64,000 bases of DNA from Candidatus Thiodiazotropha endoloripes. Its GTDB lineage: Bacteria > Pseudomonadota > Gammaproteobacteria > Chromatiales > Chromatiaceae. Where the stretch lies: positions 682,001-746,000 of the forward strand of contig LVKA01000008.1 of the NCBI GenBank assembly GCA_001709035.1, given 5' to 3'. The notes below the pieces were generated by a model that saw only the letters and a list, made by a program, of their open reading frames with translations, ran no database searches and was not told the DNA's origin. This document shows positions 1 through 64,000 of the stretch, one piece after another (the first letter of the stretch is position 1; each line of letters begins with the position of its first letter). The position numbers were made by a program, and so were the translations under genes.

Positions 1-93
1 CTCGTCGAGGATTTTTTTGGAAAGATTTTTAACGATGCCAGGCTGGTCTTTGCCAAGTGCGGAGATAACCAGAAAGTTTTTCGGTGTGGTCAT
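1..93 (-). CDS. gcvR: Glycine cleavage system transcriptional repressor, partial (N-terminus only)
   Basis: The minus strand from 93 to the window edge encodes MTTPKNFLVISALGKDQPGI and onward, the start of an ACT domain as in GcvR (E. coli GcvR reads similarly around its VITALG motif). Only 31 codons are inside the window. GcvR pairs with GcvA to repress the gcv operon. It lies divergent to dapA, a common gammaproteobacterial arrangement. An upstream in-frame ATG at 171-169 would add 26 residues (MKYRLRLIPG...). The ATG at 93 gives the usual GcvR N-terminal length, so I chose it. Confidence 0.75.
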   Translation of the reverse strand, partial: MTTPKNFLVISALGKDQPGIVKNLSKKILDE

Positions 94-203
94 TGATATC
101 TCTAAACCCCAGTTATTGTTCACGGTTGTGTCGAGTGTAACACCAGGAATGAGCCGCAAGCGATATTTCATGAGCATCTCATGGTTTAATTCCGAATCAG
201 TGG

Positions 204-220
204 GTTAAACAGGCCCTCAG
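204..220 (+). repeat. Solitary copy of the GTTAACAG-R-CCCTAG end motif
   Basis: GTTAAACAGGCCCTCAG between gcvR and dapA resembles the outer end of the palindromic element at 11793-12057, here with one extra A and a CTCAG end. It is one of about ten such motifs in the intergenic DNA of this window. Confidence 0.4.
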
Positions 221-365
221 AGTTTTGTTTCCACCGGAAACCGGAACCTTACGCTCTACACGCCTTTGTAGCCCACTGCTTCGGCCTAAAAATATACACT
301 ACTTGTCAGAGTCACGAGCCACAGGCTAACATTGCGGATTGATATAAAGTTAGGGGTGTGGACTG

Positions 366-1241
366 ATGTTTCACGGCAGTATGGTAGCAATGATCACTCC
401 GATGAGTGAAGACGGCGTCCTGGATGACAACGCCTTGCGGGGCTTGGTGGATTTTCACGTCGAGCAGGGCAGTGACGCCATTGTCGCCGTTGGTACCACC
501 GGTGAATCGGCTACTCTGGACGAAGAGGAGCATTGTGCGGTGATTCGTCGGGTGGTTGAGTATGTGGCTGGGCGGATTCCGGTGATTGCCGGTACCGGCG
601 CCAATTCCACCCGGGAAGCGATTGATCTGACCCGTTGCGCCAAGCAGGCGGGCGCCGATGCTTGCCTGTTGGTTACCCCTTATTACAACAAACCCACCCA
701 GGAAGGGTTATACCAGCACTACAAGGCGGTGGCAGAGGCGGTGGAGATACCGCAGATCCTCTACAATGTGCCTGGCCGTACAGCCTGTGACATGTTGCCT
801 GAGACAGTGGGTCGACTCTCATCCGTGGCCAATATCATCGGTGTCAAAGAGGCGACAGGTGATCTGGATCGGCTGCATCAGATCCGGGATCTGTGCGGTT
901 CCGAGTTTGAGCTCTATAGTGGTGATGACGCCACCGGTTGCGAATTTCTGTTGCAAGGTGGACATGGTGTCATCTCTGTGACGGCGAATGTCGCGCCGAA
1001 ATTGATGCATGAGATGGTGGCGGCGGCTCTGGCTGGAAACCGGGCTGAGGCCGAGTCTCTCGATCAGCAGCTGGCCGGCCTGCACAGCGCGCTGTTTGTG
1101 GAATCGAGCCCGATACCCGTCAAGTGGGCGATGTCCGAACTTGGATTGGCAAACAAAGGCATCCGGCTGCCATTGACCTGGATGACTGCCTCATCCGAGC
1201 CTCAGGTTCGTGAGGCGATGCGCCAGGCCGGGGTTTTGTGA
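366..1241 (+). CDS. dapA: 4-hydroxy-tetrahydrodipicolinate synthase
   Basis: This 291-residue protein has the usual DapA length. It condenses pyruvate with aspartate semialdehyde, the first step committed to lysine and meso-diaminopimelate synthesis, in the cytoplasm. It starts MFHGSMVAMITPM, as E. coli DapA does. It contains the GTTGES phosphate/pyruvate-binding loop, YNVPGRT with the catalytic Tyr, and GVKEATGDL with the Schiff-base Lys. The TIM barrel is intact. The start at 366 follows a weak purine-rich stretch and matches the family. bamC follows after 118 bp in the same direction, as in E. coli. Confidence 0.97.
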   Translation: MFHGSMVAMITPMSEDGVLDDNALRGLVDFHVEQGSDAIVAVGTTGESATLDEEEHCAVIRRVVEYVAGRIPVIAGTGANSTREAIDLTRCAKQAGADACLLVTPYYNKPTQEGLYQHYKAVAEAVEIPQILYNVPGRTACDMLPETVGRLSSVANIIGVKEATGDLDRLHQIRDLCGSEFELYSGDDATGCEFLLQGGHGVISVTANVAPKLMHEMVAAALAGNRAEAESLDQQLAGLHSALFVESSPIPVKWAMSELGLANKGIRLPLTWMTASSEPQVREAMRQAGVL

Positions 1242-1359
1242 TCGCAGTCGATGTGGCATGTATGCCTCACAAAATCCCCGTCTCAGGCAAGGCTTGGTAA
1301 ACTAGATTTACAAATCCTTGTCATAGGCAACAGAGTATAATCTGACAAAACTTCATAAT

Positions 1360-2502
1360 ATGCATTTAAACCCAACTCTTCTCTCTCTGATCTCGTTGAT
1401 TCTGTTTATCTCCGGCTGTAGTTCCGACGGGGGGTATTTCTCCGATTCGGAACGTGAATATCGCAGCCAGAAAGAGAGTGTGGACGATCTGGAGATCCCG
1501 CCGGATCTTTCAAGCAATGCGATTCAGGATGCGATGACCATTCCCGGTGCCGGAAGTGCATCCTACGAAGAGTATGCCACCCAGAGGGAAAAACGCAGCT
1601 TTGGCACCATCGTAGCCGAAGAGGTGCTGCCGTCGTTTGAAGGCATCCAGGTTGAGCGGGATGGTGACAAGCGCTGGCTGGTGATCGCAGCGACACCCAC
1701 AAAGGTGTGGCCAAAAGTGATTGAGTTCTGGCGTAAGAACGGTTTGCTGCTGGTGGAACAGAATCCGGCGGTGGGTGTGATGAAGACCGACTGGCTTGAG
1801 AGTCGGGCTGATATCAAACAGGGATACATCACTGAATTCTTCCGCCAGGCACTGGGTAGTGTCTATAGCTCTGCGACGAGAGACCAGTTTCGTGTGCGTC
1901 TTGATAACGGTCTGGAACCAGGCACCACCGAGCTCTATCTGACCCATCGTGGCATGGAAGAGAAGCTGAAAGAGGATATCAGTGGTGATGCCGATACCAC
2001 TTACTGGTCTCCCAGGCCGAACGATCCGGATATCGAGGCCTCGATGCTGCGCAGTCTGATGGTCCATCTGGGCGTTGCTAACGAAAAAGCACAACAGGCC
2101 ATATCCGCGCCGGATTCCAAACAGGATCGGGCTCGTCTGGTAGAGACTGACGAGCAGCCTGAATTATGGATCGATGAAGCCTTTGCACGGGCCTGGCGTC
2201 TGACTGGGGTTGCGCTGGACCGGGTAGGTTTTGCCGTGGAAGACCGGGATCGCTCCAGTGGTACCTATTTCGTTCGCTACAGCAACCTGCTGAATGAAGA
2301 GCAGGAAGAGAAAGGTTTCTTCTCACTGTTGGCTTTCTGGGATGACGAAGAGAGCAAGATCGATACTGAGGTTCAGTATCAGGTGAAACTGCTGGCGGAG
2401 GGTGAGGCTACCCGGGTGGTGGTGAGAAATGAGCAGGGTGAAGCAGCCGATCAGGTGGCTGTTAAAACCATTTTGGGTCTGATCCACGAACAGATACGCT
2501 GA
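1360..2502 (+). CDS. bamC: Outer membrane assembly lipoprotein BamC (NlpB)
   Basis: A 380-residue lipoprotein with a signal peptide and lipobox ending LFISGC (Cys at about residue 20). An unstructured N-terminal segment (YRSQKESVDDLEIPPDL) matches the BamC region that contacts BamD. Two helix-grip domains follow at roughly 95-215 and 265-380. BamC is an accessory subunit of the BAM complex that inserts beta-barrel proteins into the outer membrane. The dapA-bamC order supports the call. The next gene begins 6 bp after the stop, suggesting co-transcription. Confidence 0.93.
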   Translation: MHLNPTLLSLISLILFISGCSSDGGYFSDSEREYRSQKESVDDLEIPPDLSSNAIQDAMTIPGAGSASYEEYATQREKRSFGTIVAEEVLPSFEGIQVERDGDKRWLVIAATPTKVWPKVIEFWRKNGLLLVEQNPAVGVMKTDWLESRADIKQGYITEFFRQALGSVYSSATRDQFRVRLDNGLEPGTTELYLTHRGMEEKLKEDISGDADTTYWSPRPNDPDIEASMLRSLMVHLGVANEKAQQAISAPDSKQDRARLVETDEQPELWIDEAFARAWRLTGVALDRVGFAVEDRDRSSGTYFVRYSNLLNEEQEEKGFFSLLAFWDDEESKIDTEVQYQVKLLAEGEATRVVVRNEQGEAADQVAVKTILGLIHEQIR

Positions 2503-2507
2503 TCCCT

Positions 2508-3275
2508 ATGCCCTTGCGATTCGCCTACCTTGGCAGTGGCAGCCGTGGTAATGCTCTGCTTATTGAATCAGCCAATGCAAGAATACTTCTCGATTGCGGT
2601 TTTGCGGCTCGGGAGATTGAGCGTCGGTTGAAACAACTGGATGTGGACCCGGCCAGCCTGACCGGGATCCTGATCACCCATGAACATGGGGACCATATTC
2701 GGGGTGTGGGGGCAATGGCGCGGCGTTACGCTCTTCCGGTTTGGATGACTCCGGGCACCTATCACAGCGCCAGCTACGGAGAGCTGCCCCAGCTCGAGTT
2801 GATCGACTGTCACACCGGACCCTGGACGATCGAGGATATCGCCATCCACCCCTATCCAGTGCCCCACGATTCAAGAGAGCCCTGTCAGTTTGTCCTGACA
2901 ACCGGCAAGCAAAGCCTCGGGGTGCTCACCGATGTAGGCCATATTACGCCCCATATCATCGAGCGTTTGCAATCCTGCGACAGTCTGGTGCTGGAGTTCA
3001 ATCACGACCTGCAGATGCTGGCGGAAGGCCCCTATCCGCCGTCGTTACAGGCCAGGGTAGGTGGCAGTCATGGCCATTTGAGCAATCAGCAGGCGTTACA
3101 GTTGCTCAGCCGGGTGCCGGTGGAACGGTTCAGCCATCTGGTGGCCTCCCATATCAGTGAGAAGAACAACGATCCTGAGTTGGTTAAATCGATGGTTTCC
3201 CTCCATCTGCCCGAGCTGGAAGCCCGCATCAGTCTGGCTGAGCAGCATTGTGTCAGTGACTGGTTAAGTGTCTAG
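2508..3275 (+). CDS. MBL-fold metallo-hydrolase (YycJ/VicX-like)
   Basis: A 255-residue metallo-beta-lactamase-fold protein. It has the metal-binding motif ITHEHGDHIRG (residues about 56-66) and a later LTDVGH (about 141-146) that would supply further metal ligands. The N-terminus (LGSGSRGNALLI) is typical of the YycJ/WalJ-like exonuclease branch. The 6-bp gap to bamC indicates an operon. The substrate cannot be read from the sequence; a nuclease or phosphodiesterase is likeliest for this branch. Confidence 0.88.
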   Translation: MPLRFAYLGSGSRGNALLIESANARILLDCGFAAREIERRLKQLDVDPASLTGILITHEHGDHIRGVGAMARRYALPVWMTPGTYHSASYGELPQLELIDCHTGPWTIEDIAIHPYPVPHDSREPCQFVLTTGKQSLGVLTDVGHITPHIIERLQSCDSLVLEFNHDLQMLAEGPYPPSLQARVGGSHGHLSNQQALQLLSRVPVERFSHLVASHISEKNNDPELVKSMVSLHLPELEARISLAEQHCVSDWLSV

Positions 3276-3277
3276 TG

Positions 3278-3314
3278 ACCCTGTGTAGACAGCTCTCCCG
3301 GGCTGACAGGGTTT
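3278..3314 (+). terminator. Candidate terminator after the bamC-MBL operon
   Basis: ACCCTGT (3278-3284) pairs with ACAGGGT (3306-3312), followed by a short T-rich tract. The loop is long, with a CCCGGG inside, so this is a weak candidate. Confidence 0.4.
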
Positions 3315-3408
3315 GTCTGAACAGGCTCATCGCCAGCTCGCTTCAGATGCCTTCATTCAGGTAGATTAGAGCATACTGAATTACTTCAATAGCTTTGAAT
3401 TTCAGTAG

Positions 3409-4779
<1,371 letters not shown>

Positions 4780-4824
4780 CATTCCGCCAATTTATCCAGC
4801 GGCAATCAGAGCCGCTGGTTTGCA

Positions 4825-4839
4825 GTTAACAGGCCCTCC
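4825..4839 (+). repeat. Solitary GTTAACAGGCCCT end motif
   Basis: GTTAACAGGCCCTCC lies between the SQR-like gene and ispG and matches the outer tip of the 11793-12057 repeat. Confidence 0.45.
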
Positions 4840-4857
4840 AGGCCAACAGGCCCATAC

Positions 4858-6069
4858 ATGGCAATCACAAGACATCAAACCCGAAGTGTCGTGGTAGGTG
4901 GTGTGGTGATCGGCAGCGACGCCCCGGTGGTCGTGCAGTCGATGACCAACACAGACACGGCGGATGTTGACGCCACCAGCGAACAAGTGGCGGCTCTGGC
5001 CCGCGCCGGTTCGGAAATGGTGAGGATCACCGTGAACAATGAAGCGGCTGCGAAAGCGGTTAGCCGAATCCGTGAGCGTTTGGATCAACAGGGGCTTGAT
5101 GTGCCGTTGGTGGGGGATTTTCACTTCAATGGGCATCGTCTGCTGAGCGATCATCCCGACTGCGCCCGGGCCTTGGCCAAGTATCGAATCAATCCCGGCA
5201 ATGTGGGCAGTGGAGAGAAGCGTGACTCCCAGTATGCGCGCATGATCGAGCTCGCCTGTGAGCATCAGAAGCCGGTTAGAATCGGCGTCAACTGGGGCAG
5301 CCTGGATAAGGGTCTGGTAGCCCGCATGATGGATCAGAATGCCCGTGCGGAGAGACCGCTGGATGCGGATCAGATGACCCGGGAAATCATGGTGACCTCG
5401 GCCCTGGAGAGTGCCCAGCAGGCGATTGAGCTGGGTCTCTCCCCGTCACAGATCGTGCTCTCCTGTAAAATGAGCGGGGTACAGGATCTGATTGCGGTCT
5501 ATCGGGAGCTGGCCAGTCGATGTGACTATGCCTTGCACCTCGGTCTTACCGAAGCAGGTATGGGATCGAAGGGTATCGTAGCCTCCAGTGCGGCCCTGGC
5601 GGTGCTGCTGCAGGAGGGGATCGGTGACACGATTCGTATCTCTCTGACACCGGAACCCGGTGGGGCAAGGACCCAGGAAGTGATCGTAGCCCAGGAGTTG
5701 CTGCAATCGATGGGTATACGAGCTTTCACGCCGATGGTGGTTGCCTGTCCCGGCTGCGGTCGAACCACCAGTACCTTTTTTCAACAGTTGGCCCAACAGG
5801 TCCAGACTCACTTGCGTGAACGGATGCCAGGCTGGCAGGAGCGGCATCCGGGGGTCGCTGAGATGTCGGTCGCGGTGATGGGATGTGTTGTCAACGGTCC
5901 GGGGGAGAGTAAGCAGGCGAATATCGGTATCAGTCTGCCGGGCACCGGGGAGTCACCCTCCGCACCGGTGTATGTGGATGGAGAAAAAACGGTCACCCTG
6001 AAAGGGGAACGGATTGCTGAACAGTTTATCCAACTGGTGGATGACTATGTTGAGAAACATTATCGTTAG
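4858..6069 (+). CDS. ispG: (E)-4-hydroxy-3-methylbut-2-enyl-diphosphate synthase (flavodoxin)
   Basis: A 403-residue GcpE/IspG. It converts MEcPP to HMBPP in the non-mevalonate isoprenoid pathway using a [4Fe-4S] cluster. Visible hallmarks are [12 protein letters not shown] near the N-terminus, the TIM-barrel motif GDFHFNGH, and cluster cysteines in [10 protein letters not shown] (about residues 297-306) and [10 protein letters not shown] (about 340-350). The ATG at 4858 gives the expected family start. The gene stands alone between the SQR-like gene and a secreted protein. Confidence 0.97.
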
Positions 6070-6100
6070 CGGGCTTGTCACTACGAGGTGCGATAGCCCG
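6070..6100 (+). terminator. Hairpin after ispG, possible terminator
   Basis: CGGGCT (6070-6075) pairs with AGCCCG (6095-6100), with an inner CAC/GTG pairing. No T-run follows, so it may only be an mRNA-end hairpin. Confidence 0.35.
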
Positions 6101-6215
6101 TACAGCATTTGAATCGATGCCAGAAACCAGCTGCAGCCTGTCGTCATCAGCATCTGGTCTGGAGAAGAATAAATCTTGAGTTGAAATCACAATAAAGCCA
6201 CCCATTGAGGAGGAG

Positions 6216-6719
6216 ATGATGAAGAGATCCCTGACAATCCTGGCGCTACTGACCAGCCTATGCGTAATACCCGGCGTACAGGCCGAAGATGAAGCTCCAC
6301 CAACGGTAACACTGAAGCGCCTATCCATGGAGACAGCCAATCAGATCGCCTTGGCCACAATCGAGGCCTGTAGAAAACAGGGTATCCAGATTGGAGTCAC
6401 AGTGGTCGATCGGAACGGTATTGTGCAGGTGACCATGCGCGACACCATTGCGGCGCAAATCACCGTGCCGATCAGTCGCCAGAAAGCCTTCACCGCCGTC
6501 AATTTCAATGCCGCCACCTCAGCTTTGAAGAGCCGTGCAGACACGCCGATCGGACGTTTGGACGGGCTGGTGATGTCCGCCGGCGGATTGCCGGTTCAGG
6601 CCGGTGGCCAACTGCTCGGTGGGGTTGGGGTGAGTGGTGCCCCATCCGGTGAAACCGATGAGGCTTGTGCCCAGGCGGGAATCGATCAGGTGATCGATGA
6701 TCTGGAGATGGAAATGTAA
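6216..6719 (+). CDS. Secreted GlcG/HbpS-family heme-binding-like protein
   Basis: A 167-residue protein with a cleavable signal peptide (about residues 1-23, ending GVQA). A DUF336/GlcG-HbpS fold follows: TANQIALATIEACRKQG, VVDRNGIVQV, and the glycine-rich PIGRLDGLVMSAGGLPVQ leading to GGVGVSGAP. Family members bind heme or small cofactors, and exported forms are found near sulfur and methylotrophy genes. The start at 6216 follows a GAGGAG site (6207-6212). The ligand and partner are unknown. The gene is monocistronic, convergent with the minus-strand NifX-like gene. Confidence 0.82.
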   Translation: MMKRSLTILALLTSLCVIPGVQAEDEAPPTVTLKRLSMETANQIALATIEACRKQGIQIGVTVVDRNGIVQVTMRDTIAAQITVPISRQKAFTAVNFNAATSALKSRADTPIGRLDGLVMSAGGLPVQAGGQLLGGVGVSGAPSGETDEACAQAGIDQVIDDLEMEM

Positions 6720-6735
6720 AACGTCGTGTTTTGGC

Positions 6736-6750
6736 CTAACAGACCCTAAC
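6736..6750 (+). repeat. Solitary CTAACAGACCCTAAC end motif
   Basis: A variant of the dispersed GTTAACAG-R-CCCTA motif. It lies between two convergent genes and overlaps the stop of the NifX-like gene. Confidence 0.35.
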
Positions 6751-7132
6751 CAGGTTTCGGCATGATCGGAGCACTCTTCTGGTGGTGGGCATCGGCTTCT
6801 ACCACCGGTAGAGGCTCGCCCTCCAGAAAGGCGTCGGCGGCACGATAGGGATCTGTCTCACTGGTACAGATCACCTTCACCTGCTCCTGTTGCAGGCGTC
6901 TGATAAATCCCTGGCCAGCACTGGCGGTCAACAGGATGTCGGAGTCAAAAAGCGGGTGCCGCAAGCCCTTGAACTCATGCATGGACATCTCTTTCGGAAG
7001 ATCCAACCTGTCGAGTTCAATCAGCTCCCCCTGTTTATTTCTGCCCAGGATCAGAAAACGGCGACACTTCCCCGCATGGGGTGTGATGGTACGGAAGTTC
7101 TGGCTGGTTACGGCAATTTTCATCATCTTCAT
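6746..7132 (-). CDS. NifX/NafY-family iron-molybdenum-cofactor-binding-like protein
   Basis: A 128-residue single-domain protein of the dinitrogenase iron-molybdenum cofactor family (NifB C-terminal/NifX fold). It has IAVTSQNFRTITPHAGKCR at the N-terminus and the DSDILLTASAGQGFIRRL segment. Homologues outside nif clusters are common in sulfur bacteria and may bind metal clusters. No other nif gene is present, so a role in nitrogen fixation is not supported. The start is at 7132 or the in-frame ATGs three or nine bases downstream. It follows the DUF6858-like gene by 24 bp and is probably co-transcribed with it. Confidence 0.8.
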   Translation of the reverse strand: MKMMKIAVTSQNFRTITPHAGKCRRFLILGRNKQGELIELDRLDLPKEMSMHEFKGLRHPLFDSDILLTASAGQGFIRRLQQEQVKVICTSETDPYRAADAFLEGEPLPVVEADAHHQKSAPIMPKPG

Positions 7133-7156
7133 CGGGCTGGTATTAAGATGCGCAAG

Positions 7157-7591
7157 CTACTCCGCTGAGACGCTCTTGAAGTGGGGGGCGGTTGAGACAT
7201 TTTCAATCAGCAGCGATTTGGCCCACACTTCCATCAGGGCATTGGCTACCGGCATGGGTGCCTCGAGAAATGAGACAATGATCTGGTCATTCATCTGACA
7301 GATGCCGATCGATCTGGGTCGGCTGGCCAGTTGATCCGGAGTCTGCAGGGTGAAGCCGAAACAGAACACCAGATTGTAGGCCGCCACAATACCCTCTGCC
7401 AGCTGTCCTTCCGGGAGCTCAGCTGTGTGCTTCCTGTGATCGAAGGTGGCAATGAATTCAGCGGCCTTATGGGCCGAAATTTCTGATTCAAAGTAGGCAA
7501 CAATCTCTTCAATTGAGTCAAATCGACACTCATCGAGATCGATTTGGAGTGAAAATACCGGAATCTCGATTTCCTTGACGACTTGGTGCAA
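7157..7591 (-). CDS. Conserved hypothetical protein, DUF6858-like
   Basis: A 144-residue soluble protein. Features such as FSLQIDLDECRFDSIEEI, ATFDHRKHT and NLVFCFGFTL resemble a small uncharacterised family I recall as DUF6858. No signal peptide, membrane segment or catalytic motif is evident. It sits between a Crp/Fnr regulator upstream and a NifX-like gene downstream, all on the minus strand with short gaps, so a shared redox or cofactor-related role is plausible. Function unknown. Confidence 0.7.
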   Translation of the reverse strand: MHQVVKEIEIPVFSLQIDLDECRFDSIEEIVAYFESEISAHKAAEFIATFDHRKHTAELPEGQLAEGIVAAYNLVFCFGFTLQTPDQLASRPRSIGICQMNDQIIVSFLEAPMPVANALMEVWAKSLLIENVSTAPHFKSVSAE

Positions 7592-7684
7592 GTGGCGTCT
7601 CCATTGACCATCGGGATTTGATGGCAGAACAGTTTATTGTCCTGGAAATGTACTGACAGGGCCGATCTAAAGCATTGAAAATGA

Positions 7685-8392
7685 TCAATCCTCAGCGATT
7701 CGATGGAGATTGGGGGTATCCAGCAGGAATTGATTCGGTGCTGTCTCGATCAGCAGACTCTGTCGTTTGAATTCCGCAATGGTGCGACTGGCCGTCTCGG
7801 TGGTGATTCCCAACATGGCTCCCATGTCCTCTCTGGCGAACAGACTGCACTGGCTCTCATGGGTGTCTTTCACCAACCTCAACAGGAGCCGTGCGACCCG
7901 CTGTTTCGCCGATCCGGTGGAGAGCTCGGTCAGCCAGGCATCCGCCTCCTTGAGTGCCCGTTGCCAACGGTTGAGCAGCTCCATGTGGAGAGCCGGGTTT
8001 TCTTTACTGAGATTATCCACCACCCGTACCGGCAGGGCGCAGACTTCAGTCTCCTGCAGTACAACCGCATCGTGTTGATAGGCTTCGCCCAGGATGCACT
8101 CCAGGCCGGTGATATCGGTGCTGCGGATCAGGCGTACGATCCGTTGACTGCCGTCCGGCAGGTACTGAACAAGCTTGAGTATGCCGGAGCGAACGGTATA
8201 CATGCGATCGCCTTTGTCGCCGGAATGATAGAGAGTGGATCCAACCGGAAGGGTGTATTGATCAATCGGGTCGTGCAGTTTTTCGAAATCCTCCTCTTTG
8301 AGGTCGGCGAACAGAACCGACTCACGCAGAGAGCATTTCAGGCAGTCCGCAACCCCATCCCTGGCTTCCTTGAAGGAAACGATCTTAACCAT
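7685..8392 (-). CDS. Crp/Fnr-family transcriptional regulator
   Basis: A 235-residue regulator. A cyclic-nucleotide-binding-type beta-roll spans about residues 25-145 and a C-terminal winged helix about 160-225. The recognition helix reads TTETASRTIAEF, carrying the E-x2-S-R signature that in FNR contacts TTGAT half-sites. The N-terminus has CLKC (about 18-21) and a later GLECILG, recalling FNR cluster ligands. The full four-cysteine FNR set is not evident, so oxygen sensing by [4Fe-4S] is uncertain. It probably heads the minus-strand group with the DUF6858-like and NifX-like genes (93-bp gap). Confidence 0.88.
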   Translation of the reverse strand: MVKIVSFKEARDGVADCLKCSLRESVLFADLKEEDFEKLHDPIDQYTLPVGSTLYHSGDKGDRMYTVRSGILKLVQYLPDGSQRIVRLIRSTDITGLECILGEAYQHDAVVLQETEVCALPVRVVDNLSKENPALHMELLNRWQRALKEADAWLTELSTGSAKQRVARLLLRLVKDTHESQCSLFAREDMGAMLGITTETASRTIAEFKRQSLLIETAPNQFLLDTPNLHRIAED

Positions 8393-8440
8393 ATTTTTTT
8401 ACCACATAAAATTAACGGCCATCAGGCAACTGTAAACACG

Positions 8441-8474
8441 ATCAACTGCAAGCTTATGATAATCTGTAGTTGAT
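8441..8474. promoter_or_regulatory. Inverted repeat upstream of the Crp/Fnr gene, possible operator
   Basis: ATCAACTGCA (8441-8450) and TGTAGTTGAT (8465-8474) form an inverted repeat with 9 of 10 matches. The outer ATCAA/TTGAT halves resemble FNR half-sites, but orientation and spacing are not canonical. It lies 49 bp upstream of the Crp/Fnr start and could mediate autoregulation. Confidence 0.35.
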
Positions 8475-8952
8475 AGTCATTCGGTACCCATTATCTGCCA
8501 GATGCGACCATTAGTATTAACAGGCCCTAGTAGCAGTAACATCTTTGTTAACAGGTACTAGAACAGTCCTCAAACATATGGTTTTAGTTCCCCGGTTGGT
8601 CAAGCTTGGCAGCGTTGAGCAACCTTGGGTTGGGAATTATATTCCCAGCTCTGTAAACTTGTATTCTTTAAAGCAACATAAAACACAGCCACACAGTCAA
8701 CCATACCAGAAGCGGCTTTCAAAGGCAGTGAATTTTTATCTGACTGTGGAACCGGTTTGGGCTGAGGTGTATGGTTGAACCTGTGTAACAGCAATTTTCC
8801 AAAGCAAAAGCCGGAGTGAAATCAGGGATAAAAAACATGCGCTTAACTGGGAAAGTGGGGTTGAAGCATTGCATCCATAGGGTGGTTCAGGCATCCGTGC
8901 TGTCTGCGGCAGAATCCTGTGTTGTTTTCGATGACCCATGGGGGCACTGGTC
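8475..8952. other. Intergenic region with two solitary end motifs, no convincing gene
   Basis: This stretch holds TATTAACAGGCCCTAG (8515-8530) and a second diverged copy GTTAACAGGTACTAG (8547-8561). Short open frames on both strands (about 64-77 codons) lack ribosome sites and family features, so I do not call them genes. Confidence 0.5.
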
Positions 8953-9948
8953 ATGAGTCGTCAAGAGCAGATTACTGCGACGCAACATATTCTGGTCGTG
9001 GATGATCAGCAGGCCAATCTGGACAGTCTGCAGCTGATCTTAAAGTTCAATTACCAGGTCTCTCTGGCCTCCACGGGTCAGGCCTGTCTGGATCAACTGG
9101 CGGTTGCAACGCCGGATCTTATACTGCTGGATGTGGATATGCCGATGATGGACGGCTTAACTGTCTGTCGTATCATCAAAGCCAATCCTGCCACATCGGA
9201 CATTCCGGTGATCTTCGTCTCTGCCCTATCAAGATTGAGTGAACGACTGGCCGGCTATCGGGCTGGTGCCGATGACTATGTCGCCAAACCCTACGATGCC
9301 AAAGAGTTACTCCTCAAGATCAGAGTCGCATTGAACAATCGGCATGATCTGGAGAATGCGAAACAACGTTCTGTTTTGATCCGGGAAGAGATGGAGGATT
9401 CTCTGGCACTATCCACGGAATTGGCAGAGATAGCCAAGTTTATCGGCCGCACGCTGGAGTGCGATGATATTCGTTCCCTGGGCGAACAGATGCTGGTTAC
9501 TCTGGAGCGTTTCGGTTTGCGGGTGATTGTACGGATGATTCCCAGTGGCCACTATTTTTCCCATGCAGGCGAGGTTGGTGTGCTGGATCAGGAGATGATG
9601 GAGAGTATGTATGAAAAGGGGCGGATCATCGATTTCGGTCATCGTACCCTGATCAATACGGAATCTGTCTCACTGCTGGTGCGAAATATGCCCATCCATG
9701 ATGATGACCGCTATCATCGCTGGAAAGAGAATATCAATCTGATGGTTGAAGTGGTTAACCAACGTATCTCCGATGTCCAAAGATTACTGGATAAATCGGG
9801 TGAGCGAGAACGCCTGCAGCCTTTGATCAATGGCCTTCATCAACTGATTGAAACTGTCCAGGAGAGGGGCTATGAAGTGGTGAAGGAGGAGGCGGCTGAC
9901 ACGGTTAGTCGCCTGCTAATGGCCTGGGAATCGAAACAGACGATTTAA
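8953..9948 (+). CDS. Response regulator with C-terminal GAF-like or unknown output domain
   Basis: About 331 residues. The N-terminal receiver domain has acidic pocket residues VVDDQ, phosphoacceptor LLDVDMPMMDG, the VSA switch Ser and KPYDAKE Lys. A coiled-coil linker (NRHDLENAKQRSVLIREEM) leads to about 190 residues without a recognisable DNA-binding, GGDEF or HD motif, but with a GAF-like feel (GLRVIVRMIPSG). No partner kinase is adjacent. An alternative start at 8938 adds MGALV; I prefer 8953 because a G-run (8940-8944) lies at ribosome-binding distance. Confidence 0.82.
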   Translation: MSRQEQITATQHILVVDDQQANLDSLQLILKFNYQVSLASTGQACLDQLAVATPDLILLDVDMPMMDGLTVCRIIKANPATSDIPVIFVSALSRLSERLAGYRAGADDYVAKPYDAKELLLKIRVALNNRHDLENAKQRSVLIREEMEDSLALSTELAEIAKFIGRTLECDDIRSLGEQMLVTLERFGLRVIVRMIPSGHYFSHAGEVGVLDQEMMESMYEKGRIIDFGHRTLINTESVSLLVRNMPIHDDDRYHRWKENINLMVEVVNQRISDVQRLLDKSGERERLQPLINGLHQLIETVQERGYEVVKEEAADTVSRLLMAWESKQTI

Positions 9949-10181
9949 CGAGGCAGACTGGAATGCTGCTTGATAACGTACACCTGCAGCAAATCATTTG
10001 TTATGCGGCAGGCCATTATTTCTGAGATTAACCGCCAATGAACGCGAATCACCGTAAAATGCCACAAAACGCCTTTGCGATACGGCTTCTTTTGGTGTTG
10101 ATTGGCGCCCATTAGCGGTTTCATTCTCTTAGGGCCGTCTGATCACACTAAAGTCAGAACTATCTTTTTTCGTTGATGCAT

Positions 10182-11531
10182 TCAGCCGACTTTCGGCAGA
10201 TTGGCGAGGGACTCCTGGATCGCCGCATCAGGATAGTCATAATCCTCCAGCTCACCCTTGAAATAACGATCATATGAGCTCATGTCGAAGTGGCCATGAC
10301 CGGAGAGATTGAACAGCAGGGTTTTGGGTTCACCGGTCTCTGCGCAGCGTTTGGCTTCACGAATGGTCGCCGCCACCCCGTGGCACGATTCGGGCGCCGG
10401 AATAATGCCCTGGGTTTTGGCAAACAGCACACCGGCTTCGAAAGTCTCCAGCTGGGGAATCGCCACCGCACTCAACAACCCCTCATTGTAGAGTTGGCTG
10501 ACCAGTGCCGATTCGCCATGGTAACGCAAGCCACCGGCGTGGATTCCCGGTGGCATGAAGTCGTGACCAAGGGTATACATTTTGGTTAACGGGGTAAGGC
10601 CTTCGGTATCCCCGAAATCATAGGCATAGACACCCTTTGTCAGCGTCGGGCAGGAGGTTGGTTCCACCGCAACCAGCTCCACCTCTTTGCCGCTCGCCTT
10701 ATCGGCAAAAAACGGAAATGCCACACCGGCGAAATTGGAGCCACCACCACAGGGGGCAAAGATCATGTCAGGGTATTCACCGATCATTTCGAACTGCTTT
10801 TTCGCCTCTTCACCTATGATAGTCTGATGCAGGATGACATGATTGAGTACGGATCCCAGTGCATAGTTGGTATCGGAACGGCCTGCCGCCTCTTCCACCG
10901 CTTCTGAGATGGCTATCCCCAGGGAGCCGTCGGAGTCCGGATGCTTTTCCAGAATATGCCTTCCCGACTGGGTCATATCGGTCGGGCTGGCGAAGACCTC
11001 GGCACCCCAGGTCTGCATCATGGAGCGACGGTAGGGTTTTTGACCGTAGCTGACCTTCACCATATAGACCCTGACATCAAGGCCGAACATCTGCCCCGCC
11101 AGAGCAATCGAACAGCCCCACTGTCCGGCGCCGGTTTCGGTGGTCAGGCGTTTGATACCCTGTTGTTTGTTGTAATAGGCTTGAGCGACCGCAGTGTTCG
11201 GTTTGTGCGAGCCGGCCGGGCTGACCGCTTCGTTCTTGAAATAGATCTTCGCCGGAGTGTTCAGCGCCTGTTCCAATCGTTCGGCACGATAGAGCGGTGA
11301 TGGCCGCCAAAGCGTGAGTACTTCCCGTACCTCTTCCGGTATTGGTATCCAGCGCTGTGCACTGACTTCCTGTTCGATGATGGCCTCGGGAAATATTGCG
11401 CTCAGTGCATCCGGCGTCACCGGATTTCCATCAGGAGCAAGGATTGCTGCCGGGGGATTAGGCATGTCGGCCACAACGTTATACCAATGGGTCGGCATTT
11501 CTGCTTCTTTAAGCAGAATCTTGGTTTTCAT
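10182..11531 (-). CDS. trpB2: TrpB2-type tryptophan synthase beta-like PLP enzyme
   Basis: A 449-residue PLP-dependent enzyme of the TrpB2 branch, longer than canonical TrpB (about 400). The PLP lysine is in AGSHKPNTA (about residue 110). A glycine-rich phosphate-binding APCGGGSN and a C-terminal NLSGHGHFDMSSY are present. TrpB2 joins indole to serine or related amino acids and often lacks a TrpA partner, as here. The start at 11531 follows a GAGAGAGAAC stretch. It stands alone, with convergent or empty flanks. The physiological substrate (indole salvage or another nucleophile) is not decided by sequence. Confidence 0.9.
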   Translation of the reverse strand: MKTKILLKEAEMPTHWYNVVADMPNPPAAILAPDGNPVTPDALSAIFPEAIIEQEVSAQRWIPIPEEVREVLTLWRPSPLYRAERLEQALNTPAKIYFKNEAVSPAGSHKPNTAVAQAYYNKQQGIKRLTTETGAGQWGCSIALAGQMFGLDVRVYMVKVSYGQKPYRRSMMQTWGAEVFASPTDMTQSGRHILEKHPDSDGSLGIAISEAVEEAAGRSDTNYALGSVLNHVILHQTIIGEEAKKQFEMIGEYPDMIFAPCGGGSNFAGVAFPFFADKASGKEVELVAVEPTSCPTLTKGVYAYDFGDTEGLTPLTKMYTLGHDFMPPGIHAGGLRYHGESALVSQLYNEGLLSAVAIPQLETFEAGVLFAKTQGIIPAPESCHGVAATIREAKRCAETGEPKTLLFNLSGHGHFDMSSYDRYFKGELEDYDYPDAAIQESLANLPKVG

Positions 11532-11792
11532 GGTGTTCTCTCTCCAGATAAATGGCCAACCGGGTAGCCATCTTAGATAATCTATGCTGACAGATGAGTC
11601 GGCCGCGTCTCAGCAGCATTGCTGCAGCAGATAAATGGCGTGCCAATTCATCAATCAATCGCTAAGCTAAAGCACTTACCTGCTTTCACTTAGGCTTTCT
11701 GTCACCTTTGAGCATGCTTGATGCACAGAGCGTGACCTATTATGGTGCAGAGCAAAACTCGGCTCAATTACTTTTCTTGATATAGATCATTC

Positions 11793-12057
11793 GGGCCTGT
11801 TAACACGAATCCAATACGCCCTGCTGGGACTGTTTTTGTGCCCAGCAAGGCAGAATGAGCGTAGTGTAGTCATTCTACACGAGCGAATGATAACGCCACT
11901 GGGTGCAAAAACAGTCCCAGCCCTTCGGGTTGCGCCTGAAAAAGCGCCACTCGGCGTTGCTCGTCGCTCATTTGGAACAACCAAACTTAGCTCCTGGCGC
12001 CTTGAATGGCGCTTTTTCAGGCACAACAGGGCGTATTGGATTCGTGTTAACAGGCCC
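11793..12057. repeat. 265-bp palindromic MITE-like element with perfect 31-bp terminal inverted repeats
   Basis: The left end 11793-11823 (GGGCCTGTTAACACGAATCC and onward) is the exact reverse complement of 12027-12057. Two internal palindromes are nested inside: 11823-11845 pairs with 11900-11922 (CTGGGACTG / CAGTCCCAG), and CGCCTGAAAAAGCGCC near 11933 pairs with GGCGCTTTTTCAGG near 12009. The element encodes nothing; mirror-image short ORFs on both strands follow from the palindrome. It ends 23 bp before the uup start. A half copy lies at 14732-14860. Confidence 0.85.
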
Positions 12058-12080
12058 TAGCATTCACAATAGGAAAATCG

Positions 12081-13979
12081 ATGCCTTTAATTACCCTGCG
12101 CAATCTCCATCTGAGCTTTGGTGACGCTCCTTTGCTGGATGGTATCGAGCTGAGCATCGAGAAGGGTGAGCGCATTGCCTTGCTGGGTCGCAACGGTATG
12201 GGCAAATCGACTCTGATGAAAGTGATCATGGGAACCCAGCAAGCTGATGATGGGGATCGGGTAGTCAGTAATGGGGTCAGTGTCGCACGACTGATTCAGG
12301 AAGTGCCACAGGATATCGAAGGTACGGTCTATGATCTGGTGGCGGACGGTATTGGTGATCTGGCGGAAAAGTTGAAGACCTATCATCGTATCAGTCATCG
12401 TCTGGGGGAGGGGGATCAGTCGCTACTCGACAGCCTGGCAAAAGCCCAACACGATCTCGAAGCCGCTGGCGGTTGGCAACTTGAACAGCGGGTGGAAACC
12501 ACGATCTCCCGAACCGGCCTGGATGCGGATGCAAAGTTCGGTGAACTCTCGGGCGGTATGAAACGACGGGTTCTGCTGGCCCAGGCGCTGGTGGCCGAGC
12601 CCGACCTGTTGTTACTCGACGAACCGACCAACCATCTCGACATCGAGGCCATCGACTGGATGGAAAACCTGCTGTTGGGATTCTCCGGTGCGGTGTTGTT
12701 CGTTACCCATGACCGGGCTTTTCTGCGTCGTCTGGCGACCAGGATCCTGGAGCTCGACCGGGGCGAGCTAACGGATTGGCCCGGCAACTACGACAACTTC
12801 CTGCGCCGCAAGGAGGAGATGCTGAATGCCGAGGCGCAGGCCAATGCCCGTTTCGATAAAAAGCTGGCACAGGAGGAGATCTGGATACGCCAGGGCATCA
12901 AAGCAAGACGCACCCGCAATGAGGGACGAGTCAGACAGCTGAAATCGATGCGGGATGAGCGAAGTAAACGTCGCAGCAGCATGGGGCAGGTGAAGATGCA
13001 GCTGCAGACCGCTGAGAGATCGGGGAAACTGGTGGTTGAAGTCGATGATGTCAGCTACGCCTGGGAAGAAAAACCGATCATCCGTGGACTCTCAACCACC
13101 ATCATGCGCGGTGACCGGGTCGGCATTATCGGACCCAACGGTTCGGGTAAGACAACCTTGCTGAATCTGTTGCTCGGCCAACTGCAACCGGAACAGGGCC
13201 AGGTGAAACTCGGTACACAGATTCAGGTTGCCTATTTCGATCAGCTACGCAGTCAATTAAACGAATCCCTGTCAGTTCAGGAAAATGTGGGGGGTGGCAG
13301 CGATAAAGTGGAGATCGATGGTAAAAGTAAACATATCATCTCCTATCTACAAGATTTTCTGTTCACTCCTGAACGTGCCAGAGCACCGGTGAACGCCCTC
13401 TCCGGTGGAGAACGAAATCGTCTGCTGTTGGCCAAACTGTTTACCAAGCCGGCCAATGTGCTGGTGCTTGATGAACCGACCAACGATCTGGATATTGAAA
13501 CCTTGGAACTGCTTGAAGAGTTGTTGGTGAGTTACCAGGGTACGCTGTTGCTGGTCAGTCATGACCGGGAGTTTCTCGACCACTCTGTGACCAGCTGCCT
13601 GATTTTCGAAGGGGAAGGCCGTGTCATCGAATCTGTTGGTGGATACAGTGATTGGGAGCAAAAACAGCAGCAGATAACTATCAGTAGAGACAATGCCGCT
13701 CAGGAAAAGGTCAAGTCTCAACGGCAGAAGCCGAAAAACAGAACAGCAAAGTTGAGTTATAAAGATCAGCGGGAACTGGATCAATTACCGCAACAAATTG
13801 AGCAGCTGGAGCAATCCCTCAGCGGCTTGCAGGAGCAGCTCAGCGATCCGGATCTCTATCAGACCGGCGAAGCAGAGCAGGTCGTTGAGCTGCAACAGCA
13901 GATGACAGAGGTGGAACATGACCTGGAGCAGGCCTATGCGCGATGGGAAGAACTCGAGACATTCAAAGCAGGGGGTTGA
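12081..13979 (+). CDS. uup: ABC-F ATPase Uup
   Basis: A 632-residue soluble protein with two ABC ATPase domains: Walker A GRNGMGKST and GPNGSGKTT, signatures LSGGMKRR and LSGGERNR, Walker B plus DEPTNHLD and DEPTNDLD. There is an inter-domain linker of about 80 residues and a C-terminal coiled coil from about residue 545 (QQIEQLEQSLSGL...). No membrane segments are present. This is the Uup architecture; ABC-F proteins act on the ribosome, and Uup also binds branched DNA. The ribosome site AGGAAAA precedes the ATG. A MITE-like repeat ends 23 bp upstream, so the uup leader probably derives partly from the repeat. Confidence 0.95.
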   Translation: MPLITLRNLHLSFGDAPLLDGIELSIEKGERIALLGRNGMGKSTLMKVIMGTQQADDGDRVVSNGVSVARLIQEVPQDIEGTVYDLVADGIGDLAEKLKTYHRISHRLGEGDQSLLDSLAKAQHDLEAAGGWQLEQRVETTISRTGLDADAKFGELSGGMKRRVLLAQALVAEPDLLLLDEPTNHLDIEAIDWMENLLLGFSGAVLFVTHDRAFLRRLATRILELDRGELTDWPGNYDNFLRRKEEMLNAEAQANARFDKKLAQEEIWIRQGIKARRTRNEGRVRQLKSMRDERSKRRSSMGQVKMQLQTAERSGKLVVEVDDVSYAWEEKPIIRGLSTTIMRGDRVGIIGPNGSGKTTLLNLLLGQLQPEQGQVKLGTQIQVAYFDQLRSQLNESLSVQENVGGGSDKVEIDGKSKHIISYLQDFLFTPERARAPVNALSGGERNRLLLAKLFTKPANVLVLDEPTNDLDIETLELLEELLVSYQGTLLLVSHDREFLDHSVTSCLIFEGEGRVIESVGGYSDWEQKQQQITISRDNAAQEKVKSQRQKPKNRTAKLSYKDQRELDQLPQQIEQLEQSLSGLQEQLSDPDLYQTGEAEQVVELQQQMTEVEHDLEQAYARWEELETFKAGG

Positions 13980-14004
13980 ATATGGCCGAATTTTCTCGTC
14001 CGGT

Positions 14005-14430
14005 GTGGTGTTCAGGTCAATCCTGATGCTGTTGCTGTGGTCGCTGTTGACGACTGCTTCGGCAGGTGGCAGCTGCGTGGTCGCCAAGCGCCAAGGGGAC
14101 TCCCTGGCGATTGAGTGGCAGGCCTCCTTTTCCGACAGTGCGTTGTCGGCCATGGAGAAGGCGAAAAAAAGACTGCTCGATCAGGGATATCGCAAAAAGG
14201 GTCAGGATGTACACGCTCAAGCCGGCAGTGATCTGCCCCATGCCTATGTGGTGATCGTCAAGACCGTCTACAACACCCTGAGAGGCCAGCCACGAACCAG
14301 CTACGGTTGTGGCTTCAGCCCTGTCTCCGCAGGGGAAGCTGAACGGGCGGCACTCTACGATCTGCGAAACTACTCCTGGGGCTGGAAGCCGGAGTTTGGC
14401 TATGAAGTGATGGAGCGTTTCCGCTATTGA
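14005..14430 (+). CDS. Small secreted protein of unknown function
   Basis: About 141 residues starting at GTG 14005, with a signal peptide (VVFRSILMLLLWSLLTTASA) followed by GGSC. The mature part has KKRLLDQGYRKKG and a C-terminal DLRNYSWGWKPEFGYEVMERF. The open frame extends upstream into uup (ATG 13918), but that would bury the signal peptide; a GTG at 14005 or 14008, just after the uup stop, is more likely. No family recognised. Its position suggests translation coupled to uup. Confidence 0.6.
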   Translation: MVFRSILMLLLWSLLTTASAGGSCVVAKRQGDSLAIEWQASFSDSALSAMEKAKKRLLDQGYRKKGQDVHAQAGSDLPHAYVVIVKTVYNTLRGQPRTSYGCGFSPVSAGEAERAALYDLRNYSWGWKPEFGYEVMERFRY

Positions 14431-14731
14431 GCGGCTTCGAGTGTCTCTGGAATGGTATAGATAGAACGGATTTGCATTAGCTGTAACTGACTGATTAAAA
14501 AAATTTACGTATGATCAATGTACTGTTGGCTTGTAGCCGCTGTATTGTGCCGGTTTTCTAAAATGGTTGTGTCGTCATTCCCTATCAGCCTGTTGTTCGA
14601 TTTTCGGTTTTGATCAAGCTATAGCGGGAGCTGGAGTCTATCAAGCTGCCGGGTTTGGCTGCCCACCTACTCGATTGGATTTCTACCTGATTAATTGCCA
14701 TGGGAATACCACCAGCTGTGCGGGGGGACTA
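14431..14731. other. Intergenic DNA, no gene seen
   Basis: No ribosome-bound open frame or clear RNA structure. The region is moderately AT-rich at its start. A possible 75-codon frame (14567-14794) runs into the repeat at 14732 and lacks support. Confidence 0.5.
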
Positions 14732-14860
14732 GGGCCTGTTAATACGAATCCAATAGGCCCTGTTGTGCCTGAAAAAGCGCCAATCAAGGCGTGAGGAGCA
14801 CAATTTGGTTGTTCCAAGTGAGCGACGAGTAACGGGTAGTGAGACTATTTCAGGCGCAAC
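14732..14860 (+). repeat. Half copy of the 11793-12057 palindromic element
   Basis: Begins GGGCCTGTTAATACGAATCC and continues CCTGTTGTGCCTGAAAAAGC, then GGTTGTTCCAAGTGAGCGAC and TTTCAGGCGCAAC. This matches the minus-strand reading of the right half of the 11793-12057 element, with scattered substitutions. The other half is missing, so it is a truncated or decayed copy. Confidence 0.75.
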
Positions 14861-15174
14861 CTCACCTATAGATGACATTACGAGAACTGAGGCTTTTTTT
14901 CACCCAGCTCCGTTACCCTGAAAACAGAGAACTTATTCAGTTTTTTCTTCAGAAACCTGCCTGGATAGGCTCTTTTTTGCCTCAAGTCGTTGCTTGGAAA
15001 TTTGTATTGTCGATCTGTGTCTATTCGCTACTGACGCTCTGTCACCAAACTCCCCATTAAATGAAATAGGGCCTCCCCAAAGGATTGTGATGGATATCGT
15101 CTGGCATGCTAAATAATAAAAAGCTAATATAAGAAAATACTTACTTTATTCTAATTTGACCAGGGCATTCCACC
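14861..15174. other. Region upstream of soeA
   Basis: Contains a 62-codon open frame (14872-15060, start MTLRELRLFF) with no recognised family or good ribosome site; it may be a remnant. The last 60 bp before soeA are AT-rich (TAATATAAGAAAATACTTAC) and probably contain the soe promoter. Confidence 0.4.
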
Positions 15175-18084
15175 ATGCAGGACCCTACAAAACAGTCAGA
15201 CAGCGAACTTGGCCGCGTCGAAACCAAAGAGACGACCTGTTACATGTGCGCTTGCCGTTGCGGCATCCGGGTGACCCTGCGTGATGGAGAAGTGCGGCAT
15301 ATCGAGGGGAATCCCAATCACCCTTTGAATAAGGGGGCAATTTGCGCCAAGGGCTCCTCCGGCATCATGAAGCAGTACTCCCCGGCCAGACTGACCAAAC
15401 CGCTGCTGCGAAAACCGGGTTCCGAGCGTGGCGATTCCGAGTTTGAGGAGATCTCCTGGGAAAAGGCCTTCGATCTGGTCGAAGAGCGGCTGGGAAAGAT
15501 ACGTGCTGATGATCCCAAGCGGTTCGCCCTGTTCACCGGGCGTGATCAGATGCAGGCCCTGACCGGCCTGTTTGCGAAACAGTTCGGTACCCCTAACTAT
15601 GCGGCCCATGGCGGCTTCTGCTCGGTCAACATGGCGGCCGGCCTGATCTATACCATCGGCGGCTCCTTCTGGGAGTTCGGTGGACCGGATCTGGAGCGCT
15701 CAAAACTGTTCATCATGATCGGGACAGCGGAGGATCACCACTCCAATCCGATGAAGATCGCCCTGGCGGATTTCAAGCGACGCGGTGGCAGATTTATCTC
15801 CATCAATCCGATCCGTACCGGTTATTCTGCAATCGCCGATGAGTGGGTACCGATCAAACCGGGTACCGATGGTGCCTTGTTGCTGGCCATCATTCGTGAA
15901 TTGATCCAGCAAGGGCTCTACGATCGTGAATTCCTGATCAAATACACCAACTCCGCCGAACTGGTGGTGGATGATCCTGAATTGGACGACCACGGCCTGT
16001 TTCGTCGTTTCGAAACCCATGTGGAAGAGGGCTGTTTCGATCCGGAGAACAAACTCTGGTGGGATCGGGAGCTGGACCGGGAGATATCGACCCACACGCC
16101 TGGCACCGACCCTCGACTGCTCGGCAGTTTCATACTGGAGGACGGCACCAAGGTAAAACCGGCCTTTCAGTTGCTGAAAGAGCGTGTCGAGGAGTATACC
16201 GTCGAATGGGCGGAAGATATTACCGGGATTCCGGCGGAGACCATCAAGCGGCTGGCTCATGAAATGGGTGTGGTTGCCAGGGACCAGAAGATCGAGCTGC
16301 CGATCCAATGGACCGACAGCTGGGGCAATGACCACGAGAGTGTCACCGGCAACCCGGTATCGTTTCATGCCATGCGCGGACTGGCGGCACACTCCAACGG
16401 TTTTCAGGCGATTCGCTCCTTGGGCATTCTGATGACCATTCTCGGGACCGTCGATCGGCCGGGTGGTTTTCGCCATAAAGCGCCTTTTCCCAGACCCATA
16501 CCCCCGTGCCCCAAGCCACCCAATTCTCCTGATGGAGTACAGCCCAATACCCCGCTGGACGGCATGCCCCTGGGCTGGCCCTCGAAACCGGACGACTTGT
16601 TCGTCGATGAGCAGGGTGAGGCGGTACGCATCGACAAGGCTTTCTCCTGGGAGTACCCCCTGTCGGTGCATGGACTGATGCACAATGTGATCACCAACGC
16701 CTGGCGGGGTGACCCCTATCCGATCGATACTCTGCTGCTGTTCATGGCGAATATGGCCTGGAACTCCTCCATGAACACGGAAAATGTCAGGGATATGCTG
16801 AAGGATAAGGATGAAAACGGAGAGTATAAGATCCCGTTCATCATCGTCGCCGACGCATTTCAGTCGGAGACCGTGGCCTTTGCCGATCTGGTACTGCCCG
16901 ATACCACCTATCTGGAGCGTCATGATGCGATGTCGATGCTCGACCGGCCGATATCGGAATTTGACGGGCCGGTGGACTCGGTACGTATTCCGGTGGTGCT
17001 TCCAAAAGGGGAGTGTAAGCCTTTTCAGGAGGTGCTGATCGAGCTGGGCAGCCGACTCGGTCTGCCGGCGTTCGTCAAACAGGATGGCAGCCGCAAGTTT
17101 CGGGACTACCCAGACTTTATCACCAACTATGAGAGTTCCCCCGGATCCGGGATCGGTTTTCTCGCCGGCTGGCGGGGCAAGGGTGGTGAGAAGTTTCTCA
17201 AAGGCGAGCCCAATCCCCGCCAGTGGGAGATGTACCAGAAGAATGGTTGCGTCTACCATCATGAACTGCCGAAATCCTACCAGTACATGCGCAACTGGAA
17301 CCAGGGCTATCTGGAGTGGGCCAGGGCACATGGCATGACCCGCTATGTGGAGCCGATCACCCTGCATCTCTATTCCGAAGTGCTGCAGCGATTCCGTCTT
17401 GCGGCGCAGGGTAAGTCGTCAGGTAAGCAACCACCGGAGCGGTTGCGCAAAAGGATCATCAGCCATTTCGATCCTCTGCCTTTCTATACCGCGCCACTGG
17501 AACACAAACTGATCGACTCGAGACAGTATCAGATCAGTGCGTTAACTCAGCGCCCAATGGCCATGTACCACTCCTGGGATTCGCAAAACGCCTGGTTGCG
17601 CCAGATTCACACCCATAACTACCTGTTCGTCAATCCCAAGCTGGCGGAGGCCAACGGCTTTGGTGATGGAGATTGGATCTGGGTTGAATCACCCACCAAT
17701 AAAGTGCGCTGTATGGCGCGTCTCTCGGAAGCGGTGGAGCCCACCACGGTGTGGACCTGGAATGCCATCGGCAAGGCGGCCGGTGCCTGGGGCTTGAGCG
17801 CCAAAGCGAATGAGTCGCAAAAGGGTTTTCTGCTCAACCATTTGATCTCCGAGGAGCTGCCACCCTGTGACGCCGGGGAACATATGTCGAACTCCGACCC
17901 TGTCACCGGCCAGGCCGCCTGGTTCGATGTGCGGGTAAAGATCTACCCGGCCGGCGAGGATGAGCCGAAGGTCACATCACCACAATTCAAAGTGCAGAAA
18001 AAAGTGCCGGGCCAGGATCCTCAGCGGGGCCGATGGCAGGCCTACTTCGCCGGAATGTTTCGGCGCAAGCACAAACTTGACTGA
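15175..18084 (+). CDS. soeA: Sulfite dehydrogenase (quinone) molybdopterin subunit SoeA
   Basis: A 969-residue molybdopterin oxidoreductase of the DMSO-reductase/polysulfide-reductase superfamily. An N-terminal [4Fe-4S] motif has C22-x2-C25-x3-C29 and C57 (AICAKG). Pterin-binding domains follow, and a C-terminal molybdopterin dinucleotide-binding domain starts near residue 790. No Tat signal is present, as expected for the cytoplasm-facing SoeABC of purple and chemotrophic sulfur bacteria, which oxidises sulfite to sulfate and passes electrons to quinone. The length matches the roughly 960-residue Allochromatium SoeA. soeB follows after 23 bp and soeC after that. A polysulfide or thiosulfate reductase is the main alternative. 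Confidence 0.88.
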   Translation: MQDPTKQSDSELGRVETKETTCYMCACRCGIRVTLRDGEVRHIEGNPNHPLNKGAICAKGSSGIMKQYSPARLTKPLLRKPGSERGDSEFEEISWEKAFDLVEERLGKIRADDPKRFALFTGRDQMQALTGLFAKQFGTPNYAAHGGFCSVNMAAGLIYTIGGSFWEFGGPDLERSKLFIMIGTAEDHHSNPMKIALADFKRRGGRFISINPIRTGYSAIADEWVPIKPGTDGALLLAIIRELIQQGLYDREFLIKYTNSAELVVDDPELDDHGLFRRFETHVEEGCFDPENKLWWDRELDREISTHTPGTDPRLLGSFILEDGTKVKPAFQLLKERVEEYTVEWAEDITGIPAETIKRLAHEMGVVARDQKIELPIQWTDSWGNDHESVTGNPVSFHAMRGLAAHSNGFQAIRSLGILMTILGTVDRPGGFRHKAPFPRPIPPCPKPPNSPDGVQPNTPLDGMPLGWPSKPDDLFVDEQGEAVRIDKAFSWEYPLSVHGLMHNVITNAWRGDPYPIDTLLLFMANMAWNSSMNTENVRDMLKDKDENGEYKIPFIIVADAFQSETVAFADLVLPDTTYLERHDAMSMLDRPISEFDGPVDSVRIPVVLPKGECKPFQEVLIELGSRLGLPAFVKQDGSRKFRDYPDFITNYESSPGSGIGFLAGWRGKGGEKFLKGEPNPRQWEMYQKNGCVYHHELPKSYQYMRNWNQGYLEWARAHGMTRYVEPITLHLYSEVLQRFRLAAQGKSSGKQPPERLRKRIISHFDPLPFYTAPLEHKLIDSRQYQISALTQRPMAMYHSWDSQNAWLRQIHTHNYLFVNPKLAEANGFGDGDWIWVESPTNKVRCMARLSEAVEPTTVWTWNAIGKAAGAWGLSAKANESQKGFLLNHLISEELPPCDAGEHMSNSDPVTGQAAWFDVRVKIYPAGEDEPKVTSPQFKVQKKVPGQDPQRGRWQAYFAGMFRRKHKLD

Positions 18085-18107
18085 ATGATTTAACGAGTGG
18101 TTTTAAC

Positions 18108-18833
18108 ATGACACAACTTGCACTTGTCATCGATTTAAACGTCTGTGTCGGCTGTCACGCCTGTGTGACCAGTTGCAAAGAGTGGAACACCTCCGGTTGG
18201 GCCGGTCCGATGACCGACCAGCGACCCTACGGGGAGGATCCTACCGGCACCTTCTTCAATCGGGTGCAGACCTATGAGGCGGGTGTCTTTCCGCATACCG
18301 AGACCTATCACTTTCCCAAGTCCTGTCTGCATTGTGAGGATCCACCCTGCGTACCGGTGTGTCCGACCGGCGCTTCCTATAAACGTGAAGATAATGGCGT
18401 GGTACTGGTCGATTATGACAAGTGTATCGGTTGCAAATACTGTTCCTGGGCCTGCCCCTACGGTGCGCGGGAGATCGATGAAAAGCTACGGGTGATGAAG
18501 AAGTGCACTTTGTGTATCGATCGCATAACCGATATGAGCCTGCCCGAGTCAGAGCGTAAACCGGCCTGTGTACTGGCCTGTCCGACAAGTGCGCGGCTGT
18601 TCGGTGATGTGCATGATTCGGATTCTGAAGTCTCCGTGGCGATCCGTGAGGAGGGCGGCTATGCCCTGCAGCCTGAGTGGGGGACGAAGCCAGCCAACCA
18701 CTATCTGCCACGTCGCAAGACCCGTATTCAGATTCATGAGGATGAACTGGTTCGGGCTGACAACCCATTGAAGAAAGAGCAGTTGCCCACGCTGCCTGAG
18801 GGTGGTGAGACTCTGGACGATGTGGCCTGGTGA
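18108..18833 (+). CDS. soeB: Sulfite dehydrogenase iron-sulfur subunit SoeB
   Basis: A 241-residue ferredoxin-type electron-transfer subunit. Four cysteine clusters are visible: CVGCHACVTSC (about 12-22), CLHCEDPPCVPVCP, CIGCKYCSWACP, and CTLCIDRI...CVLACP. These give four [4Fe-4S] clusters, as in DmsB/PsrB/SoeB. It relays electrons from SoeA to the membrane subunit. The spacing of 23 bp from soeA and the soeC gene downstream define the operon. Confidence 0.92.
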   Translation: MTQLALVIDLNVCVGCHACVTSCKEWNTSGWAGPMTDQRPYGEDPTGTFFNRVQTYEAGVFPHTETYHFPKSCLHCEDPPCVPVCPTGASYKREDNGVVLVDYDKCIGCKYCSWACPYGAREIDEKLRVMKKCTLCIDRITDMSLPESERKPACVLACPTSARLFGDVHDSDSEVSVAIREEGGYALQPEWGTKPANHYLPRRKTRIQIHEDELVRADNPLKKEQLPTLPEGGETLDDVAW

Positions 18834-18959
18834 TCGGTATCAGTGGGCATAGAGATTATGTTGCTGAAGCAACCCAGGGCAAATGTCGACAACCGTAGCG
18901 CCGTGATGTCGTCGTGTGTTGAGTGGCTTCAGGCTATTTGAGTTTTTGGAGAATTTATC

Positions 18960-19937
18960 ATGCATCCAGCCTTTTCAGTCATATTTCTGACTACGCTGAT
19001 CGGCGTTGGACAAGGGCTGTTCCTGGCCCTGTTTACCGGTCAGCTCTATGCGCTGGCCAATCTGTTACCGGCGCAGACCGATGCGTTTTACGCCCAAGGC
19101 AGTTTGATTGCGTTGCTGTTACTGATCGCTGGGCTGGTGGCTTCGGTGTTTCATCTAGGACGTCCTGAACGGGCTTGGCGTGCCGCCACCCAGTGGCGTA
19201 CTTCCTGGTTGTCCCGAGAGGTGATCGTCTTGCCGGCGGCGATGATGTTTACCGCCCTTTACGGTCTGTTCCACTATTTAGGTTGGACCCAACCCCTGTT
19301 TGTCATCTCCCAGACTCTGCCGGTGGATGCCACATTGATCGTTGGGGCATTGGGGACCGTGGCCACCTTTCTGCTGTTTCTCTGTACGGCGATGATCTAT
19401 GCCAGCCTGCGTTTCATCAAAGCCTGGCACTCACCATTGACCGTGGCCAATTTTCTGTTTCTCGGTATCGCTTCCGGGTTCATGCTGGCGGCTGCCCTGT
19501 CGGCCTATCTCTCATCCAGTCTGGTGGTTTTCTATGGTACCTGGGCGGTTGTGGCGACCCTCCTGGGTGCCATCAGTCGTGGTGCAGCTCTCTATCGCAA
19601 CAACGATTTTCGTTGCAAGATCAGTATGCAGTCAGCAATCGGCGTGCACCATGCCAAGCTGCATCAAAAAGCCCAGGGGTTTATGGGTGGGGCATTCAAC
19701 ACCAGGGAGTTCTTTCACGGCAAGAGCGATGCTCTGCTGCAGATGCTGCGCTACGGTTTTCTGCTGATGGTTTTCATCTTGCCGGTACTGCTGATATTGC
19801 TTGCCTATCTGCTTGAGTCCTCACGATTGCCGATCGCAGCATTTCTGATTCAATATGCCGGTTTGGTGATCGAGCGCTACTACTTTTTTACTGAGGCCAA
19901 ACATCCGCAAAACCTCTATTACCAGAGTATGGCGTAG
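18960..19937 (+). CDS. soeC: Sulfite dehydrogenase membrane anchor SoeC (DmsC/NrfD-type)
   Basis: A 325-residue polytopic membrane protein with about eight hydrophobic segments, beginning HPAFSVIFLTTLIGVGQG. It carries the DmsC-like motif HLGRPERAWRA (about residues 62-72) and a C-terminal ERYYFFTEAKHPQNLYYQ. It anchors SoeAB and exchanges electrons with quinone. It starts 126 bp after soeB, preceded by TTTGGAG at about 18944-18950. The DmsC-type anchor, rather than an NrfD type, supports SoeABC over polysulfide reductase. Confidence 0.88.
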   Translation: MHPAFSVIFLTTLIGVGQGLFLALFTGQLYALANLLPAQTDAFYAQGSLIALLLLIAGLVASVFHLGRPERAWRAATQWRTSWLSREVIVLPAAMMFTALYGLFHYLGWTQPLFVISQTLPVDATLIVGALGTVATFLLFLCTAMIYASLRFIKAWHSPLTVANFLFLGIASGFMLAAALSAYLSSSLVVFYGTWAVVATLLGAISRGAALYRNNDFRCKISMQSAIGVHHAKLHQKAQGFMGGAFNTREFFHGKSDALLQMLRYGFLLMVFILPVLLILLAYLLESSRLPIAAFLIQYAGLVIERYYFFTEAKHPQNLYYQSMA

Positions 19938-20006
19938 CGCATTCCAGGGCCTGAATGCAGAGCCCTGTTTTTAAGGTTCCGGGTAAATAAATCGGAGGGT
20001 TAGATC

Positions 20007-20798
20007 ATGAAATGGTTTACTATTTTACTGTTGAGTCTGACGGCGTTGTCGGCAAAGGCCGATGTGGCGGTGCTGGTGCATGGTTATCTTGGCAGTGCCG
20101 CTTCCTGGGAGCGCAGTGGCGTCACCAATCTGCTGCACCAGGGTGGCTGGCAGGCGGCCGGTGTCCTAACGCCTCGAGGTTTGCTGCCTCTGCCGGGTGC
20201 CGAGGCGGAGAATAAGTTCTATACCGTGGAACTGCCTTCGATTGCGCCCATTGCAAGCCAATCAAGGATCCTCAACGGCATGCTGAATGCGGTTGCCCAA
20301 AAGCACCCCGATGAGTCGCTGGTTTTGGTCGGTCACTCGGCCGGTGGCGTGGTTGCGCGCATGACCCTGGTGATGGGCGAGATTCCGGCCAAGGCGCTGG
20401 TCACCATCGCCTCACCCCATTTGGGTACTGGACGTGCCGTGCAGGCGTTGGATGAGACGGATGATGTTTTTCCGATCAGTATGGTGAAATCATTCTTTGT
20501 CGGAGACATCTACGATGTGGTGAGAGACTCCTGGGGGGTACTGCTCGACCTGACCCCTGAGCATCCCGGCACTCTGCTGTTTTGGCTTAACCGTCAACCA
20601 CATCCGGAGATCGAATATGTGTCAGTGATCCGGCCTGGACCCGTGGGTCTGGGGGATGAGGTCGTTCCAGCCTATAGCCAGGATATGAACAATATCCCGG
20701 TGCTGAAAGGGCGGGTGAAGAGTCGGCACACGACGCTCAGTCACTCACTCCATCCGGTTGATGGTGAAGTGCTGGCCGATATTTTGTCATCACTTTGA
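20007..20798 (+). CDS. Secreted alpha/beta-hydrolase (lipase-like)
   Basis: A 263-residue protein with a signal peptide (residues 1-18, ending AKA). The oxyanion-type segment VLVHGYLGSAASWE precedes the nucleophile elbow GHSAGGVVAR (Ser at about residue 110). Later candidates for Asp and a final His occur near the C-terminus (HTTLSHSLHPVDG). It is probably a periplasmic or exported lipase/esterase. It lies 69 bp after soeC in the same direction with its own GGAGG (19993-19997), so any link to sulfur metabolism is unproven. Confidence 0.82.
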   Translation: MKWFTILLLSLTALSAKADVAVLVHGYLGSAASWERSGVTNLLHQGGWQAAGVLTPRGLLPLPGAEAENKFYTVELPSIAPIASQSRILNGMLNAVAQKHPDESLVLVGHSAGGVVARMTLVMGEIPAKALVTIASPHLGTGRAVQALDETDDVFPISMVKSFFVGDIYDVVRDSWGVLLDLTPEHPGTLLFWLNRQPHPEIEYVSVIRPGPVGLGDEVVPAYSQDMNNIPVLKGRVKSRHTTLSHSLHPVDGEVLADILSSL

Positions 20799-21006
20799 GT
20801 GGCGATCTGCCTGGCGGCAGAAGCTGAACTGCTTGGTCGCCGGGTGGATATGTCGTGGCTTGGTCACAAATCATCGGACGTGACCATAATGCGGTTAAGG
20901 AGTGACTTGCCTGATCTCAGGTGACGGTAATATTTTGCGTCCGTTTGCGTTGTTCTGCGTACCTCGGCGTCACATTGAGCTTAGCCTGATCGTATCCATT
21001 CCGTTT

Positions 21007-21405
21007 TCAGTCGATCGCCATGACTCTGGTGATCAGATTATCGCGACGCCTGTCCGATTTTCGCCGCTCGCCAGACTGATGATCGTAGTTTTGCATGTTT
21101 CGTCTGTCGCGATTGGCAAATCTTCTTTGATAGCGGTGAGGTCTCAGATAGAGGCCGTTGACGGTACGGCCATCCAGGTTATCAATAATGGTATCGGTTA
21201 CCGACGTTGGATTAACCTGGACGATGGCATGATATTCAATACTGTCCTTCTGCAGATCCCGGATACGGATGATTTTTGTACGTTTGATTCGTGGTTTTTT
21301 GAATACGGATAGGGGTGACCAATTGCTGCGGGCGCCCTTCAGGGTGACGTTCTGGATCTCTTTCAGGGTTACATTCTTAGGAAGATGTTTATAAAAAATC
21401 CACAT
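21007..21405 (-). CDS. Small basic RRM-like conserved protein
   Basis: About 132 residues. The start at 21405 is chosen because GGAGG lies six bases upstream; an upstream ATG at 21417 precludes it. The N-terminus MWIFYKHLPKNVTLKE, then KIIRIRDLQKDSIEYHAIVQVNP and IIDNLDGRTVNGLYLRP, reads like the beta-alpha-beta layout of an RNA recognition motif. A strongly basic C-terminal tail (RPHRYQRRFANRDRR, ERRKSDRRR) follows. It may bind RNA. It stands alone, with long intergenic DNA upstream. Confidence 0.6.
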   Translation of the reverse strand: MWIFYKHLPKNVTLKEIQNVTLKGARSNWSPLSVFKKPRIKRTKIIRIRDLQKDSIEYHAIVQVNPTSVTDTIIDNLDGRTVNGLYLRPHRYQRRFANRDRRNMQNYDHQSGERRKSDRRRDNLITRVMAID

Positions 21406-21991
21406 GGTTGCCTCCAAAAATTATCGCTGATCCACAAGTTTCTTCCGGTGAACAGTGTTCCAAAATCCTTGGAGGGGTGGTATCACAAAAATGTGTCAGT
21501 GCAATGAACAAACGCTGTATTATGGTTTGTCATCATGGATCTGAATGTGATTTGCCTCTCCTATGCCGATCTTTCCTCAATCTATCCTTAATTATAGAGA
21601 GAGACAGCTGGTCAGAATAGAGTCGAATAAACGCTGGCATCGACCGATGTACAGGTGACTGAAAACCGACCTAAGATAGGTTTGTATGTAGTGTCAAGAG
21701 GCTTTGAACTCTGTATCGATCCTAAATGTATACCATTACACAGCACATCCATCCCTATGTTCCCAATCGGTCTTCCCATGGATGTCTCAGATGTTGCGTA
21801 AATTGACTGAGTTGAATAGCCACAGTTTATGCAAACAGCTGGTCTGGATGTGTAAACTATTGTAACCAGCCAGATGGTGCTTGTACTCGGCTAAAACCAC
21901 TGAAACATTAAGGAATAAGAATGGATTCATCAGCAGCTTTATGTTTTTGTTGGGTTGACTACCATTTAAGGTTAAAGAGAACCGTGTCGTC
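21406..21991. other. 586-bp intergenic region, nothing firm
   Basis: Separates the divergent RRM-like gene and the RND adaptor. It is AT-rich with no supported reading frame; short frames at 21408-21620 (+) and 21787-21993 (-) lack ribosome sites. It probably holds the promoters for both flanks. Confidence 0.5.
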
Positions 21992-22990
21992 ATGAGATTG
22001 CTGTCTATCCTTATATGTCTTCTGGGTCTGCTATCGGTTTCCAGCCCGGTAGTGGCGAATGCACTGGTCGTAGCCCGGGTTGCCGTACAAAACGAAATCC
22101 AATCCGGTTTTACCCGTGCTCATTCAAGAGTGACACTTTCCGCGGAAGAGTCCGGTCGGGTGGAGAGCGTCAATGGCGATGTGGGGGACAGGGTGGATGC
22201 AGATAGCCCATTTGCCTGTCTTGATGATACCTATTTGAAGCTTGAGCTGAGAACCAATCAGGCCGAGCAGCAGGCGCTGCAGGTGGATATGGCCTACTAC
22301 CGCAAGGAGGTGGTGAGATACAGCAAACTGGTGAAAAAGAACAGCTCTTCCGAAAGCCAGCTCGATAGCGCACAGCGAAACCTGGACAAGACCCGAAATC
22401 AACTCAAAACCTTATCGATTGCCGAGAAGATTCTACAGGAAAGAGAAGATAGGCTCTGTGTTACTGCACCCCAGGGATGGCGGATAATCAAACGATATGT
22501 TGAACCTGGTCAATGGGTGAATGGGGGAGAGCCGCTGGTTGAGGTCGGAGACTACAGCCGCTTGGTTGTGCCATTCGCGCTCAGTGTCGCAGAGTTCCGT
22601 GCACTGCTGAAACAGCAGCAGCAAGGTCTGTCGGTGAGTTTGCCGGATCATCAGCTGGTTCTCCCCGCTCAGTTGATACGCCTCTCTCCCGCCTTTGATG
22701 AACGTTCACGAAAAATCTATTTTGAGCTGCAATTGAATGAGGGTCTGCCGGTTCATCGGGGAGGTATGAGAGTTGAGTTGAGTTTGAATATTCCTACCCG
22801 CTCCGGTGCTGTGCTGGTGCCAAAACAGGCGCTGCAACAGCGCTATGAACAGTATTGGATGCGGCGTCCCGACGGCAGTGAAATTTCTGTGGTCTATCTC
22901 GGGCGGGCGAATGGCACCGATGGAGATTGGGTGAGGGTGACTTCACCGCAGATCAAGCCGGGGGATCGGTTCCAAATGATTGGTGAGTAA
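21992..22990 (+). CDS. RND efflux periplasmic adaptor subunit
   Basis: A 332-residue HlyD/MFP-family protein with a signal peptide (about residues 1-24, ending SSPVVANA). The lipoyl/barrel half-motifs (SRVTLSAEESGRVESVNGDVGDRVDADS and VTAPQGWRIIKRYVEPGQWV) are separated by a coiled-coil hairpin at about 85-150. It bridges the inner-membrane pump to an outer-membrane channel. The RND pump begins 8 bp downstream. No TolC-like gene is adjacent. Confidence 0.88.
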   Translation: MRLLSILICLLGLLSVSSPVVANALVVARVAVQNEIQSGFTRAHSRVTLSAEESGRVESVNGDVGDRVDADSPFACLDDTYLKLELRTNQAEQQALQVDMAYYRKEVVRYSKLVKKNSSSESQLDSAQRNLDKTRNQLKTLSIAEKILQEREDRLCVTAPQGWRIIKRYVEPGQWVNGGEPLVEVGDYSRLVVPFALSVAEFRALLKQQQQGLSVSLPDHQLVLPAQLIRLSPAFDERSRKIYFELQLNEGLPVHRGGMRVELSLNIPTRSGAVLVPKQALQQRYEQYWMRRPDGSEISVVYLGRANGTDGDWVRVTSPQIKPGDRFQMIGE

Positions 22991-22998
22991 ACCAAACC

Positions 22999-25900
22999 AT
23001 GCGTGATCTTGTCGCTTTCTCTTTGAAACAACGGGTTTTCTACAACCTGATGTTTGTGGTGTTGATCGTGGTGGGATTTATCACGCTGTTCGCATTGCCT
23101 GCCGAACGCTACCCCAATTTCGGTTTTGGTGAAGTGATCATCTCCACAGTCTACCCAGGGGCCTCTCCGGTAGAGGTGGAGAGCCTGGTCACCCGTAAGA
23201 TCGAAGATGCGCTGGAGCAGGTCGATGATGTGGAGTGGATCAACTCCACCTCATTCAGTGGCCGCTCCAATATCCGCGTCAAATTCATCGACGACTCCGA
23301 TTATGACACGCTCTTCAATGAAGTCAGGTTTGAAGTCCTGAATGTAATCAGTGAGTTGCCGCAAGGTGTCGATCCACCACAGCTGCTGAATGCAAAAGTT
23401 CAGGACTGGTTACCGGTGATTGCGGTCAACCTGCTTGGCGATCAAAACAATCGGGCGCTGGCTTTGATGGGGGAGGAGATCAAGACCCGAATCCTCAAAG
23501 TGCCGGAAGTGCAGCAGGTGGAGTTTTCCGGAAAACAGACCCAGGAGTTTCATATCTACCTGGATGCACAGAAACTGCGCGAACTCGGTGTCAGTTTCGA
23601 TCAGGTGGCAAAAGCCCTGATTGGCGCCAACCACACCATCCCGGCCGGTAAGTACACCAACGAGAGTGGTGAGTTCCTGGTCAAGATGGATGAAAGATTC
23701 AACAATCTGGAACAGGTCCAGTCCACCGTGGTGCGGCGGGATGCGGATGGCAGTCTGGTCAAGGTATCCGATCTGGCCAGCGGTATCGGCATGGACTACC
23801 GGGATCCGATCGTCATCGCCTCGGTAAACGGCAAACCCTCATTGGGATTGAAGATCATCAAGTCCGAAAAGGGTAATGCGATGAAGATCCGCGATCAGGT
23901 GGTCGCGATTGTTGAGGAGTTCCGTCCAACCCTCAAAGCGCAAGGGGTGGAGCTGGTTCTGACCCAGGATTCGACCGTCTATATCAAGGATGGATTGAGC
24001 ACCCTGGGGATGAACATGCTGGTGGGTATCAGCCTGGTATCGTTGATCATCTGGTACTTTATGGGCATTCGGAATGCCGGGCTGGTCACCATCGGCATCC
24101 CCTTCGCTTTCATGATCACCATGCTGATCATGTATCTCACTGGTAACAGCTTGAATGAGATCACCCTGTTCTCGTTTGTCCTGGTGACCGGAATCGTGGT
24201 GGATGATGCGATTGTGGTGACCGAGAACATCTATCGCCATGTGCAGGAGGGTAATCCCCTGCGGGATGCGATCATCAATGGTACGTCTGAGGTGGCGCTG
24301 CCGGTCATCTCGGCCACCATGACCACGGTGGCTGCGTTTCTGCCGATGCTGATCATGACCGGTTCAACCGGACAGTTTTTCGCTCTGGTGCCGAAAGCGG
24401 TCACCTTTGCCATCGTCGCCTCACTGATCGAGTGTCTGCTGATCCTGCCGATTCACTATCTCGACTTCGGTCCGCGCAGTCAGAATGCGGTCAAGTTATT
24501 GGAGCGGGATAACGCCATGATGCGGGTCGCCCGTCGCTTTACCGACTGGCTGCTCAATCTGACCATGCGCTACCGGCTGCTGTCGGTATTCATCGTCTCA
24601 GTACTGTTTGTGGTTTCGGTGGCGATCATCGGTCTATCCGCCAGTGGCAAGGTACCGTTGATACGGATTCAGTTTTTTCCCGATGACTACAAAATCTACT
24701 ATGTGGATGTGGTCGGTCCGAGCAATGTCTCCCTTGATGAGATCGACAGTCGGGTGAAACAGATCGCTCAGACCGTGATGGAGGATGGTCCGGGGATGGC
24801 CAGTGCCGCATCCGGGCTGGCCGGGATGTACTTCAACGAGGATTACGAGCCGATCTACGGCAACAATCACGGTTCTGTGATTGTCACCATGCCGAGCACC
24901 AAACAACAGTCCTTCGATGATCCTCTGGCCCATCTGCAAAGGATGCGGGACAAGCTTAAACCGATCTATGAAAAGGAGGGTTATCATCTGCATGTGCATC
25001 CGCAGAATGATGGACCTCCCAGCGGTAAGGATATCAACGTGCGGGTGGTTGGTGCGAATGTCGAGGCGGTATCGGCGTTGTCCGCTGAGTTGCTGAAATT
25101 CATGCAGGCTTCCGAAGAGATCGGACCAAACCTGATCGACCTGAAGGATGACAGAGGGGTGCCCAAACGGGTGTTTCGTCTGCAGGTGGATCAACAGCTG
25201 GTGGCTGAGTACGGCCTCGACAACAGCCAGGTCGCGCAACTGGCGGCGAGTGTCCTGGATGGTCGATATCTCGGCAAGTACCGGCACATCGATGAAGAGG
25301 TGGATATCAAACTGCGACTCGATCCCGGTGCCTTGAAAGAGCCGGAAAATGCCCTCTATATCCCGGTGATCGAGGATGCCGGGCGGCCGGTCTATTTAAA
25401 CGATCTGGTACAGGTCAAAGCCTATAATGAGAGTGGTGAGATCAAGCGCTACCAGGGGCAGAGGGCGATCAGTTTGAAAGCCGATATCCGTGAAGGTGCT
25501 CCCACTTCAACGCCGGCAGTTGTGGAAGCGGTGAGGCGCTACTATGAAACCATTCGTGAGGGCTATCCCGGTGCAACGGTAACCTTTGGCGGCGAACATG
25601 AGGATACCCAGCGCTCCTTCCAGTCGCTGGCCTATGCCTTCATCATCGCTGTACTGGTGATGTATGTGATTCTGGCGACCCAGTTTCAGTCCTACCTGCA
25701 GCCGCTGATCATTCTCTCTGCGGTGGTTTTCGCCTTGATCGGCGTGGTGTTCGGCAAGCTGATCACCCAGTCCCTGTTTACCGTCAACAGTTTTATTGCA
25801 GTAATCGGTGTGGCGGGTGTGGTGGTCAATGATGCGCTGGTGCTGATCGACTTTATCAACAAGAGATATCGCAGTGGTATGACACGACGCGAGGCGATCA

Positions 25901-26160
25901 CCGAAGGGGTTCATATTCGCCTGCGACCGATTCTGCTTACCACCCTGACCACCAGTCTCGGATTGCTGCCAATGGCCGTGGGTTTTCCCAGCTACTCACT
26001 GGTCTGGGGCACCATGGCATCGACCTTCGTTACCGGACTTGCCGCAGCCACGGCTTTGACCCTGTTTATCATTCCGGTGCTGTGGGACCTGTTAATGGGA
26101 TTGCAGGAGAGAATAGCCAGACGCAGAGCGAACAGGGATCTCTCTTCAGAAAGTTATTAA
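22999..26160 (+). CDS. RND-family inner-membrane efflux transporter
   Basis: A 1053-residue AcrB-superfamily permease with twelve predicted membrane helices and two large periplasmic loops. The proton-relay motif GIVVDDAIVVTENIYRH is at about residues 396-412, and the symmetric VVNDALVLIDFINKRYR at about 945. The C-terminal GLAAATALTLFIIPVLWDL is typical. The substrate is not readable; the divergence from AcrB and the pairing with a short adaptor suggest the broad, poorly characterised HAE-like branch. Co-transcribed with the adaptor. Confidence 0.93.
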   Translation: MRDLVAFSLKQRVFYNLMFVVLIVVGFITLFALPAERYPNFGFGEVIISTVYPGASPVEVESLVTRKIEDALEQVDDVEWINSTSFSGRSNIRVKFIDDSDYDTLFNEVRFEVLNVISELPQGVDPPQLLNAKVQDWLPVIAVNLLGDQNNRALALMGEEIKTRILKVPEVQQVEFSGKQTQEFHIYLDAQKLRELGVSFDQVAKALIGANHTIPAGKYTNESGEFLVKMDERFNNLEQVQSTVVRRDADGSLVKVSDLASGIGMDYRDPIVIASVNGKPSLGLKIIKSEKGNAMKIRDQVVAIVEEFRPTLKAQGVELVLTQDSTVYIKDGLSTLGMNMLVGISLVSLIIWYFMGIRNAGLVTIGIPFAFMITMLIMYLTGNSLNEITLFSFVLVTGIVVDDAIVVTENIYRHVQEGNPLRDAIINGTSEVALPVISATMTTVAAFLPMLIMTGSTGQFFALVPKAVTFAIVASLIECLLILPIHYLDFGPRSQNAVKLLERDNAMMRVARRFTDWLLNLTMRYRLLSVFIVSVLFVVSVAIIGLSASGKVPLIRIQFFPDDYKIYYVDVVGPSNVSLDEIDSRVKQIAQTVMEDGPGMASAASGLAGMYFNEDYEPIYGNNHGSVIVTMPSTKQQSFDDPLAHLQRMRDKLKPIYEKEGYHLHVHPQNDGPPSGKDINVRVVGANVEAVSALSAELLKFMQASEEIGPNLIDLKDDRGVPKRVFRLQVDQQLVAEYGLDNSQVAQLAASVLDGRYLGKYRHIDEEVDIKLRLDPGALKEPENALYIPVIEDAGRPVYLNDLVQVKAYNESGEIKRYQGQRAISLKADIREGAPTSTPAVVEAVRRYYETIREGYPGATVTFGGEHEDTQRSFQSLAYAFIIAVLVMYVILATQFQSYLQPLIILSAVVFALIGVVFGKLITQSLFTVNSFIAVIGVAGVVVNDALVLIDFINKRYRSGMTRREAITEGVHIRLRPILLTTLTTSLGLLPMAVGFPSYSLVWGTMASTFVTGLAAATALTLFIIPVLWDLLMGLQERIARRRANRDLSSESY

Positions 26161-26163
26161 CCC

Positions 26164-26190
26164 TGGGCCTGTTAAGCGTAAGCCAATTGG
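26164..26190 (-). repeat. Solitary diverged end motif upstream of tsaB
   Basis: GGGCCTGTTAAGCGTAAGCC and the following CAATTGGATT resemble the first 27 bp of the 11793 terminal repeat (GGGCCTGTTAACACGAATCC, then CAATACG), with several changes. Confidence 0.45.
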
Positions 26191-26233
26191 ATTATTGTAG
26201 GCAGCTCACTGCAATTTCAGCTTTTCCTGCTTT

Positions 26234-26914
26234 ATGAAACTACTTGCCATAGAAACCGCGACAGAGGCCTGCTCTGCCGCGCTGCTTATCGATGATCAGA
26301 TCGAGTTGCGTTATGAGATCAAACCGAGAGGCCACAGTGAGCTGATCCTCGGCATGATGGATGGGTTGCTGGCCGATGCGGGCTTGTCCGCCAATCAGCT
26401 CGATGCGATGGCGTTCGGCCGGGGGCCGGGTTCTTTCACTGGTGTGCGGATTGCCACCGGGGTGATCCAGGGCGCGGCTTTCGCAGCCGATCTACCGGTG
26501 GTTCCGGTCTCCACGCTGGCGGCGCTGGCTCAGCGGGCCTATCGGGAAAAGGGCGAGCCGAATCTGCTGACAGCCTTTGACGCCAGAATGGGGGAGCTCT
26601 ACTGGGCGGGTTATCGGGTCGACAGTAACGAGATTGTTCGTCTGGTCATGGATGAACAGGTGTCCAATGCGCAACAGGTTCATCTGCCTCTGGACGAGGA
26701 GTGGTATGGGGTTGGCTCAGGTTGGGGTGTCTATGGTCCCCAGTTGGGTGAGCGACTTGGGGAATCACTGCTCGGTTACAAAGCGGATCTCTACTGCAGC
26801 GCCCGTGATGTGGCGACACTGGCTGCCGTTGATTTCGAAGCCGGTCTGGCGGTGTCTGCCGAACGGGCGTTGCCGGTCTATCTGCGTAATGAAGTGGCAC
26901 ATAAAAAGAGGTAA
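26234..26914 (+). CDS. tsaB: tRNA threonylcarbamoyladenosine biosynthesis protein TsaB
   Basis: A 226-residue ASKHA-fold protein starting MKLLAIETATEACSAAL, with GRGPGSFTGVRI (about residues 59-70), typical of TsaB/YeaZ. It partners TsaD and TsaE in making t6A37 on tRNAs that read ANN codons; TsaB is the scaffold and has lost catalysis. The start at 26234 matches the family N-terminus. It is transcribed separately from the RND pair (73-bp gap containing a repeat motif). Confidence 0.95.
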   Translation: MKLLAIETATEACSAALLIDDQIELRYEIKPRGHSELILGMMDGLLADAGLSANQLDAMAFGRGPGSFTGVRIATGVIQGAAFAADLPVVPVSTLAALAQRAYREKGEPNLLTAFDARMGELYWAGYRVDSNEIVRLVMDEQVSNAQQVHLPLDEEWYGVGSGWGVYGPQLGERLGESLLGYKADLYCSARDVATLAAVDFEAGLAVSAERALPVYLRNEVAHKKR

Positions 26915-26971
26915 GTCCGCAAATGAACGCAAATAAGAGTCGCAAATTGTAGTATTTACCCTGAATAGTAA

Positions 26972-27086
26972 TTACTTAAGTGCCAAGACCCTCATTGCCC
27001 TGGGGATCCTGGTGGGGCTGGCCCCACCCTACACACTGAAATTACAGTAGGGTGGGGCTCTGCCCCACCAGAAAGTGCTTAAGTAA
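26972..27086. repeat. REP-type palindrome pair
   Basis: GGTGGGGCTGGCCCCACCCTAC (27011-27032) is followed by GTAGGGTGGGGCTCTGCCCCACC (27048-27070) in opposite orientation, forming a long stem. Outer arms TTACTTAAGTGC (26972-26983) and GTGCTTAAGTAA (27075-27086) also pair. The core GTAGGGTGGGGC matches the arrays around the transposase gene at 40.0-40.6 kb. It lies between two genes and may act as a transcript end. Confidence 0.8.
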
Positions 27087-27181
27087 GCGTCATCCACATT
27101 CGGCCAAGGTTTGCTATGTTGCAAACTGAAGCGCCTGCACTTGTAACACTGCATTTGCGTTCATGATCGGACTGATACCGC

Positions 27182-27721
27182 TTAAAAACCAAAGCCGATA
27201 CCAATACTGCCGTAGCTGCTGCCGCCACTGCTGGCGCCGAAGCCGAATCGAATCCTTGGTTTGGCCCGGGATTCCTGTTGTTTCGGCCAGAGGGCAAGTT
27301 GATCGCAATGCATCACGGGAAACACGTATTCCGCCTCACCGACCCGGCCTGAACGAACCGCTGATATCTGGCCGGTCGCCGTGACCATTCTTCCCGATGG
27401 GTAGTCTCCGGCTTCCAGGTAGCCCGGCTGTGTGGCAATAAAGCGCCCGATGGAGCTGGACTCTGTCATCGGCTTTCCCCGCTCATCCAACGGGTAGGCG
27501 AGGATTTCCACTTCGCTCGATTCCGCGAGGTTGGTGATGGCAATGACAATCCCACCCCACTCCAATTTTTGCTCGGGAAGTGTTGAGTCTGTGTCAATTT
27601 GCTTTGGGGAGAGGCTGCGGTCTGCGTGTTCAATGACCGGATTGCTGCTGCATCCCGCGACGCTGAACAGCAGAGTGATCAAGCCGATAACCAAAGCGTT
27701 CTCTTTCTGTGCTTGATGCAT
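27182..27721 (-). CDS. Slp-family outer membrane lipoprotein
   Basis: A 179-residue lipoprotein with signal and lipobox FSVAGC (Cys at about residue 24). The Slp-domain pattern is LEWGGIVIAITNLAESSEVEILAYPLDERG, then GRFIATQPGYLEAGDYPSGRMVTATGQI. A glycine/serine-rich C-terminal tail (FGFGASSGGSSYGSIGIGFGF) differs from typical Slp and looks like a low-complexity surface tail. A second Slp paralogue lies 8 bp upstream in the same operon. Slp proteins in enterobacteria are induced by starvation or acid; the role here is unknown. Confidence 0.85.
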   Translation of the reverse strand: MHQAQKENALVIGLITLLFSVAGCSSNPVIEHADRSLSPKQIDTDSTLPEQKLEWGGIVIAITNLAESSEVEILAYPLDERGKPMTESSSIGRFIATQPGYLEAGDYPSGRMVTATGQISAVRSGRVGEAEYVFPVMHCDQLALWPKQQESRAKPRIRFGFGASSGGSSYGSIGIGFGF

Positions 27722-27729
27722 GACTCAGG

Positions 27730-28269
27730 CTACCAGTAGATCGGATGTCTTCGCCAATAGGGGTAGTAAAAGGGGTCGTAGAAAGGGTCGTAGAAGTATC
27801 GGTGCTGATAGGACGTGTCGATCTGTTTGGGCCACAGATGGTAGCTCCGCACCTTCACCTGGGGGTAGCTGTAGGGGTATTCACCGACAGGTTTCTCGAC
27901 CATCTCTTGAAGTCGCCCGACCACTGTGATCAGACGCGTTTTGGGAAAATCCTCAGGCTCCAGAAAGCCTTCCATGCGGGCGATGAAACGGCCGCGGCTC
28001 TTTTTGCTGTCCAACGGCTTACCCGATTTGCTCAGGCGCTGGGAGAGAATCTCGATATGGGTCTCATCCGCCAGGTTTTCCACCGAGATGATCTCACCTC
28101 CCCAGCGTACGCGGCTGCCGATAAATGGTTCGGCGTCCTGCTGCACTTCATCGACCCGGATGTCGCCGTCAACTGGGGTGCGGATGGCGAGTGGTATCTT
28201 TGATGCGCAGCTGCTGATGATTAGGCTGCCGACAACAATGAGAAGGATACGTCTGCTCTGTCTGTTCAT
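27730..28269 (-). CDS. Slp-family outer membrane lipoprotein (paralogue)
   Basis: About 179 residues from the ATG at 28269 (MNRQSRRILLIVVGSLIISS then C), with a lipobox at about residue 21. An upstream ATG at 28299 would add a non-signal leader, so the later start is preferred. The Slp core is VRWGGEIISVENLADETHIEILSQRLSKSG, then GRFIARMEGFLEPEDF. The C-terminus is Tyr/Pro/Asp-rich (FYDPFYDPFYYPYWRR) with a repeated YDPF unit. Tandem with the shorter-gap paralogue downstream. Confidence 0.85.
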   Translation of the reverse strand: MNRQSRRILLIVVGSLIISSCASKIPLAIRTPVDGDIRVDEVQQDAEPFIGSRVRWGGEIISVENLADETHIEILSQRLSKSGKPLDSKKSRGRFIARMEGFLEPEDFPKTRLITVVGRLQEMVEKPVGEYPYSYPQVKVRSYHLWPKQIDTSYQHRYFYDPFYDPFYYPYWRRHPIYW

Positions 28270-28360
28270 GTTCCCCGAGGCTTCCGATGCAATTCCCAAC
28301 TGTTGGACTGTCAGGTCTTCGGTAAATTCCCTGCAACCTGTTTATCCTGCGCACGGAGGA

Positions 28361-29362
28361 TTATTCCACGATGCGCTCTTTTTTCGCCTCTTCCTGATAA
28401 TAGTAGTCGTATTTCCGATGCATATGGTTGGTGAAGCTCCAGGCTTCATTGTAGGAGAGACCACTGTTTTTCGGGATGATGACCTTCACATAGAGACTGC
28501 TATGCTGTTTTTTCAGGCTAGCAAGATTCTGTTCCAGCTTGCTGCGTGAAATGGATTTGAAACGGCTGTCCTGGGGACCTTTATACTCGATTCGGGTCTG
28601 TTTGCCCTTTTTGGTGTAACGCACTTCGACCAGGGTTTTACCCTTGGCGGTACGGGCCGGACGCAGCAGTTTGTTGTACTGGATCTTAAGATCGGAATAG
28701 TCCTCTTTCAGGTCGCTCAGCTGTTCGTCCCGCTCCTGATTGAGAGCTAGGGCTTGCAGCAGCTCTTCGTCCTTACTCGACAGGGTGATGCGCAGCTGCT
28801 CCAGATCCTGCAGGGTTTCGGCCTGACGGCTGTTTGCCTGGTCCAGATCGGCGGTGAGGGTCTGGATATTGAGATTCGCTTCGCTGATCTGATTGCGCAG
28901 TCTTTCACCCTCCTGGCTAAGTCGAGTGATCTGGGTATTGAGCAGGGTACGTTCGCTGGTGAGGGTGTTGACCCGGCTGTTGAGCTCATCCCGCTCCCGG
29001 TTCAGCTGGCTGATCTGGAACCGTTGACTGGAGATCGCCGCCTCCTGCTCTTCGGATCGCTCCTGCAGCTGCATCATCTGCATGCGCAACATGGTCAGCT
29101 CATGCTCCCGCGCGATCAGCCGCTCTTCCAGGGTCTCGTTCTCTTCACCGGTGCTCCTGACCAGTTCCATCGCCTGCTGCTCCGCTTCCATGGTGGCGCG
29201 GAGTTGGGAGAGTAACTCCATGTTGCGCAGTAGCAGAATCACCATCGCAAGCATGAAGATCATCACGATCACGGTCATGATGTCGGTGAACGAGGGCCAG
29301 AAGCTGTCGTCCCCCTGGGTGCCCTGGTTATTGAGCCGCAGATCGATGAAGCTATCGTCCAT
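28361..29362 (-). CDS. ExbD/MotB-like anchored protein with long coiled-coil stalk
   Basis: About 333 residues from ATG 29362 (TTG 29371 would overlap the upstream stop). One N-terminal membrane helix (DIMTVIVMIFMLAMVILLL) is preceded by Asp27, the position of the proton-path Asp in ExbD/MotB. About 165 residues of heptad-rich coiled coil follow (residues 55-220). The C-terminal domain (LYVKVIIPKNSGLSYNEAWSFTNHM) is reminiscent of the ExbD/TolR periplasmic fold, not of an OmpA peptidoglycan-binding domain. It partners the MotA/TolQ/ExbB-like protein encoded immediately upstream. Function unknown. Confidence 0.7.
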   Translation of the reverse strand: MDDSFIDLRLNNQGTQGDDSFWPSFTDIMTVIVMIFMLAMVILLLRNMELLSQLRATMEAEQQAMELVRSTGEENETLEERLIAREHELTMLRMQMMQLQERSEEQEAAISSQRFQISQLNRERDELNSRVNTLTSERTLLNTQITRLSQEGERLRNQISEANLNIQTLTADLDQANSRQAETLQDLEQLRITLSSKDEELLQALALNQERDEQLSDLKEDYSDLKIQYNKLLRPARTAKGKTLVEVRYTKKGKQTRIEYKGPQDSRFKSISRSKLEQNLASLKKQHSSLYVKVIIPKNSGLSYNEAWSFTNHMHRKYDYYYQEEAKKERIVE

Positions 29363-29367
29363 ACGAA

Positions 29368-30378
29368 TCAATCATCCTCGTGCAGGCGGAAGCCTAGCTT
29401 CAGAACATGCTTAATCTCTGACAGATCATTGTGCAGCGCTTCGTTTTTCTCCTCCACATTCTCCAGGGAGTCGAGCAGATGTTTTTCGATATTCTCAAAC
29501 GCCTCCTGGGAGTTGCTCATCTGACTCACCAGCTTCTGCAGTGAGCGGACCAGACCGGTGAACTCATACAGAGCGCTATCGGTCTGAACCTGAAATCTGG
29601 GGATCAGCTCATTCACCGTGACCTGTTCAATGCCACTGATCAGGTTGGTCTGTACATCGCTCAGCTTGAGATGGAAATAACCGAAAAACATGAAGCAGAC
29701 AATCGCGGTAATGGTGGTCGAGAGGGCGGTGGACATACCATGCACCACCATCCCCATACCGCCTACGTTGATCGAGGTTTCGAGCAGGTCCGAGGCGCCG
29801 ATCAAAGCGATCGAGAGGGAGACGATGGTGCCGAAAACGCCGGTCAGGATGAGGATGTTGTTGATGAACTTGGGCAGGCTGTTGCGGGTGCTTTCACTGG
29901 CCACCAGGGTCGAGGCAAGAGAGCCGTGATTGATCGGGCAGTTCGCTTTGTGCAACCCCTGCATGGTGCGGAAACGGTTGGCGATGATGGCTCGTTTGTG
30001 GATCCGCTTCAGTGGATCGCTCTCGCCCTCGCGCAGATTGCGCAAAAACCGCAGCAGCGCATTCTCTTCCGAGGCGTAGTGCAGAAAAATCGTGATCATG
30101 CGCAGGATGCCGATGGTGAACAGGCCGACAATGGTGCCATTGATGATCAGACCTGTACTGGTGAGCTGGTCGCGGAAATAGACATTATTGATGAACTCGA
30201 ATTTCCATACCATCAGTGCTGCGATCACTGCGAACAGTAGAATCATCCTGATCAGGATGTTACGGCTGAAGTTTCGGCGTAGCTGTATGCTTCCCAAAGC
30301 AATACTCCCGGCGTGATACTGAATAGATCGTACAGTGTAACTCAGTAGCCGTGTTTCATGGAATAAATCCTGATACAT
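29368..30378 (-). CDS. MotA/TolQ/ExbB-like proton channel protein
   Basis: A 336-residue membrane protein with helices at about 43-65, 76-95, 168-190 and 205-230. The later pair (FINNILILTGVFGTIVSLSIAL and GMGMVVHGMSTALSTTITAIVCFMFFGY) matches the MotA/TolQ/ExbB channel core. A C-terminal helical tail (about 265-336, QEAFENIEKHLLDSLENVEEKNEALHNDL) is coiled-coil-like. It ends directly before the ExbD-like partner gene. The pair should form a proton-motive-force-driven stator, but what it drives is not evident. Confidence 0.8.
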   Translation of the reverse strand: MYQDLFHETRLLSYTVRSIQYHAGSIALGSIQLRRNFSRNILIRMILLFAVIAALMVWKFEFINNVYFRDQLTSTGLIINGTIVGLFTIGILRMITIFLHYASEENALLRFLRNLREGESDPLKRIHKRAIIANRFRTMQGLHKANCPINHGSLASTLVASESTRNSLPKFINNILILTGVFGTIVSLSIALIGASDLLETSINVGGMGMVVHGMSTALSTTITAIVCFMFFGYFHLKLSDVQTNLISGIEQVTVNELIPRFQVQTDSALYEFTGLVRSLQKLVSQMSNSQEAFENIEKHLLDSLENVEEKNEALHNDLSEIKHVLKLGFRLHEDD

Positions 30379-30451
30379 TGCTATGCAAATTTATGGTATT
30401 GCAGTCAGGAACAGTGATAAAACCTGGACCGTTTGAAACAAGGTAGCTTGA

Positions 30452-31708
30452 ATGTTGCAACACACAACGCCAACGGATGCTCGAGAGGCACTGTTGAAAA
30501 TCTATCAGAAGGGATTGAGCCGGGTGGAAGGACGGGGCGCCGTTGCCGACTGGTTGCAGCAGCATCCCATCACAACAGCGGTGAGAATGGTTGCCATCGG
30601 CAAGGCGGCCCAGTCGATGGCGATGGGGGCCCGGGAGCAGTTGGGCGATGCCATTCAGCAGGGATTGGTGATCTCGAAAACTGGTCACCTGGATCAGCGC
30701 TATTGCCGGCAACAGGGTTGGCGCGCACTGGAATCGGCCCACCCGGTGCCGGACGCGGCGAGTTTAGAAGCCGGGGATGCCGTGCTGGCGTTGCTCAATG
30801 AGCCTGTTTCAACTCCTCTGCTGGTATTGATCTCAGGTGGTGCCTCCAGTCTTGTCGAAGTACCGATCGAGGGGGTGGATCTGGCGTTTCTGGTAAGGAC
30901 CAATGAGTGGCTGTTGGGCAGTGGGCTCGATATCGTCTCAATGAACTGGGTACGCAAGGGCCTCTCCCGAATCAAAGGGGGCGGCTTGTTGAACTGGCTG
31001 CATGGCAGGCAGACCACCCTGTTGGCGATCTCAGATGTGCCCGGTGATATCCCCGCTGCGATCGGTTCCGGTCTGCTCACCCCGGAACCTCAACTTCAAC
31101 AACGACTTGAGACACTGACGCTGCCGCACTGGCTGAGTGAAAAGCTGACGACCGGGGCGCAACAGCGGGTTGTCACGGTTCCCCAGGAAGAGGTTCCACC
31201 GCTGCAGATCGTGGCCAATCTCGAAGCGGCTAAAACCGCTGCGGCCCAAGAGGCTGAAAGTTTGGGTTTTGCCGTCAGTTTGCGCCCTGAGTTTCTCGAT
31301 GGGGAGGCGGCAGACACCGGACGTAAATTGGCGGATCAGGTGATCAAAGGCCCTCCGGGCATTACCGTCTGGGGTGGTGAGACCCGGGTCAATCTGCCTC
31401 CGCAGCCGGGAAGAGGCGGCCGTAACCAGCACCTGGCGTTGGCCGCTGCGGAAGTCTTGTCAGGGGTGGATGGATGTCTGCTGCTGTCGGCCGGCACAGA
31501 TGGTACCGACGGACCTACGGACGACGCAGGGGCACTGGTGGATGGTGCAACCCTGAAGCGGGTTGATGGGTTGGGTTTCAGTGCCGGGCAATCCCTCACC
31601 GACGCGGATGCGGGTACGTTGCTGGAGGCGAGTGGCGACCTGATCACCACCGGCCCAACCGGCACCAATGTGATGGATCTGGTGGTTGGCTTGAAATATG
31701 AATCCTGA
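30452..31708 (+). CDS. Glycerate 2-kinase-type kinase (DUF4147/MOFRL family)
   Basis: A 418-residue GckA/TtuD-family kinase. N-terminal DUF4147 domain: VAIGKAAQSMAMGA, LVLISGGASSLVEVP and the Lys-containing NWVRKGLSRIKGGGL. C-terminal MOFRL domain: VWGGETRVNLPPQPGRGGRNQHLAL, LSAGTDGTDGPTDDAGA and TGPTGTNVMDL. It phosphorylates glycerate to 2-phosphoglycerate, linking glyoxylate or serine-cycle products to glycolysis. It overlaps the next gene by 11 bp, indicating an operon. Confidence 0.92.
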   Translation: MLQHTTPTDAREALLKIYQKGLSRVEGRGAVADWLQQHPITTAVRMVAIGKAAQSMAMGAREQLGDAIQQGLVISKTGHLDQRYCRQQGWRALESAHPVPDAASLEAGDAVLALLNEPVSTPLLVLISGGASSLVEVPIEGVDLAFLVRTNEWLLGSGLDIVSMNWVRKGLSRIKGGGLLNWLHGRQTTLLAISDVPGDIPAAIGSGLLTPEPQLQQRLETLTLPHWLSEKLTTGAQQRVVTVPQEEVPPLQIVANLEAAKTAAAQEAESLGFAVSLRPEFLDGEAADTGRKLADQVIKGPPGITVWGGETRVNLPPQPGRGGRNQHLALAAAEVLSGVDGCLLLSAGTDGTDGPTDDAGALVDGATLKRVDGLGFSAGQSLTDADAGTLLEASGDLITTGPTGTNVMDLVVGLKYES

Positions 31709-32513
31709 GAAATCCCTCTACCAAGCCGCCAGAGCCTGTCTGCTGAGTGATGCGGTGGATGAGAAAATGGCGATGACCGGAGAGATCGCTGAAGCCTGGT
31801 CCAAAGGCGAGCTGGCTCTCACGGGCTGGACCGATGCGGCGGAGATTACCCGGGCAGGGCATCCGCAACGGCCGGTTCTGGTACATCCGAGTAAATTGCC
31901 CCGGCGTCGGATGGGCAGTGAAGCGGGGCGTCTGGCACTGATTCATGCGATTGCCCACATCGAATTCAATGCGGTCAATCTGGCCTGGGATGCGGTACAG
32001 CGGTTTGCCGGCATGCCCGCTGATTTTTACACCGACTGGATCCAGGTGGCGGTGGAGGAGGTTGAACACTTCCAGCTGCTGCAGGCACGCCTGAGTGCGG
32101 CCGGAGCGGCCTATGGGGATTATCCGGCCCACAACGGTCTATGGGAGATGGCGCAACGCACAGCCCATGATCCGCTGGTGCGCATGGCATTGGTGCCGCG
32201 CATGCTGGAAGCCCGGGGACTTGATGTGACACCGGGTATCATGGAGCGTTTCCGGGAGATCGACGATGCTGAGACGGTAGCTGCACTGGAAGTGATCCTG
32301 CGTGAGGAGGTGGGGCATGTCCAGTTTGGCAGTCGCTGGTTCAACTATCTCTGCGAACAGCGGGGTTTGTCACCGGAAGAGACCTATTTCGATCTGTTGG
32401 AGAATTTTCTCAATGGTGAGATCCGTTGTCCCCTGCATCATCAGGCTCGGCGTGAGGCGGGATTCAGTCAGTCCGAGCTGGAACGTTTGGAGGCGCTATG
32501 CAAAAAGGTATGA
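31698..32513 (+). CDS. DUF455 ferritin-like domain protein
   Basis: A 271-residue helical protein. Diiron-type Glu/His motifs are spaced along a ferritin-like bundle: LIHAIAHIEFNAVNLAWD (about 82-99), AVEEVEHFQLL (about 118-128) and ILREEVGHVQFG (about 200-211). This matches DUF455, whose members are proposed di-metal oxygenases. The ATG overlaps the glycerate kinase end by 11 bp and its own end overlaps the next gene by 16 bp, so all three are probably translated together. The reaction is unknown. Confidence 0.88.
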   Translation: MNPEKSLYQAARACLLSDAVDEKMAMTGEIAEAWSKGELALTGWTDAAEITRAGHPQRPVLVHPSKLPRRRMGSEAGRLALIHAIAHIEFNAVNLAWDAVQRFAGMPADFYTDWIQVAVEEVEHFQLLQARLSAAGAAYGDYPAHNGLWEMAQRTAHDPLVRMALVPRMLEARGLDVTPGIMERFREIDDAETVAALEVILREEVGHVQFGSRWFNYLCEQRGLSPEETYFDLLENFLNGEIRCPLHHQARREAGFSQSELERLEALCKKV

Positions 32514-33202
32514 GAATACCGCTATTAATCCTGGTCTGTCTGCTGCAGAGCGGAACTCTGCTGGCGCAGACCCTGCAGGTCCAAAGGTTGCACTATGAGG
32601 TCACGGAGACGGGCCAGACCCCCTATCTCAGCCGTATGCTGGTGACAGAGCAAATGGTGCGTATAGACCAGGGGAGTGACACGGCCGATTTCATTCTGTT
32701 CGATCGCGCTGAACAGGTGATCTACAGTGTCGATAGTGAAGAGCGCACGGTTCTGGTGATCAAGCCCAAACCGGTCAACCAGCCCGATACCCGGTTACCG
32801 GAAATCAAGGTTCTGGCAAAGGATGCGGGTGAGGCGCCGTTGGTTGCGGGTCGTAAAGCACAACACTGGGCACTGCAGGTCAATGGCCAGCCTTGTCAGG
32901 AGGCGATGGTGTTACCGGAGATGATGGCAATGAGTGTGGCAGCTCAGGTGGAGTACCTGGGGCTGCTGGCCGAACAGCATAAAATCAGCCTGTCCGGGAT
33001 ACCCATGGCTTATCGTGATGAATGTGCCGATGCAATCCAGGTCTATGCCCCGGATGCCCTACTGGGGAAAGGGTTGCCGTTGCGGTTGTGGGATATCAAC
33101 GGAAATCAGCAGGCTCTGACCGACTATCGCGAATCGGAAACGGTTGATGCGGATCTGTTTACTCTGCCGGAGGCCTATACCCGGAAACCCATGCCTCAAT
33201 GA
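32498..33202 (+). CDS. Exported protein of unknown function
   Basis: A 234-residue protein with a signal peptide (MQKGMRIPLLILVCLLQSGT, cleavage about LLA-QT). The mature region is beta-rich with no catalytic motif I recognise; it has one possible Cys pair (QPCQEAM and DECADAI). It overlaps the DUF455 gene by 16 bp. The likely start could also be the internal Met5. Function unknown. Confidence 0.75.
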   Translation: MQKGMRIPLLILVCLLQSGTLLAQTLQVQRLHYEVTETGQTPYLSRMLVTEQMVRIDQGSDTADFILFDRAEQVIYSVDSEERTVLVIKPKPVNQPDTRLPEIKVLAKDAGEAPLVAGRKAQHWALQVNGQPCQEAMVLPEMMAMSVAAQVEYLGLLAEQHKISLSGIPMAYRDECADAIQVYAPDALLGKGLPLRLWDINGNQQALTDYRESETVDADLFTLPEAYTRKPMPQ

Positions 33203-33246
33203 GTGGCATGCGGTGAATCACATCCATCTGGAAAGATTTATAGTTC

Positions 33247-33975
33247 TCAGAGGGTGATGGTTTCGCGAGTGACTCCATCCTCGGTTGCGCACAGGATCTC
33301 GGCATGATCCCCATACCACTCACCCAGCACATGTCGGGTGACTGTGTGACTGTCGAGCATAAAACGATGGTCTGCCGGTCTGTGGGTATGGCCATGAATC
33401 AGCCTTTGCGCCCGATGCTGTTGCAGGGTGTGCTCCACGGCTTGCTGATTCACATCCATGATATCGTCGGATTTTTGAGCATTCGCCTCACCGCTTTTCG
33501 CCCGGTACTCCTGAGCAGCGGCAATACGCTGATCGATGGTCAGTGAGAGAAAATGGCTGGCGAATTCGGCCGAGCGGATCTGTTTGCGAAATGCCTGATA
33601 CTCCTGGTCATCGGTACATAACAGATCCCCATGCATCAGCAGGGTGGGCGTACCATAAAGATCGATCAAACAGGGATCGGAGATCAGTTGCGCGCCGCTG
33701 GCTTTGCAGAAATCCTCTCCGATCAGAAAATCCCGGTTGCCGTGCATGACCTTCAGTTCAGTGCCGCTCTCATTGAGCTGCCGCAGTGCCTGCCGGACCT
33801 CCACGGCGATCGATTGCTGGTCATCATCACCCAGCCAGGCATCGAACAGATCGCCAAGAATGTAGAGTGTGTGGGCTGAGGTTGCCCGGAATCTCAGAAA
33901 GTTCAGAAACAGCTGCAACCTGTCTGCCCCTTCGGCAGACAGGTGCAGGTCCGAAATAAAAAGCTGTTGGGTCAC
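33247..33975 (-). CDS. lpxH: UDP-2,3-diacylglucosamine diphosphatase
   Basis: A 242-residue calcineurin-like phosphoesterase. Metal-binding motifs are FISDLHLS (residues 5-12), [12 protein letters not shown] (about 40-51), MHGNRDF (about 79-85), MHGDLLC, and a late HGHTHRP (about 195-201). LpxH releases lipid X in lipid A synthesis. It starts with GTG at 33975, whose bases overlap the ppiB TGA stop (translational coupling). The ppiB-lpxH order is a known gammaproteobacterial arrangement. Confidence 0.95.
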
Positions 33976-34460
33976 TCGATGACTTCAGCCTTCTCGATGA
34001 TGATGTCATCCACCGGTACATCCTGATGTCCGGATTGGGTGGTTGTATCCATTCCTTTGATCTGATTGATCAAATCCATGCCGGCTACGACTTTGCCGAA
34101 CACACAATAACCCCAGCCATCCTGTCCCGGGTAGTCGAGAAACTTGTTGTTTGCCACGTTGATGAAGAACTGCGCGGTAGCCGAATGAGGCTCCATGGTT
34201 CTGGCCATGGCAATGGTGCCCACTTCATTCGACAGGCCGTTTTTCGCCTCGTTCTCAATCGGATCTCTGGTATCCTTCTGGATCATGCCCGGCAGAAAAC
34301 CGCCACCCTGAATCATGAAGTTATCGATTACCCGATGAAAGATGGTGCCGTCGAAGAAGCCATCCTGCACATATTGTTTGAAGTTTTCACAGGTTTTCGG
34401 GGCTTTCTCCTCATCGAGCTCGATCTGGATGGGGCCTAGGTTGGTTGTCATTGTAATCAT
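33972..34460 (-). CDS. ppiB: Peptidyl-prolyl cis-trans isomerase B (cytoplasmic cyclophilin)
   Basis: A 162-residue cyclophilin without a signal peptide. It has [15 protein letters not shown] (catalytic Arg at about residue 41) and the GTIAMART and GYCVFGKV motifs. It folds cytoplasmic proteins by proline isomerisation. It overlaps lpxH by 4 bp downstream, and an exported paralogue (ppiA) lies 65 bp upstream on the same strand. Confidence 0.95.
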
Positions 34461-34525
34461 CAGTTTTCCTATCAGTTTCTTTTGTTATGGCGTGTTATCA
34501 GGCTCTGGAATAGAGGCACATCGAT

Positions 34526-35095
34526 CTATTCGACAATGCTGACCTTGTCGATGGTAATTGTGCTGCGGGGTACGTCACGCATACCGTTACTGACCCCGGT
34601 AGGCTGGTCTGCAATGGCGTTGACCACATCCATCCCCTGGGTGACCTTACCGAACACCGCATATCCCCAACCGTCACGACTGGGGTAGTCGAGGAAGCTG
34701 TTGTCCTTGTGGTTGATGAAAAACTGGGCGGTGGCGGAATGGGGCGCCGATGTACGAGCCATGGCAATGGTGCCTTTTTTGTTTTTGAGCCCGTTTTTTG
34801 CCTCATTCTCAACCGGTTCGCGGGTCGGTTTTTTGTTCATATCGGCTGTAAAACCACCACCCTGAATCATGAAGTCCTTGATCACGCGATGATAAATGGT
34901 CCCGTCATAGAAGCCATCCCGTACATATTGCAGAAAGTTCTCCACCGATTTGGGCGCTTTCTCCTGATCGAGTGAGAGTGTGATGTCGCCCATCGAGGTC
35001 TTCATCAGCACTTTCACCGGTTCGGCCAGAAGGTCTGCTGAGAACGCGAACAGCAGGCTAAAAGAGAGTAACAGGGATTTATGGATTTTTTTCAT
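34526..35095 (-). CDS. ppiA: Peptidyl-prolyl cis-trans isomerase A (periplasmic cyclophilin)
   Basis: A 189-residue cyclophilin with a signal peptide (about residues 1-24, ending FSADLLA). The catalytic core [23 protein letters not shown] and GYAVFGKV closely resembles the adjacent ppiB. It acts in the periplasm. The tandem arrangement with high core similarity suggests duplication of one cyclophilin with gain of an export signal. Confidence 0.93.
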   Translation of the reverse strand: MKKIHKSLLLSFSLLFAFSADLLAEPVKVLMKTSMGDITLSLDQEKAPKSVENFLQYVRDGFYDGTIYHRVIKDFMIQGGGFTADMNKKPTREPVENEAKNGLKNKKGTIAMARTSAPHSATAQFFINHKDNSFLDYPSRDGWGYAVFGKVTQGMDVVNAIADQPTGVSNGMRDVPRSTITIDKVSIVE

Positions 35096-35288
35096 ATCAT
35101 CCTCTTGGCAATAGTTATGAGACAGTACACTAGACTGTTGCGTCAGCTTCCGTTTGATTAATCAGGGAGCATGATAGCGGTTCAAAACCATCATCACAAA
35201 GTGGTCGGTGGGGTATTTGAGGCTATTCGGTAGATTCCACTTCCACAGTGAATTGCTCAGCACAATGGCCCGGAACGGGTTGATTTGA

Positions 35289-35304
35289 GTTAACAGACCC
35301 TAAC
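35289..35304 (+). repeat. Solitary GTTAACAGACCCTAAC end motif
   Basis: A dispersed motif copy in the gap between ppiA and the cytochrome c gene, just downstream of the cytochrome terminator hairpin on the minus strand. Confidence 0.45.
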
Positions 35305-35314
35305 TTATTGATGA

Positions 35315-35359
35315 AAATAAAAAATCCGTAAACCATGAGTGACCATGGAATACGGATTT
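35315..35359 (-). terminator. Rho-independent terminator for the lipoprotein cytochrome gene
   Basis: AAATCCGTA (35322-35330) pairs with TACGGATTT (35351-35359), and the inner CCATG/CATGG also pairs. Read on the minus strand, it is followed by TTTTTATTTT, ending transcripts from the cytochrome gene at 35394-35774. Confidence 0.75.
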
Positions 35360-35393
35360 CTTGGGTTGTCTGTTTCAGTATCTGATGACTGAC

Positions 35394-35774
35394 TCAGTTA
35401 TTTTTCGCACCCTGGGTTATCCAATGCTCAATTTTTGCGATTTCGGCCTCAGACAGGGCCTCTTTGCCGTGTGGCATGCGGATGGATGGATCTACCTTGC
35501 CAGCCACCAAGCGATAGAAAGAGCTTGACAAAGGATCTCCTGCAACCACCACAGGACCGAATTTTGTGCCTTTCATGATCGCATCGTAATCCTGAGTGAT
35601 GAAGCCACTGGATTCAGCGCCTGTGCCACCTGCCAAATGGCACTCTGTGCAATATTTGTCGATGATCGGTTTGATCTCAGATTTATAACTGACCGGCGCC
35701 GGCCCGGCACTACAACCCGCCAGCAATGCGGTTGAAAGGGTTGTTAATAAAATCAGTGTTTTAGGCCTGAACAT
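35394..35774 (-). CDS. Lipoprotein-type cytochrome c
   Basis: A 126-residue exported protein with a lipobox ALLAGC (Cys at about residue 20) and one haem-binding motif CTECH (about residues 43-47). A distal Met ligand is likely in SIRMPHGKE. It is a small membrane-anchored periplasmic electron carrier. It lies next to a second small cytochrome c on the same strand (about 160 bp apart) and near a haem-motif chemoreceptor on the opposite strand. Confidence 0.88.
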   Translation of the reverse strand: MFRPKTLILLTTLSTALLAGCSAGPAPVSYKSEIKPIIDKYCTECHLAGGTGAESSGFITQDYDAIMKGTKFGPVVVAGDPLSSSFYRLVAGKVDPSIRMPHGKEALSEAEIAKIEHWITQGAKNN

Positions 35775-35936
35775 AGAGTGCTCCTGAATAATTATGCTTA
35801 TTTATCGTCTGGGCGAAGTTTTACACACCCCGCCTGACTATCTCAATTTAGCCAACCATAGCATGAGGTGATTTTGCCCTGATCCAATGGGCAAACCTGT
35901 CTCCAAGGAAAATGATATCCAATCAAACTGCTCCTC

Positions 35937-36254
35937 CTATTTTAATGTCATGATCCACTCGATAACACCTTTAATGTTCTCTTCGCTTGCTGGGCTGGCT
36001 GGCATCATGGCGCTACCCCAAACCAATGGTTCACCCGGTTTGCTACCCGATTTCACCTTATTGGTCAGGCGATCGACTTCGGCTGCATCGCCGGCATATT
36101 TGGCTGCAATATCCTTGAATGCCGGGCCAACCAGCTTTACATCGGTTTTATGACAGCCAAGACACCCGGACTGCATGGCCAGGGCTTGACTGGCCTGAGC
36201 GGATGGCACTGAAAATAGGGCGGCTAGCATTAAAGCGGAAGCGAATTTTCCCAT
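35937..36254 (-). CDS. Small soluble cytochrome c (c551/c552-like)
   Basis: A 105-residue protein with a signal peptide (about 1-22, ending AQA). The class I cytochrome c pattern is CLGCH near the mature N-terminus and a late Met ligand in WGSAMMPASPASEE. It is a periplasmic one-haem electron carrier like c551/c552. GGAG lies before the ATG at 36254. It may pass electrons from periplasmic sulfur or other oxidations to a terminal oxidase; the partner is not visible here. Confidence 0.92.
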   Translation of the reverse strand: MGKFASALMLAALFSVPSAQASQALAMQSGCLGCHKTDVKLVGPAFKDIAAKYAGDAAEVDRLTNKVKSGSKPGEPLVWGSAMMPASPASEENIKGVIEWIMTLK

Positions 36255-36584
36255 TGGATAACTCCGAATCTATGAAATAGTCAGGCCAATTCCTTATGAA
36301 ATGTGCCTAGGAGGCAGGTCAACACAATAGCCAACCAGACTTCCTGTCTCATTAAGTACACTCTATTTGTCGGGAGAAATTAGAGATTCTTTAGCCTTTC
36401 TCGTACTTTGTGGCGTTAATTCTTGGCGGCAAGATCGGTCTGTTCTTATTTATAAGGGAGCATCTTTCGCCAGCGCCGGAATGGCTTCTTTTTTAGACAA
36501 TTTTGATAAATATTCAAGAGATGTAGCTGTTTGCCGAAATAGTCATTAGCAGTATTAACCATTCCTAGAATACCGAGTTGAGCG
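36255..36584. other. Intergenic region between cytochrome c and chemoreceptor
   Basis: A 330-bp divergent promoter region, AT-rich. Short open frames (about 60 codons) on both strands lack support. No RNA structure recognised. Confidence 0.5.
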
Positions 36585-38192
36585 ATGGGTAAATATATCT
36601 CTGTCCAATGGAAGATAATCGCGCCGATGGCACTGATTTTCATCCTGATAATGTCAGTCGTAACAGTTTATTCAGCACAGCAGCAAAAGGACAGGCTCTT
36701 AAGGTTATCGGAACACCAGATATTTGATGTGCTGAATGGATATCTCGACAGCATGAACGCCATGATGTTCACTGGAACCATGGGTAACCGGGAGATGCTC
36801 CGGGAAAAGATATCAAAGCGGGAGGGCGTGCTTGAAGTACGCATGCTGCGTGCGGAGACGGTCAATAAGACCTTCGGCGCCGGCTTTGATGATGAAAAAC
36901 CTCTGGATGATCTCGATCGTCGGGCTTTGACCGGTGAACAGATCATCGAGGTGAAAGAGGTCAAGGGTGAACGGATCCTGACGATCATCGAACCTTTTCC
37001 GGCGGTTTCCGACCGCAACGGCACCAACTGCCTGACCTGCCATCAGGTCCCTGAAGGTACTGTACTTGGTGCCGGACGGCTGACCTTCTCCATGGGGGAA
37101 CGGGATAAAGCGATCGATCGTGAGCTGTTGATCAGTGCCGGAATCAACTTTCTGGTGCTATTGGCAGGGCTGTTTGTCATCGCGATGATTGTCAGAAAGG
37201 TCGTGATCAAGCCATTGTATGGGTTGAAGAAGACGATGGAGCAGGTCGGGGCAGATTCCGATCTGCGGCCAAGGGTACCGGCGAATGCCAATGATGAGTT
37301 CCAAGAGGTTGGCCAGGCGGTAAACAGTATGCTGGACCAGTTTCAGCCTACAATCAATGACCTGGCTAATACTATGGATGGCTTGGCAAGCTCTGCAGAA
37401 CGTCTGGCTCAGGTTACTAAAGTAACCCGGGACGGGGTGGATGAGCAGGAGAAAGAGACCGGGCAGTTAACGGTGGCGATTGGTGAGTTGACGGTGGCAG
37501 CCGAACGTGTGGCGGAGAACGCCGCCGGAGCGGAGCAGGCCGCTGTTGAAGCGAAGACCAATGCCAATGCCGGTGGTAAAGTTGTCAGTCAGGTCTCCGA
37601 GTCGATTGTCAGTCTGGCGAAACGGATTGATGATGCTTCCGGTGTGGTCAAACGCCTGGCGGAGGGAACCCAGAATATCGGTCAAGTCTCAGAATCGATT
37701 ACGGCGATTGCAGAGCAGACCAATCTGCTGGCGCTGAACGCGGCGATTGAGGCTGCCCGGGCCGGTGAGCAGGGGCGTGGTTTCGCAGTCGTTGCAGACG
37801 AGGTGCGGAATCTCGCTCAGCGGACCCAGGAAGCGACTCATGAGATCCAGGAAATCATCGAACAGTTGATCTCTTCCTCAGAGCAGGCTGTGAAGGTTAT
37901 GGGCAGCAGTAAGCAGGAGGCTGATCAAAGCGTTGCCGACTCGAGTCGTGCCGGTGAAGCTCTGCAGCAGATCTCGGGTGCGGTGGAGATGATCAGTGAG
38001 ATGAATGCTCATATCTCGACTGCGGCCCAGGAGCAGACCAGCGTGGCCAGTGAGATCAACAAGAACATCATTGCGATCAACGAGGTCTCCCATCAAACAG
38101 CTGAAGGAACCTGCAGGACCCTCAAAGAGAGTGAGGAAGTGGCGCAGATCTCCCAGAAACTGGACAAAATGGTCAATCAGTTCAAAGTCTGA
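36585..38192 (+). CDS. Methyl-accepting chemotaxis protein with haem-c-binding sensor domain
   Basis: A 535-residue chemoreceptor. Membrane helix 1 spans about residues 10-30 and helix 2 about 186-206, flanking a periplasmic domain of about 155 residues. That domain contains C149-L-T-C-H153, a c-type haem attachment motif, in [14 protein letters not shown], matching haem-containing (DUF3365-like or Geobacter/Desulfovibrio type) sensors. A HAMP domain follows (about 207-260), then the signalling hairpin with [20 protein letters not shown] near 375-395. It should bias motility by redox state, oxygen or NO. It is divergent from two cytochrome c genes, with a strong terminator after it. Confidence 0.88.
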
Positions 38193-38256
38193 ACTCCACA
38201 TTTCACCCGGCTGTATTATGGGAACCCGGGTGAATCAGGAATGCTTGGTGGCTAAG

Positions 38257-38291
38257 AAGCCCGGCCGTACACCTTCGTGTCGGTCGGGTTT
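38257..38291. terminator. Terminator after the chemoreceptor gene
   Basis: AAGCCCGGCCGTACAC (38257-38272) pairs with GTGTCGGTCGGGTTT (38277-38291) around a CTTC loop, with two mismatches. The A-rich left and T-rich right flanks make it potentially bidirectional. Confidence 0.75.
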
Positions 38292-38440
38292 CTGATTACC
38301 GGGCCACGATTGACGCCCCCTCGATATCAGCTTAATAAAAATCACGGTTTCTGATCCGCCATCCAATCAATTGGCTATGAAGCCAACGACCTTTTGGTTA
38401 AGATGCCCAGGTTTCATCTCAGTAGGATAGGCCTGGAGCA

Positions 38441-39826
38441 ATGCTGACAATCTACAACGACCTCACCAACCGAAAAGAGACCTTTCAGCCACTGCAGGCG
38501 GGGAAGGTCAGTATGTACGTTTGCGGCATGACGGTATACGACCTTTGTCATCTGGGGCATGCCCGTGTGATGGTGGTGTTCGATGTGGTCTATCGTTATC
38601 TCCAGGCGAGTGGCTATGACGTCAGTTATATCCGCAATATCACCGATGTGGATGACAAAATCATCAATCGGGCCAACGAAAGAGGCATCCCCTTTACCGA
38701 GCTGACTGAAGAGTTCATCCGGGCGATGCACCAGGATGCGGATGCGTTAGGTGTATTGAGACCCACCGATGAGCCTAAGGCAACCCAGCATATGGAGCAG
38801 ATTCTGGCGATGATCAGTCGGCTGATCGAGAAGGGCCACGCCTACGCAGCGGACAATGGCGATGTCTACTACGATGTGCGCAGCTTTCCGAGCTACGGCA
38901 AGCTGTCCGGAAAATCGATCGAGGACCTGCAGTCAGGGGCTCGGGTGGAGCCTGGGGACGCCAAGCGAGACCCGCTGGATTTCGCGCTCTGGAAATCGGC
39001 CAAACCCGAAGAGCCCGCCTGGGACTCTCCCTGGGGCCGGGGTCGCCCCGGCTGGCATATCGAGTGCTCGGCCATGTCCACCAATGCTTTGGGTGACAGC
39101 TTCGATATCCATGGCGGTGGTGCAGACCTGACCTTTCCTCATCATGAGAATGAGATTGCCCAATCCGAAGGGGCAACCGGGCATCCCTTCGTCAAATACT
39201 GGATGCACAACGGCTTTGTCCGCATCAATGATGAAAAGATGTCCAAATCCCTGGGTAACTTCTTTACTGTTCGGGAGATTCTCGATCGTTACCAGGCGGA
39301 AGAGGTGCGCTATTTCATCCTCACCAGTCAATACCGGTCTCCGCTCAACTACGATACCGAACACCTGGACAATGCCCGTGGAGCGTTGACCCGCTTCTAT
39401 ACGGCGCTGAGAGGCCTGCCCGAGGGGCAGTCTGCTGGCGGGGAGAGCTATAAAACCCGCTTCCATGAGGCCATGGACGATGATTTCAACACCCCGGAGG
39501 CGCTGGCCGTGCTGTTCGATCTGGCGCGGGAGATCAACCGCATCAAGGAGACGAATGATGAGGATGCGGCCTCTCTTGGCGCTCTGCTCAGAGAGCTGGG
39601 TGGTATGTTGGGTCTGTTGCAAAGCGATCCAGAGAGCTACCTGAAGGGCGGGGCATCCGCTGATGACGATCTCTCCGACGAAAAGATCGATGCCATGATC
39701 CAGGCCCGTATCGATGCCAGAGCCGCCAAGCAGTGGGCGGAAGCGGATCGGATTCGGGACGAGCTTCAGGAAGCGGGGATCATCCTAGAGGATGGGCCTG
39801 AAGGGACAACCTGGCGCCGGGGCTGA
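38441..39826 (+). CDS. cysS: Cysteine--tRNA ligase
   Basis: A 461-residue class I synthetase. It has the HLGH variant of the HIGH motif (CHLGHARVM, about residues 36-44), Zn-binding Cys28 and later Cys/His ([15 protein letters not shown]), and KMSKS in [10 protein letters not shown] (about 266-275). It charges tRNA-Cys. ppiA/ppiB genes lie nearby, though separated by the cytochrome and chemoreceptor block; in related genomes they are neighbours. Confidence 0.97.
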
Positions 39827-39886
39827 GGTTAGTCGGTGCGGCAAGCGGTACATTACGGTTTTCACTCCACGAATGAACACAAATAT

Positions 39887-39999
39887 TGGGTAGGGTGGGG
39901 CCATGCCCGACCAAAAAAACCACCCAAAATTAATCAAACTCAGTGGGTAGGGTGGGGCCATGCCCCACCAAAAAACCACCCAAAATTAATCAAACTCAG
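39887..39999 (+). repeat. Two tandem 56-57-bp units containing REP palindromes
   Basis: 39887-39943 and 39944-39999 are nearly identical. Each starts TGGGTAGGGTGGGGCCATGC and ends AATTAATCAAACTCAG. The core GTAGGGTGGGGCCATGCCCCACC is a palindrome with a 5'-GTAG head. They directly precede the REP-associated transposase gene. Confidence 0.88.
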
Positions 40000-40014
40000 C
40001 CAAGGAAAGGCAAC

Positions 40015-40566
40015 ATGTCCAACTATCGTAGAGCCTGTCTTGCAGGCGGCACCTACTTCTTCACAGTTGTTACCTACAACCGCAAACCACTTTTTAATAG
40101 TGAACTGGCGCGTCGTGTTCTACATCGAGCGATCAAAGATGTTCGTGAGAGAAACTATTTCAGAATTGAAGCACTTTGTCTGTTGCCAGACCACCTCCAT
40201 ACAATTTGGAGGCTACCTGAAAAAGATAGTGCGTATCCCCAACGCTGGAATCAGATAAAAGGAATCTTCACAAAACAGTTCAGAGATTTTTCACTGATTG
40301 ATGAAAGCACCTCAGGCTCCCGTTTAAAAAAAGGGGAAGGGACTATTTGGCAACGACGCTACTGGGAGCATCTGATCAGGGATGAGCATGATTACAGCAA
40401 TCATGTGGACTATATCCACTACAATCCTGTCAAACATGGTTTGGTTGAGCAAGTGGTTGATTGGCCGTGGTCGAGCTTCCACAAATATGTCAGAGCTGGA
40501 ATATATCCTGCGGATTGGAGTGGTTCATCTCCTGCAAAAACCAATCTTGTTACAGCGGGAGAGTAA
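40015..40566 (+). CDS. REP-associated tyrosine transposase (RAYT)
   Basis: A 183-residue Y1 transposase (IS200/IS605-like fold). It begins MSNYRRACLAGGTYFFTVVT; an LPDHLHTIW segment carries the HUH-type His pair (about residues 60-68); DYIHYNPVKHGLV (about 138-150) contains the catalytic Tyr region. Start 40015 follows AAGGAAAGG (40001-40009). RAYTs cut and mobilise REP hairpins rather than themselves. It is flanked on both sides by GTAGGGTGGGGC palindromes, and the same palindrome occurs at 27 kb, so it is probably the enzyme for that REP family. Confidence 0.92.
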   Translation: MSNYRRACLAGGTYFFTVVTYNRKPLFNSELARRVLHRAIKDVRERNYFRIEALCLLPDHLHTIWRLPEKDSAYPQRWNQIKGIFTKQFRDFSLIDESTSGSRLKKGEGTIWQRRYWEHLIRDEHDYSNHVDYIHYNPVKHGLVEQVVDWPWSSFHKYVRAGIYPADWSGSSPAKTNLVTAGE

Positions 40567-40568
40567 TC

Positions 40569-40728
40569 GGTGGGGCAGGGCCCCACCCTACGGTGACTTC
40601 ACAGATCAAATGCGCTGGTAGGGTGGGGCCATGCCCCACCATAGGTTTAGATAAGCACTCCGACTATACAGTGGGTAGGGTGGGGCCATGCCCCAACATA
40701 GGTTCAGATAAGCACTCCGACTATACAG
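40569..40728. repeat. REP array downstream of the RAYT gene
   Basis: An inverted unit (GGTGGGGCAGGGCCCCACC, 40569-40587) is followed by two direct units: 40618-40671 and 40676-40728. Both start GTAGGGTGGGGCCATGCC and end AGATAAGCACTCCGACTATA. The last unit runs into the folD stop codon (40721-40723). Confidence 0.85.
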
Positions 40729-41578
40729 AGCTGTGCAGCTCGGCGGCCTGCAGGGTATTCTCGAGCAACGTGGCAATGGTCATCGGGCCGACACCCCCAG
40801 GTACCGGGGTGATCCATGAGGCACGTTCCTTGGCGGCATCGAAGGCCACATCGCCAACCAGCTTACCCTCGTCGGTTCGATTGATGCCCACGTCGACCAC
40901 AATCGCCCGCTCTTTTACCCAATCACCGGGTACGAACTCCGGTCGACCCACGGCAGCCACCAGAATATCCGCATTGCGCGCTTTCTCCGCCAGGTCTTTG
41001 GTGCGGCTGTGACAGACCGTGATGGTGCAGCGGGCTGCCAACAGTTCGAGTGCCATCGGACGCCCGACGATATTCGACTGACCGATGATGACCGCATCGA
41101 GTCCTTCCAGTTTCTGGCCGGTGTGCTCCAACATGGTCATGATGCCCCGCGGGGTGCAGGGGCGCAGGATCGGCATCCGCAGGGCCAGACGCCCGACATT
41201 ATAGGGATGGAAGCCATCCACATCCTTGGTCGGCAGGATGCGTTCGATGACCGACTCCTCGTCGATCTGTTGCGGTAGCGGAAGCTGCACCAGAATGCCA
41301 TCGATGGCTTCGTCCTGATTCAACCGGTCAATCACTTTCAATAGATCGTCCTGGGAAGTATCTCCTGGTAAATCAAAGGATTGAGAGTGAAAGCCGACCT
41401 CTTCGCAGGATTTGCGTTTGTTCCGTACATAGACTTGCGAAGCCGGATTCTCACCCACCAGCACCACGGCCAGGCCGGGTCGACGCTGTCCGGCAGCGAC
41501 ACGGCGCTCGACGCCAGCTTTGATTTTTGCTCTTAATTCAGCAGCAATCGCCTTGCCATCCAAAATCTCTGCACTCAT
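40721..41578 (-). CDS. folD: Bifunctional methylenetetrahydrofolate dehydrogenase/cyclohydrolase
   Basis: A 285-residue Fol[15 protein letters not shown] (about residues 49-62) carries the catalytic Lys, then [22 protein letters not shown], and the NADP-binding [27 protein letters not shown] is near the C-terminus. It interconverts 5,10-methylene- and 10-formyl-THF for purine and Met-tRNA formylation. The stop codon lies inside the tail of the last REP unit. Confidence 0.97.
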
Positions 41579-41691
41579 GGAAATTCCATCGGTCTAAAAA
41601 GAGCTGCATGATACCGAAAGTGGGACAAACTGTCAGCGTATCAGGGTACACGGATGAGAAGTAAAAACAGTGAAATGCGGCTCGTTTGGCA

Positions 41692-41720
41692 TTGACCTGC
41701 GCGGTTAACGACAGTATGAT
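41692..41720 (+). promoter_or_regulatory. Strong sigma-70-type promoter of the tRNA operon
   Basis: TTGACC (-35, 41692-41697), a 17-bp spacer and TATGAT (-10, 41715-41720) lie about 45 bp before tRNA-Pro. A pyrimidine-rich discriminator (TCCCTCCC) follows. It should drive the Pro-Arg-His cluster and originally tRNA-Lys too. Confidence 0.8.
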
Positions 41721-41772
41721 TCCCTCCCTTCGCCTTTCCAGGTCGAACTGGTAGTCACCTGGGGCGGTATTT

Positions 41773-41849
41773 CGGGGTATAGCGCAGTCTGGTAGCGCGC
41801 CTGCTTTGGGAGCAGGATGTCGGGAGTTCGAATCTCTCTACCCCGACCA
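41773..41849 (+). tRNA. tRNA-Pro (UGG)
   Basis: A 77-nt cloverleaf: acceptor CGGGGTA/TACCCCG, anticodon stem CCTGC/GCAGG with loop TTTGGGA (anticodon TGG), T-loop TTCGAAT, and encoded CCA. First gene of the tRNA operon, 8 bp before tRNA-Arg. Confidence 0.95.
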
Positions 41850-41857
41850 ATTTTTCT

Positions 41858-42159
41858 GCGCCCGTAGCTCATCTGGATAGAGCATCGGCCTTTAAGTGCG
41901 CACATCAATGTGCCAAATAGGAGCCTTTATGGGGAAAAAAGAACCCATAAAGTGGATCGCACTGTATCGGGGAAACCTTAACAGGTAGTGCTGATGGCAA
42001 TCCCGAGGAAACCCGCTAGGGGATCCGTAGAGACTATACGTGCGACGCCTGAGACGGTGAAGAGATAGTCCAGACCACAAACCCCGCTTGGGGGCGTCGA
42101 AAGGCGTAGTTGGTAAGCTAAGCCGAGGGTAGCAGGTTCGAATCCTGCCGGGCGTGCCA
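41858..42159 (+). tRNA. tRNA-Arg (UCU) interrupted by a group I intron
   Basis: The 5' exon is 41858-41892 (acceptor GCGCCCG, D-arm, anticodon stem TCGGC, then CTT). The 3' exon is 42118-42159 (CTAA, stem GCCGA, variable loop, T-arm with TTCGAAT, CGGGCGT, G, CCA). Joined, they give a 77-nt tRNA with loop CTTCTAA and anticodon TCT, identical to the loop of E. coli argU-type tRNA-Arg(UCU). The 225-nt interruption falls between anticodon positions 34 and 35. Alternative junctions give a Lys or Ser anticodon and would end the intron in a base other than G. Confidence 0.9.
41893..42117 (+). ncRNA. Self-splicing group I intron (IC3-like) in the tRNA-Arg anticodon loop
   Basis: A 225-nt intron ending in G. 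The P7 strands are GACTAT (42032-42037, in GTAGAGACTATACG) and ATAGTC (42065-42070, in GGTGAAGAGATAGTCCAG), the classic group I R/S elements. GGGGAAACCTTAACAGG, CTGATGGCAATCCCGAG and GAGGAAACCCG correspond in order to the joining and P4-P6 parts of the Azoarcus tRNA-Ile intron as I recall it. A P2-like hairpin pairs CTTTATGGG with CCCATAAAG (41923-41950). It encodes no endonuclease. The P1 pairing could not be assigned firmly, so boundaries rest on the tRNA reconstruction. Confidence 0.9.
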
Positions 42160-42206
42160 AGTCTGCAGGAGTGGCTGACTCGTTGCAGCCAGGTAAAACA
42201 GTTAAT

Positions 42207-42283
42207 GGTGGACGTAGCTCAGTTGGTAGAGCTCCGGATTGTGATTCCGGCGGTCGTGGGTTCGAGACCCATCGTCCACCCCA
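42207..42283 (+). tRNA. tRNA-His (GUG), attachment site of the integrative element
   Basis: A 77-nt cloverleaf: G-1 at 42207 opposite discriminator C73, acceptor GTGGACG/CGTCCAC, anticodon stem CCGGA/TCCGG with loop TTGTGAT (anticodon GTG), T-loop TTCGAGA, and encoded CCA. Its last 17 bases plus one more form the left copy of the att duplication. Confidence 0.95.
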
Positions 42284-42284
42284 T
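42267..42284 (+). other. attL core (3' end of tRNA-His)
   Basis: ACCCATCGTCCACCCCAT is repeated exactly at 55298-55315 at the other end of the 13-kb element. Confidence 0.88.
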
Positions 42285-42292
42285 TCTTTTTT

Positions 42293-42330
42293 TCTCTAAC
42301 TTTTTAACAGTAAAAACAACAAGTTAGAGA
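42293..42330. terminator. Inverted repeat at the left element boundary, possible terminator
   Basis: TCTCTAACTT (42293-42302) pairs perfectly with AAGTTAGAGA (42321-42330) around an 18-nt loop. It could end the tRNA operon transcript now cut off from tRNA-Lys, or be a protein-binding site near attL. Confidence 0.45.
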
Positions 42331-42336
42331 GATTCT

Positions 42337-42389
42337 GTGCTACCATTAAACACCCCAGGTAGCACATGCTGGTAGTGCAAAAGTAGTAC
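42337..42389. promoter_or_regulatory. Left cluster of integrase arm-like repeats
   Basis: GTGCTACC (42337, inverted), GGTAGCAC (42358), GGTAGTGC (42371) and AGTAGTAC (42382) form a repeated GGTAGTRC motif. The same motif occurs near the right end upstream of the integrase gene (55213-55233). This is typical of integrase arm-type sites. Confidence 0.55.
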
Positions 42390-42421
42390 AGATGCCTGCT
42401 TTGTTTATTTAGGGAAGTGGC

Positions 42422-43000
42422 GTGACGGACTGGATAACTATAGGAATCTCTCTGCTTGCCTTGTCGGTGTCTGGTGTAACAGCCTGGCTGACCCTGTTTA
42501 AAAGGGGTCGGTTACAAATGACGCAGCCCACCACGATTTTCTTCGGTCCTGATGGTGGATTCTTTGATACAAACAACAATAAAGTGTACTTGCGGACACT
42601 GCTTTATAGTAGTTCTCGGCGGGGGCAGGTTGTTGAGAGCATGCACGTCTGTCTAGAGCGGGGTGAAACAAGGCAGAACTTCTCCATCTGGGTTCATGGT
42701 CGCTCAAAAGGTGAACTCTATAGAGGGAGCGGATTATACGTTCCACACGAGGGCGTGGTCCTGAATCATCACTTCCTAGTGCCTCCAGACGGCTCTGGTT
42801 TTACCTTTCTAGCTGGCCGCTATACGCTGAAAGTCTTCGCGAAATTAGCGAATAGCTCCAGTGCAACCTTATTGTTTACTGTCTCCCTTGAAGTTACAGA
42901 AGCACAGGCAGATAAGATGAAAGCAGAGCCATCGGGTTTGTTTTTTGATTGGGGGCCGGACCAGGGTAGCTATTATTCCCACCTTAATTTTCGGTACTGA
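42422..43000 (+). CDS. Membrane-anchored protein of unknown function
   Basis: 192 residues from GTG 42422, preceded by AGGGAAG. One N-terminal membrane helix (WITIGISLLALSVSGVTAWL) is followed by a soluble beta-rich domain (about 40-160) with HVCLERGETRQNFSIWVHG and a C-terminal aromatic FFDWGPDQGSYY. No family recognised. First gene of the element cargo. Confidence 0.7.
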   Translation: MTDWITIGISLLALSVSGVTAWLTLFKRGRLQMTQPTTIFFGPDGGFFDTNNNKVYLRTLLYSSSRRGQVVESMHVCLERGETRQNFSIWVHGRSKGELYRGSGLYVPHEGVVLNHHFLVPPDGSGFTFLAGRYTLKVFAKLANSSSATLLFTVSLEVTEAQADKMKAEPSGLFFDWGPDQGSYYSHLNFRY

Positions 43001-43114
43001 ACTGTTTGCGCTACCTGGCCTTTTGTGTTGGCCCTGCACTATCTGTAACGTGTTCTGTTAGATCGGCATTGGGATTATTGGACTAGAGTCCTGAATGATG
43101 GTGGTGTAAATAGC

Positions 43115-43513
43115 ATGTATCCCGAATTCTCAAGAGAACGATTAGACAAGACCGTTCAGTGCTTGTTGAACAGCAAGTGGGTGCCCTTCAGTAGCTCAAT
43201 GCGGACCATTCTTCCTGAAGCGGGAGGTGTGTATCGTATCTGCGACGTTTCTAACTGTGAAAACAAAATACTCTATGCAGGCTTAAGCGGGAATCTTAGG
43301 GATAGATTGTATCGAAAGCACTTTATGGGTAATCCAAAAACATCTACTTTGAAGCGGAAACTGGTGGGGATTAAATTTGATTCTCCTGCAGAGGTAAAGG
43401 AATACCTCAGGTCTTCGTGTGAAGCTCAGTTTTGCGTTATAGAGGACGAGAGGCTCAGGAGACTCGCAGAGCAGTATATAATTGCTCTGCTTCAGCCTCC
43501 ATATAATGATTAG
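43115..43513 (+). CDS. GIY-YIG nuclease-fold protein
   Basis: 132 residues. GGVYRICDVSNCENKILYAG carries the GxY...YxG elements of the GIY-YIG fold, followed by LSGNLRDRLYRKH with a basic helix; a late Glu (EQYIIALLQPPYND) fits the metal-binding end. It is a stand-alone domain, as in small repair or mobile-element nucleases. Start at ATG 43115; no clear ribosome site. Confidence 0.72.
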   Translation: MYPEFSRERLDKTVQCLLNSKWVPFSSSMRTILPEAGGVYRICDVSNCENKILYAGLSGNLRDRLYRKHFMGNPKTSTLKRKLVGIKFDSPAEVKEYLRSSCEAQFCVIEDERLRRLAEQYIIALLQPPYND

Positions 43514-43569
43514 AAGCGTTAGTGTCGTCGGACTAATTGCTAAGTTGCTCAATGATAAGGGGAGGGATA

Positions 43570-43899
43570 ATGGCTGAATTGACTTTATGTGACTTTATTT
43601 CTGATACTTTAAAAGAAATTGCTAAGGGCGTTGCGGGTGCTAATGAGGGCTTGGTTGATTACGATAATGGGGATTACGAAGTATATTCGCTGAGAGACAC
43701 TAAGGGAGATGATAAAATCTCGGGCATAAAGTTTGATATCGCAGTAAAGGCTGTTAAGAACCAACAAGACAAGGCAGGTATTGTTGTTGCTCTAGCTTCG
43801 TTGGGTGGTGGTGCCAGTACAACAAAGGAGGGTGGAAGGGAAAACGTACATAGAATCCAGTTTGAAATTGGTATTGAGCGCGACTTCACAAAGTTGTGA
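43570..43899 (+). CDS. Small trypco2-like domain protein
   Basis: About 109 residues from ATG 43570, chosen because GGGGAGGG (43559-43566) precedes it; a longer frame starts at 43537. The pattern is ELTLCDFISDTLKEIAKGVAG, a central IKFDIAVKAV, a glycine-rich ASLGGGAST, then HRIQFEIGIERDF. This resembles the trypsin-co-occurring domain (trypco2) small proteins found in bacterial conflict loci. The assignment is from pattern memory only. Confidence 0.55.
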   Translation: MAELTLCDFISDTLKEIAKGVAGANEGLVDYDNGDYEVYSLRDTKGDDKISGIKFDIAVKAVKNQQDKAGIVVALASLGGGASTTKEGGRENVHRIQFEIGIERDFTKL

Positions 43900-43980
43900 C
43901 TTATCTGTGGTTACTGCCAGAGTCGAAAGTGCACCGGTAAAAGGTTATACAGGTTAATACTTGCATCATCATTTGAGATC

Positions 43981-44670
43981 ATGTTTGGCGAAAAAGAATT
44001 AAACAATTTCTACTCAGACATATCCTGCTCTGAGGGTATGCAGATAACTACTTTTCAGAACACACTAGAGTCACTTTTTTCTGATAGTCGTACAAATCAC
44101 GACATAGAACAATATCGGCTGGGTAGGAATTCCTGGAAAAAATTAAGAGACGAAGTTGTGCCGGTATCGAGCTTCCTCAAGTTGAACTATGTTAAAGCTG
44201 ATCGAATCCGTTTTCCTCTAGATAACCACACGCCAGATTGCTGGTTAATGTCTAACAGTGTCAGTAATCGAGGTATGGAGGTTACAATTGAGCGGGGGCG
44301 CGAACATTACCACCTAGCGACAGAATTAAATAAAGAAGGTTTGGGGCGTGGTTTTATTGGTCTCCAGGATGATGATCCGCAATCTGAGTTCACAAAAAAA
44401 ATGTCTAGGGACCGTGAAATGTATACAACAGAGCAGGCACTTGAAGCCACAAAGCATGGAATCATGAGGTGTCTTTCAAGAAAGAATCAGTCTGAAAAAT
44501 ACAGGAAGGTTCACTACCTGTTAATTCAGGCACACTTAAATATCCTTCCGCGCAAAAGATGGGAAGCGATTAAAGAAGATTTAATCAGGGAGGCTCGAAT
44601 ACTTTCGTTTCAAGAAATTCATGTGATTGGAGACTCACGCAACGATGTGTGGGGTTTTCAAATCAAGTAA
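43981..44670 (+). CDS. Unknown protein, possible PD-(D/E)XK-type nuclease
   Basis: 229 residues, AT-rich codons, no signal or membrane segment. PDCWLMSNSVSNRGMEVTIERG (about 80-102) has a D-x(n)-E-x-T arrangement that recalls a restriction-endonuclease-like core, and the C-terminal half (HYLLIQAHLNILPRKRW...) is alpha/beta. No ribosome site is obvious. The nuclease idea is weak inference. Confidence 0.6.
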   Translation: MFGEKELNNFYSDISCSEGMQITTFQNTLESLFSDSRTNHDIEQYRLGRNSWKKLRDEVVPVSSFLKLNYVKADRIRFPLDNHTPDCWLMSNSVSNRGMEVTIERGREHYHLATELNKEGLGRGFIGLQDDDPQSEFTKKMSRDREMYTTEQALEATKHGIMRCLSRKNQSEKYRKVHYLLIQAHLNILPRKRWEAIKEDLIREARILSFQEIHVIGDSRNDVWGFQIK

Positions 44671-44766
44671 CTGTGTGTCGATAGCAAACACAGGAAATAT
44701 ACTCCCTGTGGCGATTCGGGGCCTGCTCCTCGTGATGTTTAAGTAAACGTATTAAAGGGTCCGAGT

Positions 44767-45576
44767 ATGGATATACAGCAAGAAATTAGGGTTTTAAATA
44801 CAGCTGTTGGGTTGATTGCAAGCTATGTTAATAATGATGTCTGTTGCTTTCCTGAAGACCGTAGTAAGCTAGTTCAAAGTGTTCTGCCGAGAGATGATGT
44901 CGCGAAGAAGTATTTCTATATTCTACTCTTAGAAGTAATTGCGGGTGTGCATAAAGAAATCATCCCAGGAAAAAAAGACGGCGATAATTTACTAGCTTTG
45001 TTGAATAGAATAGCCTCTGCGCCGAGGATAGACCCAGAGTCAACGACTTTAGGTGATTTAATAAAGTCTGTTCAAGAATTTCAAGTCTGGTTAAGTCATG
45101 AGTTTGAGCATGAAATATACTCCTCGTTAATATCAAACAACATAAAGATAAATCTAACAAGAAAAGATGCTCTTTATTTGGTTGGTAATAGGTGTAAGCA
45201 TTCTCTTCTCAGGTCTAACGCGATTCTTGATAAATTGACAAAAATATATAAGAAAGGTGGAGCTGATATGAATGTCGGCTATCAAATTCTTATACTCGAG
45301 GATATTGATAACTGGTTGTTTGATGATTTTGGTGGGTATCATTTCACAAAAATATGTGAACTGAGTTCAAAGGTCTGCTATGGAATAAAGCAGTATGTAC
45401 GTCCAGTTTATGATAGATGCCTAATGAAAGAAGACGATGCTCGCTATTCTTATATTATTCCAGAGTGTGTTTCAGAAGAAGAGTCAAAATACGAGTACTA
45501 TGAACTATTGAATCGTATAGGGTCAATGTTCCTACCGGAAATAAAAACAAGCGTACATCTGGAAGATGGATACTAA
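44767..45576 (+). CDS. All-helical protein of unknown function (possibly HEPN-like)
   Basis: 269 residues, mostly helical, AT-rich. A conserved-looking GNRCKHSLLRSNAIL (about residues 140-154) contains an R-x-x-H type motif that could relate to HEPN RNases, but spacing is not the canonical R-x4-6-H. It has no signal peptide. Located between the nuclease-like gene and the AlbA_2 gene. Confidence 0.6.
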   Translation: MDIQQEIRVLNTAVGLIASYVNNDVCCFPEDRSKLVQSVLPRDDVAKKYFYILLLEVIAGVHKEIIPGKKDGDNLLALLNRIASAPRIDPESTTLGDLIKSVQEFQVWLSHEFEHEIYSSLISNNIKINLTRKDALYLVGNRCKHSLLRSNAILDKLTKIYKKGGADMNVGYQILILEDIDNWLFDDFGGYHFTKICELSSKVCYGIKQYVRPVYDRCLMKEDDARYSYIIPECVSEEESKYEYYELLNRIGSMFLPEIKTSVHLEDGY

Positions 45577-45820
45577 ATGAACTCAAGAGTTGCTTTAATG
45601 CATGTTCGCTCTTCGTTGTAACATATACTGGCCATTTGCCGGTTGGTATCTAACACGATTAAAATGAAGGTAACAAAGTGATTGATTGTAAAGTGTTAGG
45701 TTGGGAAGTAAAGTTAAGACGATTTAGATGAATAGAGGACTGTGTATAAAGTAGCTTATGTTATTTATCTAAAGGTAACAAGCAGAAGACTAAGGTGCTA
45801 ACAAACTACGCCGGTGAAAA
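45577..45820. other. Intergenic DNA inside the element
   Basis: 244 bp, AT-rich. No gene or structure recognised; probably the promoter region for the AlbA_2 gene. Confidence 0.4.
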
Positions 45821-47011
45821 ATGACTATTGAAAAAGGAGATTTTGATTCTATTAATGAAGGTGATTTGCATGAACTTTTAGAGGCCCGCGTCCCTGAAGG
45901 ATTGAGATTAGAATACAAATTAACTGCATATGGCCGAACTGATAGAGATAAAAAAGAATTTCTTAAAGACGTTTCCGCTTTTGCTAACTCGCATGGTGGG
46001 CATTTGATAATAGGCGCGGAGGAGGATGAAGGTTCACTTATTGCTGTGCCAGGAATTAATATCGATTGTGATCAAGAAATTCTACGATATGAGCAAATGG
46101 CTAGAAATGCGATTGAGCCAATAATTCCAAGCATTAGAATGAAGCAAATAAATCTAGATAACGGAAATAGAGTTATCGTTATACGTGTTCCTAGAAGCTG
46201 GAATCCACCCCATAGAGTTACTGCGCAAGGGTTGAATAAATTCTATACACGACACTCTGCCGGAGTTCATGAGCCGGGTGTTGAAGAGCTAAGAGCAATG
46301 TTTAGTCAATCAGAATCAGCATTAGATAAGTCCATAAAATTTCGAACTGATAGAGTTAATCAAATATCAGCAGGTGAAAGGGGGCGGCGACTCGTGGGGA
46401 GCGGGCGGTTTATATTTCATATTATTCCAACAGCTGCATACTCTCGTTTAATAAATTTAGATGTCGAAGAAATGCACCGCCTTCGTCAATTCTTTCGGCC
46501 TATAGCTTCACCAATGTTCCATAATGGTTTTAATTTTCATGGATATAGAAATGAGAGAGGTGGTGAATTATGTCATGGATACACACAGATTTACCGATAC
46601 GGAGTCGTAGAAGCCACGCTTGCTAATTTAGTTAAAGAAAGAGACGGCCTTAAAATAATTGGAGCTCGAAGTATTGAAAAGCATTTTTTCGAAGTATATG
46701 AAAACTATTTGGATGGATTGCAAAGACTAAATGTTCCGTTGCCTCTAATTGCTATGATTACACTGGAAGGAGTAAGGGGGGCACGATATGTTGTTTATGA
46801 AGACGCGCTTCCTGATGAGCAGCCTCTGTTAAATGATAATGTTATGTACCTCCCAGAGTGTGTAATAGAAAGCTATGGGAATACGCAGGACTATCATAGA
46901 GCTATCAGACCTGCCTTTGATGCTATGTGGAATGCTATTGGATATGCCCGATCCGAATATTTTAACGATGACGGCATCTGGATCGGGAATCCGCACAGGC
47001 GTCCATTTTGA
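45821..47011 (+). CDS. AlbA_2/Schlafen-like DNA-binding domain protein
   Basis: 396 residues. The N-terminal AlbA_2 domain reads LRLEYKLTAY (about residues 30-39), FLKDVSAFANSHGGHLIIGAEED (about 50-72), RVIVIRVPRSWNPPHRV and KFYTRHSAGVHEP. This is the Schlafen core found in many bacterial regulators and defence proteins. The C-terminal 230 residues are unassigned. A nucleic-acid-binding or nuclease role in defence is plausible given the neighbours. Confidence 0.82.
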   Translation: MTIEKGDFDSINEGDLHELLEARVPEGLRLEYKLTAYGRTDRDKKEFLKDVSAFANSHGGHLIIGAEEDEGSLIAVPGINIDCDQEILRYEQMARNAIEPIIPSIRMKQINLDNGNRVIVIRVPRSWNPPHRVTAQGLNKFYTRHSAGVHEPGVEELRAMFSQSESALDKSIKFRTDRVNQISAGERGRRLVGSGRFIFHIIPTAAYSRLINLDVEEMHRLRQFFRPIASPMFHNGFNFHGYRNERGGELCHGYTQIYRYGVVEATLANLVKERDGLKIIGARSIEKHFFEVYENYLDGLQRLNVPLPLIAMITLEGVRGARYVVYEDALPDEQPLLNDNVMYLPECVIESYGNTQDYHRAIRPAFDAMWNAIGYARSEYFNDDGIWIGNPHRRPF

Positions 47012-47258
47012 GTGTAGCAACGGACGTTAGCGTTAAGAGCTACAGGCAATTGGCAACTTTTCGATACTTGCACTATGCCTGAGAGAGAATGTGAAAACAT
47101 CAAGGGACATTGAAGAATTTGAGCGAAAAGAATTCAAGAAGGTACGCTTTGCTTCGTTTAATAACTCAGTTTTTCGGCTCCTGATTAAAACTCCGCCAAT
47201 TAAGCGTGTGGTTTCATTCATATTCTGAATTATTACACTGATGACGTAAATAGCACAG

Positions 47259-47624
47259 TCAATCAGCAGTCATCAGCAGGTGTTCTGCCAGGCCATCCCA
47301 CAGAGCATAGTAGGCTCCAGTAGACATTCGCTTGGAATCAAAAGGAAGTGACAGATATAGAAAGGGCATGAGGTCTACGATCAGCATTGTCACGGCTTCC
47401 TCAAAGCCTGCTCCCTGCCAGTCTGGAATCTTGAGTTTAATTACCTGAGACCGGGTGTCAGTGATATAGGTGAACTCCCTACTGTTCTCCAGTATCTCAA
47501 GCAGAAGGTGTACAGCATCTTCATAGGTTACGTGTTTTGGTTCCAATATTCTGTCCTTTCGGTATCTAGGGTTCGTTGTTTGAGGGTGTCTGACAGGTCC
47601 TTCACGGGCACAATAAGACGCCAC
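47259..47624 (-). CDS. Unknown small protein downstream of the helicase-like gene
   Basis: Up to 121 residues from ATG 47624; a shorter product starting near EPKHVTYEDAVHLLLEI is possible (TTG start preceded by AAAGGACAG). It has no motif. It is the last gene of the minus-strand module, 45 bp after the helicase-like gene. Confidence 0.5.
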   Translation of the reverse strand: MASYCAREGPVRHPQTTNPRYRKDRILEPKHVTYEDAVHLLLEILENSREFTYITDTRSQVIKLKIPDWQGAGFEEAVTMLIVDLMPFLYLSLPFDSKRMSTGAYYALWDGLAEHLLMTAD

Positions 47625-47669
47625 AAGGCTTATCTATAGTTCGTGACCGTGAGGGACTCAGGCAAGGGC

Positions 47670-48983
47670 TTAAGCGGCCTGATTGATATCTGCAAGGCCT
47701 GTCGGTGATTCAGTATTCAACCAGGCAACAAGAAGGTTCCTCATGCGTTTCGAGGGGATATAAAAGGTGATTTTCTCTCCTGCCCTTACTCTTGATCTCC
47801 AGACCCACTGCACGAGTTCATTAAGAGCGTATTGCTCCTGGTTAAATGACACTCCACACTCTGAGAACAGCTTGGTGAGGGCTGGGTTTGGGAACACGTT
47901 ATACGCATAGGCTAGATATCTCTTGTGTTTGTAGAGATTCGTAGCTTTCGTGTTCACAGCAACGTGTGTGTCACGGTTAACCCGCTCCTCTGCGGTCATC
48001 TTCTTAAGTTGGTTCTTGGACACTCTCCCGCCGATATACCCAAAGGGTGAATACTGAAGTTTCGGCTTGAACTCCTGAGGGCACGTCCACATGTTCAGGT
48101 GTGGGGCTGTTGCGTCGTTACGAGTAAAGAACTTTCTCATGTAGTTTCTCAGTTTCTTCACGCGCTCTGGCTTCGCTTTGCTTAGGTCACTGACAGATAG
48201 CGCATTGCGGCGACTGCCGATAGAGTTCAAGGAGTTGTCCTGCACGATATCTAACAGGTGCCTGAAGGAGTACCCATACTCAGGTTTGTAGTCAATAAAC
48301 ATTCCATCCTCTACAGACCTCATCTCATAGTTGAGTTTGTTTAGCTTCAACCACGCAGCCATAACGGACCCCTGGAAGTTGTATGTCAGGATAAACACTT
48401 CATCAAAGGCAAGGAGACGCTGTGGGCCAGTCAGCCACACACAGACGGCGTCCTGGACTCGTACCATGTTCCCTCTGGATACCTGCTGGATAAAGGGCTC
48501 ATGCTTACCGGTATAGTCATTATTCAAGAGGACAACACGCTTTAGACCACTGATTTCGTCCTCCTCTTCACTGACAAAACCGCCAGCTACAAGGGTGTGA
48601 TAGTCGTCTGAAGTGATTCGGAAAGGTTCTACCACGTCTAGGACTTCGTCAAGGATCAATATGTAGTCCTTGCCCCGCAGTTCTCTTATGGATGTATCAT
48701 CCCACCGTTTCAGCAGGGCGTGCGTGGTGATAACAGACTTACCTTGAGAAACCGCCTCATTGAAGACTGACAGTAAGGTTTCCTTTCCTGCCTGGTCTTC
48801 TGTGTGGGGAACCACTGCGGTCCTGTCGAGTGCGTCGGCATATCTCAGGCACTCTGAGCGGGTCGGGAGGACCACTACAAAGTTCTTGTCGGGATGGTCA
48901 TTGATATAAGAGATTGCTGCCGTTGACTTGCCACGTCCCATTAGGGAATCAATAACGGTTATTTTCGGGGTACTACAGGGCAT
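47670..48983 (-). CDS. SF2-helicase-like / replication-initiation ATPase
   Basis: 437 residues. Walker A DSLMGRGKST (about 12-21) and a DExx-type ILILDEVLD (about 108-116) mark an SF2 helicase-type ATPase. SVITTHALLKRW fits motif Ia/Ib territory, and the C-terminal QYALNELVQWVWRSRVRAGE looks like motif VI with arginine fingers. Similar proteins occur in phages and small replicons as origin-melting or replication helicases. With iterons upstream, it is the best replication candidate of the element. Confidence 0.75.
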   Translation of the reverse strand: MPCSTPKITVIDSLMGRGKSTAAISYINDHPDKNFVVVLPTRSECLRYADALDRTAVVPHTEDQAGKETLLSVFNEAVSQGKSVITTHALLKRWDDTSIRELRGKDYILILDEVLDVVEPFRITSDDYHTLVAGGFVSEEEDEISGLKRVVLLNNDYTGKHEPFIQQVSRGNMVRVQDAVCVWLTGPQRLLAFDEVFILTYNFQGSVMAAWLKLNKLNYEMRSVEDGMFIDYKPEYGYSFRHLLDIVQDNSLNSIGSRRNALSVSDLSKAKPERVKKLRNYMRKFFTRNDATAPHLNMWTCPQEFKPKLQYSPFGYIGGRVSKNQLKKMTAEERVNRDTHVAVNTKATNLYKHKRYLAYAYNVFPNPALTKLFSECGVSFNQEQYALNELVQWVWRSRVRAGEKITFYIPSKRMRNLLVAWLNTESPTGLADINQAA

Positions 48984-49439
48984 AGTTATTCCTTGCCAGA
49001 GTGTTCTGGCGGTGTCCTCACAGAGTGAGTATTAGGGTGATTTAGGGGTGACCATGGGGGCGTTAACTCCCCAAATTCGAGCCGAAACCCAGTAACCACG
49101 CGGGTTTCCGGGCGGTGCTCTTAAGAAAGAGATATCTAGATAGAGAGACTTAAAGATTGACTGGAAGGGGACTGTAGATATGTGATCATTGATTATTCAA
49201 AATCAATGTAACTAGATTAATCTGGAAGGTGACCAGTAAGAGTCCAGTAGGTAGAGCTACAGGTAAACTACAAGATGTCTACTGGTTACCTTACTGTTCA
49301 ATCTGGTATCAGCTACGCTGAGTAATTGACATAAAAGATCAGGGATAAGAGATTTCAGGTTATCTTCAGTATCTAAAGACAACTTTAGATACTCTCCTGA
49401 TCTACCTTCCCTTGATTTGTCAATCAATAATGCCAGTCA
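48984..49439. other. Non-coding segment inside the minus-strand module
   Basis: 456 bp with a hairpin CCGAAACCC/GGGTTTCCGG (about 49081-49111) and an AT-rich stretch with repeated GATAGAGAG/TCTAGAT-like words. No supported gene. It may carry a promoter for the helicase-like gene or a transcript end for the HNH gene. Confidence 0.45.
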
Positions 49440-49991
49440 TCACCGAGGTGATACCGTATAGAACCCAAGCCGGTTTTCTGCGGACTTTCTCCGGCAGACC
49501 GCCTCAAAGAAGTCTTCAGTGGTCCCAAGGTGATTATGTATCCCATCAGAAATAATACTGGCGATCCACTTGCCGCTGGATTTACTGCGGTTAACCCCGG
49601 TTACCCCAGAATTGTTGTCATTTCGGACTCGCTTTAGTTGCTTCTTGGTGTCTCGATCAACAAGCCTTAAGTTCACCAGTCGATTATCTAAACGATTCCC
49701 GTTGATATGCTGAATGTCATACTGCGGCCACTCGCCGTGGTGTAACAGCCAAGCTACCCGGTGGGCAGGGTATGCAACTCCATAAACCTTTACGATACGG
49801 TATGGGCTAGATGTTCTATCTGACCTAGGGATAATCGTTCCGGCCTTGTCTCCCTTTTTGGTTTTAGTACCACGGTCCTGCTTCCACGTAATACTCCCTG
49901 TTTCGGGGTTGTAATTGAGTAGTCTAAGTGCCTCTACTGCTGCCAGTTTATCAATCATAGGCTTCATCTGTTGGTTGGTATTGTTCTGCAT
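49440..49991 (-). CDS. HNH endonuclease with AP2-type DNA-binding domain
   Basis: 183 residues. An N-terminal domain (YNPETGSITWKQDRG) leads into HRVAWLLHHGEWPQYDIQHINGN then RLDNRLVNLRLVD, which are the H-N-H catalytic elements (about 80-115). A C-terminal AP2-like segment (SGVTGVNRSKSSGKWIASI) follows. It is a typical phage or homing-type endonuclease and a candidate for helping element spread. Intact. Confidence 0.88.
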   Translation of the reverse strand: MQNNTNQQMKPMIDKLAAVEALRLLNYNPETGSITWKQDRGTKTKKGDKAGTIIPRSDRTSSPYRIVKVYGVAYPAHRVAWLLHHGEWPQYDIQHINGNRLDNRLVNLRLVDRDTKKQLKRVRNDNNSGVTGVNRSKSSGKWIASIISDGIHNHLGTTEDFFEAVCRRKSAENRLGFYTVSPR

Positions 49992-50048
49992 GGTTGATCC
50001 TTCGGGAATCTTCCCGAATCGTTAAGGGGTTACTGGATTAATAGTGTG

Positions 50049-50561
50049 TCAGTCGGAAGGTAACCGACCAGGAGCCTTCCACAGCTCACGGCTTGGGGTT
50101 GGGTCTTCTGCTGGTCGTGTAGTGTCTTCAGGAGCCTGTGAGGAGTCCTCAGGGCTTACAGGATATGTGTAATTGCCATTGATCAGTCCATAGATGATAT
50201 TACCTATTGAATAGTCAACATCTGCATAGGGATTAACACGCTCTGCCGTTTCTCTAAGACTCTTCTGAAGCTCTGTAATGCGCTGATATGTGTCAGGGAA
50301 TAGGGTGACCTCAAGACGGCGTTTTGTTGCCTCTCTGGTGCCTGTAGACTGCCTGCTGTGGCTGTACAGTGGGGGTCCTTCAGAAAGCTTACAGTCACCT
50401 TTGATCAGGGTGTCTATGACATCATCAGTGGTTACTGGTTTGCCTTCACGGGTCGATAGGAACTCTGCAAGGAATTCGATCTCTTTCACTATCTCAGTGC
50501 TGATAATTAGTGTAATTCTCATGGTGTGTAGAAAGGTCCCGACAGGGGTAGAAACAATCAC
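50049..50561 (-). CDS. Unknown element protein, DNA-binding-like
   Basis: 170 residues from 50561, or about 157 from the in-frame ATG at 50522 (MRITLIISTEIVKEIEFLAE). The central RREATKRRLEVTLFPDTYQRI-like region resembles a ribbon-helix-helix strand-helix pattern (RLEVTLFPDTYQRITELQ). The C-terminal tail is rich in Pro, Glu and Ser. Possible copy-control or transcription regulator. Confidence 0.55.
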   Translation of the reverse strand: MIVSTPVGTFLHTMRITLIISTEIVKEIEFLAEFLSTREGKPVTTDDVIDTLIKGDCKLSEGPPLYSHSRQSTGTREATKRRLEVTLFPDTYQRITELQKSLRETAERVNPYADVDYSIGNIIYGLINGNYTYPVSPEDSSQAPEDTTRPAEDPTPSRELWKAPGRLPSD

Positions 50562-50612
50562 GAATATCGTAAGTATTAGTGGAAGGGTCCTGCCGGGACC
50601 TGGAGACCTTGT

Positions 50613-50870
50613 TTAGTCGGTATGTTTAGATGTGTCTGCCCAGTCTGGCAGAGGGAGCACGCCTTCTATGATACGGGCAACAACCCAAGCACGCGATGGA
50701 GTACGTCCAGAGGACTTTAGGACAGAACTCTGAAGCTCCTTAATATAATCTACGACAGTCGCAGGCAGACGGTCGATGTCCGCACGTACCCAACGCTCAG
50801 GGTCAACAGTTGTTTGAATGATTGTTGGGCCGTTTCCGGCTCCGGTGACTTTGTTGTCAGTAAACAGCAT
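50613..50870 (-). CDS. Small paralogous protein A
   Basis: 85 residues. The C-terminal half shares a pattern with the neighbouring 81-residue protein: LQ-x2-VL-x3-GRTPS, then I-x-G-x2-PLP-x-WADTS. No membrane or catalytic motif. The two genes are 14 bp apart and arose by tandem duplication. Function unknown; a small DNA- or protein-binding role is possible. Confidence 0.65.
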   Translation of the reverse strand: MLFTDNKVTGAGNGPTIIQTTVDPERWVRADIDRLPATVVDYIKELQSSVLKSSGRTPSRAWVVARIIEGVLPLPDWADTSKHTD

Positions 50871-50884
50871 TAGTTATCCTCTGC

Positions 50885-51130
50885 TTAAACAGCGTAACGG
50901 CTGGTATCAGCCCAAGGGGGGAGCGGATGGGTGCCGTTGAGGATATCTTCCAGGATTTCGTCAAGAGATGGTGTACGGCCAGTGTTCTGAAGGACCTGGG
51001 TCTGTAATTGACGAAAGTAGACTTTGTTTCGATATGGCAGGTTCCTGATGCCTGCTGATTCCAGCTTCATGTCGAGGTTCGTTGCCCCGACAGTATGCCC
51101 GTTTTCATCGGTTGTATATGTAGTTGCCAT
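50885..51130 (-). CDS. Small paralogous protein B
   Basis: 81 residues, paralogue of the protein at 50613-50870: LQTQVLQNTGRTPSLDEILE then GTHPLPPWADTSRY. Start at 51130 with a purine-rich AAGGAACAAAC upstream. Co-transcribed with its copy. Confidence 0.65.
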   Translation of the reverse strand: MATTYTTDENGHTVGATNLDMKLESAGIRNLPYRNKVYFRQLQTQVLQNTGRTPSLDEILEDILNGTHPLPPWADTSRYAV

Positions 51131-51159
51131 TGCTTTGTTTGTTCCTTAGTTCAGGTTGT

Positions 51160-51534
51160 TTAGAAGTTAGAGATAGCAGCCTTAGCTTCTACCTCATGGG
51201 TGAAGGCAGCGTCCGAACCGTACCGGGGGTCTTTCATATCACTCAGCATCTGGTCATATGATTCATAAGCCTTGACGCTCCCTTGAGCGGGCCGGGATGT
51301 AGCCTTGTTGAGTGCTGCGGTTCTCTGCGAGGTTTCTAGAGGGATATTAGTGCCTGGGAGGGTTCCTACAGTGGAACCATCTGGCATCACCATGCACGAA
51401 AAACCGGGGGTATGTGCGGGCTGCTCAGGCCAATCCATCTCTGTGCCATCCTTGCCAAGAGATTTATCAAGGTCTTTCTGCATAGCCTGTAGCTCTTCTG
51501 GAGTGATGGATCTACTGGTACTTCTTGCTGACAT
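51160..51534 (-). CDS. Unknown small protein of the element module
   Basis: 124 residues, hydrophilic, with RSITPEELQAMQKDLDKSLG near the start and SYDQMLSDMKDPRYGSDAAF near the end. No recognised family. Gap of 29 bp to the paralogue pair and 40 bp to the upstream gene, so one operon. Confidence 0.55.
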   Translation of the reverse strand: MSARSTSRSITPEELQAMQKDLDKSLGKDGTEMDWPEQPAHTPGFSCMVMPDGSTVGTLPGTNIPLETSQRTAALNKATSRPAQGSVKAYESYDQMLSDMKDPRYGSDAAFTHEVEAKAAISNF

Positions 51535-51574
51535 AATTAGTGTTTATTCCTGTGTTGATGATTAGAGTGGGGGA

Positions 51575-51841
51575 TTACTTCCCGCCCCACCTGTGGGTTT
51601 CTCTAGGTTTCTCGCGTTTAACGATGCGCCCTAGAATTGCGCTGTTGACCAAAGCACTCAGTGATAGGCGCTCTCCGGTCTGTGCTTCGTGAGAGGCCCT
51701 GAGAGCCTTAAGTTTTTCTTCAGACTCCGTGAGAAGCTGAACGGATAGTCTGTAGACTGGCCCGTCTGTGTTCCTCGGGAGTCCTACAAGGTTCGGCTGG
51801 CGTCCTGCTGGGGAACTGCTGGATTGGTTTGATGTGTTCAC
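51575..51841 (-). CDS. Small ribbon-helix-helix-like protein
   Basis: 88 residues. VYRLSVQLLTESEEKLKAL then LSLSALVNSAILGRI suggest a strand-helix-helix dimerisation unit. First larger gene after the iteron array on the minus strand. It could bind the iterons or repress the module. Confidence 0.55.
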   Translation of the reverse strand: MNTSNQSSSSPAGRQPNLVGLPRNTDGPVYRLSVQLLTESEEKLKALRASHEAQTGERLSLSALVNSAILGRIVKREKPRETHRWGGK

Positions 51842-51950
51842 ATTAAATATTCTCCTGGTTGGTTAGGCGGTGTTGAGGCGTGTAGAGGTATGTCGGTGCA
51901 TCTGGCCAACAAACTGGTCTCCAAAGAGACACGCGCGAAAGTTTTGTGTC

Positions 51951-52317
51951 CCTGTAAGGGGCGGTTTCAAACTTCAGGACTATCATTCCCGAAAACGGTT
52001 CGGTTGCTTCTGTAATGGTGGGTTTCAAAGATATGAAGATTGTTTCCTAAGCGGTTCTCTTTCCCTGTAAGGCGTACTTTCAAACCTGGAGAGGGTGTTC
52101 CATAAAACAGTTTTGGTCTATCTATAAGCACGACTTTCAAAACAACGGTTCTTCTCTCTATAAGGAGCACTTTCAAACCTAGAGCCAAAATCGGGTGACA
52201 GAAGAGTCCCTTAGGACGCCAAAGGTACTAGGGAGTCCGCGAGGGATCAGAGAGAGTTCGGGAAGGTATCAGCCTGTGTTTTGGGGGGTCTTCTTTCTAT
52301 AAGGAGGTGTTTCAAAC
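51951..52317. repeat. Six 21-bp iterons, possible replication origin or operator array
   Basis: Consensus CTRTAAGG-N5-TTTCAAAC. Copies at 51952-51972, 52010-52030, 52065-52085, 52122-52142, 52158-52178 and 52297-52317, all in the same orientation; copies 2 and 4 carry one to three changes. Spacing is about 59, 56, 57, 36 and 139 bp. They lie in a 650-bp non-coding stretch upstream of the minus-strand module. Direct orientation and fixed length fit iterons of a plasmid-type origin; a set of binding sites for the small DNA-binding-like protein downstream is the alternative. Confidence 0.75.
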
Positions 52318-52392
52318 TAATGCAATAGAATCAATGGCTTAGAAGGGGTTGCTGCCAACCAAAAAACAACGACTTACGGCATGCGGTGAGAG

Positions 52393-52431
52393 CCCCCAGA
52401 CCCAACAAGCTGGGTGCTGAGTCTGGAGGGG
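52393..52431. other. Stem-loop beside the iterons
   Basis: CCCCCAGAC (52393-52401) pairs with GTCTGGAGGGG (52421-52431), with an inner CCCA/TGGG. It could be an origin hairpin, or the terminator of the small gene at 52473-52607 (read on minus); no long T-run follows. Confidence 0.55.
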
Positions 52432-52472
52432 TTCTGTAGGTAGTCTATGAGGGTCTGTAGGGGCCTTTGGTA

Positions 52473-52607
52473 TTAATGCTTACTGATTACAATACTCAAC
52501 TTCCCTAGCTGGATATCGACACTGTCAGCGTTCCTCATCGCATGGAAACCTGAGATGCCCTTGAATGACCCTACGAATACTTCATGTCCTGGAAGTTTGA
52601 ATAGCAT
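52473..52607 (-). CDS. 44-residue small protein
   Basis: The frame starts at ATG 52607 with AGGAG six bases before it and encodes MLFKLPGHEVFVGSFKGISG and 24 more residues ending VISKH. The strong ribosome site and balanced composition support it. No family recognised. It lies just upstream of the hairpin and iterons on the same strand as the replication-like module. Confidence 0.6.
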   Translation of the reverse strand: MLFKLPGHEVFVGSFKGISGFHAMRNADSVDIQLGKLSIVISKH

Positions 52608-53093
52608 TGTATGCTCCTGGTTGTGATTGAATGCAGGGGCAAAGGTAGATCATAAAGTAGTACATGTCAACGTAAACTATTGAATATAAGCGTAATAGTT
52701 GCACTATAGTAATCCACCCGATAGCGTAAGGATCACCCCACAGGCAGTACCAATGGATACACAATCCATTGACCTTAGGTTTTAAATCAAACACTTAACG
52801 GAATTAGTGACATGAATGGTGACAGAAAAGTAAGTATGTGCCCCCTCCCCAGGTGGTCTGGCTGGTTCTTTTAGGAAGCGGGAAGGGTTCTGATAGAGGT
52901 CTGGAGGGTGGCCCCCTATGGGGGGGGAAACTGGTCTGTACTATTTAATTTATACCCTGCCGGAAATTTTTGGTAAAACTTTCGGCTGATAGTCATATGA
53001 ATCCTACCGATTACATAAGTGCTATCTATCTGATATCTTAATGTTAATTTACTTTTTCGAATACATGGATCAGGCGCATAGGTAGGAATAGGG
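52608..53093. other. Non-coding segment between divergent element genes
   Basis: 486 bp including a C/G-rich stretch (CCCCCTCCCC near 52841, a G9 run at 52919) and AT-rich DNA before 53094. No supported gene; a 70-codon minus frame (52582-52794) overlaps the small gene and lacks a ribosome site. Confidence 0.45.
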
Positions 53094-53867
53094 ATGAAAC
53101 GAGTTGAGCGTGTGACGCGCGTTACATTTATAAATGTGCTGAGTTATATCGGATGGCCAGCAGCCTTTGTCTATTTTATTTCTATGGTCGTTGTTCCCTG
53201 GGTCGAGGGGAACGGTGATTGGCAATATGTTCAAAATGTTTGGGATAGGTGGCAAGCTTTAAATGTTGGAATGCTAGCTCTTGTGTCAAGTTTGGTAGCC
53301 TTAAATGTATCGTTTTTGACATCGGAGAGGGTGCGTGGTCAGAATTTCCGTGCTGCTAAGGCTTTTCTTCCAGAGGCTCTTAGTGAGTTAAGCACTTATT
53401 TCAAAACTTGCGCGACAGTATTAAACGAAGCTTGGGATTTAGAAGGCACCGGGAAATTACAAATTAAATCACGAAGACTACCCGATGGCTATAAAGAAAT
53501 CTTTGCACAATGTATTAAATACTCAGAACCAGATATTGAAAACTACTTATCAAAAATACTTGTGAAGCTACAAATCCATGATGCACGTATGGGGGACTTT
53601 ATACCAAATTATAATGATGATCGTTATATAGGTCCGCATGCTTACAACTTAATAACCTATTACTATCGACTCGCGGAGCTTCAAATAATGATTGATAATT
53701 TATTTGGTTTTGCGAGAGGTCGAGAAGAGTTTACGCCACTTGAACTTAGTTGGGACCGGTTTGATGATGCGTATGCTCAATTGGATGTATTTCTTGAAGA
53801 AAAAACCATAGAGAATGACAGTTTGACTGAGTTTACAAAGCGTGCTCTTGAGAGAGGGCAGGATTAG
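53094..53867 (+). CDS. Membrane protein of unknown function in the element
   Basis: 257 residues with two N-terminal membrane helices (about 12-35 and 53-72) and a helical soluble domain of about 180 residues. No motif recognised. Start at ATG 53094 after GGAATAGGGATG. Its 3' end overlaps the integrase 3' end by 35 bp in convergent orientation. It could be a defence effector, but nothing in the sequence proves it. Confidence 0.65.
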   Translation: MKRVERVTRVTFINVLSYIGWPAAFVYFISMVVVPWVEGNGDWQYVQNVWDRWQALNVGMLALVSSLVALNVSFLTSERVRGQNFRAAKAFLPEALSELSTYFKTCATVLNEAWDLEGTGKLQIKSRRLPDGYKEIFAQCIKYSEPDIENYLSKILVKLQIHDARMGDFIPNYNDDRYIGPHAYNLITYYYRLAELQIMIDNLFGFARGREEFTPLELSWDRFDDAYAQLDVFLEEKTIENDSLTEFTKRALERGQD

Positions 53868-55197
53868 TCGTTGTCGTCAGGTTGTACTGAACCTTCTCAA
53901 TCGCCTCTCTCATTGCCTCAATCGTCTGGCCTTTGCTGTAGGTATTGAATGCCAGTGCATGGGACTTGTGGCCGACAATACGTTCAATCAGTATCCCGCT
54001 AACGTCTGCCTGTTCCATCTTTGTTATGAAGGTATGACGTAGGCCGTGGAAAACGTAATCTTTTCCGAACCCAAGAGACTTCTTCACTCTGCCGAATACC
54101 TTGCCGATGTTCCAGCTGGGGCGCATATCGGGTCCTCCGGGCACAAGGCCCTTGATCAGTGGGCCTGTATCCCTGGAATCAATCAATGATCCGATAAGTG
54201 GTTTAATGGCGCTGTGGATCGGTACTTCTCTCACGGCAGATGCAGTCTTACCTTCGCGGACCTTGAAGGCACCATCAGTACAATCCTCTACCTGTAATGA
54301 ACAAATCTCATCGCGCCTCATGCCTGTGTGAATGGCTATCAGGGTTATTGAGTGGCATCTGCTGGCATTCTCACGGGATACCTGCTGCTTTTCTTCTTTA
54401 GATATCCTTGAGAACTCAGCGAGGACCGTCTGAAGCTGTGTGTCTGACCAAGCCTTACGGTCGGTATCTTCCGGCTTAACCTCTGCTCTACGTCCTCTGA
54501 TTGCTTCTAGTTTGATGCTACCGAAGGGGTTTCGATTGACAATACGCTTGGACTGTACCCAGTCAAAGAATAGGTTGAGAGTATTCAATCTTCTTTGCTT
54601 GGTCTTATGTACCACTCCGCTATTGATGATATGTCTATCAACGAAATTCCATGCCTCATCCTCACTCAGGCAGCTATGTATAGGCACATCCCGGCCTAAC
54701 TCATCTGCCCAGATGTCAACCATCTTCATCCGGTCCCGTACGGCACCATTAGTTAATCCATCAGCACACCAACTTTCATACTCAGCTAATAATGATCTAA
54801 GGGAAGGGGAGTCCTTCTTTGCCTTAGCGATCATAAGGGCCTGCTTGATGTTCTCTGCTTCTGTCTGTTCATGCTTGTTGACGTACATCTCAAGGGCATC
54901 CAGCAGACCAGCCTCAGCATTACCTTCTGGTGTATCCTCCGCGCTTCCTTTCAGCTTGTGGAGCTGTTTAGCCATGCGGATCACTAATGGAACGTCCCGC
55001 CCTTCGTCTTGAGCTTCCTCCACTTCCCTATGGAACTCAGTGTGCATCATGTCCCTGAGCCTGCGGGCTTCGTTGATGTCACGGGTTTTGAGAGATTTCG
55101 TGAAGAATGTCCCGTAGACCTCCTGCATAAATACAGGGTATTTGCGCTTGTAATAGAATGTATGGCCCCTCTTGACCATATATTTCATATCTGACAT
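53833..55197 (-). CDS. int: Tyrosine recombinase/integrase of the element
   Basis: About 454 residues from ATG 55197, preferred over 55272 because GGGGCGGTG precedes it. The N-terminal segment (MVKRGHTFYYKRKYP) is DUF6538-like; a core-binding SAM-like domain spans about 130-230. The catalytic domain shows HTGMRRDEICSLQ (Arg), FHGLRHTF (His-x2-Arg), GHKSHALAFNTYS (His and Tyr). It should catalyse integration and excision at the tRNA-His att site. Arm-like repeats lie 16-36 bp upstream of its start. Confidence 0.93.
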   Translation of the reverse strand: MSDMKYMVKRGHTFYYKRKYPVFMQEVYGTFFTKSLKTRDINEARRLRDMMHTEFHREVEEAQDEGRDVPLVIRMAKQLHKLKGSAEDTPEGNAEAGLLDALEMYVNKHEQTEAENIKQALMIAKAKKDSPSLRSLLAEYESWCADGLTNGAVRDRMKMVDIWADELGRDVPIHSCLSEDEAWNFVDRHIINSGVVHKTKQRRLNTLNLFFDWVQSKRIVNRNPFGSIKLEAIRGRRAEVKPEDTDRKAWSDTQLQTVLAEFSRISKEEKQQVSRENASRCHSITLIAIHTGMRRDEICSLQVEDCTDGAFKVREGKTASAVREVPIHSAIKPLIGSLIDSRDTGPLIKGLVPGGPDMRPSWNIGKVFGRVKKSLGFGKDYVFHGLRHTFITKMEQADVSGILIERIVGHKSHALAFNTYSKGQTIEAMREAIEKVQYNLTTTTNPALSQEHAL

Positions 55198-55212
55198 GAT
55201 CACCGCCCCTGA

Positions 55213-55233
55213 AGTAGTACTGCTAGGTAGTAC
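55213..55233. promoter_or_regulatory. Right pair of integrase arm-like repeats
   Basis: AGTAGTAC (55213-55220) and GGTAGTAC (55226-55233), 13 bp apart, match the left cluster at 42337-42389. They sit upstream of int and could also repress it. Confidence 0.55.
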
Positions 55234-55297
55234 AGGGTAGACGAGTAAGTTGCTGAATTCAATAGGAATCATGGACTTGCGAAAAGCGGCCTGAGCA

Positions 55298-55315
55298 ACC
55301 CATCGTCCACCCCAT
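55298..55315 (+). other. attR core
   Basis: ACCCATCGTCCACCCCAT, an exact repeat of the tRNA-His 3' end at 42267-42284. It lies 10 bp before tRNA-Lys. Confidence 0.88.
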
Positions 55316-55324
55316 CTTCAGAAC

Positions 55325-55400
55325 GGGCCATTAGCTCAGCTGGTAGAGCAGTGGACTCTTAATCCATTGGTCGAAGGTTCGAATCCTTCATGGCCCACCA
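55325..55400 (+). tRNA. tRNA-Lys (CUU)
   Basis: A 76-nt cloverleaf: acceptor GGGCCAT/ATGGCCC, anticodon loop ACTCTTAAT around CTT, T-loop TTCGAAT, and encoded CCA. It was presumably the fourth gene of the Pro-Arg-His-Lys operon before the element inserted. No clear promoter is visible between the int gene and this tRNA. Confidence 0.95.
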
Positions 55401-55412
55401 CAAATCCATAAA

Positions 55413-55441
55413 AACCCGAGCTTTCGCGTTCGGGTTTTTTT
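55413..55441 (+). terminator. Rho-independent terminator of the tRNA operon
   Basis: AACCCGAG (55413-55420) pairs with TTCGGGTT (55429-55436), followed by a T7 run. It ends the original tRNA operon. Confidence 0.9.
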
Positions 55442-55500
55442 ATTTCTACAAGGGAGATTCGAACCTTCGACTTTAAAAAAGTCAGGTTCGACAGCCGAGC
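55414..55500 (+). repeat. Post-tRNA-Lys repeat, copy A
   Basis: Includes the terminator stem, then GGGAGATTCGAACCTTCGAC and CAGGTTCGACAGCCGAGC. Related copies occur at 58454-58544 and 62753-62810. Confidence 0.5.
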
Positions 55501-55515
55501 TTCTCTCTGCCCGGA

Positions 55516-56574
55516 TTATCTACGCCCATACCAGGTTCCTTTGCCGGTGCCATGCTGGCTCAGGTGTCCCGCGACGACCAGGGCTTGTAGGTGCTTTTTC
55601 ACCGTGTTGCGATTGGCCCCTGTGATCTTGACGATCTGACCGATAGTTAGTCGCCCGTGCTCTTTGGCGATATCCAGGATTTGCACGGAGAGTTCCGGCA
55701 GTTTCTCGACCAGGATTTTCTCGCGCGCGATCTTGGTTTCCAGGCGCGCTTTTTGTTTTTGCAAAGCGTGCAGAAAGTACATAACCCATGGCTGCCAGTC
55801 GGGGGTGGCGGTGCGGATCGTACCTTGTGTTCCGCGCAGCGCCATGTAATAGCCTTCCTTGGTTTGCTCGATGACGCTTTCCAGTGAGCTATAGGGCACA
55901 TAGGCGTAGCCGCTTCGCAGAAGCAGCAGCGAAGTGAGTACACGGGACAGGCGGCCATTGCCGTCCTGGAAGGGGTGGATTTCTAGGAAAACAACAGTAA
56001 AGACCGCAATGACCAGGAGCGGATGAAGCTGTTTTTCTTCCAGTGCCTCGCTTGTCCAGTCAATGAGTTCTCTCATGAGGCGCGGTGTATCGAACGGTGT
56101 GGCGGTTTCGAATACGACGCCGATTTCTTTGCCCTCGGCGTCAAATGCCATCACATGGTTTGGGTTGGTCTTGTATTCACCCCTGTGGCGTTCATCCTTG
56201 GCGCTGTAGACGAGCAGGTCGCGGTGCAACTGTTTGACATGGTTTTCTGTGATATCAATGTCATTGGCGCGGACGAAGATCGTTTCCATGACTTCGGCAT
56301 AGCCCACAACTTCCTGTTCGTCGCGGGTGTCGAACTTTTTAATCTCGATGTTCCTGAGTAATCGGTCGACCTCTCGGTCGGATAGCTTGCTGCCCTCGAT
56401 ACGGGTTGACGAGCCAATACTTTCGATTGTCGCAACATGGCGCAGGGCCGACAGCCGCTCCGGGGCGAGCGTTCCCAGGGCGCGCCACGCGCCCTTGAAC
56501 TCATCCAGCTCGGCAATCAGCGAGAGGATTTCGCGGGTAATGTTGAGGGTGTCGGTGTTCAAGCTCATACCCAT
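55516..56574 (-). CDS. Fic-domain protein with C-terminal winged helix
   Basis: About 352 residues from ATG 56574 (56568 and 56604 are alternatives; none has a clear ribosome site). The Fic active site is EIHPFQDGNGRLSR (HPFx-D/E-GNGRxxR). SIGSSTRIEG in the N-terminal helix fits the inhibitory S/T-x3-E-G motif of class II Fic proteins, so AMPylation is likely self-restrained. The C-terminal ILDIAKEHGRLTIGQIVKI then NRNTVKKHLQAL is a winged helix. Repeated TACCCATA sequences overlap the start, suggesting autoregulation. Confidence 0.9.
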   Translation of the reverse strand: MGMSLNTDTLNITREILSLIAELDEFKGAWRALGTLAPERLSALRHVATIESIGSSTRIEGSKLSDREVDRLLRNIEIKKFDTRDEQEVVGYAEVMETIFVRANDIDITENHVKQLHRDLLVYSAKDERHRGEYKTNPNHVMAFDAEGKEIGVVFETATPFDTPRLMRELIDWTSEALEEKQLHPLLVIAVFTVVFLEIHPFQDGNGRLSRVLTSLLLLRSGYAYVPYSSLESVIEQTKEGYYMALRGTQGTIRTATPDWQPWVMYFLHALQKQKARLETKIAREKILVEKLPELSVQILDIAKEHGRLTIGQIVKITGANRNTVKKHLQALVVAGHLSQHGTGKGTWYGRR

Positions 56575-56640
56575 ATAAATACCCAAAAATACCCATATAA
56601 GCAAGAATTAATCGAAATCATTCAAAACAATACCCATAAA
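56568..56640. promoter_or_regulatory. Operator-like direct repeats at the fic start
   Basis: TACCCATATAA occurs at 56568-56578 and 56590-56600 (22 bp apart), TACCCATAAA at 56631-56640, with a diverged TACCCAAAAA at 56580. Helical spacing of 22 and 41 bp fits binding of one regulator to one DNA face, possibly the Fic protein's winged helix. Confidence 0.5.
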
Positions 56641-56712
56641 CACCCAGAAAAAGCTTCTCCAAATGAAAAGCCTCTGCATCGGCGAGGGTAAGGTCGCGAA
56701 TTTGGGCGAGTG

Positions 56713-56838
56713 CTATTTCAACTCCGTCAGCATTACCGGCTGACCAAAACTTTCCAACGTCGAACCGCTGGTGGCGAAAAATGTCTCCCAAATCGCCCGC
56801 AAGGCATTCAGCTTGCGGTAGGTGCATTCCGGAGACAT
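56713..56838 (-). pseudogene. Possible remnant of an unidentified gene
   Basis: A 41-codon minus frame (MSPECTYRKLNALRAIWETF and on, ending MLTELK) has natural-looking composition. The upstream in-frame sequence (IWVKAAPDPFDAENVLT) continues for about 20 codons before a stop. No complete gene remains. Probably a decayed 3' end; identity unknown. Confidence 0.3.
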
Positions 56839-56940
56839 AGTTAACACATTCTCCGCGTCGAAAGGATCAGGAGCCGCTTTGACCCAGATTTTAAGCTGAT
56901 CAAAGGATCAAAGGATCCAAGATCAGAAGTTGCACTTTGA

Positions 56941-57267
56941 TTAATCATCCACCAGATTAAAATATCCACGCTGAAGAGCATGCTTCAATTGGTCAAAACT
57001 CTCTATTGCTTCTAGGTACGCCTCTCTCGCTTCTTTGGTCTCATAACACAGCTTGTTGGTTAAATGCTCCTCATCCGCATGTGCGATCATGAGCACATCC
57101 TTGAGGTACTTTGCTCTTAATATCGAGATGGATTGCGCCAGTTCCAGAAAATCAGATTTCTTGATATCACCGGCGATCTCCTTTATCGCCTGGCTGTTCA
57201 TTTCTGAAATCTGGTGTTCAAATGACTGCATCAATCGTCTGACTTTGATTTCACGTTCACCCGACAT
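56941..57267 (-). CDS. Small helical protein of unknown function
   Basis: About 108 residues from ATG 57267; GGAGA (57272-57276) fixes this start over the ATG at 57279. Entirely helical and charged (MSGEREIKVRRLMQSFEHQI; DFLELAQSISILRAKYLKDV). No family recognised. It lies 62 bp after the HDOD gene on the same strand, so it may work with it. Confidence 0.6.
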   Translation of the reverse strand: MSGEREIKVRRLMQSFEHQISEMNSQAIKEIAGDIKKSDFLELAQSISILRAKYLKDVLMIAHADEEHLTNKLCYETKEAREAYLEAIESFDQLKHALQRGYFNLVDD

Positions 57268-57329
57268 ATTTTTCTCCATAAAGGAATGATTGCGGAAAGC
57301 ACTTGTAACTGTAAGAGATAGTGTAGCAA

Positions 57330-58175
57330 TCAGGTCAATAAGATATCACCAGCATCCTCTTCCAGGTCGCTGTAGTCGGTATTGGTAAGTCCCAGGGACT
57401 CAAGCACCCCATCCTTGATCCCGCTCCACTCGGGTTTGGGGTGAAATCTCCTGGTACGTTCGACGATATTTTCTGCCAGCTTAAGGATTGAGTGGGAGGT
57501 GAGAAAGTATTCTGTCTCCTGTCTGACCAGTGTCTCTTCCTCGTGATGCCTCAAAATAACATCACAGATCTTCTTGGGAAGGTCCCAAGAACTCGAGATA
57601 TAGTAACCGACAACAGCATGATTGGTATTGTAGTGCTGTTCCTCAAGTTCAATGATAGAGACATCATGGTTCTCATTGGACTCGATCAGAAGCTCTTTGT
57701 AATTCATGAATTTGATAGCAAGCGCAGGGATGCCACAGTCATGAAACAGCCCGACTGCGTAAAGATCCTCGATGGGAACACTGTGTTTAATTTTCCGTCC
57801 GACGAAGGCCATTGTTTTGGCGACATCGGTTGCTTCGTCCCAGAAACGCTCCAGTGAAATACAGGCCTTCTGTGACATGAGCCGCTTAATTTCATATGTG
57901 GCAATCAGTGTGGTTACTGTGTCTACGCCTAGCAGTACAACCGCTTGCTGGATGTCGGCGATCTGTCTCGCCATACTGTAGAATGGCGAGTTGATAGTCT
58001 TCAGGATTGCCGCAGAGAGTCCTACGTCAGACGATACGGTATCGGCTACATTCTCCGGGCTTGCTTTGCCTGTGCTTATGAGTTTGTGAAGGTTATCCAG
58101 AACTTCAGGCTTGGCAGGAATGTGGAAGCCACGCAGTATCTGCTCGGCCATTTCAACACTGACTGCTATATTCAT
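57330..58175 (-). CDS. HDOD-domain protein
   Basis: 281 residues. The HDOD domain spans about residues 15-210: FHIPAKPEVLDNLHKLI, VADTVSSDVGLSAAILKTINSPFY and VVLLGVDTVTTLIATYEI, then GLFHDCGIPAL (HD-like). HDOD proteins lack full HD catalytic residues and act in signalling, often with c-di-GMP or chemotaxis systems. It sits alone with the small helical gene. Confidence 0.88.
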   Translation of the reverse strand: MNIAVSVEMAEQILRGFHIPAKPEVLDNLHKLISTGKASPENVADTVSSDVGLSAAILKTINSPFYSMARQIADIQQAVVLLGVDTVTTLIATYEIKRLMSQKACISLERFWDEATDVAKTMAFVGRKIKHSVPIEDLYAVGLFHDCGIPALAIKFMNYKELLIESNENHDVSIIELEEQHYNTNHAVVGYYISSSWDLPKKICDVILRHHEEETLVRQETEYFLTSHSILKLAENIVERTRRFHPKPEWSGIKDGVLESLGLTNTDYSDLEEDAGDILLT

Positions 58176-58453
58176 CTATTGCTGTTCCTGGTAAATGTTT
58201 GTTTTTATTAATTAAACCTATCAAGGTCTGCTTCTTTAATAGAATCGGCGAGTAAAGCCGCGTCTTTAGTCATTTTTCAGAGTCTGATTGAAACTAAATT
58301 GATTATGATTCGGGGGCTCTTTCACGTTCGAACTTCCCAGTGTCAATGAATCAATAAATAAGATACGGGTTCCTAAATTGCCTTCCTTCTGAGGTGAATC
58401 AAGATCAATGATTAGCTTTTCCAAGTTCGTGTGAGCTATGTGTGGATAAGCTG
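58176..58453. other. Intergenic DNA upstream of the HDOD gene
   Basis: AT-rich; likely carries the HDOD promoter. No gene seen. Confidence 0.4.
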
Positions 58454-58544
58454 CATAAAAAACCGGTCAGAAGCGTTCGGGTTTTTAATATACGGAGGAT
58501 TTCGAAGCTTCGATTTCGAATCGGCCAGGTTCGACAGGCGAGCG
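58454..58544 (+). repeat. Post-tRNA-Lys repeat, copy B
   Basis: ATAAAAAACCGG...GCGTTCGGGTTTTTAAT, then GGAGGATTTCGAAGCTTCGA and CCAGGTTCGACAGGCGAGC align with 55408-55500 downstream of tRNA-Lys. The terminator stem is degraded. Confidence 0.5.
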
Positions 58545-58787
58545 AAGCTGATCGTAGGCGTCTTTTGCCAACGACCTGACAGGCGAGGCACCACCAGGTA
58601 GTCGTTCATGGCTTAGCAGATTCTATGCCGAATAGCTTGTTTCGCAGAGACACCAAATTGCCATAGGATGTATGAGGAAAATTGTTATTTCAGTAGTGCT
58701 GTATGATCAATATATTGCTGCCTTCGTCCTTGGGCAGCAATTAGCTTTGGTTTAAACTCAGATGGCTGTCAACGTGGAGAAATCAAC

Positions 58788-59095
58788 ATGACGCAGCTAT
58801 TGATGGGGTGATCCTATGGATGAGTGTCCACCTGTCCCCGTCCTTATTACCGCAGCTACGAGATGGCCTGGTCAAGCGGATCGGTGAAGGCCCATACCTG
58901 GACCTGTTCGCATTGTTGATTATCACTGGTGTGATGCTGATCGTATTTGGCTGGCGTAGCACACAGCCAACCCAGGTGTATGCGCCAATGGCCGGCTTGC
59001 GTCATCCAGCCATGCTTTTAGTCGTAATCGGATTTGTATTGATGGTTGCGGCCAGTTTTCCACAAATTAGAGATCCGGATCGATACGAGTGTTAG
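58788..59095 (+). pseudogene. nnrU fragment, frameshifted and truncated
   Basis: ATG 58788 (after CGTGGAGA) encodes MTQLLMG; then the frame breaks at GGGG (58805-58808) and continues as VILWMSVHLSPSLLPQLRDG. Adding one G would give one continuous NnrU-like N-terminus. VHL-x-PSLLPQLRDGLVKRIGEGPYLDL and the two membrane helices match NnrU-family inner-membrane proteins. The frame stops at 59095, well short of the usual length of about 190 residues, inside the 3' end of the convergent PDZ gene. Confidence 0.7.
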
Positions 59096-59915
59096 TTAAA
59101 CGCACACCCATCGGTCCGCGTGGTATCCACAGCATCATCTCCTGGCCGTCACGTCTGACGGTGACACTGACATATTCATCGCGGTTGCCCTGGGTGGTCG
59201 CCTGCTGCAACTCGGTATAGTCGAACAGTCGTTGCTCGTCGTACGCCAGGATCATGTCGCCCTGTTTGAAGCCGGCCTGCTCGGCTGCGGAGCTCATCAT
59301 CACCGAGTCGATGCGAATCCGGTTCGACTCGCCGTTGTTATAGAGGTAGCGGTCGTAGATGTCATCACCAAATTCATCGCGTATTGAGATATCCTCTGCC
59401 AGCAGCTCGTTGAGCTCATCGCTGTAGCGTTCCGTGTCGAGATAGCCACCGCGGATGGCGGTATCGCGCAGTTCCAGCCTTTTCAGATCGAGCGCGCTGC
59501 TGCGGCGAACGAACTCCTCCGCCGCTACTGGGTCAACGCCAGCATTCAGCAGATTGTTGGTAAAGGTGGACGCATTGTCGCTGGACGGCATCTCTGAGCT
59601 TTCTGATATCGTTTCATCATTCTCAAGCGTGGCTGAGGGCTTCGATGCACCCATTTCTTGTAATGCCTGCTCGAGTTGCTCGACGCGCGAGATTAAATGA
59701 TCGACACGGTTTTGCAACAATTCAAGGTCGTTGGTCTGTGATTCGCCGGGTGCTGCGGTAACAGCTGAGGTTTTCACGGGTTCGGATGGTTGTGCAGGTG
59801 TGGCCGCCATCGCCGGCGCGATGGGCTCATCATGCTGTTGCGACGGGGTCATGAAGATGCCAGTCAGGGCGCCAAGAGCAAACAGGCCGGGGATAAAAAT
59901 GATCTGCTTATTCAT
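59067..59915 (-). CDS. Membrane-anchored PDZ-domain protein
   Basis: About 282 residues from ATG 59915. The N-terminal helix (IIFIPGLFALGALTGIFM) acts as anchor or signal. A Pro/Ala-rich linker and a short coiled coil (LELLQNRVDHLISRVEQLEQ) follow, then a helical segment and a C-terminal PDZ domain (IRIDSVMMSSAAEQAGFKQGDMILAYDEQRLF) at about 185-260. No protease domain is present. It may be a periplasmic scaffold. Its 3' end overlaps the nnrU remnant. Confidence 0.8.
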   Translation of the reverse strand: MNKQIIFIPGLFALGALTGIFMTPSQQHDEPIAPAMAATPAQPSEPVKTSAVTAAPGESQTNDLELLQNRVDHLISRVEQLEQALQEMGASKPSATLENDETISESSEMPSSDNASTFTNNLLNAGVDPVAAEEFVRRSSALDLKRLELRDTAIRGGYLDTERYSDELNELLAEDISIRDEFGDDIYDRYLYNNGESNRIRIDSVMMSSAAEQAGFKQGDMILAYDEQRLFDYTELQQATTQGNRDEYVSVTVRRDGQEMMLWIPRGPMGVRLTNTRIDPDL

Positions 59916-60501
59916 TCGTTCATGGCATCTATTGCCGCGTGAGATTAATCCACGCGTAGATGGTAATTGATGGTAGATGCTGCTTATTGACACCGTAACG
60001 GCCGTGTAATTCCCCTTCAGGCTGGATTCAATGGACATGATCGATGGTATGGAAGTATCGAAGCTGGCACCATCTGACGTTGGGGTGGCGAAACTGATAA
60101 CTGCGTGGGCACAGACCGATAACGTCAGAAGGATTACCCAGACTGCTGATTTGTAAATCAGGTCTTTTGGTGTTGCACCCTGGGTGGACTGTGTAGGATT
60201 GGCTGGATTACCCAGGAATGGAGCGGTATTTGTCGTTGTGTTCGGACCGTAAAGGCGAATGCTGTTGACTTCGCAACTCCCAAGCCTGAAATGCCGAACA
60301 CCCGATGACTGTTTACTTTACCTTTAGATGTAAAAAGCGACCTACAGCCTTGATTATTTACCCTGGGAAGGGATTTTGCTTGCATACAAACTCATCACCT
60401 TTGCCATTGGATTTTCATTGACAGGCAGAGTGGTAGGATGTTCGTACTGCCTCAGCACGCCCTTTTGTTTTCAGAAGGGTGTGTATTTTACTGTTCAGGC
60501 A
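59916..60501. other. 586-bp intergenic region
   Basis: Between the PDZ and aminotransferase genes. A 41-codon plus frame from 60031 (MDMIDGMEVSKLAPSDVGVA) and a 75-codon minus frame (60158-60385) lack ribosome sites or family features. Nothing firm. Confidence 0.45.
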
Positions 60502-61815
60502 TTATGATTCGTTCAACCACGTCTCGATCCGGTCCATCGCATTGATCAGGTTTGGACAGTATTCGCGCAGGAACGCCTGGTCGATCTCTGTTTCAGGATC
60601 TGCCGCAGCAAGCGCACGTTCACCGTCGAAGTCGACATAGGCCATGCGTACGGTGAATTCTGTGGCTGGCCTGCCGAAATCGGTGCCGGGCAGACAGGCC
60701 ACACCTGCATCGTCGAGCAGTTGCTTGCATAGGTCGCGGGAGGTCTTGATGGCGGATGCGGCAAAGCGTTCGTGATGAAAGCTGAAGTCTGGGAACAGGT
60801 AGAAACCGCCTTCAGGGTCTGCCAACTCGCAGCCCATCTGGCGCAGTCGGCCGGTCAGAGACTGCCCCAAGCCTTTGAGTATGCGGCGTGAGCGACTTAG
60901 ATAATCGGTGATATCCGAACCGCCTTCGAAAGCACGAATCGCTGCATACTGGATGGGTGCACTCACCGTGGTGAAGGTTTCGCTTGCGACCACGGCCATC
61001 GCGTCGAGCAGCCAGCGAAGACCTTCCGGAAACAGGAAGGTACCGAGGCGCCAGCCACCGGCGCCAGCCCATTTGCTCAAGCCACTGCTGATGATGGTGC
61101 CTTGCGGGTAGTGACGTGCGATGGAATGATGTTCGCCTTCGTAGTGCAGTTCGCTGTATATCTCATCCGATAGCACGAGCATGCCGTAGCGCTCTGCGAC
61201 CATTGCGATCGCCTTCAACTCCGCATCACTGTAGGTGATCCCGACGGGATTGTTCGGGTAGTTCAGGATCAACAGGCGCGGCCGGCCCGGGTCCTCGAGA
61301 CAAATCGCTTCGAGTTCTTCAGCTTGGATGCGCCAACCGTTCTCGGCCAGTGTATTGACGCGCCGGATCTGGCGCCCGATGATCGAAGCCTGCGGCGAAT
61401 AGGAGACCCAACTCGGAGCCGGGATCACCAGGTCACCATAGAATACCAACTGTAAAATGAACATCAGCTCCTTCGAGCCGGGTCCGATCAGTACATCTTC
61501 GGCCGTGCGCTCGATGCCGTTGACCCGGGAATGGAAGTCCGCCACGGCCGAGCGCAATGCCTGCAGGCCACGTACCGGCAGGTAATCTTTCTGATGTGCG
61601 TTACTCTGCAGCGCGGCAACGACACTGCTGGGTACCGGGAACGGTGATTGACCGAGTCCCAGTCGATAGATCGTTTTCCCGGCCTGCTGCAAGGCAGAGC
61701 TCTCTTCATTGATCGCCAGCGTGGCCGATGTGTCCAGTCCGCGGACGTTCAGGTTAAGGTGTACGCAGGGTGATGCCAAACCACGTCTTGCACTATTCAG
61801 ATTGACGACATTCAT
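60502..61815 (-). CDS. Class I/II pyridoxal-phosphate aminotransferase
   Basis: 437 residues of fold-type I. GLGQSPFPVP and DYLPVRGLQALRSAVA (N-terminal), IGPGSKELMFILQL, NYPNNPVG (substrate/PLP), LSDEIYSELHYEG (Asp for the PLP nitrogen), SSGLSKWAGAGGWRLG (Schiff-base Lys, about residue 270) and a C-terminal Arg region are present. Related to aspartate/aromatic aminotransferases; substrate not predictable. Stands alone. Confidence 0.9.
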   Translation of the reverse strand: MNVVNLNSARRGLASPCVHLNLNVRGLDTSATLAINEESSALQQAGKTIYRLGLGQSPFPVPSSVVAALQSNAHQKDYLPVRGLQALRSAVADFHSRVNGIERTAEDVLIGPGSKELMFILQLVFYGDLVIPAPSWVSYSPQASIIGRQIRRVNTLAENGWRIQAEELEAICLEDPGRPRLLILNYPNNPVGITYSDAELKAIAMVAERYGMLVLSDEIYSELHYEGEHHSIARHYPQGTIISSGLSKWAGAGGWRLGTFLFPEGLRWLLDAMAVVASETFTTVSAPIQYAAIRAFEGGSDITDYLSRSRRILKGLGQSLTGRLRQMGCELADPEGGFYLFPDFSFHHERFAASAIKTSRDLCKQLLDDAGVACLPGTDFGRPATEFTVRMAYVDFDGERALAAADPETEIDQAFLREYCPNLINAMDRIETWLNES

Positions 61816-62296
61816 GACAAGTTCCCGGATATCAATTTCAGTTGATAGTAATATTGCAACAGCTGTACCAGTCGGGTTAATTCTGAGTAAGTCATTGATA
61901 TTTAGTTTTTAATCCTGGTGTTTACCGCATTCTGTTAGACTGGTCGCACCAAGTCGGTGCGTGAAATGACGCGTGTTTCGCCGAGCTGGTGCAGTTGCCG
62001 GAAAGCTCGGCAGTGGAATTCTTCACCGAATCGATCCGTCGTGGCTGGGTATCAAAGGCTTCTACACCCGGGTGAAAAGAGTGTTTGTCGACACCTTCGT
62101 TGTCGCCGATTTACTGAGGTTGCCTTGATTTGTAAGAGTGCTGTGATGAGTAGGTGAAGAGAGGTGTGATCAAGGTCTGCCATCCACGGCTCTAAGACCG
62201 GCTGATCAGCAACAGCTGTGAACAGGCCCTGGACCATGGATGGTTCTGTGGTGACAATGGGGCCTTCTTGAGATTGATCTGAAAAGCGAGGATTCG
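61816..62296. other. Intergenic region, possible decayed sequence
   Basis: 481 bp. The stretch 61990-62080 reads LVQLPESSAVEFFTESIRRG in one frame, like a coding fragment, but it has no start or continuation. A GTGAACAGGCCCTGG motif (62218-62232) is a diverged end-motif copy. No supported gene. Confidence 0.4.
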
Positions 62297-62491
62297 ATGA
62301 GTGAAATCGTGATGATAACAGTTGTTGCCGTTGCTATCGGGATGATCTGGGGCTTTAGGAAACCTGCTGGTTACTGCAGGATGAGCTCTGTTGAGCAACA
62401 GGGATTGAGCAACCGGGTATGGAGTGGCTTGATCAATGGTGCTGTGCTTGGGGGTATTGCTTTGGTGATTACGACCATCTTGCTCGGCTAG
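62297..62491 (+). CDS. Small membrane protein
   Basis: 64 residues with two membrane helices (IVMITVVAVAIGMIWGF and LINGAVLGGIALVITTILLG). GCGAGG (62287-62292) precedes the ATG. Unknown function; a predicted hairpin inner-membrane protein. Confidence 0.5.
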   Translation: MSEIVMITVVAVAIGMIWGFRKPAGYCRMSSVEQQGLSNRVWSGLINGAVLGGIALVITTILLG

Positions 62492-62509
62492 GTGCGGCTT
62501 ATCGCATTA

Positions 62510-62526
62510 GTGTTAACAGACCCTAG
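62510..62526 (+). repeat. Solitary GTGTTAACAGACCCTAG end motif
   Basis: TAGTGTTAACAGACCCTAGC lies 18 bp after the small membrane protein gene and matches the outer end of the 11793-12057 repeat with G-to-A at one site. Confidence 0.45.
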
Positions 62527-62972
62527 CTAACTATTCCAATTGCTTGGTTTCTGAGTGGTACATAGACACAACAGCTAAAATAACAAAGTTATAACATCAT
62601 TGGCTAGCAATCAGTTGGATTTGTTTTTTCAAGACCTGAGAATGAGTTACGGGGGATTGCTTCAGAATTCTAGTGTATAGCCATGCCTATGGTGTATCGG
62701 GTGCATCTGTTCCTGAAGAGACACATGATCCATTGGTAATGATGAGCTCGGCTTATTTACAGGAGAGATTCGAAGCTTCTATTTCTAACAGGTCTGGTTC
62801 AACATCCGAACAATCCTACAGATTCCACCATAATGGACGAAAAGGCTGATTGAATATAATCTGGAGGAAGCGGGAAAAATTTCTTGTTTTATGTCAAGGC
62901 GCTTTGGTATTGGAAATGTTAATAAAAGATTCATGTGTTCTTCATTACAATAATTAGATATTTAGGTTTTTC
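62527..62972. other. Intergenic region with post-tRNA-Lys repeat copy C
   Basis: 446 bp, AT-rich. 62753-62810 (TTATTTACAGGAGAGATTCG, then GGTCTGGTTCAACATCCGAA) resembles the 55440-55500 repeat. No gene; it probably contains the promoter of the receiver-hemerythrin gene. Confidence 0.45.
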
Positions 62973-63743
62973 ATGCACTTCTCTATCCTCTTGATCGAAC
63001 CCCCGGGAATTGATTCGCAACTTCTTCAGTTAATGTTGACCCCAGAAAAATTTCGCGTAAGAACTTCCGAGTGTGGTTTAAAGGCTTGGAATACCATTCT
63101 GACCGACGATGTTCCGGACTTGGTCGTCATGGATGCGGATCTTCCACAACAGGGTGAAATTCAGATTACAGCCGTACAGCTTCTGGAAATGATGAACAAT
63201 CAGGCACAGTGGTGCAACATCCCAAAAGTCATTCTAGCCTCAAACAGCAATACCTCGATCCTAAAAATCTCAAGTGTCACCAGTGTGAATGCAATCATAC
63301 TTAAACCCTATGATCCACGACGCTTCATCCAGGAGGTCTATAAGAGTCTGACTCAACACATTGAGAGCCATATCGCTGAAGTGAATCGACAGCATATTCA
63401 GTTAGGTACGGCCTTCCAGGAACTGATCAAGCTTAGCGAGATTGGAAATACCAATGATCTAAAACGTAACTTTACTCAATTGTCACACACAATTGAAAAG
63501 CACTTTGATTTTGAAGAGCATTTCATGGCACGACATAATTATCCAGACTTCATCGACCACCATGAAAATCACAAACAGTTGCTTACAATAGTTGAAAATA
63601 TGAAAGTCGAAATGGCGCAATCTGGAAAATCGATTACGACGAAAAGGATTGTTAAATTGAGGAGTGACCTATTTGAAGATGTAAACGATGATAAACAATA
63701 CATCAAATTTCTTACGAATTTACGAACATCCCTGGTTGCTTAG
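62973..63743 (+). CDS. Receiver-hemerythrin protein
   Basis: 256 residues. The N-terminal receiver domain (about 1-125) has phosphoacceptor VVMDADLPQQG and ILKPYDP with the conserved Lys. A C-terminal hemerythrin-like bundle (about 130-256) has NRQHIQL, HTIEKHFDFEEHFM, and HHENHKQLL supplying most diiron ligands. The last helix reads FEDVNDDKQYIKFL: the Asp is present but the usual His five residues before it is Glu. It may be a redox- or O2/NO-responsive signalling protein with altered metal binding. Confidence 0.85.
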   Translation: MHFSILLIEPPGIDSQLLQLMLTPEKFRVRTSECGLKAWNTILTDDVPDLVVMDADLPQQGEIQITAVQLLEMMNNQAQWCNIPKVILASNSNTSILKISSVTSVNAIILKPYDPRRFIQEVYKSLTQHIESHIAEVNRQHIQLGTAFQELIKLSEIGNTNDLKRNFTQLSHTIEKHFDFEEHFMARHNYPDFIDHHENHKQLLTIVENMKVEMAQSGKSITTKRIVKLRSDLFEDVNDDKQYIKFLTNLRTSLVA

Positions 63744-63822
63744 ACAAATTTAACAAGCCTTTGTCATGAAAGAGAGTAATTTCGGCTGTGTTGAAATATT
63801 TCAGTATAGATTCAAGCCTGGA
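63744..63822. other. Short gap between convergent genes
   Basis: 79 bp between two convergent genes; no structure recognised. Confidence 0.3.
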
Positions 63823-64000
63823 TTAGGCGTCTACCAATTTAGCTAAATATTTTGTTTCAAATTCTTCAGCAGAGACTGGATGTCCATAGAGGAAGCCTTG
63901 TAGTAGATCACACTCATGTTGTAACAGAAAATCTACCTGATCCTGATTTTCAACTCCTTCCGCTACCACGGTCAGCGCCAGGGATTTTCCCAGCGCAATA
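63823..64000 (-). CDS. EAL-domain protein, C-terminal fragment at window edge
   Basis: The minus strand reads IALGKSLALTVVAEGVENQD, then LLQGFLYGHPVSAEEFE and a TAA stop at 63825-63823. This is the EAL-domain C-terminus (VVAEGVEN and LQG-x2-x-x-P motifs), part of a c-di-GMP phosphodiesterase or GGDEF-EAL protein that continues beyond 64000. The gene is complete only outside the window. It is convergent with the receiver-hemerythrin gene. Confidence 0.9.
   Translation of the reverse strand, partial: IALGKSLALTVVAEGVENQDQVDFLLQHECDLLQGFLYGHPVSAEEFETKYLAKLVDA

Follow-up and report, generated by a model that had tools for sequence, protein, structure and literature searches.

A very likely self-removing group I intron in the single tRNA-Arg(UCU) gene detected in Candidatus Thiodiazotropha endoloripes, from a family with endonuclease-bearing members

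The only tRNA-Arg(UCU) gene that we found in the genome of Candidatus Thiodiazotropha endoloripes, a relative of clam symbionts, is interrupted in its anticodon loop by a 225-nt insert, and we consider it very likely that this insert is a working group I intron that removes itself from the transcript; with less certainty, we take it to stem from a mobile family with endonuclease-bearing members. The gene lies on the forward strand at positions 41858-42159 of the 64,000-nt stretch of DNA that was analysed (the window) and is split between U34 and C35. Joining its exons of 35 and 42 nt yields a 77-nt tRNA-Arg with the loop CTTCTAA and the junction CTT/CTAA, exactly as the initial annotation had read it, and leaves the insert at 41893-42117; because the insert begins with T and ends with G, it cannot be slid if CTTCTAA is to remain, and its register is therefore unique. 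Comparison with tRNA genes of relatives, which the same annotation had proposed, uncovered an uninterrupted and near-identical tRNA in other genera, where the site is empty at six loci that differ from the joined exons by one to three D-loop bases. An otherwise whole tRNA and empty sites among relatives thus identify the insert as a tRNA intron of the anticodon loop. The parts of the gene and its intron are as follows, each with the evidence on which it rests.

41858-41892, forward strand: 5' exon of tRNA-Arg(UCU), last base U34 (sequence, empty sites, rebuilt exons)
41893-42117, forward strand: group I intron of 225 nt without ORF, omega-G at 42117 (sequence, Rfam match, core pairing)
41900-41913, forward strand: hairpin between splice site and guide (P1 loop), differing among relatives (read from the sequence, no counts)
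41918-41923, forward strand: guide UAGGAG (family-wide guide test)
41925-41952, forward strand: P2 hairpin, 41925-41933 with 41944-41952 (pairing count)
41957-41962, forward strand: P3 5' strand, partner 42040-42045 (pairing count)
41967-42006, forward strand: P4 (41967-41971 with 42002-42006), P5 inside (pairing count)
42007-42026, forward strand: P6 with a short loop (pairing count, intron comparison)
42032-42037, forward strand: P7 5' strand GACTAT (sequence, pairing count)
42040-42045, forward strand: P3 3' strand (pairing count)
42046-42059, forward strand: P8 hairpin (pairing count)
42065-42070, forward strand: P7 3' strand ATAGTC (sequence, pairing count)
42082-42107, forward strand: P9 hairpins, 42082-42093 and 42094-42107, the latter with a GAAA loop (read from the sequence, no counts)
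42118-42159, forward strand: 3' exon of tRNA-Arg(UCU), first base C35, CCA included (sequence, empty sites, rebuilt exons)

The assignment to group I, put forward in the initial annotation, is borne out by an Rfam match and a covarying core in addition to the empty sites. The proposed search with Rfam group I models was run permissively on 331 bases against 4227 families and matched RF00028 (Intron_gpI) to 41902-42093 on the forward strand with 35.4 bits (E 1.2e-7), below the gathering score of 50 bits, which is a curated cut-off and not a defining trait of group I introns. To count pairing, we aligned nine cores, namely six from the genus (the window's among them) and one from genome G056, all in Arg(UCU) at 34/35, one from genome G089 in Arg(UCU) at 36/37, and one from genome G064 in Ile(CAU). 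Across these, the 31 core pairs, P7 included, are formed in 99.3% of cells as against 32-45% for slid partners, and P2, examined in 17 sequences, is paired in 98.7% with both sides changed in seven of its nine pairs and slid versions at 20-62%, figures biased in favour of the structures by their having been drawn on the same sequences. Both-side changes occur in 11 of the 31 core pairs and fall in P3, P4, P6, P7 and P8; the P5 pairs never vary among the nine cores, so covariation tests nothing there. The P7 strands, GACTAT at 42032 and ATAGTC at 42065, lie precisely where they had first been placed and their pairs count among the conserved core. Together, the RF00028 match and the 31-pair count establish the core helices, P7 and the P3/P7 pseudoknot of a group I intron. 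The splice sites are equally legible: in the guide UAGGAG, UAG pairs with CUA of the 3' exon (P10) and GAG with CUU of the 5' exon (P1), in which U 41892, the U34 of the tRNA, faces guide G 41921 as a U.G pair, and G 42117 is the 3' end of the intron. Outside its three CUU/GAG pairs, P1 contains a C-C mismatch.

Since the RF00028 score lies below the gathering score, a whole-window Rfam search at gathering scores shows no intron; that search reported only the Pro, His and Lys tRNAs, as did ARAGORN, which missed tRNA-Arg(UCU). None of 11 related loci tried reached the RF00028 gathering score. According to the part of its description available to us, tRNAscan-SE 2.0 was not designed for group I intron detection (PMC8450103). 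An essential tRNA gene is therefore invisible to both annotation routes tried, ARAGORN and Rfam at its cut-off.

An intact tRNA-Arg(UCU) elsewhere had been named in advance as grounds for regarding this locus as an inert pseudogene, and none turned up. The genome comprises 4.87 Mb in 25 contigs, and searching all of it with the interrupted gene returned four matches, consisting of the gene itself and pieces of the Arg tRNAs with anticodons ACG and CCG. A genome search with RF00005 gave 46 matches, at which ARAGORN called 45 distinct tRNAs with the Arg anticodons ACG, CCG and CCU; between the whole-genome gene search and this census, which scored 150 of its 180 first-look candidates, no second tRNA-Arg(UCU) was found. 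The initial annotation had the UCU anticodon reading AGA/AGG-type codons, which holds for AGA, whereas AGG has its own tRNA (CCU) and the codon at stake is therefore AGA. In 35 mechanically chosen window ORFs, AGA accounts for 102 of 13447 codons and for 102 of 828 arginine codons, and three genes that are probably housekeeping or native contain it 5, 1 and 1 times.

Given covarying helices, a guide that fits each exon and a genome in which our searches showed no second tRNA-Arg(UCU), splicing of the window intron very probably works. The gene would yield a pre-tRNA-Arg(UCU) from which the 225-nt ribozyme would excise itself: a guanosine bound at P7 would attack after U34, at the U.G pair of P1, and the freed U34 would attack after omega-G while P10 holds the 3' exon, giving a mature tRNA that reads AGA. 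A dedicated protein would presumably not be required. If the intron were instead an inert remnant that no longer splices, the gene would be a pseudogene and AGA would have to be read otherwise; the RF00028 score below the cut-off is in keeping with this, but the intact exons, the absence of any other UCU tRNA from our searches, and a core and guide conserved among relatives with compensatory changes make such decay highly improbable. We also considered that splicing might be regulatory, with guanosine, Mg2+ or temperature limiting tRNA-Arg(UCU) and hence the translation of AGA. Although a sole copy and a minor arginine codon would suit such a role, there are other genera in the family that manage without the intron, which implies that it is not needed, and we think regulation improbable.

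Within the genus, the intron is present in 19 of 21 other Candidatus Thiodiazotropha genomes; in the remaining two, the drafts G009 and G013 (530 and 290 contigs), our searches recovered neither the intron nor a tRNA-Arg(UCU) without one. We extracted twenty introns of the genus: four measure 225 nt, the window's included, eight 266-272 nt and eight 294-298 nt. We built a core model from the nine sequences, including the window's, and found matches to it in 34 of 210 family genomes and in 50 of 369 genomes from the class. Reading of the rebuilt exons put an intron in Arg(UCU) in 31 of the 210, one of which shows just the 5' exon, and in 18 of the 369. Exons were rebuilt for 79 groups, 7 of which gave no result and some of which left the host ambiguous (Thr/His, Thr/Lys, Thr/Gln). 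The insertion point was 34/35 for Arg(UCU), once 36/37; 34/35 for Leu(UAA) and Ser(UGA); 36/37 for Arg(CCU) and for what is probably Thr(UGU); and both 33/34 and 36/37 for Ile(CAU). Several loci stand apart as observations in their own right: genome G089 has introns in Arg(UCU) at 36/37, Ile(CAU) at 33/34 and Leu(UAA) at 34/35 (L147, L190, L191), genome G113 has them in Arg(CCU), Arg(UCU) and Ile(CAU) tRNAs (L134, L202, L205), and apparent group I introns lie in Ser(UGA) (L172), Lys-or-Thr (L170, L171) and probable Thr(UGU) tRNAs (L155, L183).

A splice-junction pattern recovered at least 118 stretches in named genome contigs, with both exons of an Arg(UCU) insertion at 34/35 in at least 112 contigs (exon finding failed at 6 of the 118 loci). 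Among the matches listed, 97 of 112 are titled Gammaproteobacteria and two Desulfobulbia, one of these being the isolate Desulfogranum marinum DSM 2058; single metagenome-assembled genomes (MAGs) in the same set are titled Campylobacterota, Myxococcota, Bacillota and Alphaproteobacteria, and MAG contigs may be misplaced. In a quick tree of 174 cores (3 further cores could not be cut out), 127 bacterial Arg(UCU) rows require 4 changes, 17 Leu rows 6 and 9 phage rows 6; labels cluster uncleanly, the tree leaves 83 of its 171 inner branches open, and its long branches come together. With several changes needed and so many open branches, we claim neither a single origin of the Arg(UCU) introns nor a direction of transfer.

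The guide follows its host across this family. Of 145 rows of Arg(UCU) introns at 34/35, not de-duplicated, the P10 half forms at least two of three Watson-Crick pairs with CUA in 122, one pair in 15 and none in 3, with 5 untestable, and it fits the Leu exon AAA in 3; in 18 Leu(UAA) rows at 34/35, likewise not de-duplicated, it fits AAA in 14 and CUA in 1, with 4 untestable. The guide therefore tracks the host anticodon, so that the sequence can reveal moves between tRNAs. The tRNA-Leu(UAA) introns share with the window intron their insertion at 34/35 after CUU and the CUU/GAG pairing; by contrast, the P10 half of their guide fits AAA and not CUA. The introns of Azoarcus tRNA-Ile(CAU) and Agrobacterium tRNA-Arg(CCU) are small and ORF-less and are inserted at 36/37, unlike the window intron at 34/35, and relatives likewise have introns at 36/37 in Arg(CCU) and Ile(CAU). 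The window intron adds a member to a known kind: Flood et al. 2016, citing MacGregor et al. 2013a, mention putative group I introns in the tRNA-Arg-TCT of Beggiatoa and Thiomargarita (PMC4853749, consulted in part). We found no other report of them in the open-access literature searched, as far as its accessible text goes. Thiomargarita nelsonii (PMC4853749, same portion) resembles our case in host tRNA and is also a sulfur-oxidising gammaproteobacterium; structure, class and insertion point of its intron are not given there. An Arg-UCU host in a gammaproteobacterium had been thought unusual; the consulted portion of PMC4853749 and 112 of 118 contigs, among the matches listed, say otherwise.

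No ORF was found when one was looked for inside the window intron, which is thus not itself an endonuclease-bearing mobile intron; in relatives, the position of its P6 holds 44-75 nt of extra sequence or an endonuclease ORF. This corrects an earlier description: the intron family includes members with homing-endonuclease ORFs. Among 168 distinct introns from all hosts, 45 resemble a relative's endonuclease and 123 show no such similarity. The ORF is intact in 27 of the 45 (introns of 640-697 nt) and broken in 18 by the filter used, although L274, counted as broken, has a one-piece match of 136 residues and may be intact. In genome G031 of the same family, the ORF, which is cut by the contig end, matches PF11645 (PDDEXK_5, 3.7e-33) and PDB 2ost (2.8e-4), which we take to be I-Ssp6803I. 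By their PDDEXK_5 domain the ORFs of relatives belong to the PD-(D/E)XK homing endonucleases, with activity predicted. FD and QVK are invariant in the 27 ORFs, and dN/dS has a median of 0.11 and a maximum of 0.25 in the 33 of 351 pairs with usable dS, which share sequences and are non-independent; such low values argue that the intact ORFs are kept by selection. Within a single genus, genome G112 has a 394-nt form with remnants and genome G113 a 658-nt form that contains the ORF, and the G056 intron, from the same family as the window's, also retains remnants. None of the genus introns tested showed endonuclease similarity. A known counterpart is the Synechocystis tRNA-fMet intron with I-Ssp6803I, a 150-aa PD-(D/E)XK endonuclease (PMC1995217, seen in part); it differs from the window intron, which lies in tRNA-Arg(UCU) and has no ORF. 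In the accessible text of the open-access literature searched, we found no report of a PD-(D/E)XK endonuclease in Arg(UCU) introns.

Plasmids were screened as possible carriers, and tblastn with a relative's endonuclease matched none of their 72,556 records; 50,697 phage records gave 15 endonuclease matches, all below 60% identity. The two nearest come from Synechococcus phage Sf-FR1 (57.8%) and from Acinetobacter phage Herod (40.4%), where the endonuclease gene starts 68 nt and 22 nt, respectively, after an uninterrupted tRNA-Arg(UCU). An endonuclease scan of IMG/VR, on whose classing the viral status of its contigs depends, added two loci: in L326 the gene follows an uninterrupted tRNA-Arg(UCU), and in L325 the tRNA-Arg(UCU) contains an ORF-less group I intron (107.9 bits) with a free-standing endonuclease gene downstream. 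In all, free-standing PD-(D/E)XK genes directly follow tRNA-Arg(UCU) at L325, L326, L327 and L328, the tRNA of L325 being the intron-bearing one, and three more-distant homologues that we viewed lie near other tRNAs. The junction pattern retrieved 20 IMG/VR contigs (L332-L351), among them the L325 contig again and several near-copies; 19 have a core match and 17 a full intron at CTT/CTAA. Some of these intron-bearing tRNA-Arg(UCU) genes sit in large tRNA arrays, and in L342 the core matches three times, once within a Leu(UAA) tRNA. Provided that the viral contigs are genuine, phage tRNA genes too contain group I introns, a location for which we found no report in the accessible text of the open-access literature searched; a 2014 review states, in the part consulted, that all phage introns observed to date were in protein-coding genes (PMC3984707).

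These patterns bear on how the ORF-less form came about. Less certain than splicing itself is the history that we favour, in which a mobile family carried a PD-(D/E)XK homing endonuclease in P6, which in bacterial relatives probably helped to spread the intron, and the genus now inherits an ORF-less form. It is conceivable, though we lean against it, that the intron reached the genus already ORF-less and was inherited vertically, with endonucleases entering related introns separately. This would accord with the lack of endonuclease similarity in the genus introns tested and in 123 of the 168 distinct introns, and with the viral contig whose endonuclease gene lies outside its ORF-less intron. 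Against it, ORF and remnants occur within the same family, and P6 of the 294-298-nt genus introns is similar to the sequence flanking the ORF in kin (L067 and L202 agree by eye at 21 of 24 nt), a likeness that a P6 which never held an ORF would show as well. More speculatively, phages and bacteria may share one mobile system on tRNA-Arg(UCU), in which a phage tRNA with or without intron has a free-standing endonuclease beside it, the bacterial endonuclease in P6 spread the intron and decayed, and the resident intron shields the sole AGA tRNA gene; we hold this as a tentative and rather doubtful proposal. Its last element taken by itself, that the intron protects its host by splitting the cutting site of phage-borne endonucleases of the same family, seems unlikely: homologous free-standing genes do come directly after tRNA-Arg(UCU) in Sf-FR1, Herod and L326, and in L325 after its intron-bearing form, yet these enzymes have no known target site and the distant homologues lie near other tRNAs. 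Shielding, if true, would account for the persistence of ORF-less copies like that of the window. Whichever history applies, the family is wide enough for studying gain and loss of a tRNA intron and its endonuclease, and the endonuclease-bearing relatives and viral copies are the more interesting lead.

Next to the gene, the window contains a 13-kb integrated element at 42267-55315. It is bracketed by an 18-bp perfect repeat of the tRNA-His 3' end (42267-42284 and 55298-55315) and has a phage-integrase-family gene (53833-55272; PF00589, 5.7e-15) near its right end. Further genes of the element are listed below.

43115-43513: GIY-YIG protein gene
45821-47011: Schlafen/AlbA_2 protein gene
49440-49991: HNH_3 endonuclease gene

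In several relatives tRNA-His and tRNA-Lys adjoin, and in two (L058 and L063) RtT RNA repeats (RF00391) come after tRNA-Lys.
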